35,367 nucleotides of DNA from the NCBI GenBank assembly GCA_019240115.1, contig JAFAYV010000019.1, positions 1 through 35,367 of the forward strand, in the 5' to 3' direction. The notes beneath the pieces were generated by a model, which searched no databases, was not told the origin of the DNA, and saw only the letters and a list, made by a program, of their open reading frames with translations. This DNA comes from Solirubrobacterales bacterium. GTDB taxonomy: Bacteria; Actinomycetota; Thermoleophilia; Solirubrobacterales; Solirubrobacteraceae. How positions within the stretch are numbered: the first letter of the stretch is position 1; every line of letters begins with the position of its first letter. This document shows positions 1 to 35,367 of this stretch, in pieces. The position numbers were made by a program, and so were the translations under genes.

Positions 1-983
1 TGCTGCTCATAATCGGCGACAAAGCTGGCAAACCACTGGCCCGCCGTCCCCCACGGCTGACTGACCGTCGAATCACAGCAGCTCACGCTGCTGATGCTCG
101 GCGCCACGATCTTGGCCGTCGGATCGCCCTGCTTGATCGCGTTGACCCACGCATCGAACTGCCCGCCGAACACGCTCGGCGACACGTCGTCGCTGGACGA
201 ATCATCGACCTCGTTGCCGATGCTGTAGTAGTTGCCATCCGTCCCGATCGACGACTGCACACCCCGAACCTCGGCCAGCATGGCGCTCGTATTCAACGCG
301 CACGGCGTATCGATGCACGAGTGCGGATCGCTCTGCTTGGGCGTCGAGGCGGGCACATCACTGGCGAACCCATCGGTCCGCAGCACGTAACCGGTGTTGA
401 ACGCCGGCAGGAAGCGATAACCCTCGCGCAGCATCTGCGGCTGGTTGGTGAAGTCGGAGAACTGGAGCCCGCCGCTCCACCATTTCGTGTCAAATTGCCT
501 CAGGTCTCCGGGATACACCACCTGGTCAGGCGAATAGTTCGCCACCGCGAAGAACGACTGCGGGATCGCGCCGGGGGCGCCCGGCGCTGAGGTTCCCGAT
601 CCGCCGGCCGAGACGGGAGACGCCGGCCGAGGCCCGGTGCGCTTCGGTCGCCCGCGCCGGCGATGCGGATGCTTGCGCCGGCGTCGGGTCGTGCGATGCC
701 GATCTGCGTGCGTGCGATGCCTACCGGCATGGCGCCGGCGTCGCCGGGCGCTTCGATCGTGTCGTGGAGATCGGCTCGTCGGACGTTTCGGGGCAGGGCG
801 CGAATCGCCGGCCGGACTGGTGACCGGATTTGCACGAGCCGCCACGGACGCGGCTGCCCGCTCCGTCTGCCCGATGCACGCAAGTCCGACAAGCGCGAGA
901 GTCAGGACGGCGAACAGAAGACAGGCGAGGGCCCGGAGGCGAGACGTCGCCGAGGCCGTGAGGCGAGGCTGGGAGGGGTCCAT
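1..983 (-). CDS. Secreted glycoside-hydrolase-like protein, N-terminal part (runs off left edge)
   Basis: The frame is open from an ATG at 983 to the window edge (327 codons); an in-frame TGA six codons upstream fixes the start. Residues 1-45 look like a signal peptide: a basic start, a hydrophobic core at about 19-38, then an alanine-rich cleavage region. Residues about 70-117 are a very basic, low-complexity Arg/His-rich linker, followed by a Ser/Gly/Pro spacer. The folded part starts near 138 and carries Trp-Trp-Ser-Gly-Gly (167-171) and YYSIGNE (251-257). An Asn-Glu pair at the end of a strand is what clan GH-A (beta/alpha)8 glycosidases use as acid/base. The exact family is not clear (GH44- or GH39-like order is possible) and the C-terminal nucleophile region lies outside the window. 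The glycosidase call is inference; secretion is better supported. Confidence 0.6.
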   Translation of the reverse strand, partial: MDPSQPRLTASATSRLRALACLLFAVLTLALVGLACIGQTERAAASVAARANPVTSPAGDSRPAPKRPTSRSPRHDRSARRRRRHAGRHRTHADRHRTTRRRRKHPHRRRGRPKRTGPRPASPVSAGGSGTSAPGAPGAIPQSFFAVANYSPDQVVYPGDLRQFDTKWWSGGLQFSDFTNQPQMLREGYRFLPAFNTGYVLRTDGFASDVPASTPKQSDPHSCIDTPCALNTSAMLAEVRGVQSSIGTDGNYYSIGNEVDDSSSDDVSPSVFGGQFDAWVNAIKQGDPTAKIVAPSISSVSCCDSTVSQPWGTAGQWFASFVADYEQ

Positions 984-1185
984 GGCCAGTTGATCGGCTC
1001 ACATCGCATACGACTGAACCACCTCGGTGGCCTTGGACGAAAGGTGGAGCCGGTCGCCAGCGTCCGTAACGCCGTCGCGGAACGGCGGTGGCGCAATTCC
1101 CCCGGTTCAAGGCAAGCGCTCAGGGATCATTGAGGTGTCAGATGCCTGCGACGGCCACGCCTGCCGACCACCCCGGCGGCGGCCC

Positions 1186-2643
1186 TCACCCGGCGCCGTC
1201 GGCCGTCCGCGCGTGCAGGAGCGCGTCGGCGACGTCGGCGACGACGGCCGGGATCGCGCGCACGTCGGTCTCGGTCGTGCGGTGGTTGACGATGCAGGCG
1301 CGTAGGCAGGTGACTCCGTCGAGCTCGGCCGAGGCGAGCAGGATGCGTCCGTCGGCGGCGACCGCCTGGGCGAGCGCGGCGTTGTGCATGTCGGCGTCGA
1401 TCCCCGCGGGCGCGCGGTGGCGAAAGCACACCGCCGAGAGCTGCGGGGCGACGAGCAGCTCGAAGCGGGGGTCGGCGTCGACGAGGGCGGCGAGCAGCTG
1501 CGCCTGCTCGAGGTTGCGCTGCACCGCGTGGCGGATCGCGTCGGCGCCGTGGACGGTGAACGCCAGCCACAGCTTCAGGCCCCGCAGGGGGCGCGAGTAC
1601 TCGAGCGTGTGGTCGACGGCCAGCGACCGGCCCCCGTGGAGCATGTAGCTCTCCTCGTGGGAGAACGCCCGCTCGAGCGCCTCGAGGTCGTGCATCAGCA
1701 GGACGCTGCAGGCCTTGGGCACGTAGAGCCACTTGTGGGCGTCGACGGTCGCCGAGTCGGCGCGCGCCAGGCCACGGAACAGCCCGCCCGCGCGCTCGGT
1801 GGCGGCCGCCGGCAGGCCGTAGGCGCCGTCGACGTGGAGCCAGAGGTCGCGCGCCTCACAGAGGTCGGCGAGCGCGTGCAGGTCGTCGACCGCGCCGGTC
1901 AGCGTCGTGCCCGCCGTGGCGACGACGGCGACCGGCACGACGCCCGCGCGCCGGTCGGCGTCGATCGCCTCCGCGCACGCCGCGGGATCCATCCGGCGCG
2001 CGCCGTCGAGCGGGATCGCGCGGACGTTGCGCCCGCCGATCCCGAGCACCTCGGCGGCCCGCCGGACCGAGTAGTGCGCCTCGCGCGAGCAGTACAGCGC
2101 GAGCCGGCGGCCGGCGGCGCCGTCGCTGCGACACCCCGGCACCGCCCGTTCGCGCGCCGCGGTCAGCGCGGTCAGGTTGGCGATCGTGCCCCCGGCGGCG
2201 AGCGCCCCCACGGCCGCCGGATCGAAGCCGAGGAACTCCCCGAGCCAGCGGATCGTCTGCGCCTCGAGCAGGTCGGCGCCCCCGGCGCTGGTGGCGACGT
2301 TGACGTCGTGCGAGGCCATCAGCGCGTCCCCGAGCACCCCGATCTCGAGCCCCGAGGAGCCGATGTAGGCGAAGAAGCGCGGACGCGCCTGGGCGAGCGA
2401 GACGTCGAGGACGTCTGCGGCGGCGTCGAGCGCCGCGCGCGGCGACGATCCCTCCCCCGGCAGCGGTGCCCTCAGCAGCTGCAGCTGACGCTCGCCGGGC
2501 ACGGGCTGCTCGGGGCGTGCGCGATCGAAGCTGCGCCAGGCGTCGAGGATGAGGCTCGCGGCGTGCTCGAGGACGAGCTCGCGGTCGGCGAGGGGCAGAG
2601 CCGGATCGGTCTCGGCGGGCACCGCGAGGACGTTAGAAGCCAC
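1186..2643 (-). CDS. Pyridoxal-phosphate-dependent amino-acid decarboxylase (group II, aromatic amino acid type)
   Basis: The protein has 485 aa, the usual length of group II PLP decarboxylases (DDC, tyrosine and related decarboxylases). The cofactor site is complete: His190 in EAHYS stacks on PLP, Asp272 in VDGAYG binds the pyridine nitrogen, and Lys304 in DAHKWLY forms the Schiff base. The N-terminal swap segment PRFFAYIGSSG is present. The family converts an L-amino acid to its amine plus CO2; the substrate cannot be read from sequence. The GTG at 2643 is chosen because it lies 14 bases after the stop of the SRPBCC gene and begins the conserved N-terminus; a GTG at 2622 is the alternative. 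It is probably the last gene of the arsR - SRPBCC - decarboxylase unit. An unrelated-looking open stretch upstream in the same frame overlaps the SRPBCC gene and was excluded. Confidence 0.9.
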   Translation of the reverse strand: MASNVLAVPAETDPALPLADRELVLEHAASLILDAWRSFDRARPEQPVPGERQLQLLRAPLPGEGSSPRAALDAAADVLDVSLAQARPRFFAYIGSSGLEIGVLGDALMASHDVNVATSAGGADLLEAQTIRWLGEFLGFDPAAVGALAAGGTIANLTALTAARERAVPGCRSDGAAGRRLALYCSREAHYSVRRAAEVLGIGGRNVRAIPLDGARRMDPAACAEAIDADRRAGVVPVAVVATAGTTLTGAVDDLHALADLCEARDLWLHVDGAYGLPAAATERAGGLFRGLARADSATVDAHKWLYVPKACSVLLMHDLEALERAFSHEESYMLHGGRSLAVDHTLEYSRPLRGLKLWLAFTVHGADAIRHAVQRNLEQAQLLAALVDADPRFELLVAPQLSAVCFRHRAPAGIDADMHNAALAQAVAADGRILLASAELDGVTCLRACIVNHRTTETDVRAIPAVVADVADALLHARTADGAG

Positions 2644-2657
2644 GGCGCGCCGGCGCC

Positions 2658-3116
2658 TCACGGAGTGCCGGCATCGTCGCCGTCGGCGACGGCGTCGGCG
2701 TAGGCGGCCGCCAGCCGGCCCCACACCTCTCCGGTCTTGGCGCGTCGCGGCGGCCCGGCCGCTCCGAGGCGCTCCCAGCCCCGCTGCTCGAGCCGTACGG
2801 CGGTCCCCGACTCCCGTGCGGCGAAGGTCACCTCGATCTCGGTCGCCTCGCGGGGATCGAAGAACAGATGCCACGCGTAGCGCAGGCGGTGCGGCGGCTC
2901 CCAGTCGAGCACGCGGCCCCAATCGTGGGTGGCGCCGTCGCGACCGCGCTCGACGATCCGCCCGCCGGGCCGCGGCTCGAACGTGATCGCCGCTGGGTCG
3001 CCGCTGATCGTGTGCGAGGCCGGCCACCAGGTCGCGCAGCGCCGCGTCCACGCGTCGAACGCCCGCGCGGGATCGACGCCCACCTCGAACTCGACGACGA
3101 GCGGCTCAGCGCTCAT
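2658..3116 (-). CDS. SRPBCC (AHSA1-like) domain protein
   Basis: This 152 aa protein has the layout of the Aha1/START-like SRPBCC fold. It opens with VEFEVGVDPARAFDAWT, then a WWP motif and a PGG turn, GRVLDWEPPHRLRYAW, and a C-terminal helix with WGRLAAAYAD. Members bind small hydrophobic ligands in a deep pocket; stand-alone bacterial ones next to ArsR regulators mostly have no known ligand. The ATG at 3116 overlaps the end of the arsR gene by 11 bases, so the two are probably translationally coupled. The pairing of an ArsR regulator with an SRPBCC protein recurs in actinobacteria. Whether the product acts with the downstream decarboxylase is unknown. Confidence 0.85.
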   Translation of the reverse strand: MSAEPLVVEFEVGVDPARAFDAWTRRCATWWPASHTISGDPAAITFEPRPGGRIVERGRDGATHDWGRVLDWEPPHRLRYAWHLFFDPREATEIEVTFAARESGTAVRLEQRGWERLGAAGPPRRAKTGEVWGRLAAAYADAVADGDDAGTP

Positions 3117-3429
3117 CGGCCGGCGCGTTCTCGGCGACGATGCGAAACCGCGCGACGGCGTTGCCCCAGGTCGCGACGAAGTAGTCGCGGATCGCCTCCA
3201 CGCCGTCGTCGTGCAGCTGATAGATGTGGCGCGTCCCGTGGGGTCGGTCGATGACCAGGCCGGCGCTCTTGAGCAGACGCAGGTGGCGCGAGACGGCAGG
3301 GCGGCTGATCGGAAGCCGGTCGGCGATCTGCTGGACCGAGTGGCCGCCCTCGCCGAGAATCTCAAGGATCGCCCGCCGGTTGGCGTCGCCGAGCGCGTCG
3401 AGCGCCTCGCGATGCAGCTCGGCTCTCAT
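3106..3429 (-). CDS. ArsR/SmtB-family winged-helix transcriptional regulator
   Basis: This 107 aa protein has a winged helix-turn-helix: LGDANRRAILEIL starts the domain, VQQIADRLPISRPAVSRHLRLLKSAGLV is the recognition helix region, and HGTRHIYQL is the beta wing. No cysteine metal site of the classic ArsR alpha-3 type (CxC) is visible, so it is more like the SdpR or PaaX-like non-metal subgroup that pairs with SRPBCC proteins. It is the first gene of a leftward unit and faces the rightward gene at 3501 across 71 bases. That gap holds an AT-richer patch with nested palindromes, the natural place for an autoregulatory operator. Confidence 0.92.
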   Translation of the reverse strand: MRAELHREALDALGDANRRAILEILGEGGHSVQQIADRLPISRPAVSRHLRLLKSAGLVIDRPHGTRHIYQLHDDGVEAIRDYFVATWGNAVARFRIVAENAPADER

Positions 3430-3450
3430 CGGGACGCTTGCGATCTGATC

Positions 3451-3485
3451 GGTAGCTTGTAAGTTACCGTAACACGTAGGCTACC
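3451..3485. promoter_or_regulatory. Candidate ArsR operator in divergent promoter region
   Basis: A perfect 11-base palindrome GTTACCGTAAC lies at 3463-3473. It sits between inverted arms GGTAGC (3451-3456) and GCTACC (3480-3485). The region separates the divergent arsR (start 3429) and the gene at 3501 and is clearly AT-richer than the flanks. ArsR dimers bind dyads of this size. A strong Shine-Dalgarno run, AGAGGAGAGG at 3486-3495, follows for the rightward gene. Regulation of both directions is inference. Confidence 0.55.
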
Positions 3486-3500
3486 AGAGGAGAGGATCAC

Positions 3501-3923
3501 ATGCCACAAGCCGTCTCCGGCAAGGGCGCCGGCACCCGCGAGGACCCGTGGATCCTGACCACGCCCCCGGGGCGGTCGGAGTATCGCGCCTATCGCGACG
3601 AGTCGGCCGATCCGCCGGCGCTCGTCGTCACCGTCGGCAGCACCGAGCTGCGCTATCGCCTCGAGTGCATCGACGACCTGCACCGGATGCTCGCCGAGCG
3701 CGGCGACTGGGTCGCGCTCGGCAACGCCGACGAGAACAAGCCCGCGCCGGAGGACTCGGTCGAGGCCTGGGGCCGGTCGCCCGAGAACCCGATCGGCGGC
3801 TGGTACGGCCTTCGGAAGGGGCTCCGCGGGCGCTTTGGCAACTACGTTCCGCCGGTGCTCGAGCACCTCGGCCTCGCCGAGGTCGAGCACAACGCGCGCA
3901 ACAACCGCATGCGCGCGCTCTGA
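3501..3923 (+). CDS. Conserved hypothetical protein, 140 aa
   Basis: The ATG at 3501 has an excellent purine-rich Shine-Dalgarno six bases upstream and the codon pattern is strongly coding. The product is soluble, with no signal or membrane segment. Visible blocks are GTREDPWILTTPPG at the N-terminus, GDWVALGNADENKPA in the middle, and WGRSPENPIGGWYGLRKGL followed by RGRF..Y.PPVLE and EVEHNARNNRMRA at the end. The pattern of invariant-looking Trp, Gly and Arg suggests an enzyme or binding domain conserved among actinobacteria, but I do not assign a function. It is divergent from arsR and may share its operator. A 49-base gap separates it from the MoxR gene, so it could head that unit. Confidence 0.8.
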   Translation: MPQAVSGKGAGTREDPWILTTPPGRSEYRAYRDESADPPALVVTVGSTELRYRLECIDDLHRMLAERGDWVALGNADENKPAPEDSVEAWGRSPENPIGGWYGLRKGLRGRFGNYVPPVLEHLGLAEVEHNARNNRMRAL

Positions 3924-3972
3924 CTCGACCCGCCGGGGCGGACTGCCCGGCCATCGCCTAGGCTCTGCGACG

Positions 3973-4875
3973 ATGCCGTCCGTCTCCGAACAGGTCGTCG
4001 GCCTGCACCGCCAGGCCGAGGTCATCACCGCGGCTCTCCAGGAGGGCTGTCACGTCGTCCTCGACGGGCCTCCGGGAACCGGGAAGTCGACGCTGCTGCG
4101 CGCGATCGCCCAGGCCTCGGGGCGCGGGATGGAGTTCGTCGAGGGCAACGCCGAGCTGACCCCCGCGCGGCTGATCGGCCAGCACGATCCGGCGCTCGTG
4201 CTCGACGGCGGCTATCGCCCGGAGGCGTGGAGCGACGGGCCGCTGGCCACCGCGATGCGTGCCGGCTCGCTGCTCTACCTCGAGGAGCTCAACCGCATTC
4301 CCGAGGAGACGCTGAACGTCCTCATCACCGCCATGGCCGAGCGCGAGCTGTTCGTGCCCCGCCTCGGCCACGTCGCCGCCGTCGACGGCTTCGTGCTCGT
4401 CGCGGCGATGAACCCCTTCGACGCGATCGGGACCGCCCGGGTCAGCCAGGCGATCGCGGACCGCATGTGCCGGGTGGCGATCGGCTACCTCGATGCCCAC
4501 GGCGAGCGCAAGGTTGTCGAGCGCCAGACCGGGCATGACGGTCGCCTCGTCGAGGTCGCGGTGGCGGTGACCCGCGGCACCCGGACCCACGAGGCCATCC
4601 GCGCCGGCTCCTCGGTGCGCGGCGCGATCGACATGGTCCGGCTGGCGCGGGGCCTGCAGCGCGTGCGCGAGACCGAGCCGCTCGATCCCGATGCCCTGCT
4701 CGACGCCGCGGTCGCGGCCCTGTCGGGACGCATCCGCGTCCACGAGGACCAGGACCGCACCGCCGAGGAGGTGATCGCCGCGCTGCTGCACCAGGCGCTC
4801 AACCCTCCGGGGCCGGCAGCGGGGAGATCGAGCGCCGTGCCGGCCGGCAGCCGCCCGGCCGGCACGGCGCCCTGA
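3973..4875 (+). CDS. MoxR-family AAA+ ATPase
   Basis: This 300 aa protein has Walker A GPPGTGKST at residues 32-40, Walker B LLYLEELNR at about 100-108, and sensor-1 in VLVAAMNPFD. It also has the helix-2 type insert typical of MoxR ATPases. MoxR proteins are hexameric chaperone-like ATPases that act with a von Willebrand A partner, here encoded immediately downstream and overlapping. Known roles of such pairs are metal-centre insertion (CoxD/CoxE), enzyme maturation or stress tolerance; no client enzyme lies in the window. The ATG at 3973 is the first in-frame start giving the canonical N-terminus. The last 25 or so residues are Pro/Gly/Ala-rich and probably disordered; this stretch overlaps open sequence in the VWA frame. 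Confidence 0.9.
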   Translation: MPSVSEQVVGLHRQAEVITAALQEGCHVVLDGPPGTGKSTLLRAIAQASGRGMEFVEGNAELTPARLIGQHDPALVLDGGYRPEAWSDGPLATAMRAGSLLYLEELNRIPEETLNVLITAMAERELFVPRLGHVAAVDGFVLVAAMNPFDAIGTARVSQAIADRMCRVAIGYLDAHGERKVVERQTGHDGRLVEVAVAVTRGTRTHEAIRAGSSVRGAIDMVRLARGLQRVRETEPLDPDALLDAAVAALSGRIRVHEDQDRTAEEVIAALLHQALNPPGPAAGRSSAVPAGSRPAGTAP

Positions 4876-5792
4876 CGCCGCAGCAGACGCGCCAGCGGGT
4901 CGCGGAGAACGCGCTGCGCACGCTGACGCGGCGCCAGTTGTCGGCTCGCCACGCCGGCTTCGACGAGGTCTCGCCGTCGTCCGGCGGACTCGACGCGGCC
5001 GCGTTCGAGCGTCAGATGGCACAGGACTCCGACGCCGCGCTCGGGATGCTCGCCGACCTGGCGGCAGCCACCGATCCGGGCCTGCGTGCCCAGGCGCGCC
5101 GCCTCGCCCATCGGCTCCTGCCTCCGCTCGGTCGCGTCGGGGAGCCGCGGCGCCGCGGCACGCGGCGGATGGTGTCGCGCCCCGCGGCCGACGAGGGCGA
5201 CCTCGACGTCGATCGCACGCTCGAGCGCAGCGAGGGCCGGCGTCCCCGCGACCCGCAGGAGCTCGTTGTGCGCCAGTTCGCCGCCGCGCCGCGGGCGGTC
5301 TGCCTGCTCGTCGACCGCAGCGGCTCGATGAACGGGCACGCGGTCGCGCTCGCCGCGGTCGCCGCCTCCGCGGTGCTGTCGGCGAGTGGGGATCGCCTGC
5401 GCTGCAGCGTCGTCGCCTTCTCCTCCGATCCGATGATCCTGCTCTCGAGCACCGCCCGGCGGCCGCCGGCGGCGGTGGTCGACGACCTGCTGTCGCTACG
5501 CGGCCACGGCAGCACCAACCTCTCCCGTGCGCTGCGGGTGGCCGCCGAGGAGCTCGAGGCGGTGCCGCCGGGGGGCCGTACCACGCTGCTGCTCTCCGAC
5601 GCGCTGCACACCGCCGGCGGCGATCCGGTCGCCGCCGCCGGCGGGTTGGACTGCCTGCACGTGCTCGGCACCAACCCCGACGGCGACGCGGTGGCCGCCG
5701 GGCTGCGGCTCGCCCGCCGCGGCCAGGGGCGGTTCCTGCCCGCCACCCGGCTCGCGGAGCTGACCCATTCGCTGACCGAGGCGCTCGCGTGA
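4872..5792 (+). CDS. von Willebrand factor A domain protein (CoxE-like partner of MoxR)
   Basis: The VWA domain carries an intact MIDAS: Asp148-Ser150-Ser152 in VDRSGSM, the conserved Thr in HGSTN, and the Asp in LLLSDALHT. The metal site lets such proteins grip clients for the MoxR ATPase. The start is uncertain. No ATG or GTG fits; a TTG at 4938 would begin inside a conserved-looking helical N-terminus (NALRTLTRRQLSARHAGF). The in-frame CTG at 4872 overlaps the moxR stop as CTGA, the geometry of a coupled ATGA start, and adds 22 residues for 306 aa in all. I give the longer form. If CTG is not used, the protein starts at 4938. Confidence 0.85.
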   Translation: MTPQQTRQRVAENALRTLTRRQLSARHAGFDEVSPSSGGLDAAAFERQMAQDSDAALGMLADLAAATDPGLRAQARRLAHRLLPPLGRVGEPRRRGTRRMVSRPAADEGDLDVDRTLERSEGRRPRDPQELVVRQFAAAPRAVCLLVDRSGSMNGHAVALAAVAASAVLSASGDRLRCSVVAFSSDPMILLSSTARRPPAAVVDDLLSLRGHGSTNLSRALRVAAEELEAVPPGGRTTLLLSDALHTAGGDPVAAAGGLDCLHVLGTNPDGDAVAAGLRLARRGQGRFLPATRLAELTHSLTEALA

Positions 5793-5803
5793 CGGAGGTC
5801 CGG

Positions 5804-5850
5804 GTGGCGGAGTTCGCGGTGACGGAGTCCGCGTGACGGCGTTCGCGGTG
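5804..5850 (+). repeat. Imperfect direct repeat around the start of the downstream hydrolase gene
   Basis: An 18-base unit GTGGCGGAGTTCGCGGTG (5804-5821) recurs as GTGACGGCGTTCGCGGTG (5833-5850), which is the actual start of the hydrolase; 16 of 18 bases match. GTGACGGAG also occurs at 5789-5797 and 5819-5827. The result is a 15-codon open frame (5789-5836) that begins on the VWA stop as GTGA and ends on the hydrolase start as GTGA. It looks like a local duplication of the gene's start; a coupling leader peptide is possible. Confidence 0.6.
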
Positions 5851-6462
5851 CCGACGCCGGTCGGCGAGGCCCGCGTCCACCTCACCGAGCCCGGGGGCGG
5901 GGCCGCGCGCGGCGCGGTCGTGCTCGGTCACGGCGCGGGCGGCGGCATCGCCGCGCGCGACCTGCTCGCCGCCGAGCGCGCGGCGCTGAACGCCAATTTG
6001 ACGGCCGCGCTCGTCGAACAGCCCTACCGCGTCGCCGGCCGCCGCTCGGCGCCGCCCGCAACGCGGCTCGACCTCGCCTGGCTGGCCGTGCTGGAGTGGC
6101 TGCGCGAGCGCCTCGGCGACCGCCCCGTCGTGTGCGGCGGACGGTCCTCGGGCGCCCGGGTCGCGTGTCGCACCGCCGCGCAGGTCGGGGCGGTGGGCGT
6201 GCTCTGCCTCGCCTTCCCGCTCCGGCCTCCGACCCGCGCCGGCTCGGACCGCACGCCGCCGAGCCGGCTGGGAGAGCTCGAGGCGGTGCCGGTGCCGACG
6301 CTCGTCGTCCAGGGCGCCAACGACCGCTTCGGCGTTCCGCCCGCCGCGCCCGGTCGCGACGTCGTCGTCGTCACCGGTGACCACGCGCTGCGGGGCGAGC
6401 TCCCGCGGATCGCGGAGATCGTCGAGCTCTGGCTGGCTCAGCTGCCGGTGCCCGCGCGCTGA
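5833..6462 (+). CDS. Alpha/beta hydrolase, KANL3/Tex30-like (dienelactone-hydrolase fold)
   Basis: This 209 aa protein has the small alpha/beta hydrolase core. VVLGHGAGGG is the oxyanion loop, CGGRSSGARVA the nucleophile elbow (G-x-S-x-G-like, with Ser in GRSSGA), VPTLVVQGANDRFG carries the acid-residue strand, and GDHAL the catalytic His. This matches the KANL3/Tex30 group of bacterial hydrolases, whose substrates are unknown. The GTG start at 5833 overlaps the stop of a 15-codon open frame that itself overlaps the VWA stop, so expression is probably coupled to moxR-VWA. Its 3' end overlaps the 3' end of the oppositely oriented histidine kinase gene by 25 bases, a tail-to-tail overlap. Confidence 0.8.
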   Translation: MTAFAVPTPVGEARVHLTEPGGGAARGAVVLGHGAGGGIAARDLLAAERAALNANLTAALVEQPYRVAGRRSAPPATRLDLAWLAVLEWLRERLGDRPVVCGGRSSGARVACRTAAQVGAVGVLCLAFPLRPPTRAGSDRTPPSRLGELEAVPVPTLVVQGANDRFGVPPAAPGRDVVVVTGDHALRGELPRIAEIVELWLAQLPVPAR

Positions 6463-7985
6463 GGTTCGTCGGCCGGCGACGGCGCCGGCGCGATCACCGC
6501 TCCGAAGCTGATTCGCATGATCGCGCCGCCGTCCGGGGCGTTGGCGGCGCTGACCCAGCCCCCGTGCGCATCGGCGGCCTGGCGCACGATCGCCAGACCC
6601 AGCCCCGATCCCGAGGTCGCGCGGGCCGCGCGGGAGCGATGGAAGCGGTCGAATACATAGGGCATGTCCGCGGCCTCGAACCCGGGGCCGTGGTCGCGGA
6701 CGCTCAGCACCCCGTCGGCCAGCCCGACCTCGATCGCGCCGCCCGCAGGGCTCCACTTGATGGCGTTGTCGAGCAGGTTGGCGACCGCGCGCTGGATGCG
6801 GTCGCCCTCCCCGCGGATGACCGTCGGCGCGAGCTCGGCCTGGACGCCGAGCTCGGGCGCCCGGCGCCGCGTCCGCGTCAGCGCGTCCTCCACGACCGCG
6901 TCGAGCCGAACCTCGCCGGGCTCCTCGACGGGCTTGGAGCCCCGGGCGAGCTCGACGACGTCGGCGACGAGAGCGGTCAGCTCGTCGAGCTCCTCGATGA
7001 TGTCGCGGCGCAGCGCCTCGCGATCGGCGGGCATCAGCCGGGCCTCGTCGCGCATCAGCTGCAGGTTGGCGCGGATCGTGGCGATCGGAGTGCGCAGCTC
7101 GTGCGAGGCGTCGGCGACGAGGTTGCGCTGCGCGCGCACCGAGTCCGCGAGCACGTCGAGGGTGCGGTTGAACGTCCGCGCCAAGCGGGCGAGCTCGTCG
7201 CTGCCCGAGGCCTGGAGGCGCTCTGACTCCAGACGCTCGGGCCGCGCGGAGATCGCCTCGGTCTGCCGGGTGAAGCGCGCGATCGGCGCCAGCGCGGTGC
7301 GCGCGACGAGCACTCCGAGCAGGGCCGCCAGCGCCACGCCGCCGGCGGCGATCACCGCCAGCAGCAGCAGCTGGCTGGCGAGGGCGTCGTCGACCTGGCG
7401 CAGCGGGAGCGCGACCTGCACGGCGCCGTCGCGCCCGACGCCGACGGCCAGCACCCGCAGATGGGTGGAGTGGACGGTGGCGTCGGAGAGCCGGCTGCCG
7501 TGACCGCTGCGCGCCAGGGCCCGATCCGCGGCATCGACCGGTAGCTGCGTCGTCTCCCGGCTGGGCAGGCAGGCGCGGCCGTGCGGGTCGATGAGCTGCA
7601 GATAACCCTCGGCGGCTCCGAACCCGGGCCCGCGGGCGTGGGCGAGGCCGAGCGCGGAGCCGCACGCGGTGCCCGCGGCACCGCTACCGCCCGGGACCGA
7701 GCCTCCGAGCGAGCCGCCGGGGACCGAGCCTCCGAACGAGCCGCCGGGACCCCGGTCGCCCAGGCCCCGGTCGCCCCGGCCCGGGCCGCCGTCCGGCGGC
7801 CCCCCGGGGATCCCGGGCGGCAATCCGGCGCGCGCGAGGATCGGCCGGCTGAGCTGGTGCAGCGACGCGTCGACCTGACCCTGGAGCTCGGACCGGGTGC
7901 CCGCATAGGCGGTCGCCACGACGGCGACGACGGCGAGCGCGACCGCCGCGCCGGCGGCGAGGCCGAGCCGGACGCGCAGGCTCAT
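6438..7985 (-). CDS. Two-component sensor histidine kinase
   Basis: This 515 aa protein has a first membrane helix at about 9-29, an extracytoplasmic sensor of about 170 residues and a second helix at about 205-229. Then come a HAMP domain, HisKA with phospho-acceptor His295 in DASHELRTP, and HATPase_c with the N box (NLLDNAIKW), G1 (DHGPGFE) and G2 (SGSGLGLAIV). The sensor begins with a Gly/Pro/Asp-rich stretch (about 57-103) containing a 9-residue tandem repeat, probably a flexible spacer. The ATG at 7985 lies eight bases beyond the response-regulator stop at 7993, so the two genes form an operon with the regulator first. The signal is unknown. The tail overlaps the convergent hydrolase gene. 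Confidence 0.95.
   Translation of the reverse strand: MSLRVRLGLAAGAAVALAVVAVVATAYAGTRSELQGQVDASLHQLSRPILARAGLPPGIPGGPPDGGPGRGDRGLGDRGPGGSFGGSVPGGSLGGSVPGGSGAAGTACGSALGLAHARGPGFGAAEGYLQLIDPHGRACLPSRETTQLPVDAADRALARSGHGSRLSDATVHSTHLRVLAVGVGRDGAVQVALPLRQVDDALASQLLLLAVIAAGGVALAALLGVLVARTALAPIARFTRQTEAISARPERLESERLQASGSDELARLARTFNRTLDVLADSVRAQRNLVADASHELRTPIATIRANLQLMRDEARLMPADREALRRDIIEELDELTALVADVVELARGSKPVEEPGEVRLDAVVEDALTRTRRRAPELGVQAELAPTVIRGEGDRIQRAVANLLDNAIKWSPAGGAIEVGLADGVLSVRDHGPGFEAADMPYVFDRFHRSRAARATSGSGLGLAIVRQAADAHGGWVSAANAPDGGAIMRISFGAVIAPAPSPADEPQRAGTGS
7693..7746. repeat. 27-base tandem repeat inside the histidine kinase sensor region
   Basis: Two adjacent 27-base copies (7693-7719 and 7720-7746) differ by one base and are followed by a partial third. 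They encode the nine-residue unit GGSLGGSVP/GGSFGGSVP. The surrounding frame is rich in Gly, Pro and Asp. Repeat slippage would change spacer length in 9-residue steps without breaking the frame. Confidence 0.85.
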
Positions 7986-7992
7986 GGATTGC

Positions 7993-8676
7993 TCATTCCG
8001 CCGCCTCCCGCAGGACGTAGCCGACGCCGCGCATGGTGTGGATGAGCCCCGGCGCCCCCGCCTCCTCGAGCTTGCGCCGCAGATACCCGACGTAGACGCG
8101 CAGCGCGTTGGACGCCGGGCCGAAGTCATACCCCCATACGCGGTCGTAGATGAGGCTGTGGGACAGGACGCGGCGCGGGTTGAGCATCAACAGCTCGAGG
8201 AGCTGGTACTCGGTCCGGGTCAACTCGACCAGGCGCCCGTCGACGTCAACCCCGTGGCGCGCGGGATCGAGGCGCAGCTGTGCGAAGCTCAACCCCCCGT
8301 CGACGTCGCCGGCACCCCCCGCGCGCCGCAGGAGCGCCCGCAGGCGGGCGCGGAGCTCGTCGATGTCGAAGGGCTTGATCAGGTAGTCGTCGGCGCCCGC
8401 GTCGAGGCCGTCGATACGGTCGGCGACGGCGTCGCGGGCGGTCAGCATCAGCACCGGGATGCGGTTGCCCTCGCGGCGCAGCAGGCGGCAGACCTCGACC
8501 CCGTCGATGTCGGGCAAGCCGATGTCGAGCACGATCGCGTCGAGCGCGGCGCGGCTGACCTCGGCGAGCGCCTCGGAGCCGGTGCAGGCCGCCCGCACGT
8601 CGTAGCCGGAGAGCGCCAGCGTCCGGCGCAGCACGTCGCGCAGGGCTCGATCGTCGTCGACCACGAGCAGTCTCAT
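7993..8676 (-). CDS. OmpR/PhoB-family response regulator
   Basis: This 227 aa protein has a receiver domain with the acidic pocket Asp7-Asp8-Asp9, phospho-acceptor Asp51 in VLDIGLPD, Thr/Ser79 in MLTARD and Lys101 in LIKPFD. It is joined to a winged-helix DNA-binding domain with the trans-activation-loop region VLSHSLIYDRVWGYDF and recognition helix SNALRVYVGYLRRKLE. It is the partner of the downstream histidine kinase. It resembles the MprA/TrcR group of actinobacterial regulators. The gene lies 42 bases after nusB, and the gap holds a GC-rich stem-loop. Confidence 0.95.
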   Translation of the reverse strand: MRLLVVDDDRALRDVLRRTLALSGYDVRAACTGSEALAEVSRAALDAIVLDIGLPDIDGVEVCRLLRREGNRIPVLMLTARDAVADRIDGLDAGADDYLIKPFDIDELRARLRALLRRAGGAGDVDGGLSFAQLRLDPARHGVDVDGRLVELTRTEYQLLELLMLNPRRVLSHSLIYDRVWGYDFGPASNALRVYVGYLRRKLEEAGAPGLIHTMRGVGYVLREAAE

Positions 8677-8694
8677 GCCTCGATTGTCCCGGCT

Positions 8695-8710
8695 GGCCGC
8701 TCGGGCGGCC
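8695..8710. other. GC-rich stem-loop between nusB and the response regulator
   Basis: GGCCGC (8695-8700) pairs perfectly with GCGGCC (8705-8710) around a four-base loop, 18 bases upstream of the regulator's ATG in a 42-base gap. There is no T-run, so it is not a standard terminator. It could dampen read-through from the long upstream operon or affect the ribosome site. Confidence 0.4.
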
Positions 8711-8718
8711 GGAGGTTC

Positions 8719-9120
8719 CTACGTTTCGCTTATCCGCTCGCGCAGCACCGCGCCGAGGATCCCGTTGATGAACGACGGCGCGCCCGATCCGCAGAAGCGC
8801 TTGGCGGTCTCGATCGCCTCGTTGATCGCGCCCTCGGGCGGGATCGGCTCCTCCCCGGGCACAACCTCGGGGTAGAGCAGCTCGAGCAGGCCGACGCGGA
8901 GGATCGACCGCTCGAGCGGGGCGATGCGCTCCAGCGACCAGTCCGTGGCGTGACGGCGGATGAGCTCGTCGAGCTCGGGCTGGTGTTCGTGCACCTGCTC
9001 GGCGAGCGCGAAGGTGAACCCGTGGACGTCGCGCGGCAGGCTTTCGCCCAGCGGCCGCTCCAGCAGGTCGGACTGGTAGAGGGCCCACACGGCGGCGCGG
9101 CGCTGCTCGGTCCGCCGCAC
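8719..9120 (-). CDS. nusB: Transcription antitermination factor NusB
   Basis: This 133 aa all-helical protein has the NusB pattern: RRTEQRRAAVWALYQSDL at the N-terminus (RNA-binding arginine-rich helix), then LERIAPLERSILRVGLLELLY and the C-terminal PPEGAINEAIETAKRFCGSGAPSFINGILGAV. NusB binds boxA RNA with NusE (S10) to prevent termination in rRNA operons. The GTG start at 9120 is four bases beyond the pepP stop. In many actinobacteria efp sits between pepP and nusB; here nothing does. Confidence 0.96.
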   Translation of the reverse strand: MRRTEQRRAAVWALYQSDLLERPLGESLPRDVHGFTFALAEQVHEHQPELDELIRRHATDWSLERIAPLERSILRVGLLELLYPEVVPGEEPIPPEGAINEAIETAKRFCGSGAPSFINGILGAVLRERISET

Positions 9121-9124
9121 GCTG

Positions 9125-10198
9125 CTACCCGACGGTGATGAGCTCTTTCGGCACGCCGGTGAGGATCTCGGCTCCGGCGTCGGTGACGTGCACCAGATCC
9201 TCGATCCGCACCCCGAACCGTCCCGGGAGGTAGACGCCCGGCTCGACGGTCACGATGTTGCCGTCGGCGAGCACCGAGTCAGAGCGCCACGACAGCCGGG
9301 GCGCCTCGTGGACCTCGAGCCCGACGCCGTGCCCGAGGCCGTGCCCGAAGTGCTCGCCGTGACCGGCCTTCTCGATCACCTCGCGGGCGGCGGCGTCGAC
9401 GTCACGGCCGCCGGCCCGGGGACGGATCGCGGCCAGTCCGGCCAGCTGAGCCTCGCGAACGAGCTCGTACCCCGCATGCGCCTCGTCGGTCAGGTCGCCG
9501 GTGGCCAACGTCCGCGTGCAGTCCGAGCAGTAGCCGTCGAGCCGCGCCCCCCAGTCGACGACGACGAGCTCGCCGGCGTCGATCGCGGCGTCGCGCGGCT
9601 GGGCGTGCGGCAGCGCCCCGTGCGGCCCGGCGGCGACGATCGACTGAAACGATGCGGCCTGAGCGCCGCGATCGAGCATCGCGCGCTCGAGCGTCTGGGC
9701 GACCTCGAGCTCGGTGCGCCCGACGAGCCCCTGGGCCATGATGTCGCGCAGCGCAGCGTCGGCGAGCTCGGCGGCGGCGGCGATCCGCCGCACCTCGTCC
9801 GGTGCCTTGACCGCGCGCAGCTCCTGCACCGGGCTGCCGGCGGGCACGAGCGAGACCCGGTCGCCGAGCGTCTCGGCGAGGCGGGCGTGATCGCGCACCG
9901 TCATCGTCCCGTCCTCGAAGGCGATGGTCAGCGGGCCCGCGGGCAGGGCGTCGCCGACCTCGTCGAGCAGATCGGTGGTCACGATGCGGCGATCGAAGCC
10001 CGAGTCGACCTCGGCGGCCGACTGCTCGCGGTAGCGGAAGTCGGTCGCGAACACGCGCGTCTGCGGTCCGATCACGACCAGCCCGCTGGAGCCGGTGAAG
10101 CCGGTGAGATACCGCACGTTGACCAGCGAGGTGACGACGATCGCGTCGGCCTCGAGCTCGGGCAGGCGTTGCACCAGCGCCTGCGCGCGATCAGCCAT
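9125..10198 (-). CDS. pepP: Xaa-Pro aminopeptidase (M24 family)
   Basis: This 357 aa protein has a creatinase-like N-domain (RYLTGFTGSSGLVVI) and the pita-bread catalytic domain. The dinuclear metal ligands are visible in VVVDWGARLDGYCSDCTRT (two Asp), the His of GHGLGHGVGLEVHE, and the Glu residues of VTVEPGVYLP and GVRIEDLV. It releases an N-terminal residue before proline; PepQ-type dipeptidase activity cannot be excluded by sequence. It overlaps the aroQ end by 8 bases and lies just upstream of nusB, a typical actinobacterial order. Confidence 0.93.
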   Translation of the reverse strand: MADRAQALVQRLPELEADAIVVTSLVNVRYLTGFTGSSGLVVIGPQTRVFATDFRYREQSAAEVDSGFDRRIVTTDLLDEVGDALPAGPLTIAFEDGTMTVRDHARLAETLGDRVSLVPAGSPVQELRAVKAPDEVRRIAAAAELADAALRDIMAQGLVGRTELEVAQTLERAMLDRGAQAASFQSIVAAGPHGALPHAQPRDAAIDAGELVVVDWGARLDGYCSDCTRTLATGDLTDEAHAGYELVREAQLAGLAAIRPRAGGRDVDAAAREVIEKAGHGEHFGHGLGHGVGLEVHEAPRLSWRSDSVLADGNIVTVEPGVYLPGRFGVRIEDLVHVTDAGAEILTGVPKELITVG

Positions 10199-10643
10199 CG
10201 CCGAGCTCCTCCCCCAGCCGCGTCAGCGCCTCGCGATACCCGTCAGGGCCCTTGCCGGCGACGCGCCCGACGCACAGGTCCGAGAGGACCGAATGGCGGC
10301 GGAACTCCTCGCGGGCCTCGACGTCGGACAGGTGGACCTCGACCGCGGGCAGCGCGGCCAGCTCGAGCGCGTCGCGGATCGCGTAGGAGTAGTGCGTCCA
10401 GGCGCCCGGGTTGAGCAGGACCGCGTCGGCGAGGCCGTCGAGGCCGTGGAGGTGCTCGACGAACTCACCCTCGTGGTTGGTCTGAAAGAAACGCGTGATG
10501 AGCCCGAGCTCGTCGGCGGCGGCCGAGATCGCAACCTCGAGCTGGGTGAAGGTCAGATCCCCGTAGTGCTCGGCGGCGCGGCGACCGAGCTGGTCGAGGT
10601 TGACGCCGTGCATGACCTCGACGCGGTTGCGGGTGTCGGGCAT
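10191..10643 (-). CDS. aroQ: Type II 3-dehydroquinate dehydratase
   Basis: This 150 aa dodecameric-type dehydroquinase performs step 3 of the shikimate pathway. The substrate-binding blocks are present: FFQTNHEGEFVEHLH, NPGAWTHYSYAIRDAL, and EVHLSDVEAREEFRRHSVLS with the active-site His and Arg. The N-terminal GPNLNLLG motif of most family members is changed to HGVNLDQLGRR. The lid tyrosine is probably the one in EHYGDLT. It follows aroK-aroB by 32 bases and overlaps pepP by 8. Confidence 0.93.
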   Translation of the reverse strand: MPDTRNRVEVMHGVNLDQLGRRAAEHYGDLTFTQLEVAISAAADELGLITRFFQTNHEGEFVEHLHGLDGLADAVLLNPGAWTHYSYAIRDALELAALPAVEVHLSDVEAREEFRRHSVLSDLCVGRVAGKGPDGYREALTRLGEELGDG

Positions 10644-10675
10644 GTCGCTAGCTTCGCAGACGGGGCGGCCTGGGA

Positions 10676-12208
10676 TCAGCCGGCGAGCTCGCGGACGGCG
10701 GCGACCAGCTCCCGCGAGGCGACCGCCCTGCCCGCCACCGCGGCGCCGGGCTCGGCGAGGAGCACGAACGGCACCGGCCCGTCGCCGATCCGCTTCTTGT
10801 CGCGCGCGGTCGCCATCACCACCGCCGCGGGATCGACGTCGGTCAAGGTCACCGGCAGGCCGCGGGCGGCGAGCAGGTCGGCGACCTCGGCGCGCAGCGC
10901 GTCGGCGCTCGAGAGCCGCAGCGCGGCGAGCAGCCCGAGCCCGACCGCCTCGCCATGGCGGTAGCGGGCATAGCCGGTGACGGTCTCGATCGCGTGGCCG
11001 ACCGTGTGACCGAGGTTGAGCGTCTGGCGCAGGCCGCCGTCGCGCTCGTCGGCGGCGACGATCCGCAGCTTGGTGTGCGCGCAGGCGGCGATCACCTCGG
11101 GAGAGTCAGGGCGGGCGCCCGAGCGAACGAGCTCCCACAGTGTTCCCCCGGCGATGAGCGCGGTCTTGACGACCTCGGCGTAGCCGGCGGCGAGCTCCTC
11201 CGCGGGCAACGTGGCCAGCACGTCGGTGTCGGCGAGGACCGCTTGGGGCTGGTGGTAGGCGCCGACGTAGTTCTTGGCCTCGGACAGGTCGACTCCCGTC
11301 TTGCCGCCGTAGGCCGAGTCGACCTGGGCGACGAGCGTCGTCGGCACCTGGACGAAGCGGACGCCGCGCTGGTAGGTGGCGGCGCAGAAGCCGGCGAGGT
11401 CGCCGACGACTCCGCCCCCGAGCGCGACGACGACGTCGGCGCGCGTCATTCCGCCCCGGGCGAGCTCCGACCACACGATCTCGGCGTGGGCGATCGTCTT
11501 GGACTGCTCGCCGGGCATGATCGCCACGCGTCCGTCGAGGGCTCCGAGCCGGTTGCCGTAGAGCCGGCCGGCGTGGCCGTCGGTGACAAGAAAGCGCCGC
11601 CCCGGCACGGTGGCGGGCCAGAACGGCGGCTCCTGGGCGAGCACCCCGGCGCCGATGTAGGCGGGATAGTCGCCCGAGTCGCTGCAGGCCCAGATCAGGC
11701 GCACCCCCGTGGGGAGGCCGTCGAGCGCGCCGAGCACCGAGCCCATCGCCGCGGCGCGGTGGTGGGGCACGATGACGTCGGCGCAGCGTGCGTACATCGG
11801 CTCGCGGTCGCCGTGCAGACGCTCGAACCGCTCCCGGTCGGCGGCGAGCGGTCGCGCCGTGCCCCGGCAGCGCCGCCACGCCGTCTCGACGTCGACGTCG
11901 ATCCACACGACGAGGTGGGCTCGCAGCGCCTCGCGCACCGCCGCCGACCCCAACGCCCCACCGCCGAGCGCGAGCACCCGCAGGTCCGGTCGAGATCGGC
12001 GATCGAGCAGCTCGAGGATGAGCCGCTCCTCGAGCTCGCGGAACCGCGCCTCGCCGTCCTGCGCGAAGATCCGCTCGATCGGCCGTCCCGCCCGCGCCTC
12101 GAGCTCGGCGTCGACGTCGACCACGCCGGCGCTGCCCCCGAGCGCGGCGGCGGCGCTGCGGGCCGCGGTCGACTTGCCCGCGCCCATGAACCCGACGATC
12201 GCGATCAC
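10676..12208 (-). CDS. aroKB: Fused shikimate kinase / 3-dehydroquinate synthase (AroK-AroB)
   Basis: A single uninterrupted frame of 510 aa carries both enzymes. Residues 1 to about 168 are shikimate kinase: Walker A GFMGAGKST at 6-14, DVDAELEARAG for shikimate binding, GGGALGS, and the lid arginine in RCRGTARPL. From about 175 onward is dehydroquinate synthase, with PGEQSKT, ALGGGVVGDLAGFCAATYQRG, VPTTLVAQVDSAYGGKTGVD, and the zinc ligands in EVVKTA, LNLGHTVGHAIE and YRHGEAVGLG. The fusion joins steps 2 and 5 of the pathway. A GTG at 12208 begins exactly at the kinase's first strand; the open frame continues far upstream but reads as a shadow of aroC. It lies 47 bases after aroC. Confidence 0.95.
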   Translation of the reverse strand: MIAIVGFMGAGKSTAARSAAAALGGSAGVVDVDAELEARAGRPIERIFAQDGEARFRELEERLILELLDRRSRPDLRVLALGGGALGSAAVREALRAHLVVWIDVDVETAWRRCRGTARPLAADRERFERLHGDREPMYARCADVIVPHHRAAAMGSVLGALDGLPTGVRLIWACSDSGDYPAYIGAGVLAQEPPFWPATVPGRRFLVTDGHAGRLYGNRLGALDGRVAIMPGEQSKTIAHAEIVWSELARGGMTRADVVVALGGGVVGDLAGFCAATYQRGVRFVQVPTTLVAQVDSAYGGKTGVDLSEAKNYVGAYHQPQAVLADTDVLATLPAEELAAGYAEVVKTALIAGGTLWELVRSGARPDSPEVIAACAHTKLRIVAADERDGGLRQTLNLGHTVGHAIETVTGYARYRHGEAVGLGLLAALRLSSADALRAEVADLLAARGLPVTLTDVDPAAVVMATARDKKRIGDGPVPFVLLAEPGAAVAGRAVASRELVAAVRELAG

Positions 12209-12255
12209 CGGGTCGGCAGGCGGCGCGTCGCCACCTCGGCGCGCGGCGGAGAGAT

Positions 12256-13419
12256 CTACCGCGCCCAACCGATCCGCTCTCGGTAGGCGGCCACCGCGGC
12301 GCGCACGTCCTCGATGTGATCGCCGCCGAACTTGCGCCGGTACGCGTCGGCGAGCACGAAGGCCACCATCGCCTCGCCGACGACGCCGGCGGCGGGCACG
12401 GTGCAGGAGTCGGTCCGCTCGCGCAGCGCCTCGGCCGGCTGGCGGGTCGCGATGTCGACCGAGCGCAGGGGCTTGGTCAGGGTCGGCAGCGGCTTCATGG
12501 CACCGCGCACGACGAGCGGATCGCCGGTTGTCATGCCGCCCTCGAGGCCGCCCGACCGGTTCGTCTGCCGGTGGAAGCCGTGCTCGTCGTCGTAGAAGAT
12601 CTCGTCGTGGGCCTGCGAGCCCGGACGCCCGGCGACCTCGAGCCCGTCGCCGATCGAGACCGCCTTGACCGCCTGGATCGAGAGGATCGCCTGCCCGAGC
12701 GCGCCGTCGAGGCGCTCGCGCCACGCGACGTGGGAGCCCAGTCCGGGGACAAGGCCGAACGCGCGCACCTCGAACACGCCACCCAGGGACTCGTTGGCCT
12801 TTCGCAGCTGGTTGATCTCGGAGACCATCAGCCGCGTGGACTCGGGATCCAGGCAGCGCACCGGGGACTCGTCGACGGCGGCGAAGTCGCCGGGCTGCAG
12901 GTCGTCGCGGCGCGGCGCCTGCACCGAGGTGATCTGGATGACATGCGAGTAGACCTCCACGCCGAGCGCGCGCAGGAACGCCTTGGCCACCGCGCCGCCT
13001 GCGACCCGCGCGGCGGTCTCCCGCGCCGAGGCGCGCTCGAGGATGTCGCGGACGTCGCTGAGCCCGTACTTCTGCGTGCCGACGAGGTCGGCATGCCCGG
13101 GTCGCGGGAGATGGACCTCGGCCGGCTCGGCGTCGACGGGCCACGGATTCATCCGCTCCTTCCAGTTGGCAAAGTCGCGGTTGGCGATCGTCAGCGCGAT
13201 CGGCCCGCCGAGCGTTCGACCGTGGCGGACGCCGCCGGTGACCGCCGCCCGGTCGGATTCGATCTTCATCCGGCCCCCGCGGCCGTGGCCGAGCTGACGG
13301 CGGGCGAGGTCGCGGTCGATCGCGTCGCGGTTCAGCTCGAGCCCCGCGGGCAGGCCCTGCACGACGCAGGTCAGCCCGGGGCCGTGCGACTCGCCGGCGG
13401 TGGTCAGCTCGAGGCTCAT
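12256..13419 (-). CDS. aroC: Chorismate synthase
   Basis: This 387 aa protein catalyses the last shikimate-pathway step (EPSP to chorismate, using reduced FMN). Signature blocks are GESHGPGLTCVVQGLPAG at the N-terminus, RRQLGHGRGGRMKIE, GGPIALTIANRD, the PRPGHADLVGTQKYGLSDVRDILERASARETA core, and HGFHRQTNRSGGLEGGMTTGDPLVVR with the FMN-contacting region. Length and motifs are complete. It lies 13 bases after the small CxxC protein gene. Confidence 0.97.
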   Translation of the reverse strand: MSLELTTAGESHGPGLTCVVQGLPAGLELNRDAIDRDLARRQLGHGRGGRMKIESDRAAVTGGVRHGRTLGGPIALTIANRDFANWKERMNPWPVDAEPAEVHLPRPGHADLVGTQKYGLSDVRDILERASARETAARVAGGAVAKAFLRALGVEVYSHVIQITSVQAPRRDDLQPGDFAAVDESPVRCLDPESTRLMVSEINQLRKANESLGGVFEVRAFGLVPGLGSHVAWRERLDGALGQAILSIQAVKAVSIGDGLEVAGRPGSQAHDEIFYDDEHGFHRQTNRSGGLEGGMTTGDPLVVRGAMKPLPTLTKPLRSVDIATRQPAEALRERTDSCTVPAAGVVGEAMVAFVLADAYRRKFGGDHIEDVRAAVAAYRERIGWAR

Positions 13420-13432
13420 CCCCGCTCGATGC

Positions 13433-13627
13433 TCACGAGGCGTTGGCGTCGGCCTCGGCCGGGTGCTCCTGGGCGTCGATGCCCGCGATCCGGTGGCCGG
13501 TGCCGCGACACCACGGGCAGTTGACCTGGTGCGGGGTCCCGCCGAGGTTCGAGGTCACCTGCCCGGTCGCCCGGCAGGCCAGGCACGGCGTCGACTCGCC
13601 GCCGGCGCCCGCGTCGCTCGCGCTCAC
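13433..13627 (-). CDS. Small zinc-ribbon-like protein with two CxxC pairs (64 aa)
   Basis: The protein contains PCLACRATGQV...NCPWCRGTGH, two CxxCxxTG knuckles like half of a DnaJ zinc finger, which would bind one zinc ion. The tail is acidic. The start overlaps the stop of the methyltransferase gene by four bases (ATGA), good evidence that it is translated. Its position inside a conserved operon between an O-methyltransferase and aroC suggests a housekeeping role, but none is known to me. Confidence 0.8.
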   Translation of the reverse strand: MSASDAGAGGESTPCLACRATGQVTSNLGGTPHQVNCPWCRGTGHRIAGIDAQEHPAEADANAS

Positions 13628-14253
13628 TGCCTGACCGCCACGATGACGCCGTCGCCGACCGGGGTCAGCGTCGCGGTCAGCTCGGGGTGGTGAAGGATCC
13701 GCTCGTTGAACGACCGCATCATCGAGGCTCGCTCCGAGCCCCCGTCCTCGGGCCCGGCGACGCTGCCCGACAGCAGCACGTTGTCGATCACGAGCACCGC
13801 TCCGTCATCGAGCAGCGGCAGCACCGCCTCGAAGTAGGCGCCGTACTCGGCCTTGACCCCGTCGAGGAACGCGAAGTCGAACTTGCCCTCGAGCTCGAGC
13901 AGCCCGGCGCGCGCATCCTTGCACCGCAGGTCGACCCGGTCGCCGACGCCCGCGCGCTCGAGGTATTCGCCGGCGGTGGCGTGGCGCTCGGCGTCGACCT
14001 CGAAGGAGACGACCTCGCCGTCGGGCGCGAGTCCCCGGGCGATGTACAGCGTCGAGACGCCGATCGCGGTGCCGACCTCGAGCGCACGGCGGGCGTGCAC
14101 GGCGAGCGCCAGCACCTGCAGCAGCTGCCCGGTCGCCGGGACGACGACCGGTATCGCGTCGCGCTGGGCGTGGGTCTCCATCTCGGCGAGCAGCCGATCC
14201 GGCGCGCTGCGGACCCGCTCGACGTACCCGCTGACCGATTCGGTGAGGATCAC
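13624..14253 (-). CDS. SAM-dependent O-methyltransferase (family 3, CCoAOMT-like)
   Basis: This 209 aa class I methyltransferase has ALEVGTAIGVSTLYIARGL as the SAM-binding motif I, VVSFEVDAERHATAGEYLERAG as motif II, and FDFAFLDGVKAEYGAYFEAVLPLLDDGAVLVIDNVLLSG with the metal-binding Asp residues of the catechol/CCoA-type fold. The substrate is unknown. In this family it may be a small phenolic, but bacterial members near aroE are uncharacterised. It is coupled (ATGA) to the downstream CxxC gene and lies 29 bases after aroE. Confidence 0.9.
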   Translation of the reverse strand: MILTESVSGYVERVRSAPDRLLAEMETHAQRDAIPVVVPATGQLLQVLALAVHARRALEVGTAIGVSTLYIARGLAPDGEVVSFEVDAERHATAGEYLERAGVGDRVDLRCKDARAGLLELEGKFDFAFLDGVKAEYGAYFEAVLPLLDDGAVLVIDNVLLSGSVAGPEDGGSERASMMRSFNERILHHPELTATLTPVGDGVIVAVRQ

Positions 14254-14282
14254 GGACGCTCACGATACCCGCGTCCCGCGGG

Positions 14283-15089
14283 TCAGCCCACGGCGGCGCG
14301 CATCACCTCCACGGGGGCGGCCGCGCCGGTGAACTGCGTGAAGCTGAGCGCGCCCTGACCGACGAGCAGCTCATGCCCGTCGACGGTCGCCACGCCGCGC
14401 CCGCGGGCGGAGGCGACGAGCGCCGTCCCGGAGGCGGCGTAGACGAAGTCGACGACGACGCCGTAGCGCGAGAGGTCGTCGGGGGCCAGCGGCAGGCGCT
14501 CGAACGGGTCGGTGCCGCCGAGGCCGACCGACGTGCAGTTGACGAGCACGTCGGCGGACGGCAGGGTCGTCGCGACCGTGCCGCCGAGCTCGTCGCACAG
14601 CGCCCGGGCCCGCGCGGGCGTGCGGTTCCAGACAGTGGTCGCCGCGGCGCCGGCGGCTCGCAGCGCCCACACCGCCGCGCGGGCGCTGCCGCCGGCCCCG
14701 AGCACGACCACGGTCCGCCCGACGAGCGAGGGGAGCGCCTCGATCAGCGCCGGGGCGTCGGTATTGTCGGCGACGATCGCGCCGGCGGAATCGAACACGA
14801 GCGTGTTGGCGGCCCCGATGGCCCGCGCGCGCTCGCTCGCTCGGTCGGCGAGCGCCAGCGCGGCACGCTTGTGCGGGATCGTGACGTTGACGCCGCGAAA
14901 GCCGGCGCCGGGAAGCGCGGCCACGATCTCGCCGAGGAGCTCGGCGGGCGCCGGGAGCAGCTGGTAGCGCCAATGTCGCAACCCGACGGCGGCGAGCGCG
15001 GCGTTGTGCATCGCCGGCGAGCGGCTGTGGGCGACCGGCCATCCCAGGACGCCGAGCCGTCGAGCGGCGGTGAGGTCTAGCGTCGGCAG
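14283..15089 (-). CDS. aroE: Shikimate dehydrogenase (start codon non-standard)
   Basis: It reduces 3-dehydroshikimate to shikimate with NADPH. The shikimate-binding motif AHSRSPAMHN, VNVTIPHK with the catalytic Lys, ANTLVFD, DNTDAPALIEAL, the Rossmann GAGGSARAAVWAL, NRTPARA for NADP and CTSVGLG are all present. The problem is the start. The first ATG in frame (15011) lies inside the AHSRSPAMHN motif and would remove the first beta strand (RRLGVLGWPV). No ATG, GTG or TTG exists upstream in frame. A CTG at 15089 overlaps the end of mltG, gives 268 aa, a normal length for AroE, and is my preferred start. A start at another non-standard codon nearer 15060 is possible. Confidence 0.88.
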   Translation of the reverse strand: MPTLDLTAARRLGVLGWPVAHSRSPAMHNAALAAVGLRHWRYQLLPAPAELLGEIVAALPGAGFRGVNVTIPHKRAALALADRASERARAIGAANTLVFDSAGAIVADNTDAPALIEALPSLVGRTVVVLGAGGSARAAVWALRAAGAAATTVWNRTPARARALCDELGGTVATTLPSADVLVNCTSVGLGGTDPFERLPLAPDDLSRYGVVVDFVYAASGTALVASARGRGVATVDGHELLVGQGALSFTQFTGAAAPVEVMRAAVG

Positions 15090-16639
15090 CGGGTGCGCTG
15101 GTCGCGGGCCAGCTGGCCGAGGAACTGCGCATAGTCGTTGGCGAACACGATCTCACCGTTGCAGTGCTCCGAGAAGAAGTACTTGTAGGTGGTGTGCGCG
15201 GGATGGGCGGCGGCCTGGATCGAGGACAGGCTCGGGCTGTCGATCGGCGTCGGGGGCAGGCCGAGGTGCGTCCGGGTGTTCCACGGCGACCGCGAGTGCA
15301 GCTGCGACTCGGTCAACGGGCCCGTGAAGTTGCCCGTCGCGTACCGGGTCGTCGAGTCGAGCCCCAGCATCATGTGGTCGGCGAGCCGGTTGTAGATCAC
15401 CGAGGCGACGATCGGCCGCGCTTGGCGGCTGGAGGCCTCGCCCTCGATCAGGGAAGCCACCGTCAGCACCTCGTAGGGGCTGAGGTGCATCCGCTCGGCC
15501 TCGCGCAGGTCGATGCCGGCGAAGCGGCGCTTGAAGTCCGTCAGCTGGTCGGCGATGAGCGTCGACATCTTCACCGGCTCCACGAGCGTGAACGTGTCGG
15601 GGAACAGGAATCCCTCGAGATCGGGTAGTTGGCGGGGGGCTCCGTAGGCGCGGGGGTCCAGCAGATCAGAGACACGCGTCATCGCGACGTAGTTGCCGCG
15701 GATCCGCTGACGGGCCAGCAGGCGCGCGACGTACTGGCGGTTGTGGCCCTCGGCGATCGTCAGCTGGGTCGTCTTGGCCGCCTTCGGCGGCGTGGTCAGC
15801 CGATGCAGGACGTCGTGGTAGCTCATGTCCTGCTGGAGGTGGTAGGTGCCGGCGCGCAGCGCGCCGCGGTCGCCGGCGAGCGTCGCCCGCAGCTCGAAGA
15901 ACAGCTTCGATCCGATCACCCCCGCGTTGGCGAGCAGCTCGCCGATCCGCTCGGAGCCGGCACGCGGCGGGATCGCGACCGTGACCCGGCCGTGCGGCGA
16001 GGTGCCGAAGGGCTGGAACAGCTCGATCGCCAGCCATACGACCGCCGCCGCGGCGAACAGCGCGACGATCGACAGGATCCGGCCGAGCCACGAATGGCCG
16101 CGCGACCTCCGCCGGGGTGCGCGGGCTCGCCGGGCCGGCCCCGAGCGGGGTCGTGGCGGCGGCCGCGCGGGACGCCGGGCGCCGGGCACGCGACTGACGC
16201 GCCGGGTTCCCGAGGCGATCTCGCGGTCGCCCCCGGGATCCTCGTAGAAGTCCGGATCGGGCGGACTCGGGAAGGAGCGGACCGGACGGGCGGAGATCCC
16301 GGCTGGCTCGGGCTCGGGCTCGGCCGCGCCCGCGAGCGGGAGCGCGCCGGGCGCGGCGGGCGCGGCGGGCGCGGCGGGAAGGTCGGCGGGGCCGTCGCGA
16401 ACCCCGGGTACGTCGTCGCCGCCCGCGACGGACACGGCATCGTCGCCGGCGCTCGGATCGTCGTGATCGGCGGTATCGGCGGTCGGATCGTCGTGATCGG
16501 CGGTCGGATCGTCGTGATCGGCGGGCAGCTCGTCGAGCCTCGCCTCCGGCGTGCGTCCCGTCCGGGCCGCTCGCCGCCGCTCGCGCTCCGTCCGCGCCGC
16601 CTCGCGGTCGGCCGCGGAGCGCTCGGGGAGGTCACCCAC
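15077..16639 (-). CDS. mltG: Endolytic transglycosylase MltG
   Basis: This 520 aa protein cuts nascent peptidoglycan to end glycan strands. A long cytoplasmic N-terminal tail of about 190 residues is acidic, then basic and Pro/Arg-rich. One membrane helix follows (GRILSIVALFAAAAVVWLAIELF), then a LysM-like part and the YceG domain, with the catalytic Glu in LTVASLIEGEAS and the typical SPWNTRTHLGLPPTPIDSP and AHPAHTTYKYFFSEHCNGEIVFANDY. The tail contains three copies of DHDDPTA/S. A GTG start at 16639 overlaps ruvX by 8 bases. The order ruvX-mltG-aroE is conserved in actinobacteria. Confidence 0.94.
   Translation of the reverse strand: MGDLPERSAADREAARTERERRRAARTGRTPEARLDELPADHDDPTADHDDPTADTADHDDPSAGDDAVSVAGGDDVPGVRDGPADLPAAPAAPAAPGALPLAGAAEPEPEPAGISARPVRSFPSPPDPDFYEDPGGDREIASGTRRVSRVPGARRPARPPPRPRSGPARRARAPRRRSRGHSWLGRILSIVALFAAAAVVWLAIELFQPFGTSPHGRVTVAIPPRAGSERIGELLANAGVIGSKLFFELRATLAGDRGALRAGTYHLQQDMSYHDVLHRLTTPPKAAKTTQLTIAEGHNRQYVARLLARQRIRGNYVAMTRVSDLLDPRAYGAPRQLPDLEGFLFPDTFTLVEPVKMSTLIADQLTDFKRRFAGIDLREAERMHLSPYEVLTVASLIEGEASSRQARPIVASVIYNRLADHMMLGLDSTTRYATGNFTGPLTESQLHSRSPWNTRTHLGLPPTPIDSPSLSSIQAAAHPAHTTYKYFFSEHCNGEIVFANDYAQFLGQLARDQRTRCRR
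16454..16525. repeat. 21-base near-perfect repeat in the cytoplasmic tail of mltG
   Basis: Copies lie at 16454-16474, 16484-16504 and 16505-16525. The last two are adjacent, and the first is set off by 9 bases that are themselves part of the unit. They encode DHDDPTA-like heptads, an Asp/His-rich acidic stretch. Confidence 0.85.
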
Positions 16640-17036
16640 GCGCCGCCCCGGCCGTGGGGTGGGCGGCCAGCCAGCTCGTCAGCAGATGCGCCGCCGCCCG
16701 CGAGTCCTCGCTCGTCCGGCCGCCGTCGAGCCGCGCGAGCCGCGTGGTGAAGCGCTCGTCGTAGAGCTCGACTCCGATCGGCAGCGCCCGCTCGAGGCCG
16801 GCGGCGAAGGCGCGCGCCTCGGTCGTCTGCAGCGAGTCGCCGCCCGCGAGCGAGAGCGGCAACCCGACGACGATCCGCTGCACCCCGAGCTCGGCGACGA
16901 GCGCGCGGAGCCGCGCGCGGCCGCGTCGCGTGTTCGGGGAACGAATCGGATCCAGAGGCGTCGCCACGACCCCGGTGGGATCCGAGACCGCGCAACCACA
17001 GCGGGCGCTGCCGTAGTCGAGCGCAAGCACCCTCAC
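16632..17036 (-). CDS. ruvX: RuvX/YqgF family RNase H-fold protein (putative pre-16S rRNA nuclease)
   Basis: This 134 aa protein has the YqgF fold: VLALDYGSARCGCAVSD with the first catalytic Asp, RIVVGLPLSLAGGDSLQTTEARAFA, ELYDERFTTRLA with the Glu, and the C-terminal DSRAAAHLLTSWL with the last Asp. The family is thought to trim the 16S rRNA 5' end or resolve junctions. A GTG at 17036 gives the canonical short N-terminus; upstream sequence in frame is Arg-rich and not typical. It lies 37 bases after alaS. Confidence 0.92.
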   Translation of the reverse strand: MRVLALDYGSARCGCAVSDPTGVVATPLDPIRSPNTRRGRARLRALVAELGVQRIVVGLPLSLAGGDSLQTTEARAFAAGLERALPIGVELYDERFTTRLARLDGGRTSEDSRAAAHLLTSWLAAHPTAGAARG

Positions 17037-17073
17037 GCCTGGCCGCTCCCGCCCCTGCCTGCGTGAGCGACCA

Positions 17074-19716
17074 CTACGAGAGTGCCGCCTCGATCGCGGC
17101 CTGCGCGGCGGTGATCGCCTCGGGAAGCCGAGCCGGCTCGCGGCCGCCGGCGCGGGCCAGGGTGTCCCGCCCGCCGCCGCCCCCGCCGACGATCGCGGCG
17201 GCCGTCCGGACGATCTCACCGGCGCGCACCCCGCGCTCCACGACCGCCGGGGCAACCGAGGCGACGAGGTCGACGCGCTCGTCGTCGGCGCGGCCGAGCA
17301 CGATCGCCGCGGCGCCGAGCCGGCCCTTCAGCCGGTCGGCGAGCGCGAGCAGGCCGTCGCTGTCGGGCACCGCAACCGCGGCGGCGAGGACGCTGACGCC
17401 CGCGGTCTCGGTGGCGGAGGCCACCAGCTGATCGACGTCGACCCCGCCGGCGCCGTTGCCCGGAACCCGCGCGGCGCGCTCGAGCTCGCGCACCCGGCCG
17501 CGCAGCTCCTCGATCGTCTCGCCGACGCGCTCGGCGGGCACCCGCAGCAGCTCGGCGGCGCGTGCGAGCTCACGGTCGCGAGCGCGGGCGAAGGCGACGG
17601 CCTCGGGACCGGTGATCGCCTCGATGCGGCGGACGTTGGCGGCGCTCGAGGTCTCCGCGGTCACGCGGAGGAGGCCGAGCTCGGCGGTGTTGCGCACGTG
17701 GGTGCCGCCGCACAGCTCCCGCGAGAACGACCCGTCCCCCACCTCGACCATGCGCACGACGTCGCCGTACTTCTCGTTGAACAGCGCCATCGCGCCGAGG
17801 CGCCTGGCCTCGTCGAGCGTCGTCGTCAGCGCGCGCACGGCGTGGGCCTGCACGATCCAGCGGTTGACCTCGTCCTCGACGTCGCGCAGCTCGTCGGCGC
17901 TCAGCGAGCCGCCATGGGTGAAGTCGAACCGCAGCTTGTCGGGGCCGACGTAGGAGCCCGCCTGGCGCACGTGCTCGCCGAGGCGGCGGCGCAGCGCCGC
18001 GTGAAGCAGATGGGTGCCGGTGTGGTTGCAGGCGGTGGCGTGCCGCGCGGAGCGGTCGACGCGCGCCGCCACGCGCTCCCCGGGCTCGAAGGTCCCGTGC
18101 TCGGGCGCGAGCGCGACGACCTGGTCGTTGCCGAGGCGGATGACGTCGGTGACGACGGCACGACAGCCGCCGCCGGCGCACTCGAGCATGCCACCGTCGG
18201 CGACCTGCCCGCCGCCTGTCGCGTAGAAGGGCGACTCGAGCAGCTTGATGAGCACCTGGGAGCCGTCGGCGGCGACGGCGGCGCCGATCGTCGTCTGCGC
18301 ATCGGTCGTCTCGTAGCCGACGAACTCGGTCTGAAAGCCGGCGCTGGCGGCGAGCGCCTGCGCGCGCTCGCGCAGCGAATCGTCGCCGAGCTGGCGGCCG
18401 CCCGCCCGGCGGGCGCGGGACCGCTGCTCGTCCATCAGCGACTGAAAGCCCGCCTCGTCGATCCCGAGGCCGTGGTCGGTGACGATCTCCCGGGTCATGT
18501 CGACCGGGAACCCGTACGTATCGTGCAGCAGGAAGGCGTCGGCGCCTGCGATTCCCTCGGCGCCGGCGTCGCGCGCGCGGGCGATCAGCTCGTCGAGGCG
18601 GCGCAGACCCGACTCCAGGGTGCGCCCGAAGCTCTCCTCCTCGGCGCTCATCCACCGGCGCGCGAGCTCGCGGCGCTCCACGAGCTCGGGGTACTCGGCG
18701 CCCATCAGCTCGGTCACGACGTCGGCGTAGCGGTCCAGGAACCCCGGCTCCAGGCTGAGCCCCCGGCCGTGCTGGATGGCGCGGCGCATGACCCGCCGCA
18801 GGACGTAGCCGCGATCCTCGTTGGAGGGCACGACGCCGTCGCAGAGCAGGAACGTCAGGCCTCGGGCGTGGTCGGCGAGCACCCGCAGCGCCTTGTCGGT
18901 AGGGAAGTCCTCGCCGTACCGCCGCCCGGACAGCTCCTCGCCGAGCGCGATGAGCGGCGCGAACTGATCGGTCTCGAAGACGGTCTCCTTGCCCTGCAGG
19001 ACCGCCGCCAGACGGTTGAGCCCGAGGCCGGTGTCGATGTTCTTGGCCGGCAGCGGGGTCAGGACCCCCTCGGGATTCTGGTCGAACTGCATGAACACGA
19101 GGTTCCAGAACTCGAGGAAGCGCTCGTTGTCACCGCCGGGGAGATCGTCGGGGCTGCCGTGCTGCACGCCGCGATCGAGGTACAGCTCCGAGCAGGGGCC
19201 GCACGGGCCGGTGGGCCCCATCTGCCAGAAGTTCTCGTCGCGATCGCACTCGACGATCCGCTCGCGCGGGACCCCGAGCCCCATCCAGGCCTCGATCGCG
19301 TCCTCGTCGGCCCCGAGCCCGAGTGCGTCGTCGCCGGCGAACACGGTGACCCAGATGTCATCCTCGGGCAGGCCGAACCCCTCGCGGGCGAGCTCCCAGG
19401 CAAACCGGGTCGCGTCCGCCTTGAAGTAGTCGCCGAACGAGAAGTTGCCGAGCATCTCGAAGAACGTCAGGTGTCGCGTCGTCGTCCCGATGATCTCGAT
19501 GTCGGACGTGCGAAACGTCTTCTGACAGGTCGTCGCCCGGCGGCGCGGTGGCTCCTCCTGCCCGAGGAAATAGGGCTTGAACGGCACCATGCCGGCGATG
19601 GTGAACAGCACCGAGGGATCGAACTCGGCCGGGATCAGCGAGGCCGAGGCGATCCGCAGGTGCCCCTGCGACTCGAAGTACTCGGTGAAGGCGCGACGGA
19701 TCTCGTCGGAGGTCAT
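17074..19716 (-). CDS. alaS: Alanyl-tRNA synthetase
   Basis: The protein has 880 aa, full length. Domains in order are the class II catalytic core (MTSDEIRRAFTEYFESQGH, RHLTFFEMLGNFSFGDYFK), a tRNA-recognition helical region, the editing domain with its zinc-type ligands (CNHTGTHLLHAALRRRLG and CGGTHVRNT), and a C-Ala domain ending in Gly-rich GGGGGGRDTLARAGG. The ATG at 19716 gives the conserved N-terminus; an ATG 24 bases earlier is possible. It charges tRNA-Ala and clears Ser-tRNA-Ala and Gly-tRNA-Ala. It is followed by ruvX and mltG, the usual actinobacterial order. Confidence 0.97.
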   Translation of the reverse strand: MTSDEIRRAFTEYFESQGHLRIASASLIPAEFDPSVLFTIAGMVPFKPYFLGQEEPPRRRATTCQKTFRTSDIEIIGTTTRHLTFFEMLGNFSFGDYFKADATRFAWELAREGFGLPEDDIWVTVFAGDDALGLGADEDAIEAWMGLGVPRERIVECDRDENFWQMGPTGPCGPCSELYLDRGVQHGSPDDLPGGDNERFLEFWNLVFMQFDQNPEGVLTPLPAKNIDTGLGLNRLAAVLQGKETVFETDQFAPLIALGEELSGRRYGEDFPTDKALRVLADHARGLTFLLCDGVVPSNEDRGYVLRRVMRRAIQHGRGLSLEPGFLDRYADVVTELMGAEYPELVERRELARRWMSAEEESFGRTLESGLRRLDELIARARDAGAEGIAGADAFLLHDTYGFPVDMTREIVTDHGLGIDEAGFQSLMDEQRSRARRAGGRQLGDDSLRERAQALAASAGFQTEFVGYETTDAQTTIGAAVAADGSQVLIKLLESPFYATGGGQVADGGMLECAGGGCRAVVTDVIRLGNDQVVALAPEHGTFEPGERVAARVDRSARHATACNHTGTHLLHAALRRRLGEHVRQAGSYVGPDKLRFDFTHGGSLSADELRDVEDEVNRWIVQAHAVRALTTTLDEARRLGAMALFNEKYGDVVRMVEVGDGSFSRELCGGTHVRNTAELGLLRVTAETSSAANVRRIEAITGPEAVAFARARDRELARAAELLRVPAERVGETIEELRGRVRELERAARVPGNGAGGVDVDQLVASATETAGVSVLAAAVAVPDSDGLLALADRLKGRLGAAAIVLGRADDERVDLVASVAPAVVERGVRAGEIVRTAAAIVGGGGGGRDTLARAGGREPARLPEAITAAQAAIEAALS

Positions 19717-19768
19717 GGGTCGACGCAGTGTAGGTGCCATCCCCCGGGACGGCGCGGAACCGCCAGGC

Positions 19769-21226
19769 TCAAGCCAACCGGGCGATCGTGCCCCACCCGA
19801 CGACCAGCTCGCCGTCCATCAGACACGCCAGTTGGCCGGGGGCAGCGCCCTCGACGGGATCGGACAGCTCGAGGCGCAGCGAACGGTGGCGCCCCGCCTC
19901 CGGCGCGCCCGCGACGCGGGCGGCCACCGGCGACGAGCGGTAGCGCAGCTTGACCCGGTCAACGCGCTCCCCCCTCCGATGCAGCCGCGCCCCGCGCACC
20001 GCCACCCGGCGCGTGCGCAGCGCCTCCCGCGGACCGACGACGACCCGCCGGCCCGGCGCGTCCTTGTCGAGCACGAACCGCGGGCCGTCCGCCGCCGGCA
20101 GCCCGAGGCCGCGACGCTGGCCGACGGTGAACCGGTGCTGGCCGAGATGGCGCCCGAGCACCTGCCCCGACGCGTCGACTATCTCCCCGGGCGCGTCGCC
20201 GAGCCCGCCGTGGCGCGCGAGGAAGCGCGCCCGGTCGGTTCCGGCGAGGAAGCACAGGTCCTGCGAGTCGGCCTTGTCGGCCACGGCGAGCCGCGCCTGC
20301 GCGGCGAGGCGGCGAACCTCGGGCTTGCGCAGCTCGCCGAGGGGAAAGCGCATCCGGTCAAGCGAACCGGGATCGAGTCCCGCGAGCATGTAGGTCTGGT
20401 CCTTGGCGGGATCGGCGGCCGTGCGCAGCAGGGGCCCGTCGCTACTGTCGCGCTCGGCGGTCCGGGCGTAGTGCCCGGTGGCCAGCCGCGCGCACCCGAG
20501 TCGGTCGGCGAGCGCGAGCATCGCGTCGAGGCGGACGTGCCCGTTGCAGCCGACGCACGGGTTGGGCGTCTCGCCGGCGGCGTAACCGGCGATGAACGGC
20601 TCGACCACCCCGGTCCGGAACTCGTCGCGCAGGTCGATCGTCAGGTGCGCAAGCCCCATGCGGTGCGCGAGCGCGCGGGCCTGCGCGACGGCGCTCGCCG
20701 AACAGCAGCTGCGCTCGGCGTCGTTCTCGCGGTCGGCCCACAGCTCGAGCGTGACCGCGACCGTGGGCGCGCCGCTCGCCGCGACCAGGTGCGCGGCGAC
20801 GGCGCTGTCGACGCCGCCGCTCATCGCCACCAGCGTGGCCGTCGGGTCGATGGGCAGGGCCGCCCCGGCGCGGGCGGCGGCGCCGAGCGCACGGTGCAGG
20901 CCGTCGGCGGCGAGCTCGGCGGCGTGCAGCTTGCCGGGGTGCAGGCCACCGAGCTCGTCGGCAATCGTCGCGGGCCCGATGCGAGCGACGTCGAGGATCG
21001 ACCGACCCCGAATCAGGGTGACGGCGACGCTCGCCGCGGCGGTCGTCGCGCCGCAGCCCCGGGCGGAGAATCCGGCGTCGGTCACGCGGCCGCGGTCGAT
21101 CGCCACCGAGAACGTCAGCGCGTCGCCGCAGGCGCCGCCCTCGGCGTGCACCGTCCGCGCGCCGGCGGGGACGTGATCGGCGCCCTGCGGCGAGGTGAGA
21201 TGGTGCTCGAAGGCCTCAGCGTCCAT
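19769..21226 (-). CDS. mnmA: tRNA 2-thiouridine synthase MnmA with N-terminal IscU-like domain
   Basis: The protein has 485 aa, about 120 longer than usual MnmA. Residues 1 to about 115 match the IscU/NifU-N scaffold fold: Cys33 in GACGD, Cys58 in RGCGAT, and the helix PGKLHAAELAADGLHRAL. In IscU that helix starts with the third ligand Cys, but here it is Ala102. From about 130 is the thiolase: PP-loop SGGVDS at 136-141, CCS at 174-176, Cys224 and Cys227 in NPCVGCN, GHYAR, and Cys325 in SQDLCF. MnmA adenylates and thiolates U34 of tRNAs for Glu, Gln and Lys. Cys227 and Cys325 match the nucleophile and persulfide cysteines; Cys224 makes a three-Cys set. The start at 21226 is an ATG 8 bases after aspS. 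Confidence 0.95.
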   Translation of the reverse strand: MDAEAFEHHLTSPQGADHVPAGARTVHAEGGACGDALTFSVAIDRGRVTDAGFSARGCGATTAAASVAVTLIRGRSILDVARIGPATIADELGGLHPGKLHAAELAADGLHRALGAAARAGAALPIDPTATLVAMSGGVDSAVAAHLVAASGAPTVAVTLELWADRENDAERSCCSASAVAQARALAHRMGLAHLTIDLRDEFRTGVVEPFIAGYAAGETPNPCVGCNGHVRLDAMLALADRLGCARLATGHYARTAERDSSDGPLLRTAADPAKDQTYMLAGLDPGSLDRMRFPLGELRKPEVRRLAAQARLAVADKADSQDLCFLAGTDRARFLARHGGLGDAPGEIVDASGQVLGRHLGQHRFTVGQRRGLGLPAADGPRFVLDKDAPGRRVVVGPREALRTRRVAVRGARLHRRGERVDRVKLRYRSSPVAARVAGAPEAGRHRSLRLELSDPVEGAAPGQLACLMDGELVVGWGTIARLA

Positions 21227-21234
21227 CGGCGGGC

Positions 21235-23046
21235 TCAGCGCACGCGGAGCCCCAGCTCGCGCAGCTGCACGTCGTCGACCGGGGCGGGCGCGCCGGTGAG
21301 GGGATCGCCGCCGCTCGTGGCCTTGGGGAACGCGATCACCTCGCGGATGTTGTCGCGTCCCGCGAGCAGGGCGACGATCCGGTCCAGGCCGAACGCGATC
21401 CCGCCGTGCGGCGGGGCGCCGTAGCGCAGCGCGTCGAGCAGGAAGCCGAACCGGGTCGCAGCGTCGGCCTCGCCGATGCCGATCAGCTCGAACACCCGCG
21501 ACTGCACGTCGAGACGATGGTTGCGAATCGAGCCGCCGCCGATCTCTGCGCCGTCGAGCGCGAGATCGTAGGAGCGCGACAGCAGCGAGCCGGGATCGAT
21601 CAGATCCGCCGCGGTCGCAGCCTCGCCGGCGGCGGTTGCCGGCGCGGTGAACGGATGGTGCTCGGCGTCCCAGCGCCGCTCGTCGGGCTTGTAGGTGAAC
21701 ATCGGGAAGCGCACGATCCAGCGGATGTCGTGGGTGCCCTCCTCGATCAGGTGCAGCCGCCGCGCGAGCTCGAGCCGCACCGCGCCGAGGGCCCGGGCGG
21801 CGACGGGCGCCTCGTCGGCGACGATGAGCACGAGGTCGCCGGTCCGCGCCCGCAGGTGCTCGTCGATCGCGGCGATCTCGGCGGCGGAGAGGAACTTGGC
21901 CACCGGCGAGCGCCAGGGCGGGTGGGAGTCGGTTTCGTCCTGCACGAACGCCCACACCAGTCCGCCGGCCCCGTGCTGTTTGGCCAGCTCGGTCAGCTCG
22001 TCGAGCTCTGAGCGCGGGAGGGCGTGCGCCCCGACGTTGATGCCGCGCACGACGCCGCCAGCCGCCAGCGCGGCGGCGAACACCTTGAACTCGGTCTCGG
22101 CCAGCGCGCCTGAGAGGTCGTGCAGCTCGAGGCCGAAGCGCGTGTCGGGGCGGTCGGAGCCGAACCGGGCCATCGCCTCGGCGTAGGTCATCCGCGGCCA
22201 CGGGGGCGCGGGGACGTCGAATCCGGCGCGCGCGAACACCTCGCCCATCACCGCCTCGGAGAGTCCGAGGACGTCGTCCTCCTCGACGAAGCCCATCTCG
22301 ATGTCGAGCTGGGTGAACTCGGGCAGCCGGTCGGCGCGGGCGTCCTCGTCGCGGAAGCAGCGGACGATCTGGTAGTAGCGCTCGAAGCCGCCGACCATCA
22401 GCAGCTGCTTGAACAGCTGCGGGGACTGCGGCAGCGCGAAGAACGAACCGGCGGTCAACCGGGCCGGCACGAGGAAGTCGCGCGCGCCCTCGGGCGTCGA
22501 CCGGGTCAGGAACGGGGTCTCGATCTCGAGGAAGTCGTGGGCGTCGAGGACCTCGCGCATCGTGCGCACGATCCGATGGCGCAGCGCGATCGCCTCCTGC
22601 AGCGGGGCGCGGCGCAGGTCGAGCGCGCGGTGGCGCAGACGCAGGTTCTCGTCCACGGCGCCGTCCTCGTCGACCGGAAACGGCGGCGTGGCCGCGTCGG
22701 CGAGGATCTCGAGCTCTGCGACCGCGAGCTCGATCTCGCCGGTGGCGAGGTTCGGGTTGACGTTCCCGGGCGATCGACGCCGGATCCGGCCCGCGACCGC
22801 GATCACGTCCTCGGAGCGCAGGGCGTGGGCGGCGGCGTGCGCCGCGGGCGCGGTCTCGGGGCTGAACACGAGCTGCAGGATCCCCGAGCGGTCGCGCAGG
22901 TCGATGAAGATGAGACCGCCGTGGTCGCGGCGACGGTGCACCCAGCCGGCGACCCGTACGTCCTCGTCGGCGCGCAGCGCGTCGAGCTGGCCCGCCCAGG
23001 CGTCGCGATAACGGTTGGGCCGCGGCGGCTGGGTCATCGCGCTCAC
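21235..23046 (-). CDS. aspS: Aspartyl-tRNA synthetase (bacterial type)
   Basis: The protein has about 603 aa. An OB-fold anticodon-binding domain (VRVAGWVHRRRDHGGLIFIDLRD) leads, followed by class II motif 1 and 2 (FLEIETPFLTRSTPEGARDF, QSPQLFKQLLMVGGFERYYQIVRCFRDED), the bacterial GAD insertion, and motif 3 (HGGIAFGLDRIVALLAG). A GTG at 23046 overlaps the hisS stop as GTGA and has a GGGGGAG ribosome site; an ATG three codons later (23037) is the alternative. Whether it also charges tRNA-Asn cannot be decided from this window. Confidence 0.96.
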   Translation of the reverse strand: MSAMTQPPRPNRYRDAWAGQLDALRADEDVRVAGWVHRRRDHGGLIFIDLRDRSGILQLVFSPETAPAAHAAAHALRSEDVIAVAGRIRRRSPGNVNPNLATGEIELAVAELEILADAATPPFPVDEDGAVDENLRLRHRALDLRRAPLQEAIALRHRIVRTMREVLDAHDFLEIETPFLTRSTPEGARDFLVPARLTAGSFFALPQSPQLFKQLLMVGGFERYYQIVRCFRDEDARADRLPEFTQLDIEMGFVEEDDVLGLSEAVMGEVFARAGFDVPAPPWPRMTYAEAMARFGSDRPDTRFGLELHDLSGALAETEFKVFAAALAAGGVVRGINVGAHALPRSELDELTELAKQHGAGGLVWAFVQDETDSHPPWRSPVAKFLSAAEIAAIDEHLRARTGDLVLIVADEAPVAARALGAVRLELARRLHLIEEGTHDIRWIVRFPMFTYKPDERRWDAEHHPFTAPATAAGEAATAADLIDPGSLLSRSYDLALDGAEIGGGSIRNHRLDVQSRVFELIGIGEADAATRFGFLLDALRYGAPPHGGIAFGLDRIVALLAGRDNIREVIAFPKATSGGDPLTGAPAPVDDVQLRELGLRVR

Positions 23047-24293
23047 AGGGAGCTCCCCCGCAGCACGCGCGCGATCACCGACCGGGCCTCGAGCTCGGTC
23101 TGATCGCCGGACTCCATGTCCCTGAAGCCGACCCCCTCCCCCGGCGGACCGACGATCGCGACGTAGCGCGCGCCGACCCGGTCGGCGTGGCGCAGCTGGC
23201 CCTTCAGCGAGCGTCCGGCGAGCTCCATCTGGGCGCGCAGGCCGGCGTGCCGCGCCTCGTGGGCGAGCGCGAAGGCGCCGGAAGCGGCCTCGGGCGCCGC
23301 TTGGGCGACGAACAGGTCCACGGCCTCGGCGGCGACCGGCAGATCGCCCGCGGCGAGCAGCATCCGCTCGACGCCGGCCGCCCATCCCGAGGCGGGGGTC
23401 GGCGATCCGCCGAGCTGCTCGATCAGCCCGTCGTAGCGGCCGCCGCCGCCGACGCCCGACTGCGCGCCGAGCGCGTCGGAGGCGAACTCGAACACGGTGC
23501 GCGCGTAGTAGTCCAGGCCGCGCACGAGCGTCGGGTCGAGCTCGTAGGGCTGCTCCGCCGCGTCGAGCAGCTCGCGGACGCGCGCGAAGTGCTCGGCGTC
23601 CGCGGGCGCGAGGCGGTCGAGCAGCAGCGGCGCGTCGCGCATCGTCGCTGCGGTGCTGCGATCGTCGGCGTCGAAGGCGCGCATCGGGTTGAGGTCGATC
23701 CGCGACACGACCTCGGGCGAGAGGCCGTCCTCGTGCGCATGCAGGAACGCGGTCAGCTCCTCGCGGTACTCGGCGCGCGTCGCGGGTGTGCCGAGACTCG
23801 AGAGTCGCAGGCGCACCTCCCGCACGCCGACAGTCCCCAGCAGCTCGGCGAGCAGGAGGATGAGCTCGGCGTCGGTCTCAGCGCTCGGCGAGCCGATCGC
23901 CTCGGCGCCGACCTGCCAGAACTGGCGGTAGCGTCCGCGCTGGGGCGCCTCGGCGCGGTAGAAGCTCGAGAGGTACCAGAGCTTGACCGGCTGCGCGAGC
24001 TTGTGCATGCCGTGCTCGAGGTAGGCGCGGCACACCGGCGCGGTCCCCTCGGGACGCAGGGTCAGCGAACGTCCGCCGCCGTCGTCGAAGGTGTACATCT
24101 CCTTCTGCACGATGTCGGTCGACTCCCCGACGCCGCGCGCGAACAGCTCGGTGGCCTCGAAGGTCGGGGTCTCGATCCGCGCGTAGCCGGCGGCGCCGAG
24201 AACGCGGTGCGCGCGGTCCTCGAGCACCGCGCGACGCGCGGCGTCGGCCGGCAGCACATCGAATGTCCCCCGCGGGGCCTGGATCGCGCTCAC
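23043..24293 (-). CDS. hisS: Histidyl-tRNA synthetase
   Basis: This 416 aa class II synthetase has QAPRGTFDVLPADA at the N-terminus, LTLRPEGTAPVCRAYLEHGM (motif 2 region), RYRQFWQVGAEAIGS, the histidine-specific LVRGLDYYARTVFEF, GGGRYDGLIEQLGG, and a C-terminal anticodon-binding domain ending in the usual EARSVIARVLRG-type tail. It starts with GTG 16 bases after the metallo-hydrolase gene and overlaps aspS by four bases. The glyII-like - hisS order is also found in mycobacteria. Confidence 0.96.
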   Translation of the reverse strand: MSAIQAPRGTFDVLPADAARRAVLEDRAHRVLGAAGYARIETPTFEATELFARGVGESTDIVQKEMYTFDDGGGRSLTLRPEGTAPVCRAYLEHGMHKLAQPVKLWYLSSFYRAEAPQRGRYRQFWQVGAEAIGSPSAETDAELILLLAELLGTVGVREVRLRLSSLGTPATRAEYREELTAFLHAHEDGLSPEVVSRIDLNPMRAFDADDRSTAATMRDAPLLLDRLAPADAEHFARVRELLDAAEQPYELDPTLVRGLDYYARTVFEFASDALGAQSGVGGGGRYDGLIEQLGGSPTPASGWAAGVERMLLAAGDLPVAAEAVDLFVAQAAPEAASGAFALAHEARHAGLRAQMELAGRSLKGQLRHADRVGARYVAIVGPPGEGVGFRDMESGDQTELEARSVIARVLRGSSL

Positions 24294-24309
24294 CGGCGGG
24301 ATCGCGGGC

Positions 24310-24960
24310 TCAGCGACCGTGCGCGAGCTCGCGCAGGAACGGATTGCTCGCGCGCTCGGCGCCCAGCGTCGTGATGCCCATGTGCCCGGGATAGACGACG
24401 GTGTCGGGCGTGTAGGCGTCGATCAGCTTCTCGATCGAGGCCATGAGCGTCGCCAGGTCCCCGCCTGGCAGGTCGACGCGGCCGACCGAGCCCCGGAACA
24501 GCACGTCGCCGGACAGCAGCGCGCCGTGCTCGGGCAGCGCGTAGCTGACGTGCCCGACGCTATGGCCCGGCACGAAGTCGACTGCGAAACGCAGGCCCGC
24601 CAGCTCGAGCGCCTCGCCCCCGGCGACCGTCTCGTCGGCGGCGTAGCCCTCGAACGGCCCGAACCCGGGCAGGCTCATCGCGGCGTCGGGATCGGCAAGC
24701 GACCCGACCTCGAGCTCAGGGCAGTACACCGGAGCACCGGTCGCCCGCGCGACGGCGGCCACGGCGCCGATGTGATCGAAGTGGGTGTGGGTGAGCAGGA
24801 TCGCGTCGAGCGTCGTGATCCCCAAGCGCTCGAGGCCGTGCAGGAGCCGCTGCGCCTCGTCGCCGGGATCGACGATGACCGCCCTGGACGCCTCGGACGC
24901 CCGGACGACGTAGCAGTTCTCCTGCACGGGTCCGACCGTCATCATCTTGACCTCGATCAT
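24310..24960 (-). CDS. Metallo-beta-lactamase-fold hydrolase, glyoxalase II-like
   Basis: This 216 aa protein has the metal motif HTHFDH (His58, His60, Asp62, His63), a further His in VPGHSVGHVSY, Asp in LLSGDVLFRGSVGR and His in YPGHMGITTLG. The VGPVQENCYVV start and GRVDLPGGD are typical of the hydroxyacylglutathione-hydrolase-like group found next to hisS. The real thioester substrate in actinobacteria, which lack glutathione, is unknown. The ATG at 24960 overlaps the stop of the preceding membrane-protein gene by ATGA. Confidence 0.9.
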   Translation of the reverse strand: MIEVKMMTVGPVQENCYVVRASEASRAVIVDPGDEAQRLLHGLERLGITTLDAILLTHTHFDHIGAVAAVARATGAPVYCPELEVGSLADPDAAMSLPGFGPFEGYAADETVAGGEALELAGLRFAVDFVPGHSVGHVSYALPEHGALLSGDVLFRGSVGRVDLPGGDLATLMASIEKLIDAYTPDTVVYPGHMGITTLGAERASNPFLRELAHGR

Positions 24961-25319
24961 CTCGAGGAGCCGGTCCGCGGCTGGCTGCGCATCCGGCGCT
25001 TGAACATGAACAGCTCCAGGTAGTACCCGGCGGGGATGTAGACCAGCGTCGCGATCAGCGCGAAGATCACCGACGGGGCGATGGCAAAGCGCGAGGTGAC
25101 GAGTAGGAAGACAAGCATGAAGGCGCCGGCGAGCAGTCCTTTCAGCGCAGCGGCGTTCCACCTCGGCGGCGTGTTCAGCCGGCGCTGACGCGCCTGCTCG
25201 CGCGCATCCTTCTTACGCTCCTGCGGACTCGGCGGACGACCGGTGCGACCGCGCGACTCGATCGCGCCGGCGGCGGTGCCCCGGTGCTTGGTGCGACGCT
25301 TGCGCTTGGTCTGGGCCAT
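24957..25319 (-). CDS. Small membrane protein with basic cytoplasmic N-terminus
   Basis: The protein has 120 aa. The first 55 residues are extremely basic (MAQTKRKRRTKHRG, RKKDAREQARQRRL). Two hydrophobic helices follow at about 58-77 and 80-100, then a short basic tail. An ATG at 25319 has GAGG upstream. It is coupled to the metallo-hydrolase by ATGA. The basic tail could bind nucleic acid or membrane lipid. I do not recognise a family with a known role. Confidence 0.82.
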   Translation of the reverse strand: MAQTKRKRRTKHRGTAAGAIESRGRTGRPPSPQERKKDAREQARQRRLNTPPRWNAAALKGLLAGAFMLVFLLVTSRFAIAPSVIFALIATLVYIPAGYYLELFMFKRRMRSQPRTGSSR

Positions 25320-25330
25320 CACCTCGGAGC

Positions 25331-26215
25331 TTACGCGGTGAAGCCCCCACGGTGAAGGGCATCCTCGATCGTCGCCAGCCCGCGCAGCTCCACGGCGGAC
25401 GGGAAGTCCGCGAACGCGTCGCGAGGGGCGAGGCCGACGAGCTCGGCCCGCAGCGGCGCGGCGTACCGAGCGACGGCGGCCACCACCGCGGCCGGCGTGG
25501 TGCGGCGAGGATCTTCGACGTTGGTCGACACCTGCGCCACGCCGGGGCCGTCGAGCCACAGCCCGAGCGCGCGGACCCCGGCGAGGCCCTCCGCGCCGCC
25601 CTCGCGGATCGCGGCCGCGATCGCGCGCGCGTCGGCCAGCGACGCCGGCGGGGCGAGCTCGACGTTGAACGCCACGAGCGGCGGCCGGGCGGCGACGAGC
25701 ACCGCCCCGGCTCCCGGACGCAGCGCGGGCGGCCCGAAGTCGGGCGCCAGCTCGCCCACCTGCATCCGGCGACCGAGCTCCGCCGGCCCGCCCCGGCGCA
25801 GCTGCGCCCGCGTCCGTCCCCCGGCGAGCGCGCCGTACAGGAACACCGGGAGAGCGAGCTCGGACCCGAGCCGATCGGCGAGCACCAGCGCCTCGGCGCA
25901 CGCCGCACCGCGAGCCACGTCGCTCAGGTACACGATCGGCGCGACGTCGACGGCCCCGACCCTCGGGTGCACGCCCTCGTGGACGTCGACGACGATCCGC
26001 CGCACCGCCTCGGCCGCGCCGCGCACGACGACCGCCGCCAGCTCGCCGGGCGGGCCGGCGAGCGTGAACGCCGTGCGGTGATGGTCGGGGTCGGAGTGGA
26101 CGTCGAGCAGCCCGTCCCCGAACGCCCGGCCGATCGCGGCGATCGCGGCGGCGTCACGGCCCTCGGAGACGTTGGGATAGGCGAGCAGCGTCGTCACCGG
26201 CGAGCGCCGGATCAT
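25331..26215 (-). CDS. Formiminotransferase N-domain protein (FTCD N-terminal subdomain-like)
   Basis: The protein has 294 aa, the length of a stand-alone formiminotransferase domain (two subdomains). Blocks are LLAYPNVSEGRD, LLDVHSDPDHHRTAFTLAG, VHEGVHPRVGAVDVAPIVYL, VFLYGALAGGRTRAQLRRGG, and VSTNVEDPRRTTPAAV. The well-studied enzyme transfers a formimino group from formiminoglutamate to tetrahydrofolate in histidine breakdown. Other histidine-degradation genes are absent here, so a different folate role is possible. The ATG at 26215 is chosen over a GTG at 26197. Only 11 bases separate it from the divergent GNAT start, so promoters must lie inside the coding ends. Confidence 0.86.
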   Translation of the reverse strand: MIRRSPVTTLLAYPNVSEGRDAAAIAAIGRAFGDGLLDVHSDPDHHRTAFTLAGPPGELAAVVVRGAAEAVRRIVVDVHEGVHPRVGAVDVAPIVYLSDVARGAACAEALVLADRLGSELALPVFLYGALAGGRTRAQLRRGGPAELGRRMQVGELAPDFGPPALRPGAGAVLVAARPPLVAFNVELAPPASLADARAIAAAIREGGAEGLAGVRALGLWLDGPGVAQVSTNVEDPRRTTPAAVVAAVARYAAPLRAELVGLAPRDAFADFPSAVELRGLATIEDALHRGGFTA

Positions 26216-26226
26216 ACGATCGCCGG

Positions 26227-26988
26227 GTGGACGCGAGTGGACCCTCGGCACAGGCGGTGGTTTCGGCGCTCGTGGCAAGCCTCGACGTCGTCGCCCGGGC
26301 GCGCCGGCGCGGGTGGGCACGGTGGCTCGACGGCGCCGGCGCGGCGGTGACCGGGCTGCCCCATCCCAGCCTCAACGGCGTCTGGGCCGTCGATCCCGCG
26401 GGATCGGTCGAGGCGATCGAGGCGGCGCTGGCCCGGGTCGCCGCCGCGGACCTGCCCTACTGCCTCGAAGCCTCCCCCGCCTGCGCCGCCGCGCCGGCGG
26501 CGGCCGCGGCCCTGGGGCTGGTCGCCGGACCCGAGGTCGGGGTGTACGTCGCCGAGGGGCCGGTGCGCGGTCAACGGCCGCCCGAGCTCGCGGTCCGACG
26601 CCTGCAGCCACCCGAGGCCGCACTGCACGCGCAGATCGCCGACGCCGCGGACCTCCTCCCCCCTGGCATCGACGCCGATGCTCTCGTCACCCCCGCCGTC
26701 CTCGCCCGACCCGAGGTCCGCGGCTACGTCGGCGAGGTCGGCGACCGGCCGGTCGCCACCGCGCTGTCGGTCACCACTGGCGACGCCGTCGCGGCGTTCG
26801 ACGTCGCCACCGTTCCCGAGCACCGCCGGCGCGGCTACGCCACGGCGCTGGTCGCGCGCGCGGTCTCGGACGCGCGGGCCGCGGGCGCGAGCTGGAGCTG
26901 GCTGCAGGCCTCCGACGCCGCGGCCGGCCTCTACGAGCGCGTCGGCTTCACCCTGCTGGAGCGCTGGCGAACCTGGGGGACGAACTGA
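26227..26988 (+). CDS. GNAT-family N-acetyltransferase
   Basis: The protein has 253 aa. The C-terminal half is a GNAT fold, with the acetyl-CoA motif A VATVPEHRRRGYATALVARAVSDARA and motif B ASDAAAGLYERVGFTLLERWRTW. The N-terminal half (1 to about 120) is a degenerate GNAT-like domain, as in two-domain acetyltransferases. The substrate is unknown. GTG at 26227 is the first possible start and only 11 bases from the divergent formiminotransferase start; a later start is possible, but this one keeps the N-terminal helix. Confidence 0.85.
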   Translation: MDASGPSAQAVVSALVASLDVVARARRRGWARWLDGAGAAVTGLPHPSLNGVWAVDPAGSVEAIEAALARVAAADLPYCLEASPACAAAPAAAAALGLVAGPEVGVYVAEGPVRGQRPPELAVRRLQPPEAALHAQIADAADLLPPGIDADALVTPAVLARPEVRGYVGEVGDRPVATALSVTTGDAVAAFDVATVPEHRRRGYATALVARAVSDARAAGASWSWLQASDAAAGLYERVGFTLLERWRTWGTN

Positions 26989-27031
26989 CCCTCCGGCGCT
27001 GCACCGGACAGCAACTAAGCTTCGCGCCCCC

Positions 27032-27105
27032 GCCGGAGTAGCTCAGTCGGTTAGAGCAGCGGAATCATAATCCGCGTGTCGGGGGTTCGAGTCCCTCCTC
27101 CGGCA
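27032..27105 (+). tRNA. tRNA with CAT anticodon (elongator Met likely)
   Basis: It is a full cloverleaf: seven-pair acceptor GCCGGAG/CTCCGGC, D arm GCTC/GAGC, anticodon stem GCGGA/TCCGC with loop ATCATAA and anticodon CAT, five-base variable region, T arm GGGGG-TTCGAGT-CCCTC with one G-T pair, and discriminator A. CCA is not encoded. The paired first base rules out initiator tRNA. Met elongator is the simplest call; an Ile2 tRNA with lysidine at C34 would look the same. It lies just before the accessory region. Confidence 0.95.
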
Positions 27106-27285
27106 TCTGACGATTTGCAGGAACTCCCCGTGGTTATTGGGGATTGCGGATCTGGTCGTGGAGCAGGCGACCGCCACGAACCGCCAGAAACCGCTCGTTG
27201 GCTGACAAAACAGTCCAACGATCGAGCGTCAGCCTCGCTGCCGGGGACGCGTCCCGAACGGTTCTCGTGCCGATCCGACGGCTTT

Positions 27286-27530
27286 TCAGGCCTCGGGGAT
27301 CTCGCGACCGAAGTCTGCAAGGTAATTGCCGTGGGTTCCGGACCGCCACGGCGGCCGGTGTCCAGGGCGTCAATGGCGGCCATCTCGTCGGTCGAGAGTT
27401 CGAAGTCGAAGAGGTTGAAGTTCTCTTTGATCCGGCTGGGCTTGGTGGATTTCGGGATCACGGAGCGTCCGTGCTGGAGGCCCCAGCGCAGCATCACCTG
27501 GGCCGGTGTCTTCTCATGGGTCTTGGCCAT
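27286..27530 (-). pseudogene. Aldo/keto reductase, C-terminal fragment with frameshift
   Basis: Only the last quarter of an aldo/keto reductase remains. KTPAQVMLRWGLQHGRSVIPKSTKP is the NADP-binding strand-helix, then RIKENFNLFDFELSTDEMAAIDALDTGRRGGPEP. A one-base loss near 27308 shifts the frame; in the right frame the DNA reads DFGREIPEA and TGA (27286-27288), the exact family C-terminus. The 5' end stops at about 27530, where an antiporter fragment on the other strand begins. The catalytic Asp/Tyr/Lys part is missing. Confidence 0.85.
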
Positions 27531-27755
27531 CCTCTTCGTGCTCGTCGGCCTTCACTCCACAGCGTCGTCGACGGCCTTCCCGTGCAGTCGGCTGGGGCGC
27601 TCGTCGGCTACGCGGCAGCTGTCACCGGTGTGGTCGTCACCGTGCGACTGGCCTGGTTCCTCGCCGTGCCATACGTGGTCTTCGCGGTCGACCGACGAGC
27701 GCGCGAAAGCGACCGCGGCGTGGGCGCGCGCGGACGACTCATCGCCGCGTGGTCA
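27529..27755 (+). pseudogene. Na+/H+ antiporter (CPA1 type) internal fragment, frameshifted
   Basis: ILFVLVGL at 27529-27552 is in one frame. HSVVDGLPVQSAGALVGYAAAV, VVVTVRLAWFLAVPYVV, and RGVGARGRLIAAWS up to about 27755 are in another. Together they read like the region of NhaP-type antiporters just before the GMRGAVSLAAA motif, which is absent. Both the N- and C-terminal parts are gone. It abuts the reversed aldo/keto reductase fragment with no spacer. Confidence 0.65.
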
Positions 27756-28081
27756 AGCGCCCGCGCTCGACGTACCGCCCCGGCCGTCAGTCCAGCCGGC
27801 GCAAGTACAAGGCCCGCCACCGCGCGACCGCGCTGCTGCGCTCGTTGCGCGCCGGGCGGGACATGCATCACCCGCTCCCCGGCCGGCCACGACACCGCCG
27901 GGCTGCTGAGCATCGGCTCGGGGATCGCCGCCCTTCGAGCCTGAGGCTTCTTAACCGGGCTCAGGCGCGGATCGGTGGGCAGCGGCGCTCGGAGGCATTG
28001 CGCAAGAGCGCCATCCGCCGATCGTCCAGCAGTACGGCGGAGATCTCAACCCCTCAAGCCGATCGGTCGATACCCGGTGAT
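27756..28081. other. Non-coding or decayed stretch upstream of the protease
   Basis: I see no intact gene. Short basic Arg-rich readings (for example a QSSRRKYKARHRA stretch) have no recognised match. A weak hairpin GCCTGAG (27939-27945) / CTCAGGC (27960-27966) has a 14-base loop. The protease promoter should lie toward the right end, but no clear -35/-10 pair is visible. Confidence 0.4.
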
Positions 28082-29377
28082 GTGCTCACCCGAATTCGAA
28101 TCTCGACGTTCGTGCTGCTCGGGCTTATCTGCCTGACCGTCCCGGCGGCAGGCTACGCCAAGTCGAGCCGCGCGGTCCCGAACCGCTCGCATCGATCACC
28201 CATCCTAAAGGTCAAGAGACCGCGGATCATCGGCGGACAGAACGTCGGCGCGGGCGAGCTCGGATTCCTCGCGCGCGTCACCTATGACGACGGGACCAAC
28301 GCGTTTCTGTGCTCCGGAACGCTGATCTCCTCCAACGTCGTGCTCACCGCCGGTCACTGCGCCGAGGACACGGACACCGGCATCGCATACAGCCCATCCG
28401 GATATGAGGTGATGACCGGGACCAGCAGCCTCAGCACCCCGGGACAGGTCAGCGGGGTCTCGCGGGTCATCCCGTACCCGACGTTTGACCCCAGCACGCT
28501 TCACGGCGACGCGGGACTGCTCGTGCTCAGCAGCCCCGCGGCCACGGCACCCGTGCCCCTGGCGACCTCCCCCACGGACGCGTCGCTCTACGCGGGCGGA
28601 AGCACCGGCGCGATCGTCGGCTGGGGGGTAACCGACGACGCGGGAGACCTCCCCGACAACCTGCAATACGGAACCGACGTCGTCCAAGACCCGGGATATT
28701 GCGCCCAGCAGGCGTCGCAGCTCGGCGCCAGCTTCGACACGCTCTCCCAGCTCTGCGCGATCTACCCGCCCAGCTACCAGGACACCACCTGCAACGGGGA
28801 CAGCGGCGGACCGCTTCTCGAAGTCGTGAACGACGCCTGGATCGAAGCCGGGATCACAAGCTTCGGACCTTCCGGGTGCAGCACCACCATCCCGGCCTAC
28901 TTCACCCGAGCCGACGCCATCGCACCCTGGGCCAACCAGTGGATCACAGCAGTCGCTCCAACCAGTACGCCCAGCTCCCCTCCGACCACACCACCTCCCT
29001 CTCATCCCGCTCCGGCTCCCACGTCCAAGCCACTCGCCGGCACATACCGGGGACGAACCGGCCAGCGCGAGCCGATTCGACTCCGGGTGAGCTCAAACCG
29101 TCACACGGTCCTCGGGGTCGGCTTTGAGTTCAGGCTCGCGTGCACGCGCCACCGGCCGCTCTACCACCAGATCACCCGGGGCGTGCGGTGGACCCTCAAC
29201 ACCGCAGGCGGCATGGGCTTCACGCACCGCTTCACCGACCCCACCGGCACCCACTACGCGCTGGGCGCGACGTTCACGACCCGCAGGACCGTCCAGGGGA
29301 CGATGCGGATCACCTGGCGCACCCGGCGTTACGGTACGTGCGCGAGCGGGCTGGTCCGCTGGCACGCCTCCAGGTAA
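28082..29377 (+). CDS. Secreted S1-family (chymotrypsin-like) serine protease with C-terminal beta domain
   Basis: This 431 aa protein has a signal peptide (residues 1-26) and a short basic propeptide. It has an activation-type RIIGGQNV at 48-55 and the full triad: His92 in LTAGHC, Asp143 in LHGDAGLLVL, Ser241 in CNGDSGGP. The residue matching trypsin Asp189 is Thr235, so trypsin-like Lys/Arg specificity is unlikely. A Pro/Thr/Ser linker (about 291-318) leads to a C-terminal domain of about 110 residues starting TYRGRTGQREPIRLRVS and ending in CASGLVRWHASR. Its alternating pattern suggests a beta sandwich, perhaps for binding a surface. GTG at 28082 is chosen because the signal peptide starts there; no good ribosome site is visible. 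Confidence 0.87.
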   Translation: MLTRIRISTFVLLGLICLTVPAAGYAKSSRAVPNRSHRSPILKVKRPRIIGGQNVGAGELGFLARVTYDDGTNAFLCSGTLISSNVVLTAGHCAEDTDTGIAYSPSGYEVMTGTSSLSTPGQVSGVSRVIPYPTFDPSTLHGDAGLLVLSSPAATAPVPLATSPTDASLYAGGSTGAIVGWGVTDDAGDLPDNLQYGTDVVQDPGYCAQQASQLGASFDTLSQLCAIYPPSYQDTTCNGDSGGPLLEVVNDAWIEAGITSFGPSGCSTTIPAYFTRADAIAPWANQWITAVAPTSTPSSPPTTPPPSHPAPAPTSKPLAGTYRGRTGQREPIRLRVSSNRHTVLGVGFEFRLACTRHRPLYHQITRGVRWTLNTAGGMGFTHRFTDPTGTHYALGATFTTRRTVQGTMRITWRTRRYGTCASGLVRWHASR

Positions 29378-29599
29378 CCGGTCTGGCGCTCTCGGCGGTG
29401 GCGAGCGGCCCCTGCTGGCTCTCGACGCCGGTCAGCTGACACAGCGGTCCAAGTCGACGCGGCCGCGCCTCGCGCGCACCGCAGACCTCGCGCGGTGGCT
29501 GCGGTCAGCACCACCGGCAGCGTGCTCGGCGCGAGGAGCCGTTGGCGCTCGGAGCGCACCGGTGGGCGGCGCCACCTTGGCTGACGTCCTGCGTGCTGC

Positions 29600-30475
29600 T
29601 CAAGCGGCGATCCTGCCAATGTCGAGCTTGGCGACCAGCTCAGGGTCGTTGAACACGTCGATCGCCGCCGCGCGGCCTCCGGCGACCGTGAATGCCAGCA
29701 CCGCGAACGGTCGGTCGCCGTCGAACGCGACCACGCCGGCGGCGCCGTTGATCAGAGCCGCGCGAACGTACGGCGCGAAACCCCGGGCGGCCAGCGCTCC
29801 GCGCGCGACCCGTGTGGCGCCGCGCAGCTCGACCGGATCGCCGTCTTGGCGGTGGGCGCGGAGCACGACATCCGGGTCGAGCACCGCCACCAGCGCCTCG
29901 AAGTCGCCCTCACGGGCGGCGGCGAAGTAGGCGTCGACGACCGCCTGCTGGCGGGTCAGGTCCGGATCCGGTGGCGGCGCCGCGTCGTGCACCCGGCGGC
30001 GGGCGCGGCTTGCGAGCTGGCGGGTTGCCTGCGGTGAGCGGTCGAGCATCTGCGCGATGTCCCCAAACGGCACCGCGAACATGTCGTGCAGCACGAACGC
30101 AAGCCGCTCCGCCGGATTGAGCGTGTCCAGCACCACCTGGAGCGCGATCCCGACCGAATCCGCGAGCAGCGCATCGTGCTCAGGGTCGGTTCCGGCCGCC
30201 GGGTTGTCGATGATCGGCTCCGGCCGCAAGCCGTCGAGTGGCTGGTCGCCTCGGGTTCGGCGGGATCGAAGCAGGTTCAGACAGATCCGGGCGACGACCG
30301 TGGTCAACCACCGCTCGAGGCTGTCGATCTGCTCGGCGTCGACACGCCGTAGTCGTAGCCAGGCCTCCTGCACGGCATCGTCGCCGTCGGTCAGGGAGCC
30401 GAGGATCCGGTAGGCGACCGCGCGCAGCTGGGGTCGCTGGAGCTCGAACGCCTTGGCCAGCTCGAGTTCGTCCAT
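29600..30475 (-). CDS. ECF41-type RNA polymerase sigma factor with SnoaL-like C-terminal domain
   Basis: This 291 aa protein has sigma region 2 (FELQRPQLRAVAYRILGSLTDGDDAVQEAWLRL), then region 4 (LDTLNPAERLAFVLHDMFAVPFGDIAQMLDRSPQATRQLASRARRRV). From about 165 it has a SnoaL/NTF2-like domain (QAVVDAYFAAAREGDFEALVAVLDPDVVL) ending in the ECF41-like NDPELVAKL. In ECF41 sigma factors this fused domain controls activity in place of an anti-sigma factor. The divergent neighbour is a carboxymuconolactone-decarboxylase-like gene, the known ECF41 companion type. ATG at 30475 has GAGG 10 bases upstream; a GTG at 30484 would add three residues but lacks spacing for a ribosome site. Confidence 0.92.
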   Translation of the reverse strand: MDELELAKAFELQRPQLRAVAYRILGSLTDGDDAVQEAWLRLRRVDAEQIDSLERWLTTVVARICLNLLRSRRTRGDQPLDGLRPEPIIDNPAAGTDPEHDALLADSVGIALQVVLDTLNPAERLAFVLHDMFAVPFGDIAQMLDRSPQATRQLASRARRRVHDAAPPPDPDLTRQQAVVDAYFAAAREGDFEALVAVLDPDVVLRAHRQDGDPVELRGATRVARGALAARGFAPYVRAALINGAAGVVAFDGDRPFAVLAFTVAGGRAAAIDVFNDPELVAKLDIGRIAA

Positions 30476-30478
30476 CTC

Positions 30479-30505
30479 TGTCACACCTCAGGGGTCTCGC
30501 GGGTC
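30479..30505 (+). promoter_or_regulatory. Candidate ECF41-type promoter of the CMD-like gene
   Basis: TGTCACA (30479-30485) is followed after 16 bases by GGTC (30502-30505) on the plus strand, the same layout as the minus-strand promoter 31 bases away. It lies just upstream of the sigma gene's ATG, so the two promoters face each other across the gap. The gene it would drive starts at 30554 with a very good ribosome site, AGGAGGTG at 30542-30549. Confidence 0.6.
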
Positions 30506-30515
30506 ATGTCAGATA

Positions 30516-30542
30516 GACCCCCCAACCCCAACCGATGTGACA
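30516..30542 (-). promoter_or_regulatory. Candidate ECF41-type promoter of the sigma factor gene
   Basis: On the minus strand TGTCACA (30542-30536) is followed after 16 bases by GGTC (30519-30516). TGTCACA is the reported upstream box of ECF41 promoters; the reported -10 is CGTC, so this is one mismatch away. The spacer is unusually G-rich (GGTTGGGGTTGGGGGG). Confidence 0.6.
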
Positions 30543-30553
30543 GGAGGTGTCCG

Positions 30554-31174
30554 TTGGCACGGATTGCAGGAGTAGCGAAGGATCGGGCAGGGCTCAAGCT
30601 GAAGTTGGTCTACAGGTTCGGTCCGAAGATGATGAAGAAGCTGAGCGGCCGCGAGCCGCAGACCGCCAGCGGGATGGAGCCGATCGAGATCTGGGCCCAC
30701 CAGCCCAAGATGCTGTTCGGGATGGGCAAGTTCAACCAGTCGGTGCGCAAGGGGAAAGCCGTCGATGACCGGATCAAGAACCTGGTCGAGCTCAAAGGCG
30801 CGCAGATGATCGGCTGCGAATACTGCGTCGACCTCGGCTCCCAGATCTGTCGCCACTCCGGCTTCTGCGACGATGAGCTACGGGCGCTGCCGTACTACCG
30901 CCAGAGCGACCTGTTCACCGAGCGCGAGAGACTCGCGCTCGATTACGCAGTCGCCGTCATGCGGACCCCGGTCGAGGTCACCGACGAGCTGTTCGCTGCA
31001 ATGAAGGAGCACTTCAGCGATCAGCAGCTCGTCGAGATCACCGCGCTGCTGACGGTCGTCAACCTCGACCGCTTCAACGCCGCCTTCGGGATCGGCCCGG
31101 CGGGCTTCTCGGAAGGCATGGTGTGCGTCCCGCCGGATCGCCCCAACGCCGGCCCGCTGGCGAGGATCGCCTGA
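30554..31174 (+). CDS. Carboxymuconolactone decarboxylase / AhpD-like protein (ECF41 partner)
   Basis: This 206 aa protein has the AhpD-like helical core with Cys88-x-x-Cys91 in QMIGCEYCVDLGSQICRH and the preceding Glu in VELKGAQ. The relay His four residues after the second Cys of true AhpD is replaced by Gly95, so classic alkylhydroperoxidase activity is uncertain. FGIGPAGFSEGMVC near the end is typical of the subgroup. A TTG at 30554 is chosen because AGGAGGTG lies at the right distance upstream; an earlier ATG (30506) in frame has none. Such genes are the sole or main target of ECF41 sigma factors in several actinobacteria; the natural substrate is unknown. Confidence 0.9.
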   Translation: MARIAGVAKDRAGLKLKLVYRFGPKMMKKLSGREPQTASGMEPIEIWAHQPKMLFGMGKFNQSVRKGKAVDDRIKNLVELKGAQMIGCEYCVDLGSQICRHSGFCDDELRALPYYRQSDLFTERERLALDYAVAVMRTPVEVTDELFAAMKEHFSDQQLVEITALLTVVNLDRFNAAFGIGPAGFSEGMVCVPPDRPNAGPLARIA

Positions 31175-31332
31175 GTCCGGCTTCCGTGGTCGGCGATCAC
31201 CTGGCGCTCGTGGGATCAGACGGTAGCCAGACGTCGATCGGCGGAGGTGATGCCCTCCGTCGCGCGGATGCGACGTCCAGGCGACGGCGATCAGCGCTGC
31301 AGCGACCGGCGGCCGGATCCAGCTGACGCTGT

Positions 31333-31930
31333 TCAGCGGGAGGTTGCGGCGAGCTTGATGCCGAGGCCCACGAACGACGCGGCGAACACGCGTCGGACCT
31401 GCTGGATGACCCTGGGCCGCTCGATGACGTGGCGGCGGACGACAGCCGCGCCGACGCCGTAGATGACGAAAACGACGAACGTCATCGCCATGAACGCGCC
31501 GCTGAGCAGCAGCAGCCGCGCGAGCTCGTCCGGGGCATGCGGCGGCACGAACTGTGGCAGGAACGCAAAGAAGAACACGGTCAGCTTCGGGTTGAGCAGG
31601 TTTGCGAGCATCGCCGAGCCGATCACCCGCACCGGCGAGCGTGCCGGCTGGTCGTCCTGGACAGCGAGCCGGCTCTTGTCACCTAAGGTCGTCACGGCCA
31701 TGAACAGCAGATAGACAACGCCGGCGGCCCGCAGCGCATCGAACGCGAGGCCGCTGGCGCGCAGCAGCGCTGCGGTGCCGGTGACCGCCGCGATCAGGTG
31801 GGGGACGATCCCCAGCGTGCAGCCGAACGCGGCCACGATGCTCGCGCGCGCCACGGGAGACGCCGGCAGACAGCGTGATCAGCGCTCCGGTGCCAGGCAT
31901 CGCGACGATCACCAGCGAGGTCAGAGGAAC
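31333..31930 (-). pseudogene. LysE/RhtB-type amino-acid exporter, frameshifted
   Basis: The C-terminal three quarters (31333 to about 31850) read as a LysE exporter: several hydrophobic helices, ANLLNPKLTVFFFAFLPQFV in the centre, and a last helix with VGLGIKLA. The N-terminal part, LTSLVIVAMPGTGALITLSAGVSRGAR, sits in another frame and joins ASIVAAFGCTLGIVPHLIAAVTG across a CG-repeat run at 31843-31850, so one base (or two) was lost or gained there. No good start codon precedes the N-terminal part either. It is probably inactive. Confidence 0.8.
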
Positions 31931-32379
31931 GCGAGACTCACCAGCGGTCAGGCTACCTATCCAGCCCCGGGCGTCGGGGCTCTCGCGGATGCCGATGGCC
32001 CGGGCGAGCGGGCTCGTCGGACTCGCAGGGTCGAACATGAGTGGGCGACTGACGACTGCGCGTAGGGCACCCCGCCTACCCAGGACCGCGCTGGCCTGGA
32101 TCATCCCCGAGCGCGCGCAGCACACCCGCCGTCGCCGCGAGGGCGCCACGGGGAGCCCCGCAACAGCCTCCTGGTGTTCTTGGCCTGCCTGGTCCCGGCG
32201 ATCATCGCGCTCGTCCTCTCCCGGAGGATGGCTCCGCGATCAAGCCGACTGAGGCCGCGCCTTCATCGTCGGCGAGATCGTCTTCATATGCGACCCGACT
32301 CACCCGGGCGTCTGCTGATCGCCTACCCAAGCCTGCTCAGGGATCAGCCGCACACCGGACGACCGCCGCTGGGTCGTGC
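31931..32379. other. Gene-poor stretch with coding-like remnants
   Basis: I see no intact gene. A minus-strand reading near 31960-32040 (MFDPASPTSPLARAIGIRESP) and a plus-strand hydrophobic reading near 32170-32235 (FLACLVPAIIALVLSRRMAP, like the end of a transporter) look like leftovers of genes. Neither has a family I can name. Confidence 0.4.
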
Positions 32380-32541
32380 ATGAGCACACATGGCGGGGTG
32401 CTCGGTGCCAGCGCGAGGGGGTCGTCTCGGCCGGCCGCGCAGACCGTGCCCGCCAAGTCGATCGCCGATCTCGCCGAGGCGTGCGCCCGGCACGACGACG
32501 TACTACATCCGACCTTGATGGTGCCCGGCGGGCTGGGTTAG
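32380..32541 (+). CDS. Possible small protein, 53 aa
   Basis: An ATG frame with GC-rich third positions contains VPAKSIADLAEACARHDD followed by VLHPTLMVPGGLG and a TAG. The helical middle looks like real protein, but I recognise no family. No clear ribosome site is present, and its end overlaps the promoter proposed for the next gene, so it may be a remnant. Confidence 0.25.
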   Translation: MSTHGGVLGASARGSSRPAAQTVPAKSIADLAEACARHDDVLHPTLMVPGGLG

Positions 32542-32544
32542 TGT
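32515..32544 (+). promoter_or_regulatory. Candidate housekeeping promoter for the small secreted protein
   Basis: TTGATG (32515-32520) and TAGTGT (32539-32544) are spaced by 18 bases, a fair match to an actinobacterial -35/-10 pair. The ATG lies 52 bases further on, with a GGAAAGG ribosome site at 32580-32586. Confidence 0.4.
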
Positions 32545-32596
32545 CGCGTCGTTCAATCCACGGGGCCGGGGGGACCGGCCGGAAAGGTCAGTTCAT

Positions 32597-33085
32597 ATGC
32601 ACCGGACAAGGCTGGCTGGCATCAGCGCGGCAACGCTTGTCGCGATCGCGGTCGCGGGCGGTCCTGCGGCGGCGAGCGTGGGCTTCTCGGGCACCGAGCA
32701 CTTCACGTTCGTCTCGACCGCGACGGGCAACTCCAATCGCTCCAGCGCGATCCTGACGGGGGCGTTCGTCGACGGCGGGACGGCGATCCTGCCCGGGAAG
32801 GGCAAGGCCACGCTGGCGCTTCGCAAGGGCAAGATCTTCGCCCAGCCCAGCAACCAGAGCAAGGCCAAGATGACGGTGGATAAGACGGCCTGCTACGCCA
32901 CCTTCAGTCAGTCCGGGAAGGTGAAGCTCACCGGCGGCACCGGGGCGTACGCCGGCATCACCGGCCACGGCAGCTTCAAGTCTGTCGGCAGCCTCGTCGG
33001 GCCGTTCAAGAACGGCAAGTGCGACGTGAACGCCAGTCCGGTCGCCGCGCAGTTCGCGACCAGCGGCACGCTGACGCTCGGCTGA
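32597..33085 (+). CDS. Small secreted protein, AOC/dirigent-like beta-barrel candidate
   Basis: The protein has 162 aa. Residues 1-27 are a signal peptide (MHRTRLAGISAATLVAIAVAGGPAAA, cleavage after AxA). The mature part is rich in Gly, Thr and Ser with alternating hydrophobic residues and the motif KLTGGTGAYAGITGHGSFK, seen in actinobacterial secreted proteins that resemble allene-oxide-cyclase-like barrels. Two cysteines (in ACYAT and KCDVN) could form a disulfide. The function is unknown. It has its own promoter candidate upstream and a long terminator hairpin 17 bases downstream, so it is probably a single-gene transcript. Confidence 0.85.
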   Translation: MHRTRLAGISAATLVAIAVAGGPAAASVGFSGTEHFTFVSTATGNSNRSSAILTGAFVDGGTAILPGKGKATLALRKGKIFAQPSNQSKAKMTVDKTACYATFSQSGKVKLTGGTGAYAGITGHGSFKSVGSLVGPFKNGKCDVNASPVAAQFATSGTLTLG

Positions 33086-33102
33086 ACTTGTCGGCTCTGT
33101 CC

Positions 33103-33141
33103 GGTGGACGGCGGTGGGCCGGCGGCCCGCCGCCGTCCGCC
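33103..33141. terminator. Strong GC-rich stem-loop after the secreted-protein gene
   Basis: An 18-pair stem (33103-33120 with 33124-33141), including two G-T pairs and closed by a three-base GGC loop, starts 17 bases after the stop. There is no T-run, as is common for high-GC actinobacterial terminators. It could also work on the opposite strand against read-through from the thioesterase remnant. Confidence 0.75.
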
Positions 33142-33200
33142 TGCCTCCGCGGCGGCGGTCGGTGAAACTGACGCTCCTCGCCCGACGGCGAGCCGGTTCC

Positions 33201-33611
33201 TCAAGCCCGGACGCCGATCATGGTGGTGAGGATGGTGGCGACGTGCTGGGCCTCGTCGCCGGATCGGTTCGCCCGGGGCGCAGCACCTCCCCGCGCGCCA
33301 GCAGTCGCTCACCATCCGCGGCGGCGAGCAGGTTGACCTTGAGCTCGACCGTCAAGACCCGGCGGTCGGGCTCCATGAGCGTCAACGCGGCGTAGCCGAA
33401 GGCGCTGTCGATGGCGGCGATGACCACCCCCGGCGTGCAGGACCCCGTCCTGCTGGGTCAGACCCGGTGCGAAGGGTACGGTGATCTCGACCGTCCCGGG
33501 CTCGACGGTCGCGAGCTCGGCGGCGAACGTCGCCATCAAACCCTGCTTGGCAAAGCTGTGGTGGACGCGCCGCGCGAAGTCCGGGTCGCGCGGCTCTCGC
33601 GGACGGTTCAC
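33201..33611 (-). pseudogene. PaaI-family (hotdog) thioesterase with two lesions
   Basis: The N-terminal part reads FARRVHHSFAKQGLMATFAAELATVEPGTVEITVPFAPGLTQQDGVLHAG. The frame then shifts at a run of five C (33427-33431; four would keep frame), and the right frame continues VVIAAIDSAFGYAALTLMEPDRRVLTVELKVNLLA, the hotdog core. After VLRPGR a second break, with roughly a dozen residues missing, leads to DEAQHVATILTTMIGVRA and TGA at 33201, the family's C-terminus. The intact enzyme would hydrolyse phenylacetyl-CoA-like thioesters. The GTG at 33611 is the likely original start. Confidence 0.85.
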
Positions 33612-34180
33612 CGGGGGGTTATACCTGCCGCGCTCCGGGACGGATGGCACCCTCTCGGCGGAGGGTGTCGCGGGCCGGTCGCCGGTGCGGTCCTCGACGG
33701 GGCTGAGGAAGTCCAGCGCGCGAAACGGCCGCCGCGCGGCGACATCGCGGAGATCGCCCCGCGACGCGGGTCTCGATGCGGCGAGCGCCGGGTTGACCGA
33801 GCAGAACCGCTGCGATCTGTCGCCCCAGATCGTGGCGGCGACGCGTGACGAGTATCTCGGAGCTGATCCGTCGGTCGTTCACCGCTGTGGAACTGGTCGC
33901 TGCCCTACAAGCTCAAGCAGCTCAGGGACCTCGTCTGCCTCCGGGGGGCGCTGTTCGAATAGGCTTCGTGCGCTTCTGGCCGACGACGATCGGCGTTGCG
34001 CGAGTCGACACCGTGCTCGTCGATCACACGTTGGATGAGCGCGCGGCGGAGTCCGAGGCGGCGGGCCTCACGACGCTGCGCACCGCTCGCGGCGCGAGCT
34101 GTGAGGCATCGACTGCCGGAGGTCAGAAGCGTACGTTTGGCTGATGCTCTCAACCGCGATCGAACACGAAGGAGTCGCCG
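33612..34180. other. Gene-poor stretch before the hydratase-lyase
   Basis: I see no intact gene. A plus-strand reading around 33870-33961 ends in SLPYKLKQLRDLVCLRGALFE and a TAG and looks like the 3' end of a lost gene; another reading near 33800-33870 (LSPQIVAATRDEYLGADPS) is in a different frame. I recognise neither. The ribosome site AAGGAG for the next gene lies at about 34169-34174. Confidence 0.4.
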
Positions 34181-35026
34181 ATGGCCATCTCGACCCAGTG
34201 GAGCTGCGTCGACCTGGAGATCTCGGATGGGGTCGCCTGGGTGACGCTCAACCGCCCGGAGAAGCGCAACGCGATGAACCCGACCCTGAACGCCGAGATG
34301 CTTGAGGTCCTCGAGGCGCTCGACGCCGAGCCCGAGGCCGCCGTCCTCGTGCTGACCGGCGCCGGCGAGGCGTTCTCGGCCGGCATGGACCTCAAGGAGT
34401 ACTTCCGCGAGGTCGACGAGCAGCCCGACCACGTCCAGCGCCGGGTCCGCCGTGACTCGATGGGCTGGCAGTGGCGGACGCTGCGCACCTATCCCAAGCC
34501 GACGATCGCGATGGTCAACGGCTGGTGCTTCGGTGGCGCGTTCACGCCCCTGGTCGCCTGCGACCTGGCGGTCGCGGCCGACGAGGCGACGTTCGGCCTC
34601 TCGGAGATCAACTGGGGCATTCCCCCCGGCGGCAACGTCTCCCGCGCGCTCGCCGAGACCGTCGGCACCCGCGACGCGATGCTCTACATCATGACCGGCC
34701 GCACCTTCGACGGCCCCCGCGCCGCGGCCATGGGCCTGGTCAACCAGTCGGTCCCCCGCGCGGAGCTGCGCAAGGCCGTAGCCGCCCTGGCCGACGAGCT
34801 GAAGGCCAAGAACCCCGTCGTCCTGCGCGCCGCCAAGCTCGGCTTCCGCCACTGCCAGGAGATGAGCTGGGAGGCCGCGGAGGACTTTCTCTACGCCAAG
34901 CTCGAGCAGTCCCAGTTCCTCGACCGGGAGGGCGGGCGCGCGGCCGGGCTCGAGCAGTTCCTGGACCGCAAGTCGATGCGACCGGGGCTGCAGACCTACC
35001 AGCGCGATGCCGACCAGCACCGCTGA
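34181..35026 (+). CDS. ech: p-Hydroxycinnamoyl-CoA hydratase/lyase (feruloyl-CoA hydratase, vanillin-forming)
   Basis: This 281 aa crotonase matches the HCHL/Ech group closely. Diagnostic blocks are NRPEKRNAM, SAGMDLKEYFREVD, MVNGWCFGGAFTPLVACDLA, FGLSEINWGIPPGG, EKNPVVLRAAK-like KNPVVLRAAKLGF, and EDFLYAKLEQSQFLDREGG. The residues of the Pseudomonas enzyme's active site are present with an offset of one: Tyr74, Glu142 and Tyr238. It hydrates feruloyl-, caffeoyl- or coumaroyl-CoA and splits off acetyl-CoA to give the aldehyde (vanillin, protocatechualdehyde, 4-hydroxybenzaldehyde). The feruloyl-CoA ligase and vanillin dehydrogenase are not in the window. Confidence 0.95.
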   Translation: MAISTQWSCVDLEISDGVAWVTLNRPEKRNAMNPTLNAEMLEVLEALDAEPEAAVLVLTGAGEAFSAGMDLKEYFREVDEQPDHVQRRVRRDSMGWQWRTLRTYPKPTIAMVNGWCFGGAFTPLVACDLAVAADEATFGLSEINWGIPPGGNVSRALAETVGTRDAMLYIMTGRTFDGPRAAAMGLVNQSVPRAELRKAVAALADELKAKNPVVLRAAKLGFRHCQEMSWEAAEDFLYAKLEQSQFLDREGGRAAGLEQFLDRKSMRPGLQTYQRDADQHR

Positions 35027-35055
35027 AGCGCCAGTGGAGCGGGAGCCCAATCGGC

Positions 35056-35247
35056 GCATCGGCGGGTGCTGCGCACCGGATTGACGCGGCGGTCCGGGAG
35101 CTGCTCGAGCGCGCCGAGACTGCGGCGGGTGCCCTCGAGCGCGAGCTGATCGAGGCGCTCGGCGACCCCCGCGAAGCCGAGCGGGTCCTGGCGGCGATGC
35201 AGGGCTGGCGACCGCGATGGCCGACCACTAGTGTGCTGACGCATTAA
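35056..35247 (+). pseudogene. Remnant of an alpha-helical protein, cut by an insertion sequence
   Basis: Downstream of ech the frame reads IDAAVRELLERAETAAGALERELIEALGDPREAERVLAAMQGW, well formed helices but with no start or N-terminal domain. It faintly resembles the dimerisation helices at the end of MarR regulators, which often control hydroxycinnamate genes; this is a guess. The reading enters the presumed insertion sequence at 35229 and stops at 35247. Confidence 0.35.
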
Positions 35248-35367
35248 TTCAATTGCAGAGGGGTAGGCAGTATGTATGCCTATCAATACTGCTGCGGTCA
35301 TTGAGTTGAGCGAGGACGAGCGCTCGCAGTTGGAGTCCTGGGCGCGTCGGCGCACGAGCGCTCAGGC
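35229..35367 (+). mobile_element. Left end of an IS630-like insertion sequence (runs off right edge)
   Basis: GC content falls sharply at 35229, where a TA (the target of IS630/mariner elements) begins the sequence TAGTGTGCTGACGCATTAAT. A transposase start follows at 35276. The other end and the matching inverted repeat are outside the window, so the exact border is not proven. Confidence 0.55.
35276..35367 (+). CDS. IS630-family transposase, N-terminal 30 residues
   Basis: The frame begins with an ATG at 35276 and reads AAVIELSEDERSQLESWARRRTSAQ to the edge, the usual beginning of the helix-turn-helix part of IS630-type transposases. GGGGTAGG about 10 bases upstream can act as ribosome site. 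An ATG at 35272 is in another frame and short. No catalytic DDE residues are in view. Confidence 0.75.
   Translation, partial: MPINTAAVIELSEDERSQLESWARRRTSAQ

What the first reader, a model, noticed from the sequence alone, without database searches (positions are those of the whole stretch)
19769..21226. IscU-like scaffold domain fused to a three-cysteine MnmA
Seen: residues 1-115 carry an IscU/NifU-N pattern with Cys33 and Cys58, but the third scaffold cysteine is Ala102. The MnmA part has Cys224, Cys227 and Cys325. Known: related tRNA thiolases (TtuA, NcsA) hold a [4Fe-4S] cluster on three cysteines, while E. coli-type MnmA has Asp where Cys224 sits. Inferred: a built-in domain may deliver a cluster or sulfide to U34 thiolation. 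Two scaffold cysteines alone could hold only a shared or transient cluster, perhaps completed by the thiolase domain or a dimer partner.
Basis: partly seen in the sequence, partly recalled or inferred. Interest (0 to 1): 0.75.

Follow-up and report, generated by a model that had tools for sequence, protein, structure and literature searches.

The report
tRNA thiolase with built-in IscU-like domain
A whole branch of soil-type actinobacteria makes its tRNA-sulfuring enzyme MnmA with an extra sulfur/iron-assembly (IscU-like) domain joined to its front, and that domain keeps four metal-binding residues unchanged even where its usual partner enzyme IscS is gone, which suggests a built-in sulfur hand-over step that can be tested directly.

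Summary
The fusion is real: window:19769-21226 (minus strand, 485 aa) is an IscU-fold domain (1-123) joined to a complete MnmA (127-485). AlphaFold pLDDT is 95, pTM 0.93. The three MnmA cysteines are not new: with Cys174-Cys175 they make the CC-CxxC-C 'C-type' MnmA, whose [4Fe-4S] cluster is published for Thermus. I found no description of the fusion in the papers searched.

Across 94 fused domains of the window's order, exactly four of 116 columns never vary: Cys33, Asp35, Cys58, His101, the IscU metal ligands. Of 177 fused domains, 148 keep Cys33/Asp35/Cys58, and every one keeps exactly one of His101 or Cys102. Free IscU beside unfused MnmA keeps both. The window genome has SufS and SufU; no IscS, SufE or TusA was found. 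Best reading: a four-ligand (probably zinc) SufU-like sulfur-relay domain acting in cis on MnmA, not a shared-cluster scaffold. Relay, metal and partner are inferred. Some families lost the ligands, so the domain also has a structural or docking role.

The parts
19769..21226 (-). IscU-MnmA fusion gene, 485 aa
20858..21226 (-). IscU-fold N-domain, residues 1-123
   Evidence: NifU_N E 2e-17; A. fulgidus IscU 4eb5_C Z 21.2, rmsd 2.3, 134 aligned
19772..20848 (-). MnmA part, residues 127-485 (PP-loop SGGVDS at 136-141)
   Evidence: NF001138 329 bits; 2hma Z 40.5, rmsd 2.2, 345 aligned
21128..21130 (-). Cys33 (IscU Cys37 / SufU Cys40 position): putative metal ligand and persulfide acceptor
   Evidence: invariant in 94/94 of the order and in all 148 intact domains
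21122..21124 (-). Asp35 (IscU Asp39 position), putative metal ligand
   Evidence: invariant in 94/94
21053..21055 (-). Cys58 (IscU Cys63 position), putative metal ligand
   Evidence: invariant in 94/94
20924..20926 (-).
   Evidence: invariant in 94/94; never together with Cys102
20921..20923 (-). Ala102 in place of the third IscU cysteine (Cys106)
20702..20707 (-). Cys174-Cys175, the CC motif of C-type MnmA
   Evidence: 90% or more conserved among 68 sequences
20546..20557 (-). Cys224-x-x-Cys227 of MnmA
   Evidence: invariant among 68 sequences
20252..20254 (-). Cys325 of MnmA
   Evidence: invariant among 68 sequences
17074..19740 (-). alaS, directly downstream; conserved neighbour
21235..23385 (-). 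aspS ORF, directly upstream (true start probably inside the ORF); conserved neighbour
23043..24293 (-). hisS, conserved neighbour

Best explanation
The protein is a C-type (CC-CxxC-C) MnmA that thiolates U34 of tRNA, with an MnmA-dedicated IscU-type domain fused in front. The domain holds one metal ion, probably zinc, on Cys33, Asp35, Cys58 and His101, much as SufU holds zinc on Cys/Asp/Cys/Cys. A cysteine desulfurase docks on it (IscS in the ancestral iscS-iscU-mnmA operon; SufS in the window's IscS-less order), passes a persulfide to Cys33, and the domain hands that sulfur in cis to the MnmA active site (the CC pair or the cluster held by Cys224/Cys227/Cys325). It would do in one chain what TusA-BCD-E do for E. 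coli MnmA. Shown here: fusion, fold, ligand conservation, lack of a detectable IscS. Known from papers: the C-type MnmA cluster, the SufU zinc-swap mechanism, SufS feeding MnmA in one other system. Inferred: the metal's identity, SufS as partner, Cys33 as acceptor, the in-cis transfer.
For: (1) In 94 fused domains of the window's order, four of 116 columns are 100% invariant and they are exactly the IscU ligands Cys33, Asp35, Cys58, His101 (mean column conservation 0.64; 1 in 7 million for a random set of four). (2) In 148 of 148 domains with Cys33/Asp35/Cys58, exactly one of His101/Cys102 is kept (130 His, 18 Cys), with at least three switches on the MnmA tree; canonical free IscU next to unfused MnmA in f6 and f29 keeps both. 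A four-ligand site fits. (3) Cys33 is kept in 11 of 11 domains of two families that lost Asp35, Cys58 and (but for one His) the fourth ligand; it is the position of the SufU persulfide acceptor Cys40 (PMC10216065) and of Cys37, the proposed first acceptor in IscU (PMC2854127). (4) The window genome has SufS with the His-Pro-His-Asp motif 19 residues before its catalytic Cys, as in SufU-type SufS, plus SufU, SufB and SufD, but no detectable IscS, SufE or TusA. (5) Gene order shows origin from an iscS-iscU-mnmA operon. (6) SufS feeds MnmA in the Plasmodium apicoplast (PMC10219651).
Against: No experiment; no metal or persulfide has been seen. Family f7 has only a ~70-residue relic without any ligand, and f9, f12 and f16 keep the domain but lose most ligands, so thiolation can do without the site. 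Sequence scores place the domain nearer IscU/NifU than SufU (61 against 37 bits), and it lacks the SufU insertion. SufU itself could supply MnmA. Docking of SufS on an IscU-type domain was not tested.
Confidence: 0.45

Rival explanations
1. The N-domain is an in-cis Fe-S scaffold: it assembles or holds a [2Fe-2S] cluster on Cys33/Cys58/His101/Asp35 and loads or repairs the [4Fe-4S] cluster of the MnmA part.
For: IscU fold and four of the five IscU ligands are kept. C-type MnmA needs a cluster (PMC8584467). Two Cys plus His can hold [2Fe-2S] in other proteins (own knowledge).
Against: The third cysteine is lost in 130 of 148 intact domains and His in the other 18, while canonical free scaffolds keep all five ligands. 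No IscS found in the window genome. The genome has a SUF system for clusters.
Confidence: 0.2
2. The domain is mainly structural or a docking platform: it stabilises MnmA or binds desulfurase or tRNA, and the metal site only stabilises the fold.
For: Families f7, f9, f12 and f16 keep a domain without the full ligand set; in f7 a ~70-residue relic with three strands and the last helix is predicted at pLDDT 93-97. The high pTM of 0.93 suggests rigid packing on MnmA.
Against: Four ligand columns are the only invariant ones in the window's order, stricter than a fold alone would ask; Cys33 persists where the metal site is gone.
Confidence: 0.25
3. The two cysteines complete a cluster shared with Cys224/Cys227/Cys325 or with a dimer partner.
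For: Both cysteine sets are present and conserved; a link between the domains cannot be excluded because distances could not be measured.
Against: His101 and Asp35 already complete a site in the N-domain; Thermus C-type MnmA has a cluster on its own cysteines (PMC8584467); MnmA keeps all three cysteines where the N-domain ligands are lost.
Confidence: 0.05

Closest known systems
C-type MnmA (T. thermophilus; Shigi 2020, reviewed in PMC8584467 and PMC11784392)
   Same: PP-loop thiolase with CC-CxxC-C; the Thermus enzyme has a [4Fe-4S] cluster
   Different: No N-terminal IscU-type domain is described in the papers read
IscU / NifU N-domain
   Same: Fold; Cys33, Asp35, Cys58, His101 positions; nearest by sequence
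   Different: Third cysteine replaced by Ala; fused to MnmA; no IscS found in the genome
SufU (B. subtilis, M. tuberculosis)
   Same: Four-ligand site built on Cys-Asp-Cys plus one more; sulfur acceptor at the first Cys; SufS of the matching type in the genome
   Different: Fourth ligand is His, not Cys; no 21-23 residue insertion; fused to its presumed sulfur user
TusA-TusBCD-TusE relay (E. coli) and YrvO-MnmA (B. subtilis)
   Same: Dedicated route that brings cysteine sulfur to MnmA
   Different: Unrelated carrier proteins, or direct transfer from the desulfurase; here the proposed carrier is in the same chain

Membership tests
C-type MnmA | PP-loop SGGxDS and MnmA domains | tested here: met
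   NF001138 329 bits, over cut-off; 2hma Z 40.5, rmsd 2.2, 345 aligned
C-type MnmA | CxxC and distal Cys at the active site, CC pair | tested here: met
   Cys224, Cys227, Cys325 invariant, Cys174-175 nearly so, among 68 sequences
C-type MnmA | [4Fe-4S] cluster needed for s2U34 | not testable with these tools
   needs anaerobic biochemistry
IscU/NifU-N scaffold | IscU fold | tested here: met
   4eb5_C Z 21.2, rmsd 2.3, 134 aligned; 8rmc_D Z 20.3, rmsd 1.8, 119 aligned
IscU/NifU-N scaffold | three cysteines plus Asp and His | tested here: not met
   Ala102 at the third cysteine; Asp and His kept
IscU/NifU-N scaffold | IscS in the genome | tested here: not met
   only SufS-level matches in G000 (95.6% complete); 3 of about 103 sampled genomes of the order have a strong IscS match
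IscU/NifU-N scaffold | NCBIfam IscU/NifU score cut-offs | tested here: not met
   61 of 187.9 bits (NifU_clost), 52.5 of 192.4 (iscU)
SufU | Zn ligands Cys-Asp-Cys-Cys | tested here: not met
   Cys-Asp-Cys-His here; Cys-Asp-Cys-Cys in families f8, f10, f11, f55
SufU | 21-23 residue insertion between second and third Cys | tested here: not met
   spacing as in IscU; insertion described in PMC10216065
SufU | bound zinc and persulfide transfer from SufS | not testable with these tools
   needs biochemistry

The most novel reading that the evidence does not exclude
A thiolase with its own built-in, metal-gated persulfide-relay domain: an IscU scaffold turned, by losing one of two adjacent ligands several times, into a SufU-like transpersulfurase dedicated to one Fe-S-dependent tRNA thiolase, and then kept with SufS as donor after IscS was lost.
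Probability: 0.4. Interest if true: 0.75.

Novelty: new variant of a known kind. Interest (0 to 1): 0.6.

Why it matters
How sulfur reaches Fe-S-dependent (C-type) MnmA is unsettled, and for E. coli MnmA even the need for a cluster is disputed (PMC11784392). A natural fusion that keeps a presumed donor-side carrier and the acceptor enzyme in one chain gives a system in which the relay can be trapped and mutated. It also shows an IscU fold losing exactly one ligand repeatedly when it becomes dedicated to one client, a natural experiment on what separates a cluster scaffold from a sulfur carrier.

Tried and rejected
IscS-IscU-MnmA triple fusion in family f10 (L043, L096): rejected; iscS lies directly upstream in another open frame. 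Assembly artefact: rejected. Vestigial domain in the window's order: rejected by the four invariant columns. Literature: ten searches found no paper on this fusion, but only openly licensed PMC papers are held, and the Shigi 2020 paper itself was not; domain databases may well list the architecture. The f7 relic was predicted but not searched against solved folds on its own.

Full report
What is there. The ORF window:19769-21226 is on the minus strand, 485 aa. Residues 24-115 match NifU_N (E 2e-17) and 131-482 match MnmA above NCBI's cut-off. AlphaFold2 on an alignment of 68 relatives gives pLDDT 95.2 and pTM 0.93. The front part is an IscU fold (4eb5_C Z 21.2, rmsd 2.3, 134 aligned; B. subtilis SufU 6jzv_A Z 15.7, rmsd 2.2, 117 aligned), the rest an MnmA (2hma Z 40.5, rmsd 2.2, 345 aligned).

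The MnmA part is of a known type. Cys224, Cys227 and Cys325 are invariant and Cys174-Cys175 nearly so among the 68 relatives. This is the CC-CxxC-C 'C-type' MnmA; the Thermus thermophilus enzyme of this type has a [4Fe-4S] cluster and is inactive in air (PMC8584467; PMC11784392). The 'three-cysteine' half of the finding is therefore not new.

Distribution. In 299 genomes of the class, 281 have an MnmA match, most of them across the fusion. Full-length matches also occur in other families of the phylum (f23, f55, f73, f16). Named records put the fusion in Solirubrobacterales, Rubrobacter and Thermoleophilia. Family f6 and some of f8 are unfused, and f29 has iscU and mnmA as neighbours with a stop between. 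The gene order hisS-aspS-(iscS-iscU-)mnmA-alaS-ruvX-mltG-aroE is widely conserved in the class and in f23, with iscS directly upstream in f10, f11, f23 and, in the unfused operon, f29; Clostridia and other phyla have separate iscU and mnmA side by side. The fusion thus most likely came from neighbouring genes of one operon.

The ligands. I read the five IscU ligand positions in 177 fused N-domains. 148 keep Cys33, Asp35 and Cys58. All 148 keep exactly one of the next two: His101 (130; families f1-f5 and f23) or Cys102 (18; f8, f10, f11, f55). None has both, none has neither. The free IscU genes found next to unfused mnmA in f6 and f29 have both (MHCS motif). On the MnmA tree the His and Cys states need at least three changes, so the rule rests on few but repeated events, not on 148 independent ones. 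In the window's order (94 sequences, mean identity 51%) exactly four of 116 columns never vary: Cys33, Asp35, Cys58, His101. In two f23 genomes (L099, L100) the His-type domain is a separate gene overlapping mnmA, so the loss of the third cysteine may go with service to MnmA rather than with the fusion itself.

Partners. The window genome has a suf locus with SufS, SufU, SufB and SufD, but no IscS-level match, no SufE and no TusA; it is 95.6% complete, so absence is likely, not certain. In the order (f1-f4), 3 of about 103 sampled genomes have a strong IscS match. The domain's four ligands are thus kept without a detectable IscS.

Mechanism. SufU binds zinc on Cys40, Asp42, Cys67 and one more Cys; SufS offers a histidine to the zinc, Cys40 swings out and takes the persulfide (PMC10216065). 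SufS of the window genome has the same His-Pro-His-Asp motif 19 residues before its catalytic Cys (sequence). In families f9 and f12, which lost Asp35, Cys58 and nearly always the fourth ligand, Cys33 with Gly34 is still kept in 11 of 11, as expected if Cys33 carries sulfur; since nine other columns are also invariant in that small set, this is support, not proof. SufS feeds MnmA in the Plasmodium apicoplast (PMC10219651). I therefore favour an in-cis sulfur relay with a four-ligand metal site over an Fe-S scaffold or a shared cluster, at about 0.45.

Limits. The relay, the metal and the SufS partner are inferred. Families f7 (relic of ~70 residues, no ligand), f9, f12 and f16 show that a ligand-poor domain can be kept, so part of its value must be structural or docking. 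Distances could not be measured. Novelty rests on openly licensed papers only.

Noticed in passing
L301:2009-5650:+, L302:3969-7460:-, L303:4543-8223:- (family f9 genomes): One open frame joins a molybdopterin-oxidoreductase-like protein with a C-terminal IscS/NifS-type cysteine desulfurase.
   Followed up: partly
L041:7387-8637:+ and other f7 loci: The N-domain is shrunk to a ~70-residue relic (three strands and the last helix) with all metal ligands gone, yet well conserved and confidently predicted.
   Followed up: partly
L005-L010 (several loci of the window's genus): Gly34 is replaced by Cys (ACCD or ECCD motif) in several same-genus relatives, giving two adjacent cysteines at the putative acceptor.
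   Followed up: no
L099 and L100 (family f23): IscU-like gene and mnmA are separate, overlapping frames, but the IscU-like protein already lacks the third cysteine.
   Followed up: partly
L001:1898-2557:-: A frame on the same strand between sufS and sufU of the window genome reads as an acyltransferase of the hexapeptide-repeat type (by eye), an unusual guest in a suf locus.
   Followed up: no
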